Source: Tausonia pullulans
Taxonomy: Eukaryota; Basidiomycota; Tremellomycetes; Cystofilobasidiales; Mrakiaceae
NCBI GenBank assembly: GCA_951802195.1
Contig: OX637620.1
Coordinates: forward strand, 992,001 to 1,056,000
Direction of reading: 5' to 3'
DNA length: 64,000 nucleotides
Below are positions 1 to 64,000 of the stretch, in pieces. Under the pieces are notes generated by a model. The model did not search any database. It was not told the DNA's origin and worked only from the letters and a program-made list of their open reading frames with translations. Within the stretch, counting starts at the first letter, position 1, and every line of letters begins with the position of its first letter. A program made the translations under genes and the position numbers.

Positions 1-2356
1 TACCCGCGGCACGTCGGCGGTCGTCGCGAGGACCCGAGGGCCCCTCGTCATCGACAGACTCTCAGCTCTCCATCTACTCCGATCCAGGCCTCTACAGCCT
101 TCACTCGCCTGGCGCGGCGCCATTTTCCCTCGGAGGCGCAGCTGCCGCTGCTGCTGCTGGCGGCGTCGACAGTTCGCGAATTCGGCTCGCTCCATTGACT
201 TTTCCCAGCAGTCTGACCGAGGTGCCATCGAGCCAGAGTCCAAGAGGGTCGCCCCCACAGGCGGACGTGCCTGGCGAAAGCCCCTCAGCGCCAAAAAAGC
301 AGCGGAGTTCCTCCTCTATGCGAATTTCAGAGCCGCATCCGCCGGCTTTCGCCTCTTCTTCGGCATGGCGTGAGCCAGCCGCTATGTGGCGAGGGGATCC
401 GTCGTGTTCTTCCGATCGTCTCTCACTCAACAGCTTAGCGCGAGAGTCGGTTGACGAGGAGATGGATGCCGGGTGGACGGGGACAACACCGGAGCCGGTC
501 CTGCCGCCGCCGCGACGTTTGATGTCGAAATCGGACGATGGATGGTGAGTAGGGCATCCCTAGGCTCTCCTGCCTTACTATCACCACTGAACGAATGCCA
601 CTCCCCAGGCGCTACGAGCTAACCGTCGTTCAGCAGCCGGTGCGCGCGCGGGCCTGTGGCTTCAGCGATAAGGTGCGTCGAGCCAATTCAATTTTCCCAG
701 AACAATCGAGCGTCGGGGCGTGTTAGCTGAGCGTTCAACGATTTTTATTTGTTTATTTAGGACCGAAGTGAGTCGTTCCTTTCTTTTCAAACAATCATCC
801 ATGCGGGCAAAGTTGATCTCATATTTGCCACTTTAACAGGATCGTTATCTCCTACCCCCATCGTTATGCTTTCAATTTTCGACCGGGAGAACCGGCCTAT
901 TCCCACACTGTCAGTCGTTCACGGCGCTCAATTGGCTGACTGCCTGCGATTAGATGTATTGACTACGATATCATCCTCTACCCCTGACGCAGCTCGATCC
1001 CGGTCCACTTTCTCGTTCTAGCCGTCGACCTCTGGTCAGCAGACGGCGTGCAGGAAAAGAATCATGTCCTCCTGCCATCGGCTCGTGCGCTCGTGGCCGC
1101 AGGGGCTGCCGGGCCACCGTCTCACGGGGCCTCGTCGAGAGAGCGGAGTGAGTTGTTTGTTGCTTCCACAATTGATGGGGCGTACACGAGCTCAGCCGAT
1201 GTACTCAACTGAACTCCTTGTTCTATTCGCAAACAAGCAGCCGAGTCTTTGTCGCCTTCGCAAACGACACCTTTGCCTGTCGTTGGTTGGGAACCGGGCA
1301 AAGGCGCGTCCACGTCCGGCCGGCCGTCCTCTCAAACGAGCGAGCCCGGGCGGTTCTCTTTTCCGCCGCTGGACCATTCGCAAGCCAAGTCGATGGATTG
1401 GACCGACTCGCATTTCGCATCGCACGACCCGATGGCTTACCGCGACCGCCGACGACAAAGCTCCCTCTCGTCCGTCGCGACGCACGCTCTGTCATACTTC
1501 AGCGGTGGCCCAGACCGGCGTGACTCTGCATCGACCCAGGCGTCCTCGTTTATCGACCCCAACTCCGGTTGGCAGTCCTCAGCGTCGTCGTACCATCGAC
1601 CATCGACTAGCTCGGATGCCTACCCATCCCCAGGAGGTGTCCACCCGCTTGTCGCCGAGATGTCTACTTTCGGCCTGGACTCGCCTGCCCTTGGGTACGC
1701 CAAGCTTCCTCCGCTTGGATCGCTTTCATCCGCGGCACACTCGGCCTCGGCCTCCACATCCAGTCTTACACTGGGAGGTCTCGAGGCTCAGCAGCAGCAG
1801 CAGCATCCAAACACCCCTCTCGACGGCTCCTCGCGTGTCCTCCCACCTTTGCCGCCCACTCCGCTGCCTCCTGTACTTGGGCCACCGGCACCGGTCTCCC
1901 GCGCGCTAGCAGGCGGCCTTGTCACCACGGCCGAACGGCTCGTCGACCCGCAGGGGGCGTTACAAGTGTTCTTCTTCGGACACGAGGTGTCAGCGCGCCT
2001 CGAGGGCACGTACAGGCTCAAGTTCACGCTGGTCAGGTGAGAGAATCCGCTCATCCTTTGAGCGTAGAGATCGCATTTTGAACCTCGTCCCTTCTCTCTC
2101 TTAGAACGGACAAGACGGATGTTCTCGCGACGGTCCTTTCAGAGCCCTTCACGGTCTACTCTGGCAAGAAATTCCCTGGCCAGCTTGAGCCGTCGGAGCT
2201 CACTAAGCACTTCATTGCCCAGGGCGTCAAGCTCCCAACAGTGAGTCGCTGCCCACCTTGATGATGTCTGTCTGCCTTCTCGTCTCACCATTTTTTATTC
2301 TTATTTTGCCCTATCAGCGTCGGCGCAAAGAGTCGGCCGCCTCGGATAGCGACTGA
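1..2356 (+). CDS. Velvet-domain transcriptional regulator (VelB-like), 5' end outside the window
   Basis: Velvet factors are fungal DNA-binding regulators of development and secondary metabolism that work as homo- or heterodimers. The reading frame is open to the left edge, so the N-terminus is missing. I see exons 1-544, 609-672, 761-767, 840-909, 993-1147, 1241-2036, 2105-2240 and 2318-2356. The first half of the velvet domain (YELTVVQQPVRARACGF, then PTPIVMLSIFD and LVLAVDLWSADG) and the second half (FFFGHEVSARLEGTYRLKF, then FTVYSGKKFPGQLEPS) are separated by about 240 residues rich in Ser, Pro and Gln. A split domain is the known hallmark of VelB. The protein ends in a short basic-acidic tail (RRRKESAASDSD). 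The exon of 761-767 is only 7 nt long but is needed to restore the conserved DRR motif. Family assignment is firm; the VelB subgroup is inferred. Confidence 0.88.
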
Positions 2357-2688
2357 TAGACTACCACGTCGTTATTGCCTCGCCCTCCCTCATCTTCCCC
2401 ATCTCCCAAATGATAAAACCTCCCCCTCCTCCGCTTAGTTATACTTGTTCGCCTTTCCTGGCTCCCTCCTTCGTCACTCGTCTGTCTTCCCCACTCCCGC
2501 GTCATTTACTTCGCTCATGTCCAGCCCATTCTTGGCCCCTTCTGTCAGCCTTATTAGCATGAGAGAATACACTTCACGTATCATTTCACCACCACCTCCC
2601 CCCGCCCCATCCCGCGTTTTGCTACTTCGCCTCATTGTCCCTGCAAATCAAGAGAGAGAGCGAGCTTCCTTCCTTTCCCGGCATCATC
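2357..2688. other. Intergenic: convergent 3' ends of velvet gene and molybdenum-cofactor gene
   Basis: This 332-base stretch lies between two stop codons facing each other. It is pyrimidine-rich on the plus strand and should hold both 3' untranslated regions. I see no coding signal or RNA gene in it. Confidence 0.6.
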
Positions 2689-5600
2689 TCACCCGCTCCA
2701 CCCACCAGGAAGAAGCAGCCCCTCAAGCCTAGCGCCCTTCTCGACGTGCCTCGACTCTTCGCCGGCGTTTGAGGCTGGGACGAGGACGAGGATTTCGGCG
2801 CCCTTGAGGGAGCCGACGCGGGAGGACCGTTGACCGCCCGTCGAGGTGGCGAGCGGGAGGCCTGAGTGGGAGAACTCGAGTGTGCATCGGTGGTACGTTG
2901 GTCGGCCGCCGAGGGGGAGAGCATGGGTCATCTGGAAGGGGAGGACCGGTCTTTCGGTCAGACGAGGACGACCCTTTCAGTTTGTCAAGGGAGAGACGCA
3001 CCTCCACCCAGACTGGCCTGAGGCCGCGCGACTTCTCCGCCCATCCGCCGAGCCCACGGAGGGCTGGGACGACAAAGACAAAGAAAGTGACGAGCGCCGA
3101 GGCAGGGTTACCTGGGAGTGCGAAGAAGACCTTGTCTCGGCCACCGTCGGAGGCGGGGACAGTGGCGAAAGTCGTGGGCTTGCCCGGCGCCATCGCGACG
3201 CGTCCAAAGTGGATAGTCGCACCAAAACTGTGCTCGAGAAGAGGCTTAAAAAAAAGACTATTTAGTTCGCAAATCAATCCGGAGGAGTACCAACTTGAGG
3301 ACGAACCTTGACGAGGTCGCCTTCGCCCATGCTTGTGCCGCCTTGATCCATGAACAGTGAGAAGGGTCAGCTCGCGTGATACGTACACAGACGCAAATAG
3401 GAATGTACCAGTAGTTATCACGACATCGGCAACCTCGAGACCTCGGCGCATCGCAGCCTCGTGTGCTCCAGTCCTGCAAGAAACAATGTCAGGATCTGCA
3501 TCCGACTTTCGAGGCCGCTGGCGATTCGCTTACTCGTCCTTGACAATTCCGAGGTCGATGACCTCCCAGCCCATCGACTCGATCACAGCTTGCAAGGCCG
3601 GGCGGTTCGAGTCGTAGATCCCCGTCCACCCTCCAGCAGGTCGGGCGGCGGCAGGAGGCCCACTGGGCAGAGGCTCGATAGTTGCTCTGCTTGGCCTGGG
3701 AGGGAGCGGGGGAGGCTCGGTGTCTGAGGCGGTCGGGGCAGCGGCAGAGTCATTGTCAGGACTCGAGAGATTGAAGAGCTCCGAGCCCGTGGAGAGCAGG
3801 GCAACTCTGGGCTTGCGGTGAACAAGGACCTTAGAGAGGAGTGCAGCGTAAGCACCACTAGCTTTCCCACGAGCAAGCAAGACCGTATACGCACTTCCTT
3901 GCGCCCAACGCTGCCGATAAGACCAATCTCGCCACCGCTGAGGCCGATCAGCTCGTTGGCTTGCATAATAACCTCGCCTTCCTGCAGGTCGGATCCCGGG
4001 AGGCGCAAGTTCTCCCCCCTCTTAGCGGCGGGCGCAAGGACTCTGACAAAGAGCTCCTCTCCCGAAGGCGACGCTAAACAATGCAACAATCTCAGCGCAA
4101 GAGGAAGATGAGGAGGCGGTCCAACGAGACTTACCCGATATAAGCTCCGTGTCCTCGACCATCACGATACAGTCGGCACCAGAGGGAACGGGTCCTCCGG
4201 TGGTGACGCGCTCAATTTGACCTCGCTCCAGCGGCCGGGCAGAGTCCTTTGGGCGGACAGGGTAGTCGCCAGGCCCATCCTCCGCTGTAAGCAACGGTCA
4301 GCCGGAGAACGTGGGAGTAGACCGGAACAAGAAGAATTCTTACAGTGGAAAGCGTAGCCATCGACGTTAGTCGAATGCCATAGAGGTAAGGGGTGCGGAG
4401 CTGAAATCGACTCGGCGAGAACATGCCCGGCAATCTTGGGATTGAGCTTCGGATGACTGGTAAGCTTGATCGGATAAACATAGGGGATCCCAGGGTGACT
4501 CACATGTCTCTTCTCGGTACCAAGGCCTGAAGATCCAATGACCCGGTTGATTATTTCAACGGCATCGGCTAGAGGTGTGAGAACATGTGGTGAGCGACGC
4601 TGCCTGCTTGAGACTGGGCGGAAGGACGGCCACAGTCAGCGAAACGTTCAGGTGATAGACACGCGCCAAACTGCTACTCACCCGGCTGGTTAGGTCGCGG
4701 GTGAACATGGCCCTGTCGGTGATGGTGATGGTGGTGATGCTGGTGGTGGTGCTGGTGGCTGTGTTGTGTGAGATCGTGCGCAGTCGTGTCGGCGGTGACC
4801 GCCTGGCTCGAGATTGCCGGACCATTGGTGCACGAGACGATAGGTTCCGCCGTCCGGGGACCATGCAACTCTTCGACAGCCTGCTTGGCAGAGGAAGAGT
4901 TGCCAAGAAGCGAGAGCATATGCTGCAGGAGAGGGATCTGGCAACGAAGAGCATCATAGGTTATCAGTCTGTCGGTTGCGCGTCCCAATACTACCTGGCT
5001 CCCTCACTAGGACATTCATCCCATCCTTGACGCCGCCCTTGCTGCCGGGAAGGGCGACTACGAGTGTTCGCTTTTTAGAACAGATAAGGCCACACAGCGG
5101 GTTCGAGAGGGCCGCAAACGGGGTCTTGCTGAGGCCATAAGCGGTCAGGGCCTGGGAAAGCGAGGGCAGCTGCTTGTCCAGAAGTGGCGTGAGGGCCTAG
5201 GAGTGTCCTGGGTCAGCTAGTCGGGCAATAACTTGAGTAAGGCAGACCGCTGACTTCGACAGTCACGTCGCGTTCGCCCCATCCCGTGCCTCCCGTGCAG
5301 ATGATGACGTCCACGCCGTCGTCGTCATCCGCCCACGAGCGGACCATGCTCCGGATGGCGGCGACATCGTCCGGAGCGATCTCTGTGCGGATGTTTGAGA
5401 AGAGGCTGGGCGAGATGCCGAGGAGGCTGGCCGAGATGTCAGGGCCCGTCTTGTCTAGATCAGCCTGACCCGGGTAGGCGGCCGTGTCGGAGACTGTGAG
5501 TGTGTATGCATGCCGGCGATGGTTAGTCGGGTCTGAGAGAGGAATTTGAAGGACACTAAGGGTCACTCCCTCGTGAGGACGGCTGCCTTGTATAGCGACA

Positions 5601-5911
5601 TGTTGGTCGAGGAGGTCGTCTCGTGCCGACGTGAGCGGGGAGGATAAGGACAGTGAGGGAACGGTGCGCTCTTCTGGAGGCGACGGCTCGTGCGCGGGAT
5701 TCAAGGCAAGGTCCAACCGCTCCGCAACTGAATGACTTCGACTGGATTTTCGCTCTAACTTTCCCTCCCAACACCGACCATCCCTTCTCGGGCTAAGTAG
5801 GCGCAGTGGAGCACCCGTCCTTGTCCCCTTAACAAGGACTTGGACCTTCGATGGGTGTACATTCCCATGTCTAATGGCTTCCGACGGCGGAGAACGCAGA
5901 TTCCCATCCAT
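2689..5911 (-). CDS. Gephyrin/CnxE-type molybdenum insertase (MogA-MoeA fusion)
   Basis: Two-domain enzyme for the last steps of molybdenum cofactor synthesis: adenylation of molybdopterin (G domain) and molybdate insertion (E domain). Reading leftward, the MogA-like domain comes first ([12 protein letters not shown], then [35 protein letters not shown]). A linker with a histidine-rich tract follows, then the MoeA-like domain ([68 protein letters not shown]) and domain IV (TGGQRSSRV). The order G then E is that of gephyrin and fungal CnxE, not of plant Cnx1. There are many short introns; one clear case is 3276-3345, where the GGTS motif is rebuilt across a neighbouring splice. The ATG at 5911 gives about 115 residues before the MogA core, which is long, so the true start may be further in or in another exon. 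The product should support nitrate reductase and other molybdoenzymes. Confidence 0.9.
4702..4766 (-). other. Histidine-rich linker between MogA and MoeA domains
   Basis: This part of the molybdenum insertase gene encodes a run alternating His and Gln and then seven consecutive His ([16 protein letters not shown]), followed by RQGHVH. It lies between the G and E domains. The DNA is a simple CAC/CAT/CAG repeat, read as GTG/ATG/CTG on the plus strand. Confidence 0.85.
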
Positions 5912-7683
5912 CGCCCCCCCTTTCCTCGTCTCGACTTGCCGGAGACCATCTTCGGATGTTGACTTCGCTTGACGGACGGGGAGAGGGAGCGAAGACCTTT
6001 ATTTCATGTCCTCCCTCCTTAGTCCCTAGCGGACGATGGGGGGTGGGGAAAAACCAAAGTGTCGCAGATTCCCTTGTCTTTTCAACCCTTCCTTTTGGTT
6101 CGATGGCCTCTTTTCCCCGTGGGAGAAGGGTCGTCTGCCATCTGGTCCTGTAATACTTTGGTTTGCTTATCCTACCCGTTGGCGTGCGCATCTTGCCTGT
6201 CTTGTGTGTACTTCCTTTCCAAAGAGGCCCGCGCCGTAAGCAAGCTGTCTAGTCGAGTTGTGTGCTTGCCCTTCACGCGCCAGACCATCGAAGTCTTGTT
6301 TGCTTCCCCTTGTTTACTTTTGAGTAAAATCCTTTGACTCACATTGAGGATCCTTCGCGGCCCAGTCTGCGCAAAGATGGATAGCCGTAGCTCAAACGAG
6401 CTACATACAGGCACAGTGCGCCCGCGGAGGATGGACTCCTTTATCTGTCTGGACCGTGACGTACTCGTCGTAAGCGGATCTGCATATGCTGGTGACCTTT
6501 TCGAGCTATCCCGATAAGATCAAGTATGGCGTTCATGCAACAGGAGAGCAAGAAACGAGCCCGAGCGCGCGCAAGCAGCTCTCTCCGACGCTTCCGACGT
6601 CCGCCCTTACGTACAACTCCGCTGCACTTGATGGCAAGACTCGATTACTACGGGTAGAAATAGTGAGCTAACGATGGCTTGAAGAAGAGCATGTGGGTTC
6701 ATCGGTGAACCTATATTCAGGTTCGAGTCTAAGAGACCGCCGGGAGACGGTGAGCTCTCGGCTCTCGCGGGCGAGCAAGTACTCATGCAGGGTCGTCTTT
6801 CGCATCTCGTCGCTTCATAACCGCAGCCCGCAGCCGGAGGGATTTCTCTGGTCCACTCTTTGCTCATTTGGAAAGGAAGGGTGAGGAGCCACATGCCAAC
6901 ACCGAATGCGTGTCCCGCATGGTCTCCGTTTCGGTTCTCTCCGAGCAAATGAGACGGCCGACAGAGCGAGGACGAGGTCCCATCGGGAAGCTCAGCTGAA
7001 CGAACCGGCAGAGGGGGGCGCAAGCGCACCTTTTTTGACGTCCCTCGCGTGAGCATTTGAGCAGGCTACTACAAAAAGATCATCGACCTGCCGCTACGAA
7101 TGTCATATCCTCTTATCTTGTCCCCTCGCAATTCCGGTACACCATTCACGGCCATTTTGGTCGGCTCGATGATTGTGGACAGACAAGTTCAGCCGCTTCT
7201 CTGTGTGCACGCAGTGAACGTCTCCCTCCCATGAGGATGACGTCGTCCTCAGGAGGCTAGGGGTTGAAGATAGCCTCCCTCGGCCGCGGTTTTACCCTTT
7301 CAGCCTATGCCTTTTGCCGGCTCCGAACCGAATGACTGCCGCCGGCGGGCGTGTTCAGCTTTCATTTAGCGAAGTTCTCCGGGAAGGTGGGGGGGAGGGG
7401 GGAGCGCGTGGATACAACTCCGAAGATACTTCAGTTCCCAGAATAAAAACGACTCTTCACCGTTGCCATTTCGAAAGTTTTGGGAGCCATGCGGTCTTAT
7501 ACCATGTGGCACCTACATCGTTGGCCTCTCGCAGTCTCTCACAGGGTCATGTCATCCTTTCTACACTTGATCATGACTCAATATAAAAACCGGCGGTTGA
7601 ACTTCCGGTCAGTTCCTAGTCTTCTCTTCTAAAGGCTCTTCCTATCCACCACAAAGGCCCCCTTCCTTCCCCCATCCTTCGAC
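5912..7683. other. Divergent intergenic region, molybdenum insertase / peptide transporter
   Basis: About 1.77 kb between two divergent start codons, unusually long for this window. Short open frames are present on both strands, but none has a recognisable product or consistent exon signals. It contains a TATA-like box 96 bases before the transporter ATG and two TGACGTC-type motifs (near 7036 and 7238) that resemble bZIP sites. Otherwise I see nothing specific. Confidence 0.55.
7582..7588 (+). promoter_or_regulatory. TATA-like box of the OPT transporter gene
   Basis: TATAAAA lies 96 bases upstream of the ATG at 7684, with a pyrimidine-rich stretch between. Position and sequence fit a fungal core promoter; function is inferred. 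Confidence 0.5.
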
Positions 7684-10600
7684 ATGTCCTACGTCGACCC
7701 CGAGACCCTCGACGACAGGCCCGTCCACCCGCAGGAGAGGGTGGGTGTTGTCTCTCCCTAGCTTGGTTCTTGATTCTCCACCTCAGCGCTGAGCGAATCG
7801 TTCCCTTCGCCGACCACCTCAGCTTTACGATGGCAACTACGACGCGGGAGCTGTGAGGGAGAAGGAGATCGAGAGGGAGGTCAAGGACGACAAGGCTTCC
7901 AACACCGAAACCGACATCAAGGAGGTGGATCTCGAGGAGGATTCGCCATACGCCGAAGTCCGGGCGTAAGTGCTTCACCAATCATCATCTTCAGGAACCA
8001 GTTTCGGCCCTAACATCCGATCTGCAATCCCAGCGCCGTCTCGAACACGGATGACCCCTCTCTTCCGGTCAACACCTTCCGTACTTGGCTCCTAGGATGC
8101 ATCTGGGCTATTATCCTCCCCGGGTGAGTGATCCATAGTTTGATCTGAAAGTGGCAGTCCAAGCTGAGACCAGTTTTCCCTTTCCAGAGTCAATCAGTTC
8201 TTCTTCTTCCGCTATCCCGTGAGGAATTTGTCGCTGTTCTAGCGACGATCATATGCCCGCCTTACTGAACCAACTTTGGCTCTCCAGTCGGTCAGCGTCC
8301 CCAGTCTCGTCGCCCAGGTATGTGGTTCATCATCATCGCGCTCAAGTTCAGGAAAAGATCATTGGCTGACAACAAATTACTCAACAGCTCCTTACGTGGC
8401 CCGTCGGAATGTTGATGCACGAGATTCTCCCTCACCACCGGTTCTTCAAGTCAGTAATGGTCTTGAATTTCTGTTCGATTATGCCGAGGCTGACCAGAAT
8501 CTGCTCCGCACCCTAAATTGCAGCCCTGGGCCCTTTAACATTAAGGAGCACACCCTCATCACTGTCATGGCCAACGTCTCCGCCCAGTCGGCGTACGCCA
8601 CTGGTGCGACCTCCCTTTTTGAGCTAGTGTCACTCCGGCATAGCTGATCCTTTTCGCACCGTTCAGACATCATCGCCGTTCAGCGCTTCTTCTACGACCA
8701 GAGGTGGTCATTCGGCTACCAGATTTGCCTTGTCGTCTCGACGCAGTGCATTGGTTTCTCAATGGGTGGTCTCCTCCGCCAGTTCCTCGTCTGGCCCTCG
8801 GCTATGATCTGGCCCTCAACTCTCATCAACACTTCACTCTTCAACACCCTTCACGGTGTCGAGTCTGAAGGAGACGGCCGCGGCGGATGGTCAAGGCAGG
8901 GGATGTGTCAGTCCCGGTCTCGCGATATCAAACCTTGTGTGTTCCGTCTGACCGCTGCGAGCAATCTCAGTCGGCATCTCCACTGGGGCCTCGTTCATCT
9001 GGAGCATCTTCACCACCTACCTCGCCACGTTCCTTCAGTACTTTGACTGGATGACGTGGATCGCACCCCAGAACAAGATCCTCAACCAGGTGACCGGCTA
9101 CGTGAGAACTACCCTTCGTCGATCATTCGTCTGCCCAGACGGCCATGTTCTGACGGAGCCTGGGTAATCCACAGCAATCTGGCATGGGGCTCTCCCTCCT
9201 CACTTTCGACTGGGGAATGTGTGTTGATTGCTTCCATGGAAGATCCTCATTCAGACCTTGTGTATTGACGACTTGCTTGATACCCCGACAGTATCTCCTA
9301 CATCGGTGTCCCCATGGCCACTCCTTGGTGGGCTGCTGCCAACATCGCCGGAGGATTTGTGGTCTTCGTCTGGTGCGTCGCCCCGGCGATCTACTACTCC
9401 AATGTCTGGTACTCGGCGTACCTTCCGTTCTCGTCCGCCGTTTCGTATGATCGCTTCGGAAACAGCTGTGCGTCCGCCTCCCAGCCTACTACTCTCTGCT
9501 TCCTGACGTGATATTCCTTCTCCAACTTAAAGACAAGCCCACCAAGATTCTCACCGATTTCGTTTTCGATAAGGCAAAGTACTCGGACTACTCGGAGATC
9601 TACCTCTCTTCGACCTTTGCCCTTGCCTACGGCATGTCGTTCGCCTCCCTGTGCGTCAATATTCGAGAATGCTTGTTACGGAACGTGATGTCGTTTAACA
9701 ACAATGCTATCCACAAACAGCACCTCTATTCTCGTCCACACTTTCCTCTACTACCGGAAAAGTATTTGGAACCAGGCTCGCCGCTCCCTCAAAGATGAGG
9801 AGGACATCCACGCCAAGCGTGAGTTACTTTTCAAGGGTTTGTTCTGCCTTTCCTGATGACAGCCCTGCATCTCCAGTCATGGCCGTTTATCCCGAGGTAC
9901 CGATGTGGTGGTATGCTCTTACCTTCCTCCTCAACTTTGCCCTCGGCTTTGCCGCCATCCTCGCCTGGCCCACTGGCTTGCCTGCTTGGGTGGGTTCCCA
10001 CATCTCCACGTTCTTCGCTTGTCCCTCAGCAGACCTGACATACTCAATCTCATATGCAGGCCTACATCATCTCCCTCATTATCGCCTTTGTCTTTGCGCT
10101 GCCGATCGGAATCGTCCAGGCCATCACCAACCAACAAGTCGGCCTCAACGTCATCACCGAGGTGAGAATCGTTTTCCGCGGATGATGCCGTCCAAGGATG
10201 CCGCTGATGATTACATCCTTCCCAGATGATCGTCGGCTACATGGTTCCTGGACGCCCCGTCTCGATGATGATCTTCAAGGTGAGCGATTATAGTGCAGCC
10301 TTCGTCTCATTTGACAGTATTGACCCTGCTGCAATTTTCCACAGACCTACGGTTACATCACGATGGCTCAGGCTATGTCGTTTGTATCCGACCTCAAGCT
10401 CGGCCACTACATGAAAATCCCCCCTCGGTGAGTTCGTTGCGGAAGGGGCATGGGATGGAACGCGCACTTATCCCTTCTCCCTATCTAGTCTCATGTTCTG
10501 GGGACAGTGCGTTGCCACTGTTATTGCCTGCTTCGTCCAGATCGGAGTTCAGGACTGGATGTTGTGCGTCGTCGCATAATCTCCCACTTAACACTGGTTA

Positions 10601-11735
10601 TCAGCCGTCCGCTGACTATGTCACTCGTTGACCACTGCCGTCTCGTTAGCTCGAACATTCCCAACATGTTCGCATCATTTATTTCATTTTTTAAGTTAGT
10701 GTCTTCGGCTTATATTTCCCTTTTGCAGGTGCGACAAGAGTACTTCTGCTTCGAACGCCTTCTGGTGCCCTTCAACCCAGACTTTCGGTTCTGCGTCCAT
10801 CATTTGGGTGTGTCCTACTTTTTCATTCGCTGTTTGACAGTTAGGTAACGCTAAGCTAACTATGGTCGCTATTACAGGGAGTTATTGGACCCGCCCGTAC
10901 TTTTGGCCCCGGCGCCATGTTCACCAACCTGAACTACTTTTTCCTTGGTGCGTCTAACTAATGTGCGGGGTGCCGCGTAGAACCAGAAGAATCTTCTGAC
11001 AAAGATGCTTTCTTCAGTCGGGGCCATCGTCCCGATTCCCTTCTACTTCCTTGCCAAGCGCTACCCCAACTCGATGTTCAAAGTGAGCAAGCTAGAATAA
11101 TGCATCACCTAGCCACATTCTTGCAACTGACGCCTTTTTCTCTCATCATGACAGTACATCAACTGGCCCGTCATCTTTTCGGGGACTGGTCTCATGCCCC
11201 CTGCTCTTCCTGTGCGTAGAGCTCGCAGTATCACTGGGCCACGTCATCCTCCTCATCTCTTTCTGACTTAACATTTCCCGTACTTCATTTCAGATCAACT
11301 TTATATCCTTCTGCATGGTCTGCTTCCTCTTCAACTACGTTATTCGCCGCAAGGCTTTTGCCTGGTGGTCCAAGTACAATTACGTGTGTGGAGTTCCCTC
11401 CACCTCCTTTGGTCGTCTTTCACATAGATTGACGATCGGAACTTCATAACAGATTTTCGCCGCCGGTCTATCTTCGGGATACGCCATCGGCGTCATCCTC
11501 ATCTTCTTCTGCCTTCAATATCCGAAGAACGGCACTATCGGCGCGGATTCAATTCAAACGTGGTGGGGCAACGTATGTCATAAAACTTGACTGTTTCGCT
11601 CTACAAACTGAGGGGACTAACATAACCAACCACCTCATCTGGCAGACCGTCTACCAGAACACGGCCGACGCCGAAGGAGTCCCATACTACGGTGGTGCCG
11701 ACAAGGGTTTCGGACGTCCTGTCGGATCGTGGTAG
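7684..11735 (+). CDS. OPT-family oligopeptide transporter
   Basis: Proton-coupled plasma-membrane importer of small peptides (tetra-/pentapeptides, glutathione) or related ligands. The ATG at 7684 begins [11 protein letters not shown]. An acidic, Lys/Glu-rich cytosolic N-terminus is followed by many hydrophobic segments. Family signatures are visible in order: [17 protein letters not shown] with the preceding Asn supplied across a splice, [50 protein letters not shown] with [25 protein letters not shown], and the C-terminal [11 protein letters not shown]. About twenty short introns interrupt the gene, most of them 50-80 bases. The stop is TAG at 11733. Regulation by nitrogen source is typical of the family but is not shown by the sequence. 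Whether it carries peptides or glutathione cannot be told here; it is less like the YSL metal branch. Confidence 0.92.
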
Positions 11736-12345
11736 TTCCATCCCCTTTTTCATTGGCTGTCTCGCGCAGGGGAAGTAATTTAGGCTGCCGATGGACTCGT
11801 GGTTAGTGGCGCGCAGCTACCTATCATGGTCCGTCTGATACTTGCCGCTCCTCTCTGTAACTGGCATTCAGTCAGTTACATTTCCGCTTCCTTCCAGTAG
11901 TATACGAATGACTATCTATGTACGCCAAAGTATAAGATGAAAACAAGTCACGTTGTAGCATCAGTGCTGGTCCCACGAAAGGCAATTCTGCTTATGCTTT
12001 GTTGGCAAAAGCTTGAAAAGGTAAGCTCGTGGGACAATGCAGCTTGCAGGCGGGATCTCTCTTCCGAGTGTGTGCCTCTCTCAGGCTCCTGCTGTAGCGT
12101 GAGGGTAAGGAGCCAAAACTCGTCGTGCCCGAATGTTTCCATCGCACCCGGCTTTTCTCCGAACAGAACGGCTGTGCTGCGGATGAGGCTGCCAGAAAAC
12201 TCCGCCTCGCCCGTAGGCCTCACGCTTCAATGCTCATTCGCCCTTCACTCGCGTCTCCCGTCGCGCTCTCTCCGACTCCGCCCTCGTGGATCTGTTTCAC
12301 GATCCAGCTTGCCTCTTCCCCTCTGACCATATTAGCCTCTCCCGC
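11736..12345. other. Intergenic: 3' end of OPT gene and upstream region of small membrane protein
   Basis: 610 bases without a supported gene. The left part should be the 3' untranslated region of the transporter and contains a perfect hairpin at 11856-11880. The right part is CT-rich just before the next ATG, as is usual for promoters in this window. Confidence 0.55.
11856..11880 (+). repeat. Perfect 8-bp inverted repeat downstream of OPT gene
   Basis: TGTAACTG and CAGTTACA flank a 9-nt loop, about 120 bases after the stop codon. An RNA hairpin in the 3' untranslated region is possible; its role is unknown. Confidence 0.6.
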
Positions 12346-13123
12346 ATGCTTGCCTCTCAAGTCCTCATCCTCCCCGGGTTCCTCGCCCTCGCCCTCTCCC
12401 TGACGACCGTAGCGCTCCTCCAGTCGCTCTACCCGACCGATCTCCCCTCGCCAGCCATCATCGCCCTCTCTGTCGGTATCACGCTCTTCGTCACAGAAGC
12501 CATCAAGATCCCGCCCTCTTTCATCCAGTCGGTGTTTTCTGAGAAAAACAGTTCCCTTGAGGACATCTCCCTCTCGGCGTCTTCGCCTATATCGTCTCGG
12601 CCCTCTCCGCTCGTCAAGGTTCATGTCCTTCCCCCAGCCGCTCTGAAGCTACCCAACGCTGCCCCCGACTCCGAGCCAACAGACGACGAAGACGATGAAG
12701 GCTGCAACCCCATGGAACGGCGCCGAGCTCGTCCATCTCGTCCAGCCCGCCCTGCGACGCCTCACCGTCCTTATTCGACCCCTCCTCCTCTCCCACATTA
12801 CCTCTTTCCGACGTCGACGTCAGCCGCACAAGATCGGCCCAAGGTCTTCGACATCTACGCCATTGAGGGCAGCGCCAAGTTCTTCATCCCGGGTCCCGAC
12901 GATGACTCAGACGATTCGCGAGCGATTCGGTGAGTCGAATCACATGATTCGCGGGAGAGATGGCTAGACAGACAGGTTCACCCAGCTCGGCGCTCATGAT
13001 ATTTACCTCATCCTCCCTTCCACGTCTTCCTACGTGCTGCCTTGGGCAACAGGCGACGCACAGCGACTGCGACCCAGATCCTTCGGACAAGGTCTCGCCA
13101 TCCGCGACCCCGGCCCAACCTGA
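12346..13123 (+). CDS. Hypothetical small membrane protein
   Basis: I do not recognise this protein. From the ATG at 12346 (MLASQVLILPGF) it has two predicted membrane helices in the first 50 residues (VLILPGFLALALSLTTVALL and IIALSVGITLFVTEAI). A Ser/Pro-rich and acidic middle part follows (EPTDDEDDE), then RPKVFDIYAIEGSAKFFIPG. A 46-base intron (12930-12975) joins AIR to RFTQLGAHDIYLILP; the frame then ends at TGA 13121-13123. Codon use in the middle is less convincing than at the two ends, so an extra intron there is possible. Its stop is only about 160 bases from the stop of the isomerase gene on the other strand. Confidence 0.55.
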
Positions 13124-13285
13124 GCATGGCGACTCTCAGCGACGACGACAGCTCGTACGCGAATCGATTTTGACTCTCCCTTTCATCCCAAACCTTGTCT
13201 GTCCCGGCCCCCCCTGTTGTCCCTTCCTGTTGTCTTCTTATTGTGGCCATTTCTGTTCGGACTCTTCCAAAAACCAAGCCCCATT

Positions 13286-15142
13286 CTATCCGCTCATGTC
13301 GATGGCTCCTCCCTTGTTCTCAACCACCCGACGCTCGGTGACGACGGCATCGATGAGGTCCGCGGGCGTGACGTCGAACGCAGGGCTGATATAGGGGGCA
13401 GCCAGTCAGCTCCTTCGCATTCTATCCCTCCTAGACAAGATCGTCATCGAAACTCACTTGTAGCACTGCGAGTAGTCGAGCGAGCCGACGCCGTCCGGAG
13501 CGATCTGGATCTGAGCGAGGCTGACGGGGGCACCCTCCTCGGAGGGCGTGCCGTTGAGGGAGATGAGCCGACCAGAGACGGTGGTGAGCTCGCGGGCGGG
13601 CCGCTGCTCAATGGGGATGCTAAATGTGATTTCGGTCAGTCACGAGCTTGGTCAGATGCCCGCCAGCGGAAAGACATACCCCGAGCCGTCAGCGACCGAG
13701 ACGTCAACGGTCGCCTCGGGAGCAACGATAACCATCTTGACGCCGTGACGCTTGGCGAGGACGGCGGCGTTGTAAGTTCCAACCTGGAGGAATCAGGAGC
13801 ACTGGTCAGGACCCGCCTAGCATCCACGCAGAACGAGACCAGCCGCACCTTGTTGGCGGTGTCTCCGTTGCGGACAACGCGGTCGGCGCCAACAACAACG
13901 GCGTCGATTTGGTGGTGCTGGAAGAGGGAGCCGACCATGGTGTCGGCGATAAGAGTCGAAGGGATCTGAAGGGTGAGAAGCTCGAGCGAGGTGAGGCGGG
14001 ATCCTGGAGGCATAACAACGGCAATTAGTTTCGCCAACTGGGGCTGCGGCGAGAAGTTATCTCACCCTGGTGGTAAGCTATGGGCAGGACGACAGCCAGG
14101 TCAGGACAGGTCCAGAGGTCAGGGGAACTAGGAGCGACACACGAGCGGTCTGGGTGTAGAAGGCGCGGCCGAGGCGGCCGGTCTGGTGAAGATTGGTGAT
14201 GACTCCAAGAGCCGTGCCCATGCCACTAGTGGCGAGGGATCCAGTGTTGCAGACCTGAGTAGACCATGCCCATATGAGATCAGGTTCAGATCAAAGCACG
14301 GAGCGTGCAGCGACAGGGACGCACGGTGAGAATGCGGATGTCCTTGGTCTTGCCAGTGACCTTGGCGATCCAGTCAGCACCGTTCTGGGACATGAGGATG
14401 TTCCTGCCAAGGTCTTCGGTGTGGATCTGACAAGGAGCAAGGAGCAAGGAGCAAGGAGCAAGGAGCAAGGAGCAAGGAGAGGGGGGTGGCGGTCAGCCTG
14501 CGCACGTGCGTGCACAGTCAGCTGCGCGTTCATAGCAGCCGACTCACCGCCTTGGCCTCCTCAATGACCCGTCCGACGAGCTGGTCGAGGGTCTCCCCAG
14601 CGACGGAGGAGACGCCGGCCTGGAGGATACGCGTGTTGCCCGCGCCGAGGTTGACGGCCGTCGGGCGCGCACCCGTGAGGTAAACGGTGCTCTCCTCGAG
14701 CCACGAGACGAATGCATCGGTGGACGCGAGATAAGCCGGTCGGGGCTCAGCGGTGAGAGCGAGGGTGAGGATGCGGACGAGGACGAGGGCGGAGAGGGAA
14801 GCGAGGGCAGGCGCGCCTGGCAGAGGGAAGCACGTCAGACGGCGTCAGTCTATGTCACAGTAAAGAGAAAGAAGCAGAACAAAATTGACGCACCGCGGAT
14901 CTTCATCGACTTGATCGCATCGAAGCACTCCTCGAGGGTCTCGACTTTCTCCCAGCGGACGACGTGACTAGCGGCACAAAGACGATGTCGGTCAGTCGCG
15001 TCAGGTCGACGAAAGAAGTCGACGGAGGAGAGCGTCCTACGCACGGCAGGAGGAGCTGGTTGACGATCTCGACATCGCCATTCTCGGCCGTCCGGATCGA
15101 GCACATCATCGTAGGTGCGGCGGGAGTCTGCATGGACGCCAT
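13286..15142 (-). CDS. MRI1: Methylthioribose-1-phosphate isomerase
   Basis: Cytosolic enzyme of the methionine salvage cycle that converts 5-methylthioribose 1-phosphate to 5-methylthioribulose 1-phosphate. It belongs to the eIF2B-alpha/beta/delta-like family. Reading leftward from ATG 15142 ([13 protein letters not shown]), the conserved pieces are [40 protein letters not shown] (active-site Cys region) and [14 protein letters not shown] (catalytic Asp region). A C-terminal part with [16 protein letters not shown] follows, ending IDMSG. The gene has several introns; one has a polypyrimidine tract made of a heptamer tandem repeat. Length and motif order fit the family. Confidence 0.93.
14432..14480 (-). 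repeat. Heptamer tandem repeat in an intron of the MRI1 gene
   Basis: Six perfect copies plus one imperfect copy of AAGGAGC (plus strand). On the gene's strand this reads GCTCCTT repeated, ending four bases before the CAG acceptor, so the repeat serves as the polypyrimidine tract of the intron. Confidence 0.9.
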
Positions 15143-15363
15143 GGCTGGAGCGGAAGGGGGGTGTTGAACGTTGCGAGGGAATGGACAGAAACGGACTCTC
15201 TCAAGGACGTCGCCCGCACGGATCTCGCTGCTACTGTCCTCACCAGGGCCGTATCACAGAAACCACAAGACGTTCATTGAATACATAAAGAGATGAATGG
15301 CGAAAAGGAAAGCAAAAAGACCCGGGGGACGAAACAGACACAGCGGGAAGAGCGCCGTGCGCA

Positions 15364-18300
15364 TTAGAAGGAGATCTTGGACATCTAAGGAAGAGCAGCT
15401 GAGTTAGTACCGAGAGAGGACAGAACGAATGACAAAGACCCACCTCTACAGCCGCATCGAGGTCGTCCTCAAAAAGCAGCTCGTCATCCTCCGCATCCCC
15501 CTCCTCAAGTGGGGCGTCGTCCTCCCTGCCATCTCCCTCGCCGTTCTCGTTGTCGTCGTCCTCGAGGACGTCCTCGTCCCCATCCCTCCGGTCGCGCTTG
15601 ATTCCGTCGTGATCCAGGTCGAACCTCGGGTCGTCGAAGAACGAATCCTCCATGCTGCCCGGCAAGCTGCCCGGCATCGAGTTGGCCCTCGAACGCCGCC
15701 GGCGCTCGCCATTGTTTCCATCTAGGTCCTCGCCCTCGCTCATCTCTGAGTCGGATGACCAGGATGGCCGGACGAGCGGGCTCGAGGGCCTCGGCGAACC
15801 AGATTCGTTCTTGTCGTGCGTGTTGGCCTCCGAAACGACGGGCGACGAGGCGCGAGAGCCTCGAAGCGAGAAGTTGCGGAGGACCGAGAGACGACCTGAC
15901 GTGTCGGATCGGGCGGAGAGTGTCGGCGAGGGAGGGCCGAGGTCCGGCAGCTCGATGTTGGCGATTGGGGTAGCGCGCCAGAAGTTGAAGTCGGTGTACT
16001 CAGGCGCCCAGCGGGCGTGCACGGGTGGGAACATTTGGTCAACGAGGTCATTCATGTAGATGTAACTGGAGGACAAGGAGACCAGTCAGTATCGATCGGA
16101 CAAAAAAATGGACGCAGCGAACGCACGAGGATTTATACCCGGCAAGCTCGAGTAGCTCGGTCTTGACCTCTCCGTTTGAGTCAATGGTGAAGATGCGCGA
16201 GCTCGGGATGTTGACGCTCCGATACGACATGGCGTCGGTGATGCGGTTACCGAACCCGGCGTAGAATGCTTTGCGGCTGCCACCGAAGAGCCGCTGGATG
16301 TCACGGAGACAGGCCATCTTGAAGACCTCGGGCTTGCGGAGGATAACCTCGCTAGAGGAGAGAAGGGCTCGGTCAACGGTGCGCGCTCAAGGCGTTACAG
16401 GAGCTGGACTCAGAACCAACCGATGGAGCGACGTCATGAGGCGATCAGGGCTCATGATGACAGGGCCTTCGGGGAGCTGGTAGTTGCCTTGGCTGATACC
16501 CTTGAGGTAATCGCGTGTCGAGTCGGCCTGGCCGATGGCACGCGAGGTGAGGTACATGACCTTGTAGCCGTTGTTGCTGGTTGAGAGAGAGTATTAGGAG
16601 ACACTCCAAGGGAATAAGAGGGCAAGATGAGCGTACACAATATCGGTGTAGAGCTTGGCGACACCGAGGTGCGTCCAGTCGCGGCCAATGGCGGCAAAGA
16701 CGTGGCCAAGCGCGTCGGACCTGGATGCACGCGAGGCGAGCGCACGAAAGTCAGGAGCAGAAACAGAAGTACAGCGTCGGGGCAGCCTTCTTACTTGGTG
16801 ATGGTCCCGTCAATGTCCGAGATCACGATATGGTCACTTGCGTCCCAGAGGAAGATGCGGGCAGTGCACGACGCGACGCCGGAGTAGGATGAGGTGACGG
16901 AGAAGGTGATGGTGTTGGCGCCTTTTTTGAGTTTGAGTTGTTTCTGGAGGCATGTCGCACGCAGCTGCATCAGCATTTGGTGTGCAAGCAGGGGAGAAGA
17001 AAGAGACCCCACAAGCTGGTCCGAGGAGAGACGGAGCGTCTTGGCGTAGTGGGTGACTGCGGCAGACTCGTTCGAGAGTGGGGAGGCACTGGGCAGAATC
17101 TAAGGGTGCGACGAAGGGCTAATCAGTGACAAGCACGACTTGGAGATCGCTGCCTCGAATACTCACAGGGGTGGTTGCCTCAGGCTGCTCAGACGCAGGC
17201 GTCGGCGGAGGCTGGATCATGTCCTCCTTCGCAGGCATCTTCGGCGGATCTGAGGACGACTTCGCAGGGCTCTCCGGCGGAGGAACGCTCTCGCCTCGCC
17301 TCCACCATCGCGACCAGCCTGATCCGGAAGACGACGGCTTGAGCTCGGCCGTATCAGAGGGCTCCTCGGATGGAGGGGCGGAGGCAGCGCGGGCGTCGCG
17401 AGCCGGGGTAGCTGGGAGAGACGCAAGAGTTGGCGGGGTGAGCGACTTGCGGTAGAGAATGAGCGAAGCGAGCGCGGGCGAAGCGTTGTGCCATGTGAGG
17501 TATCTTCAAGACGAGAGAAAAGGGTAAGGAATCAGGCTAGGCCAAGGCAAATGGGACGACCAAGAGGACAGACTGATCGCGGTAGCGAATGACGAGCCGC
17601 TTGTCGTCAACGAGCTCGGGCTCCTGGATGAAGCGCTGGAACGACACGCGGTTCTCGAGGAAGGTCTCGCCGTCAAGGGCCTGGGAAAAACAAGGAAGGG
17701 CCCAGTCAACACCACAGCGCTTGCTTGCCCCAACGGCAGACTCACGCTGCGCGACTCGTCGCCAAAGCCCTCGTCGCCGCAGAGACTGAGCTCAAAATGG
17801 TGCCGTCTCGGTTGGCCCGCCGACATCTCGTCTGAGCCGCCCTCGGTCATGTCGAGCGTAAATTTGTAAGGGTCCTCCTCGTGGTTCTCGAGCCGTCCCT
17901 CGATGCTCAGCTCGCCATCCGAGGAGTGCAGGCCGTCGGCGGGAGGGTACGACTTGATGCGATGCGGGAAGTGGGGAGGTTGATTGGATGTGGGAGGAAG
18001 CGTCAAGGCACGAGCAAGAGTGGCATGGAGGTGGGCCGGGGCAGGTGTCGGAGTGGCAGCTGAGTTCTGGAGAGATATGGTGCGAGTTCGAGGGACGGCG
18101 TCGTCCTCGGGAGAAGATGGGGAAGGGAAGCCAGGAACGTTCGCATCCTCGACGCTCGGGGCACGACGGGGGAATCCTCCCCACTCCCAGCTGTAGTCCT
18201 CGGAGGTCTCGGGTTTAAGACTCGGCTGGTACATTGTGTTGGCCCGCGACCGCTTCGAAGACGTCTCCGTAGCCGAGCTGGAGGAGAGACACAACTTCAG

Positions 18301-20498
18301 CCTGGTGGTCCAAGAGTCTCGTAGAGCTAGCGAAAAACTTACGGCTCTGCCGTCGATTCGAGGGAGAGCTCGTCTGTTTGCTCCTCGAGAGTAGTTTCGC
18401 TAAGCGACTGCGTCTCCTCAGCGTCCTTGCGATCGGCAGCGGCGTGTTCCTCCAGTGCGGTTGCGGCCGCGAGGAGATCCTCCGCAAAGGCAATGACCTG
18501 GGGCGCCGTGGCCTCATTCTCAGTCCAACCGCGACCATCATGGACCTGCGCCCGACCGAACCTAACGGCCTCAATACTCTCCTCTCGGACAGTCTTTGCA
18601 CTGTCTCCCACACGAGCCGGAGCTTGGTCCGCCTGCGTCATCGCATCTCCCTCGCCGTTCGCCGAGCTGGCGGGGGACACCGGGCGCAACTCCTGCTGCT
18701 TGTAGCCAGCCATGTCAAGGACGACGTCTTATAAGGGGAGCAAAACGTAAATGAATCAGTGGCGAACCCCTCTCAGGATCCAAGTAGGCAATGTGCGAGC
18801 ATACCTTCGTTGTAGAGCACATCTGGCGCGACGCCCTCTCCCTCCGAAAGTTGAGGAAGCAGCTCGTCCCCACCCTCACTACCGGCCTTCCCCTGTTCCG
18901 CCTCCATCTCAGCCTCCGTCTCGGCAGCGAGGGCCTGACGGACCTCCTCCGGCAGATGCGGGTCGTTCTTGTCAAGCCTGCCCTGCCCCTTGAGGTGATT
19001 GATGACGTTAGTGATCTTGGTCCGGGTCTTTATCCCATCGACATAGTGCGCCAGGTGTTGCTCGTGACCTTCGGAGGCCTTGGCGAGCGTTTGCGTCATC
19101 TGCGTTGCGTGCGAGAGAAACGACGCGGGCGAGACCGAATGGGCAAGCGCGGAAGCGCTGCTTTCGAGGCTGTGGTGGACTTTGCCAGCCAGCGGCGGAG
19201 AGGTGGAGAGAGGTGGGGCAGCCACGTTGGGCGCGTTGGAGGTGCCGAGGCCGTAGGGAGCAGAGGGAACAGATTCCGGAGCATGGGGTGAGGGCTGCTC
19301 GGAGGTAGAAGAGGTCACTTTGAGCTCAGGGGAAGGCGGCGGCGAAGGATACGAGGCGGAGCCCTGATTGCCCGCTGGAGCCGGAGTCGAGATGGGGGGC
19401 AGAGCATTGTTGGAGGCTCGGGGAGTCGTAGTAGTGTCTGTTTGAATGGCACAGGGGACCGGCGCGGCTGTTCAGCACGGATGTGTCGTAGGAACAAGGG
19501 CTTGGGGAGTGGCGCACTGACCGTCGGCTGTCATGGATGCCGCTGGCTCGCTATCGAGGTCCAGGAAGTCTGGCTCCTCCTGTGAGGGGAGAGACCGTAG
19601 CATTCAGCGCTGCTGAGCTCAAACCGAGAAAGGGAGGGAGCGAGTGTGCCCACCTGAACGGCGCTTGGGGCGGCGGTGCTCCTGTCCGGCTTGACGCCGA
19701 ACTTCTCCTCGTTGAGCCGCATGTTGGCGTCCTGAAGGTTCTCCTCCTTGGACGCACTGGCGGACGTCTTGGGCCCAGATGACGAGGCCTCGGTGGTCTT
19801 GCCCGAAGGCTAAGTGAAAGCAAGCCCATTCCCCATCAGTTCAAGCCCACAACCGTACCGTAAGCCGCCCGCCGCCGGGCTTTTGTTCGCGCGTCTCCGA
19901 TCGTGTCGCGCCCTCCCCTCCCCCCCTGTCCCCAACGCATCATCAACCCGAGAGAGGTAGGACTCACCCCAGCAGTCGTCGCCGTCAGAAGTGGACTCGT
20001 GAGGAGCTCGTCGGGGACGTCGCCCTCCGTCTCGACGACGAAGAAGGCCTCGCCGGCTTCGCCGACCTTCATGAAGAAGGGGACCTCCTCTGAGTTGACG
20101 GTCAGCGAGACCTTCTTCTCGCCGGCCCGGAGGACCTGAAGCTTGCCGAATCGGACATGGAACGGCGAGCACGAGAGAATTGTGTCCTGGCTGTTGGTCT
20201 AGGAAAGGAGACGCATTCGATAGGGGAGGCGGCGGAGGATCAGGCGCGGCGCGGGCATGGAGAGACATGTGGAGACGATGGGGGGGAACGACGGACCTCG
20301 CCTTCGCGCTCGACGACGATGACATCGATGGCGCCGGAGAGGGTGGCCGGATTGATGCCCGAGTAGTAATTATAGGCCCTGCTCAGGTACTACATGCGAA
20401 GATATCAGGACGATGTTGGAGCTGAGGGAGACGGGGGCAGTGTGGAGGAGGGCAGGCAGGGGTGACGACGACAGGCGTCTGGCTGCACGCACCTGCAT
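15364..20498 (-). CDS. PAH1: Phosphatidate phosphatase, lipin family (Pah1/Ned1)
   Basis: Mg-dependent enzyme that makes diacylglycerol from phosphatidate and so balances storage lipid against membrane phospholipid. The N-terminal lipin domain (QYLSRAYNYYSGINPATLSG, then HVRFGKLQVLR) and the C-terminal catalytic domain (SDIDGTITKSD, the DxDxT motif, then IGRDWTHLGVAKLY) are both clear. A long Ser-rich and acidic middle probably carries phosphorylation sites. The coding start is ATG 20498; the first coding exon is only ATG-CAG, split by a 103-base intron (20390-20492) from the lipin domain. Near the end is an acidic stretch of about 70 residues, comparable in place to the acidic tail of yeast Pah1 that contacts the Nem1-Spo7 phosphatase. 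A last exon encodes MSKISF and stops at 15364. Confidence 0.93.
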
Positions 20499-20880
20499 CG
20501 TCCCACGGTCCGGCTGGCTCTCAGGCCGAAGATGTTGAGATGGTGGGCTGGATGTTGGGTATGGGCTGGAGAGACTAGGCTTTTCGTACAAGATACGTTG
20601 CGTGCGAAGTGGGGGGCGGGTTCGGGGATGGGGGCGAAGTGGTTTGGTCGAAGGGGGTTTGGTCGAAGGAAACCGGCGCTTGCGCTCCTTAGCCGAGCAG
20701 GGAGGAGGCAAGGGGAGGAGGCCATGAGGCGAAGGGATGGGACGCCCAGGCCGCACGCAGCCTCGGTCGTGCGCACGTGAAATCGACGTCACTGTTTGCG
20801 GGTTAGGTTGGGTCTGTTTCTAATTTTTCCCTCTCGCCACCCAAGCACCTGGCTGAACATATATAGTATCATTCGTAAAT
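20499..20880. other. Intergenic: lipin promoter and 3' end of AIFM2-like gene
   Basis: 382 bases between the lipin start and the stop of the neighbouring minus-strand gene. It holds a 13-nt exact direct repeat (20642-20654 and 20657-20669) about 150 bases before the lipin start, and an AT-rich ATATATAG stretch near 20858 just after the upstream gene's stop. No gene is seen. Confidence 0.55.
20642..20669 (-). repeat. Direct repeat in lipin promoter
   Basis: Two copies of GTTTGGTCGAAGG, 15 bases apart, lie 145-172 bases upstream of the lipin ATG. They may be a duplicated factor-binding site; this is inference. Confidence 0.7.
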
Positions 20881-23209
20881 TCACGCGTATAAATCGTCCG
20901 TCGATGCCGACATCAGCGACCACATCTCCGCCCCATGGTTGTCGTCAACGCCGTCATCCTTGGGTTTGACTTTGCCGTCCTTGCCCTGGATAACACCCTG
21001 TCGCAGGCCGCTGGAAAGCCAAAGGGTCTCGTCAAACAGAGCACAGGAGAGAGAGAGCGACATGCCCACCACGCACAGTGTCATCTTGATGGCCGGTGCC
21101 GAAGGGGTATGACTCTCGAGAGGTGAGTATGGGTCGAATTCGAGCTCGGCGGGCTCCTCAGCAGCCGAGGATTCCGGATAAGAAGAAGGGTATTTTTGAA
21201 CTATGAGACGCATAATCTGGAAACATCCGGGGGAATTATCAGCAGGAATGGCAAATGTGAACGCCAGAAGATCGAGATGACGGACGTTGCGCGCTGCAAC
21301 CGCGGCTGGAGATGGAAACAAGCCGATGACGGTCTAGTCAGCACACAAATACATGTCCTCTTGAGAAGATGAGATTGTAATCACCCTGGTAATACGCGCG
21401 GTTGCCGCTCTATTGAAAGTAACGGAGACATGGTCAGCACGAGAGACTCATTGGACGCAGGGCATGCGAGAGACAGCTTACCTTGATCTCTTGAACGTCC
21501 GCGCAATCACCAGCGGCAAAGAAATGCGGCCACTCATCGCTCGATCCAGAGCCGTCAACCGATGGGTCAACAGCCAACGACGCCATTTTGCGCTCGAGCT
21601 CCTCCGAGGCCAAGCCCGACTCTTGGGTCGTGGTGGTGGCTGCAGTTCCCGTCGAGAACGCCGAGGTTGACGCAGACTCAGAGGCGATGACTTGCATAGT
21701 GGGACGGACCCGAATGAGGTCTGGGTAGGAATGAGAGCGTCAGATTGAGGCGAGAGGATTTCGTCCGACGAACGCTCGCTGCCGTGTCACGCACTCGTCG
21801 AGGGATCGATCGACTTGGGCAGGATCTCGGCCATGATCTGCGAATTTGGCGTCTGACCTGTGCAGAGGAGCTTTTGTAGAGGATGTCAGTCCAAAGGATA
21901 CGAAATGATGCTAAAGACGACTCACAAGCAGGTCGGTCGTGATCTCCCGGCCCTTGCTTGTTCGTACGACCCCATCGACAGCAGTGGACGATTGGAGCCT
22001 CTCGCCGAGAATGAGGTTAACTTTGAGCCTCTGGCATTGCTTGACGACTGATGGAATGAACAGCCGTTAGCCTTCTCTCTCGACACTCCCAAGCATGCCA
22101 CTCACTCTCGTCATGCAGCTCCTGGGAGTAGAGCGGCATCAGCCTGTCACGCGAATGAAGGAGAGTGACATCCTTCGCTCCAGCGCCGTAGGTTGAAGCA
22201 ATGTCCGTGGCGGTCTCTGTGCTCATAGCAGCGTATGCGACTCGTCAGCCCTTGAGCAAAGAAGAAATCCCTGTTTTTCCGAAACACACTCACGGACGCC
22301 CAGCGCTCCACCTCCAACAACGAGGATTCTTTGGGCGGCCTTGATCCTCTCCTGCTGCCGTTCAAGCCAAGCGATCCCCTCCTTTTTGGTCCCGCCGTAC
22401 TGGGCCAAAGGCTTGCCGAGAGGCGTAGGATTCGCCGTGGGGACATGGGCGGCCTTGCGCCAGAGGTCCATGGACCTGTCGAGTGGGCGATTGAGTGGAT
22501 CCAGGTCAGACAAAGGCGGACATTCGGGCAACGCCGACGACCTGCTTTCCTCGTTTACATCACCAGCATACGTCTTCACACTTACTCCGCGAGCCTGCCC
22601 CCGAGAATGTACAGCAAATAGTCAAACTCAAGCGTGTCCTTCCCGCCTAACTCCTCGACCTTCCGCGAAAGTCGGACAGCGTTCCTTTTGAGCGCAACGA
22701 CCTGGGCATGGATGATGAGGTGTCTTGACGTCCCATCTTCTTCCTTGGGGATCACGTTCGTGTAAGGGATAAAAGCCTTGTGGGTATGTCCAGGGAGAAC
22801 GGCGTATCGGGGGAAGACGTAGAGGTGGTTCGAATGTCTGGAGGACGACGTCAGAATGGAATGGGTCGGCTATGTCGCTCAGCGGCGGGTTTGCTTCTGA
22901 TCGATAGAACCCGGGGAACTTTTCGATGGAGTGAAGAGAGCGAGAGAAAGGGACGAACGAGTTTCGCTCGATGAGAACGATTCGCCAGGTCTCGGAGGTG
23001 GGGAGGGTCGAGAGGAAGCGCCTGAATTGCAGCATGGCGCCTTGGGAATGATGCCAATGGAAGTCGTGGAAGGGAGGATGGCGAGGGCGGATTGGATTGT
23101 CAACGTCAGCTCCCTTCGGTATCCTCTCTCACTCTCTCTCAATAATAGTGAGAGGAGGGAACTCACCGCCAGAGGCGTAAGATCCGCCGAGGATAGCAAT
23201 AGTCTTCAT
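20881..23209 (-). CDS. AIFM2/FSP1-like FAD-dependent NAD(P)H oxidoreductase
   Basis: Flavoprotein of the pyridine-nucleotide disulphide oxidoreductase superfamily, closest by eye to AIFM2 (FSP1/AMID), which reduces quinones with NAD(P)H. It begins at ATG 23209 with the FAD-binding strand MKTIAILGGSY. Then come WRIVLIERNSF, HLYVFPRYAVLPGH with AFIPYTNVIP, the NAD-binding RILVVGGGALGV followed by ETATDIAST, and the FAD-closing FFAAGDCAD. The C-terminal part (LELEF-type segment, APAIKMTL, EMWSLMSASTDDLYA) matches fungal AIF-like proteins. It is rebuilt across introns, for example one ending with the TTTCCAG acceptor before IMRLIVQKYP. The stretch linking GGSY to the first helix is unusual, so the first splice should be checked. 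No signal or transmembrane segment is obvious. Confidence 0.87.
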
Positions 23210-23620
23210 GGGGCGGTCTGTAAGAAGCGAGGAGTCGGTGAGGTGGGCGTTGGCGGGAAAAAGTCGGCTCGGCGTTTATCCCTCGCGCTTCTTGCAATCT
23301 GATCAAGAAGTAAGCTCGGTGGGGTCGGGGATCCGTGGGATCCGACACCCACCAAGCAGCGGAACAAGGGCCTTGTCACCACGCAAGCGAGTCAGTCGAT
23401 CTAAGCGAGAGCAGTCGGCGTCCTTCCACCGTTGGCATTCGCGGCGGACTAATCATTGTCCCACGGGGCACATCGTTCCGCGGCACATCGTCCCACGGCA
23501 CATCATCCCACGGAACATCGTCCCATGGCACACATCAACTGGAACAGATGTGTCATGCATAACTCAAAGCAATCAAGCCAGCTAGCTATAAACAAGAGAA
23601 CGGAGGTAGCGAGACTTCTA
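23210..23620. other. Intergenic: promoter of AIFM2-like gene and 3' end of RRM gene
   Basis: 411 bases. The main feature is the 15-bp tandem repeat at 23454-23528. Open frames through it only reflect the 15-base periodicity, which is a multiple of three. Confidence 0.55.
23454..23528 (-). repeat. 15-bp tandem repeat, five copies, upstream of AIFM2-like gene
   Basis: Five adjacent copies of a unit close to CACATCGTCCCACGG (plus strand), with one to four differences between copies. A sixth partial copy follows. The array is 245-320 bases before the ATG of the AIFM2-like gene and just after the stop of the RRM gene. Confidence 0.88.
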
Positions 23621-26600
23621 CTACTTCTGCTGACTAGCCTGTAGAAGAGAAGCATGAAAGGAGGAACCTGTCAGTCGACGAGCAAGAGATACTTGAACTA
23701 CATGCATGCGCATCAGAACTGACGAGGAGAGCGAGAAGTTGCTGGACCTGTTGTCCACCACCCGCCGGATCGGACGGGCCAGCCGAAGTGTTCGGCGGCG
23801 GCGCCGAGCCAAGGGAAGGGTGCGAAGGAGGCGGGTGCGCGCCGTAGCCAACAGAGGGACCCTGCTGAGAAGCAGGAGGGGGAGCGCCAGCACCGTACGG
23901 GCTCGCAGGCGGGTATGCGATGTTGGCGGACGGCAGTGGGGGTGCACCATAATTTCCGTAGGGAGAGGGTGCGGCCGGGCCGGAGGAAGGAGCAGGAGGA
24001 GGGTATGCCGGGTTGAAGGGAGGCAACCCACTGCCAGGAGGACCGTTCGACGGTGGTGGCAGGTAGCCGTACTGTTGTGGAGGGGGAGGGCCCTGTCCGT
24101 ACGCCGAAGGAGGACCATAAGGCGAGGCCCCCGGAGGGGGAGGGTGAGGAGGGTACTGAGGGTGGGCGGGGCTGAAGGCCGCTGGAGGGCCGCCTTGAGG
24201 GGGAGGCCCGGCGACGCCGCCAACAGGTCCAGAGCCGAGCGAGGCGAGGAGCTGCTGAACCTTCTTGGCCTGCGCGAGGCGATCGTCGTTGGGCAGCTGA
24301 AGAAAGTGTCGGCCTGACATTAGCTTCAAGCGCAAGGGAGGAGTGATAGAAGCGAAGTCCGACTCACCTGAACCGGAGGAGGGCCAGGAGGGCCAGAGCG
24401 AGTGCCAGGAGGGGGCGGGCCACTGGGGTAGCCGCCACCTGGAGGTCCATAATCTGCAGGAGAAAATGGGGAGCGAAGGTCAATTTGATGAGCAAGTGTC
24501 CCAACTTCTCGTTTGAGGATAAAGACGAACCCCTGCGCTCGTCCTCATACCGACCATGTCCTCCTCCTCCACTGCCATTCCCGCCACGGTCTCCGCCGTA
24601 GCCTCCGCGCTCACTCGGGTATCCTCGCGGAGGAGGGCCATAGTCTTGAGATAGACAGCGAGCGAACATCGTCAGCAACGTTCGAACCATCGACCTCTTC
24701 AGGATGGGCGTACACTCACCTCGTCGATCGTCGTCGTATCTCCCAGCCCGGTAGTCGTCTCTCCGTCCATCATACCCACCCAGCCCATCTCTCCTTGGCG
24801 GCCCAGCATCATCGTATCTCCTCCTTGGCGGGCTCCTCGACCTCTCGCGGTATCCGCCCCGATCGTATCCCGGCCCACCGCGAGGAGGTGGTCCGCTGTC
24901 GTCGTAGGCACCCGGTGCTCCCCCGCTGTATCCTCCACGACCACCGCCGCGAGATTCGTCGAACCCGCCGCGACCACCGCGGCCACGGGTTCCACGGAGG
25001 AAGCGGCTGGAGCCTCGGGCGACCATGCTGGAGAAAGAAAGAGAGGGGAAGAACGACACGCTCGTCAGAAAGGGGGAGGGGAGGGGGAGCACATTGTTTT
25101 GGGATACGGTCTTGAAACGCACGCTCCGTCAGGGATCGGGACTGTCGGGACGTCCCACTCGTAGTGAACCTCAAGCCTGCCGTCCTGGAAAGGCGCGTCG
25201 CGCAGTTCCTTGAAGGCCTTGAGGACAGCCTGGAGAATGGGTGAGCGAAATGGGAAGGTCAAGTTAGCACGAGGCAGCCGGAATCTACACAAAGTACAAC
25301 TTACGCGGCTGTCGTAAAACTCGACAAGACGTTCCCTGAGAAAATGAAGGATGAATCAGCTGAGCTGCTGAAGAGCGGATAAGCTTTTCAGACTTACTCA
25401 GGGTGATCAGGACGCGGCTTAACACCTTTGACCTCGCCCTTCTCGGAGCAGACGCGGCGGAGCTCGGTGTCGTCAATCGGCTGGCCAGACTTGGAGTCCC
25501 TAAGAACGATGCGGAGAGAACCCTAGCAGAGGCACAGGAGCGATGTATGAGAAAGAGAGTTCAAACGCCGCATTCGTGGAGACAGAGGCATGTACCTGGT
25601 TCGCGTCGGGACCGCAGGGGCGGCTAGCCTCCTCCGGACGGGGAAGAGAGTAGTGAACGTCGATCTGAGGAGAGAGGTTGCGTCAGATCAGGACAGGAGT
25701 GGCCCGGTGTGCCACACGGGACTCACGGGTCGGCCGGCGACGGTGACGCTTTGAAGGCCGTCCTTGGCCTGCTCAGCGGCGCGGACGTCGTACTGGAGGA
25801 AGGAAAACGAGCGTGTCTCAGGGGTCGGTCAAGTTTCACACGAGCGAGAGACATCTCTGAACGCACGAAGGTGACAAAAATCATGCCTCGGTTGCCGATC
25901 AAATCAAAAAACGTCTTGACTTCGCCAAAGTCGTCGAACTGTTTGCGGAGCTCGGCCACTGAAGCGTCGTACTGACAAGGACAGAAGATGCGCACACACC
26001 GGGGGGTGGGGGGCAGTGAGCGACTGCACCTCTTTGCCATTTACTAACAGAGGGGCGCTGGCTCACGGCAATATTACGGATGAAGAGCGTCCTGCAGGGT
26101 CTCTCACGCTCGACGCGCTGCTCTATCAGCTTGTTGTGCTCCTGGTCCTCCATCATGAAGGGTGGCGCGCGGCCGCCGTGGAAACCCCCACGTCCGCCGC
26201 GATCTGAGAGGAAACAACCCCAAGAAAGGAAGAAGCACACCCGAGGACATCGCTCTCATCAGTTCAGAACTCTCGGGCGACGGTAGAAGAGCCAAGGGGG
26301 AGGGCGAGGAGGACGACTAGCATGCTGTCGCTTTCGGGCAGACAGAGCAGCCGTGGCGGCGTCTCTCGGTCGAGCTGCTGTAGATGAGCGAGTCGGAGTC
26401 ACAGTGCTTGGCCTCAAGGATGCACAGACGCGTCTGCTCGCTCCTCAACGTCTCTGTCTAATGAGCGGTTGCTCGTCTCGCGTCGTCGTCTCCGGCGCGC
26501 TCATGTGTAAGAGAGTCTACAGGCGCTGGCGGGGTTAGGGAAGAAGGCCCGGGACTGCTCTCGCTCTCCTCTCACTGGTTCTTCTTCATTCAGGCTCACT

Positions 26601-26913
26601 CGCAGCTTTCGCTCAACTCACCACTGAAGCCACCTCGCTGAGGAGGTCCGCCGCCATAGTCTCGTCTCTCGTTCCCGTAGCCCTGGCCATTGGGAGGGGG
26701 AGGAGGACCCCTCTGGTCCTGGTACGGCCCTCCCGGGCCCTGCGGAGGGGGATACGAAGCCTGCCCGCCTCCGGGCCCTCCAGGGTTGCCAAACGCAGGA
26801 GGTCCCGGCGGACCAGGAGGCCCACCGTAGGGATGTCCTCCCCCGCCGCCCCAGGGCGGCGGGAAGGGCGCGTTGGCTGGCGGGTAGACAGACGCCTGGT
26901 ACGGGGCTTGCAT
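23621..26913 (-). CDS. Mei2-like tandem RRM RNA-binding protein
   Basis: Starts at ATG 26913 (MQAPYQASVYPP) with a Gly/Pro-rich N-terminus, then an RGG-like stretch. A first RRM follows (RTLFIRNIAYDAS, RGMIFVTF, YDVRAAEQA), joined by IDVHYSLPRPEEA and ANQGSLRIVLRD to a second RRM (GEVKGVKPRP, LVEFYDSRAVLKAFKEL). This linkage between the RRMs is characteristic of Mei2-like proteins. After that come an Arg/Gly/Tyr-rich region and a long Pro/Gly/Tyr/Gln-rich low-complexity tail containing DDRLAQAKKVQQLLASL and ending VQQLLALLASQQK. I see no third (Mei2-type) RRM. Intron 26204-26621 is 418 bases, long for this window. The role is probably mRNA regulation; targets are unknown. Confidence 0.82.
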
Positions 26914-27221
26914 CGCTCTCGGGCTTTCTGCTGGCTCTTCTCTCGGGGCTCGCGCTTTCGGCTGGAAGCGAGGATGCGGACGAAAGAGTGTGTTTCGGGC
27001 GGATGGAGCGGCTGTGTGGAACGGGGAGAGCGCAGAAGGGGAGTGGTTGTTGGCAGCGAAGCTGGCCCGCTGTCCGGTGCGCTCTTTTCGCTCGCTCGCG
27101 GCCGCACCGCCCGCCTGGCGCCTGCAGACGGGCGAGGGGCCGGCTCTTCTCTCCTTCGCCCGCTCGCCTGCTCTCAACCAGCTCCTCGCCTCCCTCTCGC
27201 CCTGCTTCATTCGTCGGGACC
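26914..27221. promoter_or_regulatory. Divergent promoter, RRM gene / uL23m gene
   Basis: 308 bases between two divergent ATGs. GC-rich with CT-rich tracts toward each start; no TATA box. Likely a shared promoter region. Confidence 0.5.
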
Positions 27222-28949
27222 ATGTCTCCCACCCTCGGCCCCTTCGCGTCCGCCCGGAGAGTCGCGTCCGCCGTCTCGTCCCGCCTGAGCTCGAGGCTCT
27301 ACTCGTCGCCGGCGGACGTCGCTGCTGGCCCCTCGCATGCTGTCTCTTCGCCTGCCGCCGCCTCTGCGTCGTCGTCTGCGGGCGCCGCCGTTGTCGACGC
27401 CGCTGCCGCCGAGTCGCTCGAGTCTGCTCCCTTCTCCTACCCACACCACCTTCCTCATCAGGTGCGTCTGGCCGTTCCCTCTCCGGGTCTTTGTCGCGCG
27501 TCGCGTGGGGCGTCTGCCGTCCCGCTCGCCCGATCTTGCGTTCTCCTTCGCGTCGAGCTCCCAGTCGGACGTCTCTCTGACACCCTGTCCCCTCCTCCAG
27601 GGCGCGTTTCTCCCTCGCCCATCCGTCATCCCAGGCAAGAAGACGCGCGCCGTCCGCGACAGCGAGGTGCCCGAGGTCGGGACCTTCACCCGCGACAACG
27701 CATGGGTCTCAACCTCGCCGACCAAGGTCCGCGAGCGACTTGCCCGCACGCTCGACAAGCAGCTCCCGGGCGAGGAGCTCCCGATCCTCCACCCGACCGA
27801 GCTTAGGGCATGGTGGGCGGCGCGTATCGCCGGTCGGCTGCCAACGAACCCGATGGGCGTGGAGGAGGTGCGCGAGAGCCAGCTCGCCTGGGCCAAGAAG
27901 CGGCACGGCAAGCGCGAGCGGGTCAGGGGTATCAAGGTCAGTCTGGCGCAGTTCAGCTAGGACCAGCACTCTTCCTGTTCCCTGTGGAGGGACGGGGGGA
28001 GAGGGCCCGCAGGGTGTGCTACTCAAGTTCCTGCTCACTGACGACCTTTGTTTCTTGTCTCGCTCCCTCCCCTATCCTTCAATTGACCTACTCTCTCCCC
28101 CCCCCAACACGCTGCCACACTCGCCCCGTCGCCCTGCCTCCTCGCCTTCCCGCCCGACCCCTACAGGACGAGCAAGTCGTCGGCCAGCGGATCTACCTCC
28201 CCAACATTGTCTTCCGCCTCATGTACAACCAGACGGCCTTCATTCGGGGCTCATCCCAGAGCCGTGCGCCTGTCGCCATGGAGCAGTACAACCCGTACAT
28301 CGCTACCTTCCGGATCCCTAAAGCGCTTACCAAGCCCGACATCAAGTCGTACCTCAAGGCTGTTTACAACCTCGACACGACGTTCGTCCGGACGGACGTC
28401 CGCAATGCGCCCAATCGCCGGATCCAGCAAGGTGATCGTCGAGGCCAGTGGACTCAGAAGGACTCGTCCAAGTCGTACAAGCGGGCCGTCGTCGGTCTGA
28501 CAAGGCCCTTCCACTACCCGGGCGACAAGCATAACGTCGAGCCTGCGGAGAAGGAGCGGCTCGCCCGCGAGAAGCGCGATCGGGAGGAGGCCGAGCGGGA
28601 GCAGCGGATCTACGAGAAGAAGATGCAGGATCGGCGCATTGACTTTAGCGGCACCGTCCGTATCTCGTCTGAGGGCAAGCCGGCTTCAGTCTATGGACCG
28701 AACGTCCAGCCGGGAGACCGCGTCCAGAAGTGCGTGTGCTTATGCCCTTGCCCTTTTTCTCGTCCTGCGGAACCGAGTACTGATCTGTCCCTATCCCGAC
28801 CACTGTCTCTCTTTTCCAGGCGTGTCCTTGCTCGGGCACAGGCTCAACGCGACGAGTACGAGGAGGACATCCGTCGCGAGGCTCTTGGTTTGGGGGCGGT
28901 CGAGCGGCCCTCCACGGAGGCCGAGTCAAAAGAGGCGAAGGATGCTTGA
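27222..28949 (+). CDS. MRP20: Mitochondrial large-subunit ribosomal protein uL23m
   Basis: Starts at ATG 27222 with an Arg/Ser/Ala-rich, acid-free N-terminus (MSPTLGPFASARRVASAV) typical of a mitochondrial targeting peptide. An Ala/Ser-rich spacer and a basic helical region (RLARTLDKQLPGEELP, then LAWAKKRHGKRERV) follow. Next is the uL23 fold: VVGQRIYLPNIVFRLM, YIATFRIPKALTKPDIKSYL, LDTTFVRTDVRNA. The C-terminal extension is charged and coiled-coil-like. Four exons are evident, with introns starting near 27461, 27934 and 28730. The protein sits at the exit of the mitoribosomal tunnel. The stop is TGA 28947-28949. Confidence 0.88.
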
Positions 28950-29334
28950 TGTCCTTTCAGAGCCTGTACTGGTCGAGCTATCTGCGAGCGAGAACATCTT
29001 GCGACGAGGTTCATTGTCGTTCTCGCTGTGACAGAGATGAGAAGAAACAAGAGAGGTAGTACGACGGGTCTGCCGCGCCAACTTGCTCCGAAAATCAACC
29101 GTTCGGCCTCCTCATAGCTTCACAATCATCTTGAGAAACCAAGGCCATTCGTGAGATTCGCTGTGCTGCAAAAGCAACATGCCTCTCGACAAAGCTCGAC
29201 AGATTGTCATACCCCTGGTTCAATCAGCCCGGAGCGAGCCCGGCCGGAGGTGGCCGGGGCGATTGAGAGAGATGACCCGCTCGTGCCGTGTTCCTCTTCA
29301 ACGCTCACATTCTCCTGCCTTCACCACCCCGAGC
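28950..29334. other. Intergenic: 3' end of uL23m gene, 5' leader of xylulokinase
   Basis: 385 bases. Contains a 9-bp perfect inverted repeat (28987-29027) shortly after the uL23m stop. In-frame ATGs at 29179 and 29272 could extend the xylulokinase N-terminus into this stretch. Confidence 0.5.
28987..29027 (+). repeat. Inverted repeat in the 3' region of the uL23m gene
   Basis: AGCGAGAAC and GTTCTCGCT, a perfect 9-bp stem around a 23-nt loop, begin 37 bases after the stop codon. Possibly a 3' untranslated region hairpin. Confidence 0.6.
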
Positions 29335-32106
29335 ATGGTGCCAACTAGCCAGTTGAACAGTCAGAAGCTCAAACAGCCCGAACAGCTCCGCATGCGGAGC
29401 CCGCTCCCCTCACCTCGGTCGAGCTTCTTCCCCTCGAGACACCCGGTCAACACCCCGCTCGCGAGCCTGCCGGCGAGCAAGACGGAGGAGGCGTTGTACG
29501 TTCATCAGCCGGGAGAAACTGAGGTGAGCAGTCGAAGCAGCAAAGTTCCGCTGCCATTCTCGACTTGAGGTGGGCGAGAAACCGCGCAGGACGAAAGGAA
29601 GACGCGTCCGTCGGCGGCGTCGATGAGCACGTCGGGCTGTCTGTCTCCCGCACGCGCATTACTTGGCATACCCATGCTTATCTCCTGCATAGGGTTTCCT
29701 GTTTCTCGGTTTCGACTGCAGCACGCAGGGTCTCAAGGTCGTCGCGGTCAACGAGGTCCTCCAAGTCGTTGCCGAGCAGTCCGTCAACTTCTCCGATGAG
29801 CTCCCCCAGTTTGGGACAGTCTCCGGCGTCCACCTCGGCCCAGATGACGGCGTCGTGACCGCCCCCGTGGCGATGTATCTGGCCGCAATGGATCTTCTGT
29901 TCAAGAAGCTCGATGAGAACGACTTCCCCTTTGAGCGGGTCGTCTCTATCTCGGGCGCGGGCCAGCAGCACGCATGTGTGCTCTTCAACCAAGAGGCATC
30001 GGGGATATTGGCCGAACTCAACCCGGAGCAGACGCTCGCGGAACAGCTGCTCTCGGCCTTTTCTAGCCCGACCGGTGAGCCTTGCTGAACCTATGATGAC
30101 CTGCTCTCGCTGGAGCTGACACAGATCAACTCCGAGGACAGTCACCAACTGGCAGGACTCGAGCACCACCCGAGAGTGCGCCGAGATCGAAGGCGGTCTC
30201 GCCGGCGGACGGGACGAGCTCTCTCAGATTTCGGGGTCCAAGGCGCACACCCGGTTCACAGGTCCTCAGATTCGAAAGCTCATCCAACGTGGTGCGGAGG
30301 GCGTCTACGAGAAGACAGCATCGTGAGTGCTATTCACATCGATCGTTTCCTTCTGGGACTGACACGCCTTGGACAGGATTACACTGGTCTCGAGCTGGTT
30401 TGCATCGATTCTTACGCAGAAGATTCAACCCTTGGACGAGTCAGATGCGTGCGGGATGAACCTCTATGACATCGAGGGACGCAAGTGGAACGAGGACCTC
30501 GTGAGACTCACGGCGGGACGTTCTTCCGATCCTGAAGTACTCCTCGCCAAACTCGGCAAGGTCGAGACGGACCCGGGAAAGAGTGAGACCGCTTGCTTTA
30601 GATATCACTCAGGTCCTGGATTGCTTAACTCGTGTGTTCCTACTCAAGCCATTGGATCGATCGGGGCCTGGTGGCAGAAGCGCTGGGGCTTTGGCGCCGA
30701 TTGCGGTGTCGCTCCGTTTACAGGAGACAACCCTTCCACCCTCCTGTCCTTCAACCTCAGCCCGTCAGTCCATTGCTTGGTCTCCTCGTCTTAGGGTCAC
30801 ACTAACCATCCGCTTCCTATGGGCAGTGGAGACGCCGTCATCAGTCTCGGAACGTCCGACACCGTTCTCCTCGCTTCGGTGCATCAAGCTTTGCTTAACC
30901 GACTTTTTTTTTCCTGCTTTTCTGACATAATCGCTCTCACCCTAGGATCAATACCGCCCATGCTCGGACTACCACGTCTTTGCCCATCCTGCTGGAGACG
31001 CCTCCGACGGCCATCGGCGCTACATGTCGATGCTGTGTTACAAGAATGGCAGGTGAGTGTCCGCGATAAGAGTGCCTACTCATTCGGCATCTGCTGATGT
31101 TCACTCCAGTCTGAGCCGAGAGCGGATTCGAGACGAGGTCGCCAACGGATCCTGGAATGACTTCAATGCCCTCACTGAGGGCACACCCGCTCCAGACAGC
31201 GCCTCGCGGGGCATCATTGTCTTCAACTTTGACAAGCCTGAGATCATCCCGACGGGTGCGCATGGGATCCATGTCTTCCGGGACGGCCGGCGGCTGCCCG
31301 GCGGCGTGAAGGATTTGGACGAGGTGGATAAGCTCAAGTTGCCGAGGAGGTGCCTTGAGAGCCAGTTCCTCAGCTTCCGAAAGAGGGTGGCCGAGATATT
31401 GGATGGGGCCAAGCTGCAGAGAGTCTTTGTCGCGGGAGGAGGATCGATCAAGTGAGCAGAAGAAGCACTCGACTGTTCACCCTTGAAAAGCTAACTGACT
31501 AATTCGCTGAACCAGTCCTACCATCACGTCGATGATCTCAAACATCCTCGGTAGGTCATAGAGCTTCTGTGGCGGCGAGTCACGATTGACGACTTGTCTC
31601 CCTCTTCCAGGTTGCCCGGTTTATGTCTCCCAAGGATCGTCCCAGGGCTGCGCTATGTTTGTCCTCTCTTCCTTATTTGTCTTCAATGTCTCTGAGCTGA
31701 CACCAGGTTGCCCGGATGTTCCAGTGGAGCTGCCTACAGGGCGGCATGGGCATACAAGAAGCGTGAAGACCCCAAGGTCGCCTTCGAGAAAGTCGTTCAG
31801 GCCGCTCAGGTCCGTTTTAGCATCCGACATGTGTTATGGGAGGCTATTTTATTTATTTCTTTTGCTGACTACTGACCCCTTCACCGTCCTCTTTTGTCCG
31901 TCTTTTACCGTCTCTTGGGGGGACTTATAGGGTGACCTTGGTCTTCATGGTCATGGACCCGTGGATACCTCACCTGTGGCAGGGATGCGAAAGGTCGCCG
32001 ACCCGAACGACGAGATCTGGGCGGCGTACGGGGAGATTCTTCCTGGCTGGGAGAGGCTCGAGGCCGAGGTGATCCGGTTCTGCAGCTTAGAAACAGTGGC
32101 GAATTG
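29335..32106 (+). CDS. XKS1: D-xylulokinase (FGGY family)
   Basis: Phosphorylates D-xylulose to xylulose 5-phosphate, feeding pentose sugars into the pentose phosphate pathway. The ATP/sugar-kinase core starts at FLFLGFDCSTQGLKVVAV, which follows an intron (29524-29692). Further pieces are VVSISGAGQQHACVLF, GSKAHTRFTGPQIRKL, AWWQKRWGFGADCGVAPFTGDNPSTLL (active-site region with the catalytic Asp in TGDN), GDAVISLGTSDTVLL and the FGGY C-terminal motif region RVFVAGGGSIN with SQGSSQGCAM. The end is TGA 32104. The first exon encodes a Ser/Pro-rich segment of unclear value. I used the ATG at 29335, but in-frame ATGs at 29179, 29272 and 29390 are alternatives. About ten introns. Confidence 0.88.
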
Positions 32107-32434
32107 AGGCGGGGAAGGAAATGAGATGTCCCGGTTGACCCGCCGCACCTGCGCCAGAACCCGTGATCGAAAGAAACGCTTCGTTGTCTTGCGCGCGCCC
32201 CTCTTTCTCATGAGTGAGGGGCTTACAAAGGCTTGTTCTCCATGCGAGTCCAAGCCGCCGAGTAATGGGGAAGGATGAGTGAAAGCCAAGGTGGAGAATA
32301 TCCGCCTCTAGCCGTCGGTTCAAAGCCGGGCCGAGCCGAGGTTTCTCCCTACTTGAACTACAGAAACTGGCCGTCGCCCCCTTCTTCGTCACCGACATCC
32401 ATCATTTCTGCTTCTTCCCCCTACTCTTCCCACG
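32107..32434. other. Intergenic between xylulokinase and GH5 genes
   Basis: 328 bases between two co-oriented genes. The last 60 bases are strongly pyrimidine-rich up to the GH5 ATG. No gene or clear repeat is seen. Confidence 0.5.
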
Positions 32435-34960
32435 ATGCCCCTTTACAATATCGAAGTTCCCCCTGCCCCCGAGCCCTACGATGGAGGCATCCTCAGTGAG
32501 TGTCAAGCCAGCGGGACGGGGAGAGCAACAGCCGTCGCTGGCTCCCTCGGACTTGCATCGCTGACCTGGCTTCCTTTTCTCTCTCACAGCTGTCTCGGGG
32601 AACAAAATTGTCAATAGCCGAGGCGAGGAGATCATCCTCAAGGGCGCAGGCCTCGGCGGTTGGATGAACATGTGCGTCTATCATCACTTGCCCTCATTCT
32701 CTGGCGGGGGGACGGAGAGCACTCACGAGAAGGTCGGAGCTGACCGAGAGCGCTGGGTTTCCTTCCGCCGCGATCTGGCCACAGGGAGGTGAGCTTTGAG
32801 CCTTCAGGACAAATGAGGGAGGATCCAGGCTGATATTTGACCTGCAGAACTTCATTACTGGCTACGCAGGTGAGTAGTTGCTATAGCGTTAGAGACGATC
32901 TCGCTCACGCTCCTAAAATGACCATTCCCAACTTGACAGGCCACGAGGACGGCATGCGTCGCTCGCTCAAGGCGGCGATGGGCCAGGAGAAATACGATCA
33001 GTGAGTATACATCTACTAAAATCATATTGCGGGTGTACTTTCGATGGGAGACTAACGCTCGTGCCTCCCCGCCAGCTATTTCAACGGCTTCCTCGAAAAG
33101 TTCTTTACCGAAAAGGATGCCGAGTTCTTCGCTTCGGTGAGAGCCCTCAATGCCCTCTCTAGAGGGCCTACGGCTGACAAGTCCCTTCTGCCAGCTCGGT
33201 CTGAACGGTGCGCTGTCACTCGGAAAAAGCACTGATCATTGGCTAGTTCTGACATCTCTGTCTTCGCCATCTTGTAGCCATTCGTATCCCCTTTAATTAC
33301 CGTCATCTTGAGAGCGACGACGCTCCCGGAGTCTGGCTCGAGGATGGATTCAAATGGATCGAGCGCGTTGTCAACATTGTGAGCTGGTTCCCAGTGCCGC
33401 CGTGTTCTCGATTGTTAACACACACTGCTTGGTCTCTCCTAGTGCGGCAAGTACAAGATCTTCACAATCCTTGACCTTCACGCTGCTCCGTGAGTCCATA
33501 TCCTTTTGTCTAATATGATCACATATCTGACGCTGTTCTGCTGCAGCGGTGGCCAGGTGAGAGGCCGGACCTATCGGCGCGCTCAATCGCACGCTGGCTT
33601 GCTAATGCCTTACTCCATCCTAGAACATCGACTGGCACGCCGATACAGGTGTCCACCGCGCTCTCTTCTGGGAGTACCGCGAGTTCCAGAACCGGGCGAT
33701 CAACCTCTGGCGTGAGCTCGCCCGCCGATTCAAGGGCAACACCTGGATCGCCGGCTACAACCCGCTGAACGAGCCGACGGACCCGGAGACGACGCGACTC
33801 ATCCGGTGGTACAAGGAGGCCTTCCCTGCCATCCGGGGGGTGGATCCGGACCACATCCTCTTGTCAGTCTGCCTCTCGCTTGACGGGGTGAGATAAGCGC
33901 AGTCCCTCTGACCTCCATCGTTGCCCTCTATTTTGCAGTTGGGACGGCAACACCTGGGCAGCCGACTTTTCCCAGTTCGACGAGGTCTACCCGAAAAGCA
34001 TACCAGCCTATCACGATTACAGCAACTTCGGATTCCCTGTCGGAGGCGGCTACAAGGTGGGCAAGCAGGGCTAGGATCGATCTAATAGCGACAACCTTCT
34101 GACGCGAAACCTGCAGGGAACGTCGGAGGAGAAGGCCAAGCTCAAACGATCCTTTGACCGCAAGGTTGAGTACATGCGGAAGCACAATGTCCCTATGTGG
34201 AACGGAGAGTTGTTCGTTCTCATTCCCACCTGTTCTTCAGTGCCTTCATTCTTCGCGCTGACTCTTGAACTACCACCCATCCAGCGGCCCTGTCTACGCC
34301 AATCCGTCCGACGGACCCGACTGGAAGAAGATCAATGAGGAGCGCTATCAAGTTCTCAAGGACCAGATCGAGCTCTATACCGAGGCTCGCTCGTCCTGGA
34401 CCATCTGGCTTTAGTTCGTCGCTATTCTCCTAGTCGAGGCCCAGTTTACCTGTGCGCCTGGACTTACGCCTATCGTTCAAATTTTCACAGCAAAGACATC
34501 GGCTTCCAGGGCATGGTCTATGCCTCCGAGTCCTCTCCTTACATCAAGCTCCTCGCGCCTTTCCTCGCCAAGAAGAAGCGGCTGGCAGCAGACGAGTGGG
34601 GAACTGACACCAAGCACGTCCAGCACATCTTCCAGCCGCTCGAGGACATGCTCGTCGAGGAGGTTCCGAGCATCAAGTCGAGGTACCCGAAGATGTGGTC
34701 CGTCTCGACCCATGTCGGTCGGCTCGTCCGAAACATTCTCCTCTCCGAGGAACTCTACCCGGAGGTGGGTGGCCTCGCTCCTCCTACTCTTGTATTTCAT
34801 CCCTCCCCTGACTCTTTTTTCACTTCCCCCTTCATCCTAGTTCGCCGCATACTTCAAGGACCTCACGTTCGAGCAGATCGACGCCCTCACCGACTCGTTC
34901 AAGTTTGAGAACGTCGAGCAGCGACAGGGTCTCAATGAGGTCCTTCGGGCCAACGCCTGA
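32435..34960 (+). CDS. Glycoside hydrolase family 5 protein, intracellular type
   Basis: TIM-barrel beta-glycosidase related to exo-1,3-beta-glucanases. From ATG 32435 (MPLYNIEVPPAPEPYDG) there is no signal peptide, so the enzyme is probably intracellular. Motifs in order: EEIILKGAGLGGWMNM, ENFITGYAGHE, LGLNAIRIPFNYRHLE, KYKIFTILDLHAAPGGQN, IAGYNPLNEPTDP (acid/base Glu) and VPMWNGEFGPVY (nucleophile Glu). A C-terminal region follows with TIWLYKDIGFQGMVYASE and a helical tail that ends NEVLRANA. The GGWMNMENFITG segment resembles the yeast YBR056W type. The gene has many introns. Its substrate cannot be set from sequence. Confidence 0.88.
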
Positions 34961-35150
34961 TGACCTCCCTTGTTGAACTGTAAAATTGAATGACTATTAA
35001 AAAAACCATGCAATCAATCATACACCTGCCACAAGTCTCCCGCGAGGTGAGCGAGGAAGTGAGTTCTTTCTCCGCGGATTAATACAACCGAAACTAGAAG
35101 AGAAACTGTCTGCTGTTTCGGATTTGAATTCTGCTCCACCCGTGCTAGCT

Positions 35151-37219
35151 CTACTCCTCGAACGCGACGTCGACCTCGGTTGTCGACTCCTTGAAGTGAT
35201 CAATCGTCGACTTGACGCGTTCGTAAACCGTGAACACGATGGCTTGGCCTGGAGACCAAGAATATGAACACAAGGGCGGATCTCAGATCAGCCTGGTCCT
35301 GAGCCTGCCAAGGAGAAAGAGCGCGAGCAGACAACGACGCACCAGGAGCCACACGCATGATCCTCGGGGTGATACCCTTGTAGAACGCCTTTGCGCCCTC
35401 CTCGCGGAACATCTCCGAGCCGACCTTGATGAGTCGGGACATGGCTGTCTCACCCTCGAGGCGGGAGGCCTTCTGGATCCGGCTTTGGGGAAGGCTGGTG
35501 TCAGTTCGGTCGAAGGGAAGCAGGAAGCAGAGGCGGGAGCTGCTCACGTCTTGATGCTGAATGACAGGAAGCAATCGGGATGTTCTTCAGTTTCTGGCTC
35601 ATGGTCGTGCAGTTCAAGAAGGAAAGGGCCGCCACTTACGTGTCAATCGGTGCGTTTGAGAGAGGTCCCATCGCTCCGGAGACGAGACCAAGGACAAGCG
35701 TCTGGTACGAGGGCAGCTCGCCAGACTCGGTGTACTGCGGCTGGTACTTGAGGCACAGTTTCTTGAACTCTTGGTAGGCTGTTGAAATTGTCAGAGAGCA
35801 TCAGCTGAAGGTCTAATGCATAATAAGGGAAGGTAAGACGAACCAGTGAAGTTGACTCCCTTTTCAAATGCAAGAGAGGGCAGGGGCAGTCAGGGCCACT
35901 GATCTCGCAGTCTGGGGGCGAGGCCAGCGCTCTCGAAACTCACCTGGTTCGTCGCTTGCCGGAGCGCCGTCAGGCCGACACCTCTGTAAAGAGTCGAGAG
36001 GCCCTCTTCACGAACGATCCGGTAGGCTGCATGGGCGGCGTTTCGGTACTTGGGGACCTCGAGCGGATCCGAGAGCGAGTGGAGCTGCGCCTGCAGGCGA
36101 ATCTTAATGACCTGTGGGATTCGCATATGCGGTAAGCGGGGGAAGCTCGGCCAGTGGGAGAGCATGGGCAAGGACGAGCCTCCATTGGCGTGACGACAGC
36201 GACGGCTTCCGTGGCTCCAGCGGCGAGACCCGCTGTTAGAGGAGGACAGCACGTCAGGCCGCCTGCCTAAATCGAGTGAAAGCGAGAGTAAGAATGAGGG
36301 ACCGACCAATAAAGACCTTGCCCGCCCCAAGCTTGCCCTCTGCCGGAGTCATCCAGCCCTTGTACACTATAGGCCTTCACGTTAGTGCGAATCATGTAGG
36401 ACTCAGTGGGCAAACGACGCACACTCAAAACTGGCGAATCGAATTGCCATCTTCGGTGTGATTCCCGCGAGGACGGCTCCAAGACCCTTGTAGAGGCCGA
36501 GAAAGGTCTCCCTTCGGACGATCTGTTTACCCGTCGCATAGAATGAGAGAGGCGGAAGCTGCGACACGGGTCCAGGTCAGCTGCTGGAGGCGGGCGTGAC
36601 GCATCGCGCGCATGATTCGGGAAGACAGGGAAAGGGTAAGGCAGGCGGACGTACGCCTTTGAGTTTCCGAGAGCGGGTGAGCTGCATCCGGACCTGGGAC
36701 GATGAAAAAGGCAGATATCAGCATTGGGCCCCCCTTGAGATGCTAGGCTTTGTTGGCTGACTTTGATGGTGTCTACAGGATGCGAAATGGGAAGGAGGGG
36801 GAGGGAAGACCGTCAGCGTTCAGCCCCCTGTCCCTGCCTTGCGATACCCCGAGAGGCCAAGACACCGTTCCAGCCGTGTATAGTGAGATCAGGCACTCAC
36901 CTAGAGGGTGGCAGACACCTGAAAAGAGAGACATCGGGCCAAAAGGGAAAGGCATCAACAAACGGCCCGGTTCACACCGACTTGAACGACCTCTTCCATC
37001 TGCCAGCTGCCAACACGGGACGACTTACAGGCTTCAGACATGCCCTAACATCATGGCAACAAGAAATCCGTCAATCTGGGATCTCTGCAAGTCATTGACG
37101 ACTTGAGTCGAGTCGGGTACGATGGTGGGCGGGTGACGTACAGCGATGCCTCCGGCAATCAGATGCGTGCCGAGCGGGACAGGTTTCTTTTTTCCGGACG
37201 AGGATGAGGCGGACGACAT
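35151..37219 (-). CDS. SFC1: Mitochondrial succinate/fumarate carrier (Sfc1/Acr1 type)
   Basis: Inner-membrane antiporter exchanging cytosolic succinate for mitochondrial fumarate; needed for growth on acetate or ethanol in yeast. Three carrier repeats are visible, with signatures HPLDTIK, TPMEVIKIRLQAQ and NAPIDTIKTRIQK. Sfc1-specific stretches include LYKGLGAVLAGITPKMAIRF, ALRQATNQGVNFTAYQEF and FYKGITPRIMRVAPGQA. Start ATG 37219 ([14 protein letters not shown]); stop at 35151. The first signature is assembled from two microexons, 36901-36918 (18 nt) and 36762-36772 (11 nt), before the exon starting at 36693. Convergent with the GH5 gene (190 bases between stops). Confidence 0.93.
36762..36772 (-). 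other. 11-nt microexon of the succinate/fumarate carrier gene
   Basis: Encodes the last two bases of an Asp codon plus Thr-Ile-Lys. Flanked by a TGTAG acceptor and a GTCAGC donor. Needed to rebuild HPLDTIKVRMQ across introns. Confidence 0.85.
36901..36918 (-). other. 18-nt microexon of the succinate/fumarate carrier gene
   Basis: Encodes the end of a Cys codon, Val-Cys-His-Pro-Leu, and the first base of Asp. Flanked by a TTTTCAG acceptor and a GTGAGT donor. Confidence 0.85.
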
Positions 37220-38138
37220 TTTAGGAGAATGAATGAGTAGGTGATGGTCGGTCGTGTGAATGCGGAATGCAAGGTGGCAAGGACAGCGGGAGGTTGAGGG
37301 TGAGACGTAGTGTGAGCCAAGTCAACGGTGACTCGTAGTCGAGATCATCAGCGCAGAAGGCGGTCGATGCGGGAAACCGGGAACTTCCGAGCCGGAGGGT
37401 TCGCCTCACGCTGCCTGCGGGTGCAGAGACTGAGAAGAGCTCCCAGGCCGGGCTCGGCGGCCTTTGAGACCGTTCACATGGAAGAACCCGGGAGACGAGC
37501 TCGCGCGCGAACGACAAGGGCTTGTCCTTTGCCGGGGGGCTCAGGGAACCCGAAATCTTTCGGGTGCCCTGTCCGACGACGGAGAACGCGCGCGTACTGA
37601 TGGCGACCACATGAGGTGAATCATCGTCCATCGAAGGGAAAATATAAGCTAAGGATATCGAGTCAAATCGGACAAACTCTCAACCGCCCCTTCGCCCTTC
37701 AACTGGTAGACTGACTGCATCAGAGCTCTCCTCAGCAACGAAACCCTGCGACGATGATCCTTCCCTTCTACCGTAAAACGAAAAGATCTGGGTGCGTCGA
37801 GCATCTCTTCCCAAGAGTTCGGTAGCTGCGGCGACAGTGAAGGCATTCGGCGCTCCGCTCTCCTCTCGCCTCTCAACCCATCTGACCATGGCCATCTCTG
37901 TCATCATCGTCCGCAAAAGATGGGTGAGGGTGGCTCGGCTGTTGAGACCGGACGACCGCTTCTTGGCTTCCGACCGAAAGAAAGTCGCGCTTCGTTAGCC
38001 TCCGCTCTGCGACCGAGTATAAGCAGCTGGACCCGAACTCACGAGTTTGTCTACGTATTGTTGCGCGCTCGGAACTACGGAGACCGCGCGCGTCGCTCCT
38101 CTTTCTCCTTATTCTTCGTTGTTCACCGCAAATGCTCC
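37220..38138. other. Intergenic: promoter of the carrier gene and 3' end of GCN5
   Basis: 919 bases. No gene is convincing, although minus-strand frames occur around 37650-37900. It contains an 18-bp palindrome at 37548-37565, about 330 bases before the carrier ATG, and a CCGGGG-type motif near 37532. Confidence 0.55.
37548..37565 (-). promoter_or_regulatory. Palindromic element upstream of succinate/fumarate carrier gene
   Basis: ACCCGAAA-TC-TTTCGGGT: 8-bp arms around two bases, giving CCG-N8-CGG. Inverted CGG-type half-sites are the usual target of Zn2Cys6 factors. Function is inferred from position and symmetry only. Confidence 0.5.
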
Positions 38139-40525
<2,387 letters not shown>

Positions 40526-40745
40526 TGAGGGTGGAGCGAAAGGAGAGGGTGATGGTTGAGTGAGAGACGCGCGTTCTCCTGCCGCCCGCTTGCTCCCGTT
40601 GGCCTTCGCGCTTCAAACGCGCTCGCTCGCCCACTGTTGCCGCCGCATGAAGCCGGCGAGAGGAGGGACGCGTGCGTAGGAACTCTGGCGAGGGCACAAG
40701 CACAGACCGAGTCTGCTGTCTTCATGCATTTGCTTGCAAGTCAGC

Positions 40746-42403
40746 ATGCAGCAAACCACCAGTTTCCCTTTCTCTTCTGACCTGACAATGGTTTCAACCA
40801 CGACCAAGGACCTTACCAGCGGCACTATGGGCGGTCTCGCACAGGCGAGCCTTCCTCTCCTGGTTACCGCCGTTGTACTCTTGCTAACCCCCTTCCTGGC
40901 CACTCTTCATGTTTCTCCTCTTGACAGGTCCTGGTACGCCCTCATGAAGACTAGAATTACGTTTCCACGACCATACAAGTCACGGCTGATCCTTGCGCCC
41001 ACATCATCCCAGGTTGGACAGCCGTTCGACCTTATCAAAGTGGTACGTCGTTGAGTCACGTCCGCCCCACGGCGGACATGTCGCCTGACCTGGTCTTGGG
41101 CCGTTTTAGCGCATGCAAACGTCGCCGCCCGGCACGTACAAGAGCATGATAGGCGCTGCCCAGGGCATCCTCAAGACCGAGGGCCCGCTCGCGTTTTACA
41201 AGGTGAGTTAGCGTGCGCGACCCTCCAACGCGGTCCGGTCGGTGTCGGTCCTGTCTCGTCGCTCGTCTGACTGACTGTTTTCTCCTCAATTCTCTTCAGG
41301 GCACGCTCACCCCGCTGCTTGGTATCGGTGAGCCCTGATCTTGAGCCTTAGTGGAAAAGGTATGTTGCGAAGTCGTCGCTGAAGTCTGTCGCAATGTTCT
41401 TGATTCCGGCGACCAGGACTCTGCGTTTCGATCCAGTTCGCTGCGCTCAACTCGACAAAGCGGTACTTTACCGAGAAGAACGGCTCCCCGGCCCTCACCT
41501 ACCGTGGGTTACATGCCTACCTGTCCGTCCGGCCCTCTAGACCAAGTCTGACTGTGTGTCTCCTTCGGCCTTCTCCACTTGCTCCTTCTCGTCTTCTTCT
41601 GCCCTTTCCAGCCCAGCTCTTCGCTGCCGGAGCTGTGGCGGGTATTTCTAACTCGATCGTCTCGGGCCCCGTCGAGCACATCCGTATCCGGCTCCAGACG
41701 CAGCCCAACATTACTCCCAAGCTCTACGCTGGTCCACTTGACTGCGCGTCCAAGATCTACGCGCAGCAGGGCATCGCAGGCATTTTCAAGGGCCAGGTCC
41801 CGACGCTCATGCGTGAGACGATCGGCTACGGGTGGGTTATTATCTCGAGTAGGAATAGGATATAATCGCGGCGCTGACGGTGCTACTACCCTTCCTCCCT
41901 TATCAGATCCTACTTCCTCGTCTACGAGGCCCTGATGCAGAGCCATGTCAAGCGGGAGGGTATCGAGAGGAAGGACATCAGCCCCATCTGGCCTGTCGTC
42001 TACGGAGCGACCGCCGGCTACGGTCTCTGGGCGAGGTGCGGCCGCTTACAAGCTCCCAGCTTATGTACGCGCGCAAGCTGACGATTTGCCTACTGATTCG
42101 GCTTGCCTACAGCATCTACCCCATCGACGGTGCATTTACCTTCTCGAGTACCCTCCTCCAATACGCCACTTATCGCTGATCCGACACTCCCCTCCCGTAG
42201 TTATCAAGTCTAAAATCCAGACCGACGGCTTCTCCGGCGATGCACGCAAGTTTTCCTCGACGGCCGATTGCCTCCGCAAGGTCTGGCGGACCCAGGGCGT
42301 CTCGGGCTTCACCAACGGTCTTGGCCCGACTCTCATTCGTTCGCCGTTTGCCAACGCGGCGACGTTCCTTGGCTTTGAGCTTTGCATGAAGGCGATGAGC
42401 TGA
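40746..42403 (+). CDS. YMC1: Mitochondrial carrier, Ymc1/Ymc2 type
   Basis: Inner-membrane carrier. Yeast Ymc1/Ymc2 are linked to glycine/glutamate or oleate metabolism and are related to carnitine carriers. Three repeats: TMGGLAQ joined by a splice to VGQPFDLIKVRMQTSPPG, GPVEHIRIRLQTQPN, and YPIDVIKSKIQTDGF. Also visible are AFYKGTLTPLLGIGACVSIQF (rebuilt across an intron) and GFTNGLGPTLIRSPFANAATFLGFE. The first in-frame ATG is 40746 (MQQTTSFPFSSDL); 40788 is an alternative. Stop TGA 42401. The introns are short. Confidence 0.88.
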
Positions 42404-42637
42404 GCTGAGCAAGGAGGAGTGAAGCGCAAGATAGATTTGTTGTATAGAGTTTAAGATGAACATCCTGTGTTTGGGGGGTGTTGTCATCGATGAGGTGGTC
42501 GTTGGCGTGTCGTCGCGTCGTCCAGCAGGCAAGGCTCAGAAAGACACGCGCGCGACATGAAGGCTCGAGCGCGCGTCGTTTCCCTCTTTCTCTTGCCCAA
42601 CGACCACCACCTACCATCTCGCTCTCCTCTCTCGACC

Positions 42638-45294
42638 ATGGCGAACACGTCGACCGCTGCCGCCGCCGCTACCTCAGCTGCTGCCGCTGCTGCTGCCAGC
42701 CCGAACCTCTGGGACGAGATCCTCGACAGCGTCTCCGGCCGCAAGGCGACTTCACGCAAGAATCTCATCGTCCTTGGTGAGTGCGCGCGCGTCCCCGTAG
42801 CTGGTCTTGCCTGCGCGTGATGCTGACATCATTAAACCCCATCTCAGGCGAACCCCAGACGGGCAAGTCGACTCTGCTGAGCCACCTGCTCAGGGCGGCC
42901 CCGGGAGGAAGCTCTAGCCAAGGTGCGTCCGTCGTCGACTCTTTCTCTCCTTCCCCTCGTGAGCGCGTGCAACACTGACCGTCGGAGACAATGCGGACGC
43001 GCCAGTCAAGCCGATACCGCTGCCTTCGACGGTGAAGGCAGTCCATAATCCTCGGCTCGATCTGGCCATCGGCTACGAATGGGTTGACGTTCGGGATGAG
43101 GGCGACGAAGGTGCGTCGTCGCGCTCTAGCCTCCTCCTCTTACCTGCCTCCCTTCGCCTGCCCTCCGTCCTTCCTTGAATTGCTTTTAAGACATCTCCTT
43201 CATTTTATGCTCACATATCTCTCTCCGACCCACAATTCATAGAAACCCTCCCGCCGCTGTCCATCTACACGCCTCCGTCCTCCCACCCGTCGCTACTTCA
43301 CCTTCTACCCCTCTCTCTCGCCTCCTCCCCTTCGCCTGCCACGTCGGGCAGCAGCAGCCAGGACGCGTCCTCAGCCTCCCTCCTCGCCGATACAGCTGTC
43401 GTGATCGTTCTAGACTGGACGAAACCGGCAAGTATGGTCGAGCAGCTCCTCACTTGGCTCGAGTGGCTCGACGAGTGGGCCGCGTCAGTCGCCGGACGTG
43501 AAGGCGGCGAGGAGAACCGGGAACGACGTGGGTTACTTACTCACTTGCTCTCTTATCGCTGACGATCTTGGAGCTGACTGAATGACTATCCTCATAGTCC
43601 AGCACCATCTACAGCACTATAACGAACCCCCGCCGCTGCCCTCCCCGGGGACGACCTCGGCGGCTCCCAACGCGTCGTCCGCTGAGGGTTCGCTTCCTGC
43701 CGACCTCCTCCCGCCCGTGTCAACGTACATCCCGTTAAACGCTGAGGTTCTCCCTCTCGGTCCTGGTACTCTCACGCGGAACCTGTACGTGTTGCGACGT
43801 GGCTCAAGTAACCGACACTTCCCTGCTGACTTGCCGCGTCGTCTTGCCTCATAGTTATGGCGTACCAATCACGATCGTCTGCACCAAGGCCGACCAGATC
43901 GACGTCGTCGCCGAAGAGCTTGGCTTCGGTGGTCCCTCGGGCGTCGGTGGCAAGGGCATCGGAGGCAAGGGCGGGTGGGAGGAGCGGACCGACTGGATCG
44001 GCCAAGTCTTGAGGCTTGTAGCGCTCATGTGTAAGGACCCTCTCTCTCTCCTTCCCGTTCCGCGTCTGTGCTCAAACCTCTCCTGCCGTTATAGACGGAG
44101 GATCTCTCTTCTACACATCTCAGGCCCACCCAGAGACTTTCTCCCTTCTCCGGGCCTATCTCATCCACCGGCTCTTTTCCCCGCCACCCAACCTCTTGAC
44201 CGCCGCTCTCACGTCTTCCTCCTCCTCAGATCCACCTCCAACGACAGCCACAGCGAGTTCCTCCACACGCTTCCCTTATCCCCACCGTGCCAACGTCCTC
44301 GACAGAGACCGCGTCGCTGTTCCAGCAGGGTGGGATTCGTGGGGCAAGATATGCGTCCTCCGAGAAGGCTTCGAGCCCGAGCGCGTCACGGCCGCTTGGG
44401 GGACAAGTCTCCGGAGGCGGAAAGCCGAGAGGGGTCCGACGGCAGGAGAGGTTGATGAGGAGGAAGAGGATGTGGAGGATCTTTGGGCGGGCTTGCTTCC
44501 GGAAGTTGGGAACGATCCAGTGGTGCGATTCGCTTGCTTGATTTGTCTCCTATTCTCCTCTGATGCCTTTCCTTGTCTACAGAATGGTCCCTTCTCGCGA
44601 ACGACGACCGCAGACCTCGATCAAAACTTTCTCGCCCGCCACCACGATCTCCTTCAAAAGGACCCGGCCCGGGACCCACGGCAGTCGTTCCGAACGCCCG
44701 CCACTTCTTCTTCACTCGGCACCACGTCATCGCTCGTGGGCGTCGTCGGGCCCATGGGCGGTGGAGCTGCAGGGCTCAGCCTGCCCGGCGTCGAGCGGGC
44801 AATGGCGGAGATGGAGGGCAGCGGAGGCCGACGGGGAAGTTCAACTCCCACGACAGGTGGTGGAGGTGCTAGCTCCATCGTCGAGAGTCTCTTTGCAGGT
44901 GGAAATAACAACGCAACGCTCTCGCGACCAGCCCTTCCGACGAGGGAGTACTCGAGCTCGGCGTCGCTCACGTCGACACTCAAGACGGCTGTCGCTGGTG
45001 GCGAGGGGCTAACTTCGCCCTCGGCGTCCTCGTCGCCGGTCGTCCCGGCGTTCTCGCCATCGCTGACGACAGGTGGGGGATCTACGAATGGCCAGCCGCC
45101 GCCTTCAACGGAGGATCTCGTGAGTTCATCCCTTCTCTTCTTCGAAGAACTCACAGAGGACCGATGACACTTTCCTGGTTATCCAGCACAACTTCTTCCA
45201 ATCGCTCCTCACAGCAAGGAAGAGCACGGGCGTCGCCTCGCTTGCGGCTTCGTCCTCCTCGCCAGCGAACAACCCCGCGACGTCGCCTCCGTAG
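42638..45294 (+). CDS. Cytoplasmic dynein light intermediate chain
   Basis: Subunit that links the dynein motor to cargo adaptors, used in nuclear and organelle movement. Starts at ATG 42638 with an Ala-rich N-terminus, then NLWDEILDSVSGRK and the GTPase-like P-loop NLIVLGEPQTGKSTLL. The G-domain-like fold continues with LDLAIGYEWVDVRDE, TAVVIVLDWTKPASM with QLLTWLEWLDEWA, YGVPITIVCTKADQID and GGSLFYTSQAHPETF. The second half holds AVPAGWDSWGKICVLREGFEP. The C-terminal third is Ser/Thr/Gly-rich and disordered, with QNFLARHHDLLQKDPA and a terminal helix LHNFFQSLLTARK. Stop TAG 45292-45294. Confidence 0.92.
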
Positions 45295-46636
45295 CAATGC
45301 CATTCTCCCTCTTTCGGCTGCTTCCCCATCATGTTTTCTGATTCTTCATTTTGTGTGACCCGTCCCCATCTATCTACTACCACCCCGTTACCGTCGATAC
45401 CTCTTCCCCCTTACGCTCTATTTGTCGAGCGTTTACTCACAATGATGTTCACAGATGAAGAACGTCGAGCGAGCGGGGTATCTCATCATCGTGACATAGT
45501 CCGTCCCTCTGGGCGGCACATGGCTTGACGGGAAGTGCAACCTGAAGGAAATAAGGACTGGTCACACGATTCGATGTCAGGAACCAGCTCCTGACGAAAG
45601 CTTAGAGCATGCTGACGCAAGAATGTGGAGACGAGGGGGAGAAGCTCCGATGCGAGGTTTTGGCCATCTCATCATCTTTCTGCGAAGCCGCCGCCGTCAT
45701 TGCCGTCAACCAGATGCACATGGCCATGACCTTGCGCCTGGTCTGGTACACCTTGAGATCTGGCTAAGAATATGGGGTGGGTCAGCCCTGCCATCCAGCC
45801 AGAGGGTGGACGGATCGGGGTGCCCCGCTTCCATCCTCCTCAAGACGTAGAGACTGTCGATCCCAGATGAATAAACTCAGCCATAAACTTGCCCCGGCCT
45901 GGTTGCGAGCTTGAGATCCGATAACAGAGCGTGTCGGGGGGTCGTACGAGTAGTAGTAACGAAAGGGCGTCCGGCTTACGCCGCAGTATCATCCCGCGTC
46001 GCGCCGGTAGCAAAAGAAATCAAGGAAGAGGGTAAGGCCCACCACGTGGGCAGTAGCCAGATAGAGAAAGTTCATGGGCGAATCGTGTGGGATGGTCGGG
46101 CGGAGGAAGTGGAAGAAACGGGGCCAGCAATCTCCCAGCCAGCCAACCAAAGTGCGCCTGATTCCGGAGACGGGCCGGAGTTGGACCGGGGAAGAGGCGG
46201 TGATTCGAAGATAGCGACCGCCGGGCTGGGAAGAAGAGTAGGGAACGTGCCTCGAGGGACGAGGAGAAGGCAGATATGTTGCTGGTCTCGTGTGCTGAGG
46301 GGGATTCGCCTGCTGCATCGTCGACACCAACAAGATTGAGGTGATTGAGCGCCCTCACTGGCTCTCTCCTTGATGCGGCTGCATTCGCGCGTCCGCCAGA
46401 GAAGGAATCGTCTGGCTGGAAATTGACAATTCCCAGCCGCCCTGCCGCCTCGTTTGTCAACACTCGTGGGAGCGGAAAGCGGGGGAGGAGAGAGGAGTTG
46501 CGGGAGCCCAGCCTCGTTCGGTCAAGCGCGGGATCTTCCTCTCCCTTTCCAGGCACTCGACCTGACTCGCCTCCCTCCTCCCAACCGCCATCACCCCCAC
46601 CTCCTGCTCCCCCTTCTCTCTCTCTCTCTAGACACC
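45295..46636. other. Intergenic region upstream of glutamine synthetase
   Basis: 1.34 kb between two co-oriented genes. Its middle holds the inverted relic copy of the glutamine synthetase 5' region (separate entry). The last 100 bases before the glutamine synthetase ATG are strongly CT-rich. Minus-strand frames near 46020-46330 have no recognisable product. Confidence 0.6.
45662..45945 (-). pseudogene. Inverted, decayed duplicate of the 5' part of the glutamine synthetase gene
   Basis: Read on the minus strand, two stretches match exon 2 of the downstream glutamine synthetase gene. Block B (45763 down to about 45662) starts with CCAGATCTCAAG, exactly as at the live intron 1/exon 2 junction. 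It continues with ACCAG, GCAAG, TCATGGCC, CATCTGG, GACGGC and CTTCGCAG in the same order as 46841-46920. Block A (45917 down to 45856) has ATCTCAAGCTCG, ACCAGG, GGGGCAAG, ATGGC, GAGT, ATCTGG and ATCGAC. Between the blocks is CCACCCTCTGG (45799-45809), also found in live intron 1 (46792-46802) at nearly the same distance from the junction. Indels destroy the frame. A weak resemblance to exon 1 precedes block A. It lies about 0.7-1 kb upstream of the live gene in head-to-head orientation. Confidence 0.82.
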
Positions 46637-48965
46637 ATGTTGCTCACGCACAACCCCACGCTCCTCGCCCCGTGTAAGTTTCAGCCCAGCTGGTCTGGAT
46701 CGACGGCGACACTGCCCTCCGGCACACGGAGGAGTGTGGGGCTGTCACCAGCGCGACTTAACACCAGCGCGTTGTCGCTACAACCGCCTATCCACCCTCT
46801 GGTTCAATGGTGATGGAACTAACCTACTCTCCTCTCATCACCAGATCTCAAGCTCGACCAGGGGGGCAAGATCATGGCCGAGTACATCTGGATCGACGGC
46901 GACGGCGGCTTTCGCAGCAAGACGGTGAGGCTCAACATCTGAGTTTTGTTCTTGTGTCCGCAAGTAGTGGCTCTCTGGGAACTCGTTGAAGGTGGTCGTC
47001 CGCTCGACTTTGTGTCACCCTCTTTGCCTCCCTCAGGAGCAGACAGGAAGGTGGCCGAGCGCACGAACTGAACTGTGCGCGGTGGCCTGCGCCCCATCGA
47101 GGTCCGGCCTGGGCCGAGGGGTCAAGCGGCGCGACGATAAGACCAGCCCCTCTGGCCCATCTCTTGTTCACATGGGTTCAAGCCCATCGCATGGCGTGCA
47201 TTCCAGTCTTCTCTCTTGGCCTCGCCTGCCCCGTTGCTTTGAGATGAAGCGATGTGCTTGCCTGTGAACTCGGTGGTGGCGGCCTCGTCGGTCATGTGCT
47301 CCGTTCCCTTCGGCTCCTTCCTGGCTCCTCCCCGCTATTACCCGGTTCGCATGCCTTTCTCCCCCTTTGGCCTCCATGTCATATACGTTCTCCAATTGTA
47401 ATTGGAAGACCGACCGAGGAGCGAAAGCATGGTCTTCTCGCTCGAGGGGAACGGCTCTGGCTGTGAGGGGTAGTCGCGTGCCACCTCTCTACTCTTGTTG
47501 TTCTCTGCCCTGGTCTATTGAACCTGCGTCATATTTCCCCTCGGGCTTGTTGTTGACGCTCGGCTTGTTCATTCTTGCAGACGACCGTCGACCACGCCGT
47601 GAACGACGTTTCTGAGCTCAAGGGTTAGTCCTTTTCTCCGTCCCTGCTGCTGTACTAGGAACGGAATAAGACGCCACAAAGCCCGCCCCATCGGGTCGGA
47701 CTCTGTTCCCGCGCGCCCAATCGATCTTCCCCTAATAAGTGCTGACCAGTCTCTGCCCTCCCATAGAGTGGAACTTCGACGGCTCGTCCTGTAACCAGTG
47801 GGTTGTGCATTCGCTCAGATGTAGTCCCCGCTCCCAGCTCACCACCATCTCTCTGCTCCAGGGCCCCCGGCCATGACTCCGATGTCTACCTCCGCCCCGT
47901 TGCCATCTTCAAGGACCCCTTCCGCGGCGGCGACAACCTCCTCGTTCTCTGCGAGACGTATAACTCGGACGGCACCCCGAACAAGACCAACTTCCGCGCG
48001 CAGTGCATCAAGACGATGAAGGACGTCGAGCACCACGACCCCTGGTTTGGCCTCGAGCAGGAGTATTCGCTTCTCGACTCGGACGGCTGGCCCCTCGCCT
48101 GGCCCAAGGGTGGATACCCGGGCCCCCAGGGACCGTGAGTCGAGCGTTATCACTTTGTTTTTGTATGTTATTCTTAGTTTTGCTGACGCGTCGTCCTTTG
48201 AGCTCCTCAGGTACTACTGCGGTGTTGGAGCCGGTAAGGTCTTCGCCCGGGATCTCATCGAGGCTCACTACCGCGCATGCCTCTATGCCGGTATCGAGAT
48301 CGCCGGCATCAACGCCGAAGTCATGGCCTCGCAGTGGGAGTTCCAGGTTGGCCCATGCAAGGGCATGGAGAGTGAGTGGCTGAGATCGCTCTCTCTGGGT
48401 TCAACAAGTTCAGACTGACGCCCTGCCTCTCTCCAGTGGGTGATCAGCTCATGATTGCCCGCTACCTCCTCATCCGCACCGCCGAGGAATGGGGCATCAA
48501 AGTCACGTTCCACCCCAAGATCTTCAAGGATGGTGACTGGAACGGTGCAGGCTGCCACACCAACTACTCGACCAAGGAGATGCGCACCGCGGGAGGCATG
48601 AAGGCTATCGAGGCCGCCATCGCCAAGCTCGAGAAGAAACACCTCGAGCATATCGCCGTCTATGGAAGCGACAACGAGCACCGTCTCTCTGGAAAGTGAG
48701 TTTTCCGACCTCTTCCTACTTTCCCTTTGCCATTGTTCTGTTAGATTAGGTACTGACATGCTTTCTGACTCATTTTTGTATCGCCAGGCATGAGACGGGT
48801 CACATCGGCCAGTTCTCGTGGGGTGTCGCCGACCGCGGCGCGTCCATCCGCATTCCTCGCCATGTCGCCGCCCAGGGCTTCGGGTACCTCGAAGACCGTC
48901 GCCCTGCTTCGAACATTGACCCGTACCAGGTTACCTCTATCATTTGCGAGACGACGCTCCTTTAA
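46637..48965 (+). CDS. GLN1: Glutamine synthetase, type II (eukaryotic)
   Basis: ATP-dependent synthesis of glutamine from glutamate and ammonium, the main entry of ammonium nitrogen. Exons begin 46637-46673, 46845-46924, 47581-47623, 47767 and onward. Motifs: [56 protein letters not shown] (metal-binding Glu), [66 protein letters not shown] and the C-terminal [14 protein letters not shown]. Length and motifs are those of an intact type II enzyme. Intron 1 (46674-46844) contains a 17-base exact match to exon 2, and intron 2 (46925-47580) is 656 bases, by far the longest of this gene. An inverted relic of the 5' region lies upstream. Confidence 0.96.
46694..46710 (+). repeat. Exon-2 fragment inside intron 1 of glutamine synthetase
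   Basis: TCTGGATCGACGGCGAC occurs here in intron 1 and again, identically, in exon 2 at 46887-46903 (17 of 17 bases, 193 bases apart). Together with the upstream relic it suggests that intron 1 descends from a duplicated piece of exon 2. Confidence 0.7.
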
Positions 48966-50777
48966 GCGTCAGACGACGAACCCAAACCGATCCCTCATGG
49001 CGCGCCCGTGTCCGCGCTCTCCCGTGCCTCATCTCCTTTCCGCCTGCCCTCACAGACACATCCACACGCCCCTTAATAGTCTTTCCTTCAATACACTCTC
49101 TTGTCCCCCTCTGTTTCGTTTTTCCCTTCACTTTGGCCTCGGTTTGGGTTCTCGAGGGGAGCTTTCTGCAACCCTCGAGCGATGATTACATAGTCACTTA
49201 ACTTTGTGTTAGAGACGCAAAGAGAACTCCGCTCGACCCTGTGCATCTCCTCTATCAATTTGGCGTTTGTGTCCCTTTCCTCTTGAGATGTGACGAGCGA
49301 GAGCGCGAGATGATGGTGTACACATGGATAGGAGCGAGTTCAGGCTGGTCTGAGAGAGGAGCGGCTGGAGGTACATGCCGTCCTCAAGAGGCTCGTGGAA
49401 CGTGACCTCACAGAGCTGGGGTGGGTACGCCGGGTGGGAAAGGAACGGGGTAAGGCGTCTACAAAGGGAGGGAGGGAGGGCAATGGGAAGAAACCGCCTA
49501 CGAAACGGACGATCGATCTTGTTCTGCAAAGGTAGCGACTGCCTTCACTCGATCTCCCGATCGAGGGGAAGCTCGGCGCCCTCTCTGCGATTTCCGCTTT
49601 AACGACGTCCTCCAGAGAAGGCTGGGAAACAATAGTGGCGATATTGCCTGAAACGAGATTGATTTTCCCTTTTTTTTTTGTGATGGGAGAGCGAACGTCG
49701 AAGGTTGGGAGATTTGTGAGTACAACAAAGAGGAGGGCCAAGTGTCGATTCTGATCGCAATAGGTGCGGAAATTTTGACAGACCATTGACATGTCACAAA
49801 ATTGGGACCCCAAAAGTTGTGAGTGTTGGGTCAGGAACGGCTTTGTTTTACCCCTGACGGGATGTGCGAAATTTGATCGTTGCGAGAGAGCGTGAAGACC
49901 GAAGGTTATTCTTCTCACGGTGCAATGAGCGACCTGGAAAGGACGTCGCAGCCAATTTTGTGATGTCCTTCAGTCCAGGTTATCAACGCCTGTTCTCATC
50001 CGCAACAAAATTGAAGGGATATAGCCCTTATCTCGCAGAGACGCCGGTCGGTGGAGCAGGTAGTCGAGAGCGACTTGCGGTCGTCCAGTAGGCGAGGGGT
50101 CGACTAGAACACTTTGGCTGGGAAGCCATGGATGAAGATCAACAGCGGTAAAGGAGGTTTCGCGCTGAAGACTGGGGCTGTGAAGCCGGCAAGACAAAGG
50201 CAAACTCATTGAATCCAGGCATGTGGAAAGGACAATCTCGAGGAACAACGGGTCAGCCATGCAAGCTCACCCCTCTTCCTCTCACGACACGCGATCGGCC
50301 CATTGCCAGCTTCAGACAGAGTTGCAGGGCTGGACCCCCATGATGAGAAAGGGAAAATGGTTGAGAATACCAGCTGGAATGATACGGGTCGCGAGAATAT
50401 AAACGTGAGTCGAAGGCCGGCTAGCGCTGCTGGCCAGTAAGTCATTTGTCAGAGTTTTAGCCGTCCGGAGACCGTAGCAATGTAGATGGAGGTCCTCTGG
50501 GACACTGGAGAGGAGTGAGCGGGGTAACATGCGAGAGAGCCGGGATGATGTTTATAGAGCCATATCACAGGGGAACGCGGCGCGCCCTAGTAATCGCGCC
50601 AAGGCCCGGGATTATGCGAGGCTTAACCCACGACTAACCTGTCGTCGGTTCAATCGATTTCGGGCCGAGGCCGTCTGCCCCTTCTCTGCCCGAACGACCA
50701 CCTCCGTCATCCGTCTCTCTCTTTCAGTCCTTCTCCGATTCATTTTCGCCCTAGTCGGGCGCTCCCATATCTTTGCC
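48966..50777. other. Intergenic region between glutamine synthetase and isoleucyl-tRNA synthetase
   Basis: 1.8 kb, the longest gap in the window. The first 200 bases should be the glutamine synthetase 3' region. Several minus-strand open stretches exist (49209-49529, 49560-49918, 50312-50530). One pair can be joined by a good 50-base intron, but I recognise no protein (see the separate entry). There is a T-run near 49668 and an imperfect hairpin near 49795-49822. The right end is the promoter of the synthetase gene. Confidence 0.5.
49209..49918 (-). CDS. Possible unrecognised minus-strand gene or gene remnant
   Basis: Not a firm call. Reading leftward, a segment with QPSLEDVVKAEIAERAPSFP has gene-like codon use, and a later segment reads LSHPAYPPQLCEVTF then HEPLEDGMYLQPLL. 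The second can be joined to TFAEQDRSSVS by a 50-base intron with a GTAGGC donor, a pyrimidine tract and a TTTGTAG acceptor. The first segment is in a different frame, and I could not find a clean junction. It could be the 3' part of a small gene convergent with glutamine synthetase, a decayed gene, or chance. Confidence 0.25.
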
Positions 50778-53700
50778 ATGCTTCCTTATCTGGCCTGCCG
50801 ATCCACCTCAGGACGGTATTCCGCGGCTTCGTCGTCTCTCCGCCGGCTTCGTCCCTTGGCAGCAACGCCTTTCTCACTCCTCCCCCGGCGGCATCAGAGC
50901 TCTCCCTCAACCAGCGACCCTCTCCTCCCGCACACGGCCTCGGACCCCAAAAAGTACTCGCACACACTTCTGCTCCCCAAGACGACGCTCCCTCAGCGGC
51001 CTCCCGTGGCCTTGTTGCGGGAGACGTACGGCGAGAGAACGATGGAGGGCCTCTATGCATGGCAGGTGCGTCCTTCTTCGTCTGATTGGAGGAAGCCGGC
51101 ACATCCTCAGCTGCTGAACATCGATGTCTCAAAATTGAGCAGAGGGAAAACAATAAGTCGGGAGAGGAGTTTGTCTTTCTCGATGGACCGCCCTACGCCA
51201 ACGGCAAGCTTCATATGGGTGCGTCCCGACAGACGCGTCTAGACGCGAAGACGGGATGAGTTTGGATGGACTGATCTGACGATGACACGTCGCGTATTCT
51301 TTTCCCTCGCGAAATTTAGGCCACTCTATGAACAAGGTCTTCAAAGATACCATCAACCGATACCAGGTCGCCCGTGGCCATCGCGTTCTGTGCGTTTCGT
51401 CCTGACATGGGGTGGCATCGGAAACAAGCAAAGGAGGGGTTTGACATGGCGCTGATGCTCATCGCTCCTGTAGATATATCCCTGGCTGGGATTGTCATGG
51501 ACTGCCGATCGAGAATAAGGCCCTCGAGGCTCTCAAAGTGCGTTCTGGCTTGCTTACGAAAGCCCCTGCCGCGCTCACTTCTTCATTTCACCTACAGGCC
51601 AACTTCCACGACCTAGAGCCGGCCAAGATTCGAGAAGCCGCTTCACAGCTCGCGGAGGAATGCACGGCATCGCAAAGGGAGGAGTTCAAGTCACTCACTG
51701 TGATGGCGGACTGGTCGCCGGAGGGCACATACAGGACGCTCGGTTAGTCTTAGTTCCATTGTAGTGTCTCGTTGCTGCATTCCCTTGGGCTGAAGATGCT
51801 GTCTTTCTCTCGCGCAGACAATACCTTTGAGATCGCGCAGCTCAAAACCTTCTCCAAACTGGTCTCTCGAGGCGAATCCGGCCCATTGGAGCACTGATAT
51901 GTTGATCCGCCAGCTGACTCCACCCCTACTAAAGGCCTCATCTACCGACAGCACCGACCAACGTACTACTCGCCCTCGTCAAGGACCGCCCTCGCCGAGG
52001 CAGAGCTCAAGTACAAAGACGACCACGTATCACGCTCCGTCTTTGTCGAGTTTGAAGTCGCCGAAGCGGCTGACGAGCTGGAGCTCGCATTGGCAGAGCA
52101 AGGTCTTGATGGGGAAAAGATTGGCCTGACCATCTGGACAACCACACCTTGGAGTTTGGGGAGCAATATGGTTGGGTTTCCCCTGCTTTCAGTCTCTCTC
52201 CCGCACACTAAGTTTTCCATATTTTTCTGTTTCAGGCCATCATGGTCAACCCTGAAGACGAATACTCTATTGTTCAACGCTGTGGCGATGGTAAACTCGT
52301 TATCGTAGGCACAGAGATTGCTGGCCAGGAGTCTTCCGACTTCAAGGCGGCGTTCGGCGAGTTTGAGACGCTGGCGGTCCTCAAGGGTGCGTTCCAAAAT
52401 TCCTTGCCGCTAGCCAGCCAGTCCTCCCCTGATCCCCCCTACTCTCCCTCTCTCTCTCTCGCACACACATACAGGACGCCAACTCCTCACTACCACCTAC
52501 CTCCCGCTCTTCCGCTCCTCCACTCTCGCCCCACACGAAGTCATCTCCTCTTCTCACGTTACCTCCGCATCTGGTACCGGCCTCGTCCATTGTGCTCCAG
52601 CCCACGGAGCTGAAGACTATGCCGCGGCCCGCGCAGGCGGGTACGTTGTTGATGGCCGGCTCATCTGTCCTGTCGACAACGATGGCAAGTTTACCGCCGA
52701 GATGGGCGATCGCCTCCAGAATAAGGAGGTGTTGGGCAAGGGTAATGACGAGATGGTCAAGATCCTTGGAGAGAAGGGTGTCCTGCTTGGAGAGAAGAGG
52801 ATCACTCACAAATACCCTTACGACTGGAAGACCAACCAGCCGGTCATGACGAGGGCAACCTCGCAGTGGTTCTGTGATCTCTCGGACGTGAAGGATAAGG
52901 CGCTCAAGGCCCTGGACTCTGTGACATTTGTCCCTCCCGTCTGTGAGTAAAACGATGTCTGGCTCTCTTTGTCTCCCATCCAAGTTAATAGCGAATCTTT
53001 CCCCTCCCTCAAGCCGAAAATCGCCTCCGGTCATTCGTCAAGTCTCGATCGGAATGGTGCATCTCCCGCCAGCGTGTATGGGGTGTCCCGATCCCTGCGC
53101 TTCACGACGTCGCCACGGACACAGCGGTCCTCACGCCTGAGTCGCTCGAGCACATCCTCCCAATTCTTGCCGTCAAAGGCACCTCCTACTGGTTTTCTGG
53201 CCCTATTGAGGAGTTCCTCCCACCTTCTCTCCGGAACGACGGCAAGACGTACCGCAAATCGACCGACACGATGGACGTCTGGTTCGACTCTGGCTCGGCG
53301 TGGTCGGTCCTTCCCGAGCGGCCCGAGGGATCCGACAGGCCGAGGGCGGACGTCGTCCTCGAGGGAAGCGACCAGCATCGGGGTTGGTTCCAAAGCTTGC
53401 TCCTCACTGCCATTGCGTCGAGCGATGCCGAGACTCCGCAGGCCCCGTACGGGACGGTAATTACGCATGGCTTCATCCTCGATGGCGAGAAGCAGAAGAT
53501 GAGCAAGTCGGATGGCAACATCGTCTCGCCGCTCTCAATCGTCGAGGGTAACGTCGCGGACGCGGGCAAAGTGCGATCTCTCACCTCTCATAGATCCCTG
53601 CAATGTGAGATCTGATTCTTCGTTGTTCTCAACAGGGCAAGGGCAAGGCTCTCGGCTCCGACGTCCTCCGTGTGTGGGCGTCTTCAGCAGACTACACGGG

Positions 53701-55139
53701 CGATGTCACGTTCAGCCGGGAAATCGTCGACATGGCGGGCCAGCGGCTGCAGCGGTACCGCGTCCTGTTGAAATTTGTCCTCGGCAACATCGATGAGACG
53801 ACAAAGACCATTGACTTCTTTGCCCGCGAGGACCTCAACTTGGTCGGTCCCTCTCTCTTTCTGGAAAGGGAAGACACGTGCTGACGAAATGCGGCCTACA
53901 GGCGGACCGCTTTGTGTTGGACGAGCTCTTCCGCTTCGAGCAGCGCATCCGTGCGGCGTACGAGTCCTTCGATTTTCCCAAGGGTGAGATTAATAACGAT
54001 ATTCAACCTCGTCGTACTTTCTCACTGACGATCTACTCTCACTCTCCAGTCCTCATGGAGTCCACAAACGTCCTCAACCTCTTTTCTACGTTCTACTTCG
54101 AGATGATCAGGGACACCCTATACTCTGAGGCCAAGGGCGCCCCCTCGAGGGCCATCATCAAGGCAGTTCTTCAGTCTGTGCGCGCTTGTCTTCTTCGCTC
54201 CCCCCTTGAGTTGTTGGAATTTGACGCCTTGACTGCCTCTTCCTCCCCCCCCCCCCCTCCCCCTCTTCCCCACACCCTCTCAGATCCTCAACATCGTCTC
54301 GCAATCTCTTGGCCCTATCGTGCCCTACTTTGCCGAGGAGCTTCATGCACACCGGACCGATCTTCAGAGCCCCTCTGTCTCGGCCTTTGCGCGCGGGTGG
54401 ACGTCTCCTGTAAGAAGGAAAACAATATGGTTCTCAACTTGAGAGCAGCTAGACTGACAATCCACACTCTGGCTCTTCAGCCCAAGGCTTGGGTGGACCT
54501 TGAAGCCCGCGAAGAGATGACACAGCTGCTGGACATGAAGTCGCTAGTCCAAGGTCTTATCGACCAGGGTCGTGCGGAGAAGTGAGTGGGTCTTTTCTTG
54601 TCGCCAGCCATCGAGGCCTCGACCGAGATTAACACGACTCTGATGGTGTGCTCTTACAGGTCGCTCACCGTTGCCCAGCAGGCACACCTTGAAATTGCCA
54701 TCGACGACTCGCCTTTGGCGGACATCATCCGCAAACATCGTCCGTCGATTCTCCATCTTTTTGTCCATGGGGACGTTCTCACCAACCTGACGTTTCCTTT
54801 GCACCACAGAGTCGATCCTGGCGCATCTGTTCAACGTCTCGCACGTCACCGTCCTCGCTAACCCCATCGATGAGCCTCAGTCGTGGGAGTACTCGACAAC
54901 GTTCCAGTCCCAGCGTGCGACCTCCAACTGTCTCTGACCATTGTCCATCCGCTGACAGTGCTCTGTCCAATCCAGCTAACACCTCAGGCGTCGACTCCAC
55001 CATCTCTCTCCGCATTTTCCCCCCATCAATGCACAAGTGCCCACGATGCTGGATCTACTCGTCCGCCAAGGAGGAGCATCTCTGTATCCGGTGCGAGGGT
55101 GTCGTCCGCACGCTCGAGGCGGCCGCCGAGGCCAGTTGA
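50778..55139 (+). CDS. ISM1: Isoleucyl-tRNA synthetase, mitochondrial
   Basis: Class I synthetase charging mitochondrial tRNA-Ile. ATG 50778 begins MLPYLACRSTSGRY, and the first 60 residues are rich in Arg, Ser and Leu, as in a mitochondrial presequence. Core motifs: LDGPPYANGKLHMGHSMNK (HIGH-type), GWDCHGLPIENKALE, IWTTTPWSLGSN (editing domain entry), TGLVHCAPAHGAEDY, MDVWFDSGSAWSVL, EGSDQHRGWFQSLL, KQKMSKSDGN (KMSKS) and VLRVWASSADY. A C-terminal anticodon-binding domain and a zinc-binding end (HKCPRCWIY, then LCIRCEGVV) follow. The bacterial-type C-terminal Zn site agrees with an organellar enzyme. More than fifteen introns; one contains a 13-base C run at 54245-54257. Stop TGA 55137. Confidence 0.94.
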
Positions 55140-55297
55140 TCAATGGCTTATTACCCATGTTCAACCAAAGAGACAGTGTACAATGATGCCATACATGTGT
55201 AAAAGAAGGAAAGAAAGGGAGAGGAGGGCACAAAAAATAACAAAAACATGAAGCGCGTCCAAGCACTTCGGACCGCACAACACCTCGGGTGCACCAA

Positions 55298-56904
55298 TCA
55301 GAGGGCCGTGCCACGTTCGAAGTTGGCACGAATCTCGGCGGTGTACTTGTCGTAGTAACGCATGATCTTCTTGTTGAAGTGCTTGTCTGCGGAAAGGCGG
55401 GAGGGAGGGAGGGAGGGACAAAGTCGCGTCAGCGTTGAGATTATAGGACGCTGGAGAGGAGGCCCACGCACTGGCGTCGTTGATGTAGGTGACGTCGCCG
55501 TCCTCCTCGTTGGCGCGCTTGCGCGAGGTTTGACGATCGAGCCTGGGGCGGAAAAGGAAGACGTTTCAGCCATCGGGAACAATCACAGCACAGAGGAAGT
55601 GCAGCGACGTACTGCTCGTTGAGTCGGCCAACCATATTGTCGATCGCATTCTCGGACGGTCGGCTGTCGGCGAATCCGAGCGAGTTGGCATCCCGATAGA
55701 GCTCCTCGCTTGTCATGGGCTTGACCCGAGCGAGCGCCCGGCCGGCGGCCGACGTCGACGAGTGATTCTTGGTCAGGGTACCCTCCTCGAGGCCAAGGGC
55801 GAGCTCCTTCTGCCGGTTGTAGAGCTCGAGGTCAGGTTTGATCGACTTGATTAGCCGAGTATAAGACTTGTTGGCCGAGTCCGCAGCGTCTGGTATGGTG
55901 AGAAAAAGGAGGGACAGAGGCAGTGAGTAAGGAAACAGAAAGCATCAACAAATGCGGCCCGACGCGTCCATCCCATCCAAGGCGACACAAGGACTGACCG
56001 ACGAAGCCGATGTTCTTGCCCGCCTCCTTCTCGGCGAGTTTAGCCTCCCACTTCTCGTTATCCTCAATGCTCCACTCCCAGTTCTTATTGCGCTCGAGGT
56101 CGACGCCGGACTCCTCGGCGTCCGCCTGCTCGCGGAGCATCTCGGCGAGCCGTTTCTTTTTCTCGAGCGACGCAAGCTCCTTTGCCGAGGTCTTGAGTTT
56201 CTGGTGCTCCGTGATGAGGTCCTTGCGGTTCGCAGCCGAAGACGCGCTCTGAAGATCGGGGATGCAAAAAAGGAGACGTGAGGCGATCGGGGGTCAGACG
56301 AGGAACGCGAACACCAGACGCGTGCCGTGGTGATGCCACACAAGAAACTCACCATCTTGAGCCTCAGCTCCTTGAGCTTGGCCTGCCGTTCCTCCATCGT
56401 CGTTGTCCCTTTCTTCTCCCCAGCGGCAACGGGAGGACCGACGGGCTCCTCCTTCTCTTCCTGGACGACCTCCTGCGCCTTTCCCTTCCCCTTCCCCTTC
56501 CCCTTTCCCTTGTTGCCACTGTCCTTCGTCTGCGCTGCTCCCTCAGCCACAGCATGAGCAACGACCTCAACCTCATGAGCGACCTTAGCAGCGGTCGGCA
56601 CCTCGGCCGACTCCATTTGGTCGAACGCCTTAGCAGCATGATCCGCGACGTCCTCACCAAGCGCCTCAACCGACTCGCCGAGATGCTTGACGGCATTGAC
56701 AGCCTTGCCGACGCCGTCGACGAGCGCTCCAACGGCCTTCTCGGCCATGCTGGGCTCGAGGGCGGCGGCCGTTTCGTCGGAGGGAGGGGCAGAAGTGGAG
56801 GGAACGTCGTCCGCGGATGCCTTCTTGGACCGGGAGGAACGTGTGGGCTTCTCAGCGGCTGGGGTGGAGGCAGCGGCGGAAGCTTTGGTCTTTCGGGGTG
56901 GCAT
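55298..56904 (-). CDS. SYF2: Pre-mRNA splicing factor Syf2
   Basis: Component of the NineTeen/Prp19-associated complex and the active spliceosome. From ATG 56904 (MPPRKTKASAAAS) there is a long N-terminal extension of about 200 residues. It has an Ala/Val/Glu helical stretch (MAEKAVGALVDGVGKAVNAV) and a GKGKGKGKGK run. The conserved Syf2 domain starts at RQAKLKELRLKM and continues through RNKNWEWSIEDNEKWEAK, NIGFVDAADSANKSYTRLI, ELYNRQKELALG, NAIDNMVGRLNEQLD and the C-terminal KKIMRYYDKYTAEI with ANFERGTAL. Stop at 55298. Convergent with the isoleucyl-tRNA synthetase gene. Yeast and human Syf2 are about half this length, the difference being the extension. Confidence 0.92.
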
Positions 56905-57108
56905 TGTGATGGGTCGTGAGGTGAGGGAAGGAGGGGGAGGAAGGGGATGAAAGGTGGGTGACTGAGGAGAGCCTGGAGGAGTATCGCGACTTGCAGCTCT
57001 CGCGCGGCCTTCTCGTTGCGCATCTGTCACTTGGCAACACTGAGGCACGTCATTCCCCGTCTCGTTATGTCTATGTCGATATCTGCTCACAAAAACTAAT
57101 ACATTAGA

Positions 57109-59951
57109 TCACTGTCCGACTGTCTGAGTGACCTTGCCACTCTGTGCCACAGGCGGGGACGCCTTGCCTCCGTCGCCTCCACCAGCCACCTTTTTCGCCC
57201 CTCCACCTCCCTGAGGCCATCCCCCTCGTCGTAGCGGTCGCTGCATGTCACCCTTGAGGACAGCTTGTTCGCATACATCGTTGAACGTCTTGCCCTCGCT
57301 CAGAAGATTGTACGCCCTCTGGAACTCGCCGATGATCCGCTCGCACGTCGCAGGGTGCTCAATTCCCTGAGGGCAGTTCTGTTTGATCCCCACGAAAGAA
57401 CGAGTCAGTCAATCAGTCTCATCTGATGTACGGGTGGTATCGATGGACCTTTGAGCGGATAAATGGGTCCTGGATGACAAGTCTCGTCCCGACCCATTTC
57501 GGGCTCTGCCAGCTGGGATTGCTCTCATCCTCGACGACGACCATATCCGACGAAGCCGCTTGCTCTCCGGCAGCAGCGGCAACATCCTGGTGGCTTCCGC
57601 TGGCGCCTCGGCTAGTCCGGGTCGGGTCGTAGGGCGGGTCGCGGCGGGCGATGCCGCCTTGGAGTGGGCTGGCAAGACAGCTCTGTAAGGGCAAGGGAAG
57701 GAAGGATCAGAAAAAGTTCTAGAGGAAGGCGAGGAAAGGAAAGCGGACTCGCATTCCAGCGCCAGCTTCCCTCAAACATTTCGCCGTCTGCGAGGAAGGC
57801 GATTGCCTGATCAGCTGACCGTCACGTAGAAGCCAGAGAGTAATTGGTCGTGCTCACAGTAGCCAAAGAAGTTCGTGACGAGCTGTCCGACGTCGATCCC
57901 ATCGTTCCTCGCCCTCCACTCATCCGCCTCCTCTTTCGTCATCCCACTTTCACGCCCACTCGGCACAGCCTCCCCGCGTGTGCTTAACACGGGACAGAAT
58001 GTCGTTTCGACGCATCGAGCAGGGACCGTAGGCTGCTGGACGCCTCGCCGGAAGCGCGTCTGGCTTCGAAGCCAGATCTCAGAGTGAGGGACGTTCAGCC
58101 GAGCAAGGAGGCTGAGTGACTGGAGGTTGGGGAGGAGGGGTGGGGAGGCGAGTGATTGGAGATAAGAGATGCAGAGGAGATTGAGAGCGTAGGAGGAGAG
58201 AGTAGCAGGTCCAGTGGCACCAGATCTGGCAGCGCCGATAGGAGTGTGAGAGCTTGTCAGGCTTTTTTTTGCCCAGCAGAAGGAAAGGGGGCTAGATTAC
58301 TGACGGATCGTTGATCTTGCGGGCCTTAGCCCATCGCTTTACAGCGTGAATAAGAGGACGGAGGGTATGAGGGGCGAGGAAGCAGTAAGACTGGATGAGG
58401 AACGAGTTGTTGGTACCTGAGTGAGTGTAATGAGCGAGCAAAATCAGAATCTGATTCAATGTTGAGAGTTCGTGCTCCTGTGCAGACTCACCTCCGAGAT
58501 CATTGATGCTGCAAAAGGGAGTGTTGGTCATCAGCATGGCAGACTTAGAAGTGGGCATGGCCACCTCACTCACTTTACATCAACCTCGAGTCGCGTCGGC
58601 CCATCCCGGAACTTGACTGTGAAACGTCCCATCAAAGTTCAGTAGCCACCTAGAGATCGAGTTACATTCCTGGCTCGACTAACCGATAGGAGTCGCAGCG
58701 TGAACAACAGGATTGACGTCCACCGCTTCAGCCCTTTGTCGGAGTGCCTCCGCTAGCCAACGGACGTTGTAGATCGGGCCCATCTTCATCGGCGCCTTGT
58801 ATCCCGTTGGGTTGTCCAAATCCTTGGTCCGGATAGCGCGTACTTGAATCAGATCCCAGATGTCGATTACGCGAGGAGTCAGGAGATACGCACGATGATG
58901 GAAAGGTCCAAATCGCTCGAGTCGCCGTCGGAACCGATGGCAGCCGAGCCAAACTGAGCAATCCGATATTGGGGTCCAAAGGAAGCTACAGCGACTGCGA
59001 TACGTCTCAAGGCTGACGCCCGCTTCTTCATCGTAGCGGAGGAGGGCTGGGATGCCTAAAATAAAATGGACAAAGTGGCGGGTGTCAAGAGCGAGCAACG
59101 ACTCAAGAGCATCGACCGAGCACGTACAATCCAAGTCTCGAGGATCTCGCGGTGCAAAGGCCCGCCAAAACAGAGAAGTTCTGCTGGGACTGTTGAACGA
59201 GGGTCCGGGGAGTCATAGAAGGAGGAAGGGAAGCGAGGATCGCGGTGCAAAAGGGTGTTGGTGTCGGGAAGCGGGCGCTTGCTTGCCCCGTTCGGCCGAG
59301 ATTGCGAGCGGGATCCAGGTTTGAGTGCGGATACTTTGGGGCCAGCGGGATTGAGGAGTGATCCGACGGGATACGGTGACGGCGCTTTAAACAGGAAAAG
59401 AGGTGGTGGCGCGTCAGTGACACGACCAAGGTATCCACAATTCAACAGATGCTCGCATGAAAGAAAGGCGTCAGTGCAGGATGTTCATGACAGCCTCTCT
59501 ATTCCGAACTGAAGAGCTTCGGACAACAGCGTGACGATACTGGCTGGCTCAGGCACATGTTGCGGCACCATGGCTGGCTAGGGCAGCGTCAACAATTATA
59601 GCTGGGCGAGCGCGTCAGAGTCACAGGCCAGCTAGGCAGACATCAAGAAGAATGCACCCTAGAGGACCCCTCGCCTGGACCCAAGCAGCTAGCACGAGAA
59701 AGACGACGTGGGATCGAAGCACGACCAGTAAAGACAGACACATCGGACGCACCTGGTGGTTTCTTGTCGACGTTCTCGCCACCACCGCTGCTTCCACCCG
59801 CCGCACGTTTCCCGGCCCTCCGAACAGATCTCGCACCCGTGCCCGTCTTCGCTGCTCCTCTCTGGATAGGCCCGCCACTCGACGTGGAATCCGCTGTTGG
59901 GGGGTGGTCGGCGGCGACGACGACACGAGGCGGCGACTGAGTGGGCGGCAT
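57109..59951 (-). CDS. Cid1/TUT-type terminal nucleotidyltransferase
   Basis: RNA 3'-nucleotidyltransferase of the Trf4/Cid1 superfamily (poly(A) or poly(U) polymerase). Starts at ATG 59951 (MPPTQSPPRVVVA) with a low-complexity N-terminus. The catalytic palm shows IAQFGSAAIGSDGDSSDLDL (Gly-Ser and the first two Asp) and RLEVDVKINDLGG (third Asp, followed by NNSFLIQSYC). Then come TLRPLIHAVKRWAKARKIND, the PAP/25A-associated part with SSYALNLLCISYLQSL, GQLVTNFFGYYG and RLVIQDPFIRSKN. A Gly-rich tail ends TQTVGQ at 57109. Whether it adds U or A depends on a His residue that I cannot place with certainty. Divergent from the next gene by 285 bases. Confidence 0.82.
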
Positions 59952-60236
59952 TGTGTTGAGAGCGACCTTGGCGACGTGCCGAAGGGCTAAGGCTGCGCGG
60001 GTGGTCACGATTGGCGGGCGTTGGCCGTCGAGCAATGTCGACTAGAAGGGGAGAACGAGCTGGGGACTGGACTAAGAAGAGAGGAGGTAACTGGATGAGC
60101 TGAGAACGCGCCGAGCTTGGGCGGGTGGGCCATGCGGAGCGAAGGGGAAAGGCCTAGTTGAATTTGGGTCAGCGACCTCAACGCAACCACCAACCGACCG
60201 ACCCTTGTCTTGCCCAGCCGCCAGTCGCTTATCAGC

Positions 60237-62910
60237 ATGGCACCCACGCTCTCCCCGCCGTCCTTCTTGGCGTCCTTCAACACCGTCGCCTCGACGTCAT
60301 CCGCCCCCGCCGTCGCGTCTGGCAGCCGCTCGCCCGTTAAGGTCGCCAGCGTCCAAACCGCTAAGGGCAAGGGCCGCCGTGCCATTGGCGAGGAGGCCGC
60401 CATCGCTGTCGATGGAGAGGGAGTCTGGAGGTTCGACGTAAGTGTTTCAGAGCATGCGAATGACGGGGGGAAGGGGTAACCGGGGGCTAGTCTAGGGATC
60501 TGCTCGCCCTATACCCGTCTCCTTGCACAGACCTTACCATGTCTCCTCTCCGTGCATCTTTCTCTCCACCCTGGTACTTGATCACACCTGATGTAATCTT
60601 ACCCATCATGAACTTTCTTCCGACAGATTTCGACGACGAACCCGTCCTCCTCTCACACGGTTCCAGCCTCGACGACGTTCGCAACCGCGCCGCTCTGCCT
60701 CGCCTCGGGCGAAAGCTGTCTCACGCTCGTTGGTGTCACTTCTGGGGACGAGATTCCGAAGGAGAAGCAGGGAAAAATTATCTGGGTCTGGAGGGATGAG
60801 GAGACGACCAAGGAAGAGATTGAGGTACGCTCATCGGCCTGTCGTCCGTCCGGACAGCGACGCGTCTTGTGTTCCATTCTGTTCGCAGCAGGTTTTGAAC
60901 GCGTCTTTCTTCTCTCCTGCAGCTCGAATATCCCGTGACTAGCCTTCTGGCGCTCCCCTCTCATCCCGAATATGCTGTCGTGCTCAGCGCGTCGTCGCCC
61001 TCGCTTCTATCGCTCGCGTCCTCCCCGCCGACGCTCCTCCCATCCGACCTTCACTCACTCCGACCGTCGTCCGCGCGCGTCCCGGTCATGGCCGTTGCCT
61101 TCTCATGCAAGCAGGCGACCTTCGCACCCGGAGAGCAGGGCGATGTCATCGTCGAGTTTCTTTCGGACGGCACGCTCAAGGCTTGGAGTGTCGTCTCGAA
61201 CGAGAACGACGTCCCTATCCTGGTGCTTGAACGCGACATCAAGATCGCTGGCCTCGAACCTAGCGAGGTTGTCACCCGCGCTGGCATCTCTAATAAGGGT
61301 CTTATCCAAGTCCTGAGTGAGCATCTCTCACATTTTCCTAAAGTTTAGTTTTTTTGCAACCCCGAAAACTGATCTGTCCTCTCTGTCCCCTCCAGCCAAC
61401 CGCTCCCACCTCCATACCAACACCCTTTCCGCCACGACCATTTCGGCTGCGCTCTCCACCCACACCTTCCCCTCTCCTTCCTCGCTCACGACCATATCCC
61501 CGCTTCCATCGACGCCGTACTCGCTCCTCCTCGAGCCTGCGACGTCACTTCTTCATCTCCTTTCGCCCACGTACCCGGCCGTTCTCGCATCGACCGAACT
61601 CCCCTCCTCCATGCTCGGTGCTGGTTCTGCCATTGACGCCCTTCCGCTCGGAGGGGGCCGAATTGCCCTCGTTGGCGCCGCCCACGCGTCTGAATCTGGA
61701 GCGGCCAAGATTGGCGTCTGGGTCGTCGACGTCCTCGGTCTCGCCGCCACTGGCGGAGCTGCCCCCGGGTCCATCGCCGAAGCGCTCTTCACCGGTGACC
61801 GGACGGCCAAGGTCCTTATCCCGGCGCCTGCGCACGTTGCCCATCACTCAACCTCGGCTGAGCCGTTCCACAACCTTGTCGCGCGGATGCGGCTCGTCCT
61901 CTCACCCTCGTCGATGCATACGCCCGAGGAACAGCTCGTGCAGGCCGAGAAGATTTGGACCGAGGAGTTTACGCTCGAGCAGGAGCGTCTCAAGGCGACC
62001 CACCGCAAGCCTGACCCTTCCCTGCCTTCGACCGTTGCTCGGTCGCTTCTCAGCCTTCTTCTTGAGCCAACGCTCTCTCCCGAGGCCTACCCACGGGAGA
62101 TCATCGGTCGTCTCATTCTCCGCTCGATGATCACCGACCGATCGCACGCCTCTTCCCACGGCGGGTTCGTCGCTACCTTACTCGCTAGGGGCGACTGGGA
62201 CAATGTCATGGCCGCTCTCCGGACCAAGATTCCCGAGATCCCCGAGCCCGTTGTCGTTGCGATTCTCAAGCGGATCCTCGCGTTCCCAGAGAACGCCAAC
62301 CGGGAGGGAGCCCCAACGGCTACCAGGGCTATCACCGAGGTCGTGAGGTACGGCGTCTACAGCGAGGACAGCGCGTGGAAGGACGCGCTCAAGAATCTTG
62401 GAATTGAAGCGGTCATCAAGATTCTTGAGGTGATCGACGGATGGTTCGCCAAGTGGAACGAGGGCACGCAGGCCAAGCTCCCCGAGCCGGAAGAGGTGGG
62501 TACCCGCACGCTCTCAATCTCTTCCCTTTCGTTCGAACGCGAAGCTGACCTTTTCCTACCTTCCGTAGACAATTCCCCTCTTGACCCTCATCTTCGACAC
62601 CCACCTCCTCCCTCTTCTCACCCACCCCTCCGCCCCTCCCGTACTCGCCTCGCTGCACGCCCATCTCGCCCCCTACGTCCGGATGCAGCGCGAACTCGAG
62701 TCGGCCAAGTCGGTCCTCGATGGCTGCCTTCGGATGGGTCGGGCGGCCGTTCGCGAGCAGGCCGCTGTCCAGGCAGCTGCTGCTTCTGCGGCCGCGGCCG
62801 CGAACAGCGCCAACTCGAAGACGAAAAAGGCTGGCGGTGGGAAGCGCACCCCGGCGAGTACGAAGGCGGCCGATGCGAAGGTGTACAGGGTCGAGGAGTT
62901 CGCTCTTTGA
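60237..62910 (+). CDS. Probable Utp8/NOL11-type small-subunit processome protein
   Basis: Starts at ATG 60237 (MAPTLSPPSFLASF). The N-terminal half looks like a beta-propeller (IAVDGEGVWRFD, LTLVGVTSGDEIP, IIWVWRDEETTKE, VIVEFLSDGTLKAWSV, GGGRIALVGAAH). The C-terminal half is helical (PEEQLVQAEKIWTEEFTLE, SLLSLLLEPTLSPEAYP, VATLLARGDWDNVMAAL, LEVIDGWFAKWN), with a basic Ala/Lys-rich end (NSKTKKAGGGKR) and a last YRVEEFAL. This architecture resembles Utp8/NOL11, a t-UTP factor for rDNA transcription and pre-18S processing, but no single motif is decisive. Exons begin at 60237, near 60627, near 60922 and near 61396, with a last intron near 62495-62570. Stop TGA 62908. Confidence 0.5.
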
Positions 62911-63679
62911 GGATACCAATGAGCCTTGTCTCTTTTTATTTCATGCGTCGGGGTAAACAGAGACTCGACTGCGAGGGAGTACAAAGGAACGTTGACATAA
63001 AGCAGCATGCACAATGTGGGACCTCCATCGTTGTAGTCAAAAGCTGCGGCTTCATCTCGCTGACCTCAAGAGAACGACGGGGCATTCTTTGTTGAATGCT
63101 GACCGACAACAAAAAGATGACATCAGCGTGTTAGAAGACGGCGGCAGAACTAAGGAAGAGGGATCTCATCATACCCCGAGTGCTTGGGCAAGACGAGCCA
63201 CATGAAGTATTGAGGTGGGCCGGAGGACAAGACCGTCATTTACTCAGGCTAGGGGTACGCGAACTTATCCGGCCACATCTTGAGCGACCTATAAGTTGAA
63301 TGAGGTCCGACGTGGCCAGGTTGCGTGTGACATTGTATGCCTAGTCGATAGGGCTTCACCAGGATGCACTGCTTCTTTCGAGGAAGAGCCGTCGAGAGAT
63401 GATGGGCTTTGAACGGACGAGGCCGGGAAACCACCGCTCGCCCAAGCGATTTCTGCAACGACAGGGGCTCGCTGGAAACGCGTAGGCGGTCGGCCCACAA
63501 GGTTTCAACGAGCCTTGTGTTCTTTTGCATCGATCAAAGGGAGACAAGGAGCAAGGCATGAGGAAAGTCCATAGGTAATAACAGAGCACCACGACGGTGC
63601 AGACTAACAGGAGTAAAGTGCAGAAGAGGATGGTAGAGAACAATGAGGCGATGAAAGAGGAGCTAGCTAGCGCGCACGA
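62911..63679. other. Intergenic: convergent 3' ends of Utp8-like gene and glutamate dehydrogenase
   Basis: 769 bases between facing stop codons. A 93-codon minus-strand frame (63530 to 63249, ATG-initiated) has no recognisable product, and I treat it as chance. No RNA gene or repeat is seen. Confidence 0.5.
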
Positions 63680-64000
63680 CTAAGACGAGAGAGCGTTGTT
63701 CGAGAGTTGGGAGAAGTAGAGGAAGAAGTCGACCTGACTAGCTCCGATGCCGTTGAGGTAGATGAAGTGGGATGAGACATAGGCCGACCAGAGGGCACGG
63801 AGGTACTGCTCCGGGAGTCGCTGAATGAGCGTCTCGAGGCCAACGTGGTCGACGAGCGTCTTGGGGATGGCCATGCGAAGGACAGCCTTGGTCGAGGCCT
63901 CGAGCTCGTAGAGGCCATGCGACTCCTCAAGCTCGACCTGGAGAGCGTTGAGCGTCGAAGAGAGCTCGTCCGAGAGAAGCGTGCGAGGGGAGGCACCCTT
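63680..64000 (-). CDS. GDH2: NAD-dependent glutamate dehydrogenase, C-terminal end (cut by window edge)
   Basis: Only the last 106 codons are present; the rest lies beyond the right edge. The sequence LLSDELSSTLNALQ, YELEASTKAVLRMAIPKTLV, GLETLIQRLPEQYLRALW, SSHFIYLNGI and GASQVDFFLYFSQL matches the C-terminal end of the large fungal NAD-GDH, the catabolic enzyme releasing ammonium from glutamate. Stop TAG at 63680-63682. Confidence 0.85.
   Translation of the reverse strand, partial: KGASPRTLLSDELSSTLNALQVELEESHGLYELEASTKAVLRMAIPKTLVDHVGLETLIQRLPEQYLRALWSAYVSSHFIYLNGIGASQVDFFLYFSQLSNNALSS

What the first reader, a model, noticed from the sequence alone, without database searches (positions are those of the whole stretch)
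45662..45945. Inverted relic of the glutamine synthetase 5' region sits upstream of the live gene
On the minus strand, two blocks match exon 2 of the glutamine synthetase gene in the right order, with indels that break the frame. Block B reproduces the intron 1/exon 2 junction (CCAGATCTCAAG). The spacer carries CCACCCTCTGG 35 bases from that junction, versus 38 bases in the live intron. The relic and the live gene are head-to-head about 1 kb apart. Transcription through both would yield complementary RNA segments of about 60-90 bases, so besides being a fossil duplication it could be a source of antisense or hairpin RNA against glutamine synthetase. The regulatory idea is inference; the homology is seen directly.
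Basis: partly seen in the sequence, partly recalled or inferred. Interest (0 to 1): 0.75.

Follow-up and report, generated by a model that had tools for sequence, protein, structure and literature searches.

The report
Decayed inverted copies of glutamine-synthetase exon
Upstream of a yeast-like fungus's glutamine synthetase gene lie two worn, back-to-front copies of the gene's second exon, most likely a harmless scar of DNA copying; a role as regulatory RNA is possible but nothing here supports it.

Summary
The homology is real. On the minus strand, 45763-45668 (A) and 45918-45856 (B) match glutamine synthetase (GS) exon 2 at 62.6 and 46.4 bits; 0 of 1000 shuffles and 0 of 300 window controls reach either. 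Correction: A and B are not successive pieces of exon 2. Both begin at its start, so they are two copies. A spans the exon plus an intron 1 tail in register; B covers two thirds. A 17-nt exact direct repeat of exon 2 also sits in live intron 1. Exon 1, promoter and intron 2 show no detectable copy. A looks non-coding (codon-position substitutions 7:3:3) and shows no bias towards RNA pairing (4 wobble-keeping, 4 pair-breaking transitions). A second GS gene has no relic. An inverted 60-nt copy of a U2 snRNA segment upstream of U2 suggests a general mutational process. A plus-strand read-through RNA would pair A with exon 2 (75 expected pairs) and a Dicer-like gene exists, but Argonaute was not found and no transcript data exist here. 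Best reading: a decayed local inverted duplication; function unsupported.

The parts
45668..45763 (-). Block A: decayed inverted copy of all of GS exon 2 with both splice-site edges (5' splice site GT changed to AT)
   Evidence: BLASTN 62.6 bits against 46841-46929; 0 of 1000 shuffles, 0 of 300 controls; 74 of 88 ungapped columns identical
45764..45811 (-). Tail of intron 1 copied with block A, including CCACCCTCTGG
   Evidence: 9 of 2000 shuffles, 4 of 2000 window segments
45856..45918 (-). Block B: second inverted copy of the first two thirds of GS exon 2
   Evidence: BLASTN 46.4 bits against 46844-46897; 0 of 1000 shuffles, 0 of 300 controls; 51 of 54 ungapped columns identical, 5 insertions
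46694..46710 (+). 17-nt exact direct copy of exon 2 (46887-46903) inside live intron 1
46845..46924 (+). Live GS exon 2, the source
   Evidence: gene model
46637..48965 (+). Live glutamine synthetase gene, 8 exons, 353 aa
   Evidence: gene model; homologues
45563..45573 (+). Left arm of an 11-nt perfect inverted repeat enclosing A and B; meaning unknown, may be chance
46079..46089 (-). Right arm of the same 11-nt inverted repeat

Best explanation
A short segment of the GS gene (the last ~45 nt of intron 1 plus exon 2) was copied in reverse orientation into the intergenic space about 1 kb upstream, leaving two copies of exon 2 (A and B) that have since decayed without function. The likeliest mechanism is local template switching during DNA replication or repair. 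Shown: the copies, their orientation, their limits, and A's decay. Inferred: the copying mechanism, the number of events, and the lack of function.
For: Matches far above chance. A carries intron tail and both exon edges, so the source was DNA rather than spliced mRNA. Exon 1, promoter and intron 2 show no significant match. A's substitutions by codon position 1, 2, 3 are 7, 3, 3, so no coding constraint is visible, and its 5' splice site has lost its GT. No other copy of the relic was found in the 23.9-Mb genome at the sensitivity of the DNA search, and none beside the second GS gene. A second inverted gene fragment, 60 nt near the 3' end of U2 snRNA about 340 nt upstream of U2, lies in the 200 kb sampled, and a direct exon 2 fragment lies in intron 1: local copying is not unique to this spot. 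Template switching is described as making local reverse-complement copies (abstract and opening of PMC8794818; passages of PMC7954356).
Against: B has 5 insertions and 0 deletions against only 3 substitutions, odd for slow neutral decay; error-prone copying could explain it but was not tested. Two copies of one exon plus a third fragment need more than one event or a complex one, and tests for a single ancestral unit failed. The ~1 kb reach is longer than the within-one-replication-fork events in the passages I read. No DNA of a near relative was available, so conservation could not be excluded. In the 252 kb of the survey outside the first 20 kb of contig C1, only this pair and the U2 pair are gene-fragment copies, so the process, if general, is not frequent.
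Confidence: 0.78

Rival explanations
1. A working hairpin or antisense element: a plus-strand RNA that starts upstream of A reads through into GS, A pairs with exon 2 and either feeds Dicer or masks the splice sites of exon 2 (80 nt, so skipping it shifts the frame).
For: A:exon 2 pairing predicted in a 1.3-kb plus-strand RNA, 75.4 expected pairs; duplex energy of A with exon 2 beats 195 of 195 window controls and B 196 of 196. Dicer-like domains in the genome.
Against: Pairing is expected of any 76% inverted copy. No pair-keeping bias: 4:4 transitions in A, 0:2 in B. B does not pair in the fold. No Piwi match at E up to 10, RdRP and PAZ not found, without a working control. No transcript evidence. 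No relic at the second GS gene.
Confidence: 0.07
2. The copies arrived in direct orientation or on a small mobile element, and the segment 45563-46089 was flipped or inserted between the 11-nt inverted repeats CACACGATTCG.
For: The perfect 11-nt inverted repeat encloses both blocks and the word occurs in the window only there (2 matches, 0.04 expected).
Against: Chosen after the fact. By my own rough count (no call) about 0.2 such 11-nt pairs are expected in 1.35 kb. I saw no target-site duplication by eye. The segment is single-copy in the genome.
Confidence: 0.1
3. Remnant of a whole second GS gene that once stood head-to-head with the live one, the rest lost.
For: Orientation, intron tail and exon edges.
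Against: No exon 1, promoter or intron 2 remnants; the best further match to the GS gene is chance level (27.4 bits, 51 of 1000 shuffles); exon 2 is present twice.
Confidence: 0.05

Closest known systems
Template-switch mutations (local reverse-complement copying; MMBIR for larger events)
   Same: Local, short, inverted copies of nearby DNA; mixed direct and inverted pieces
   Different: The copy lies ~1 kb away and is decayed, so switch points cannot be read; no ancestral sequence was available
Inverted-duplication origin of hairpin or microRNA loci in plants (abstract of PMC3237417)
   Same: An inverted fragment of a protein-coding gene that could pair with its source
   Different: The source gene itself is the second arm, the loop is about 1.1 kb, and no small RNA or transcript is known
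Unprocessed pseudogene fragment
   Same: Decayed partial copy with intron sequence, frame-breaking indels and a lost splice site
   Different: Only one exon, in two copies, inverted next to its source

Membership tests
Unprocessed pseudogene fragment | Homology to a gene above chance | tested here: met
   0 of 1000 shuffles and 0 of 300 controls for A and for B
Unprocessed pseudogene fragment | Intron sequence retained | tested here: met
   Tail of intron 1 beside A, 9 of 2000 shuffles, 4 of 2000 segments; not shown beside B (286 and 157 of 2000)
Unprocessed pseudogene fragment | Loss of coding constraint | tested here: met
   A: codon positions 7, 3, 3 and frame-breaking indels; B too few substitutions (3) to tell
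Template-switch inverted duplication | Local reverse-complement copy | tested here: met
Template-switch inverted duplication | Switch points readable against an ancestral sequence | not testable with these tools
   no DNA of a near relative held
Hairpin-RNA or microRNA locus from inverted duplication | Both arms in one transcript, with 20-24 nt RNAs | not testable with these tools
   no RNA data
Hairpin-RNA or microRNA locus from inverted duplication | Arms can pair | tested here: met
   75.4 expected pairs A:exon 2; B:exon 2 about 0
Hairpin-RNA or microRNA locus from inverted duplication | Pairing kept by selection | tested here: inconclusive
   Wobble-keeping to breaking transitions 4:4 in A, 0:2 in B; one genome, small numbers
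Hairpin-RNA or microRNA locus from inverted duplication | RNAi machinery in the genome | tested here: inconclusive
   Dicer_dimer and RNase III matches on C2; Piwi not found, control rang only in an archaeon; RdRP and PAZ not found, control silent
Mobile element carrying an exon | Several copies in the genome | tested here: not met
   window 45480-46120 matches only itself at E up to 10

The most novel reading that the evidence does not exclude
This fungus has a recurrent process that writes short reverse-complement fragments of genes a few hundred to a thousand bases upstream of them (GS exon 2 twice, a U2 snRNA segment once; that both genes are strongly transcribed is assumed, not shown). 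Where such a fragment is transcribed together with its gene it pairs with it; at GS, A could mask both splice sites of exon 2.
Probability: 0.1. Interest if true: 0.5.

Novelty: new member of a known kind. Interest (0 to 1): 0.22.

Why it matters
As a relic it is a small, clean example of local inverted copying that also caught intron sequence, with a possible second case at U2 in the same genome. If such copies proved frequent and transcribed, they would be raw material for antisense or hairpin control of housekeeping genes in a fungus. Nothing here shows that step.

Tried and rejected
Intron 1 gained by tandem duplication of exon 2: considered because of the 17-nt repeat in intron 1. Set aside because the second GS gene appears, read by eye, to have an intron at the same place (its 5' splice site did not look canonical to me), and because the flanks of the 17-mer do not align above chance (199 and 445 of 3000 shuffles). 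A gapped alignment of exon 2 + intron 2 start with exon 1 + intron 1 that includes the 17-mer is moderately unusual (4 of 1000 shuffles, 16 of 937 segments).

One ancestral unit [exon 2'-spacer-exon 2] copied whole: the order of pieces fits, but the stretch between the anchors does not align above chance (388 of 3000 shuffles); the 40 nt after the 17-mer against the 40 nt after B are borderline against the window (225 of 3000 shuffles, 71 of 3000 segments). A and B as a tandem duplication inside the relic: 48-nt flanks not alike (upstream 910, downstream 1927 of 2000 shuffles); 25 nt just upstream borderline against the window (314 of 2000 shuffles, 50 of 2000 segments).

A GS exon 5 fragment at 45454-45470: chance level (51 of 1000 shuffles, 25 of 300 controls). 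Rfam on 44800-49100: two sub-threshold snoRNA matches. Sigma-70-type promoter scan: not meaningful for a fungus. GS against the plasmid collection: two weak bacterial matches. One search printed only the self-match and told nothing. Paper searches on GS with antisense in basidiomycetes (9 papers), Cystofilobasidiales with RNAi (1), inverted exon duplication with siRNA in fungi (2) and a partial GS copy in yeast (0) gave, in their listings alone, nothing on this case; none of those papers was opened.

Full report
Setting. The window is G000:C1:992001-1056000 of a 23.86-Mb genome in 21 contigs. The live gene is a glutamine synthetase (GS) of 8 exons, 46637-48965, plus strand, 353 aa, intact. The closest named full-length proteins among the 120 listed of 7996 are from Phaffia rhodozyma (83%) and Mrakia frigida (82%), so this is a basidiomycete probably near Cystofilobasidiales (order name recalled). 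The upstream plus-strand gene looks to me like a dynein light intermediate chain, with its stop near 45294 (by eye, no search), leaving about 1.3 kb between the genes.

The observation. BLASTN of 45295-47000 against the window gives 45763-45668 (A) against 46841-46929 at 62.6 bits and 45918-45856 (B) against 46844-46897 at 46.4 bits, both inverted. Comparing the intergenic region 45295-46636 with the GS gene, neither score is reached by any of 1000 dinucleotide shuffles or 300 window segments. With the low-complexity filter on, A is the only repeat pair in the window at E up to 0.01, and B falls out of that list. A and B also match each other (0 of 1000 shuffles, 0 of 945 segments).

Anatomy. 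Both blocks start at the beginning of exon 2, so they are two copies and not two pieces in order. A runs from the intron 1 3' splice site to the intron 2 5' splice site, whose GT has become AT. Beside A, the tail of intron 1 aligns in register (9 of 2000 shuffles, 4 of 2000 segments); beside B it does not (286 and 157 of 2000). A wider test, exon 1 plus intron 1 against all of 45764-46020, is not significant (289 of 1000 shuffles, 355 of 952 segments), so the intron claim rests on the register. Exon 1, promoter and intron 2 have no significant counterpart (174, 945 and 113 of 1000 shuffles; intron 2 start against A's downstream flank 302 of 2000). Intron 1 of the live gene carries a 17-nt exact copy of exon 2 in direct orientation; 3000 shuffles reach at most 13 nt and 2787 window segments at most 14. 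So exon 2 seems to have been a donor about three times.

Decay. A: 74 of 88 ungapped columns identical, 3 insertions, 1 deletion, and 7, 3, 3 substitutions at codon positions 1, 2, 3. B: 51 of 54, 5 insertions, no deletion. The excess of insertions in B is unexplained and depends on the alignment. In a plus-strand RNA, transitions that keep a wobble pair and those that break it are 4:4 in A and 0:2 in B: no sign of selection for pairing, but numbers are small.

Elsewhere in the genome. DNA searches found no other copy of the relic; their sensitivity is limited, since one search also missed exon 2 of the second GS gene, which a direct BLASTN matches at 45.5 bits. That gene lies on C13, appears by eye to share the position of intron 1, has no match to the relic region and no repeat of its own at E up to 0.01. 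In 272 kb (window, 20 loci of 10 kb from one end of contig C1, one locus of 8 kb) local pairs of at least 40 bits within 4 kb were 16 rows: 10 in the first 20 kb of C1 (not identified), 3 palindromes, a tRNA-Ala pair, the GS pair A, and an inverted pair in L024. The last is 60 nt near the 3' end of a U2 snRNA gene (L024 3906-4094, minus) copied in reverse about 340 nt upstream of it, 52 of 60 identical, alignment score 80 against at most 29 in 480 controls. A second gene with an inverted fragment upstream points to a mutational process rather than to GS regulation.

RNA idea. One plus-strand RNA 45650-46940 is predicted to pair A with exon 2 (75.4 expected pairs) and B practically not; the duplex energies of A and of B with exon 2 beat 195 of 195 and 196 of 196 window controls. 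This needs a transcript starting about 970 nt before the ATG. A divergent minus-strand RNA would be sense and could not pair. Dicer-like domains exist: Dicer_dimer at C2:1698021-1698299 (24.8 bits, cut-off 23.7) and RNase III at C2:1699755-1700015 (over the cut-off with its neighbours), same strand; single pieces of the latter score weakly or not at all in Pfam. Piwi was not found even at E up to 10; RdRP and PAZ were not found, with silent controls. These negatives are weak because the search reads exon by exon.

Literature. Template switching can create reverse-complement repeats (PMC8794818, abstract and opening; PMC7954356, passages). Inverted duplication is a proposed source of plant microRNA genes (PMC3237417, abstract and outline).

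Loose end. An 11-nt perfect inverted repeat, CACACGATTCG, encloses A and B at 45563-45573 and 46079-46089 and occurs nowhere else in the window (2 matches, 0.04 expected). It may mark an inversion or an element end, or be chance.

Verdict. A real, decayed, local inverted duplication of exon 2, in two copies, one with an intron 1 tail. Function is unsupported. The mechanism of copying is inferred.

Noticed in passing
L024 4434-4493 (G000:C1:104434-104493): Inverted 60-nt copy (52 of 60 identical) of a segment near the 3' end of a U2 snRNA gene, about 340 nt upstream of that gene's 5' end.
   Followed up: partly
L034 (G000:C13:342001-350000): Second glutamine synthetase gene, 82% identical over residues 164-353; read by eye, its exon 2 is split by an extra intron.
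   Followed up: partly
window 45563-45573 and 46079-46089: 11-nt perfect inverted repeat enclosing both relic blocks, found nowhere else in the window.
   Followed up: partly
window 45856-45918: Block B differs from exon 2 by five small insertions, no deletion and only three substitutions, an odd pattern for neutral decay.
   Followed up: no
L027 6475-6590 and 7807-7922: Perfect 116-bp inverted pair, each arm carrying a tRNA-Ala (AGC) gene.
   Followed up: yes
G000:C2:1698021-1700015: Dicer-like gene (Dicer_dimer and RNase III matches on one strand), while no Piwi match was found in the genome.
   Followed up: partly
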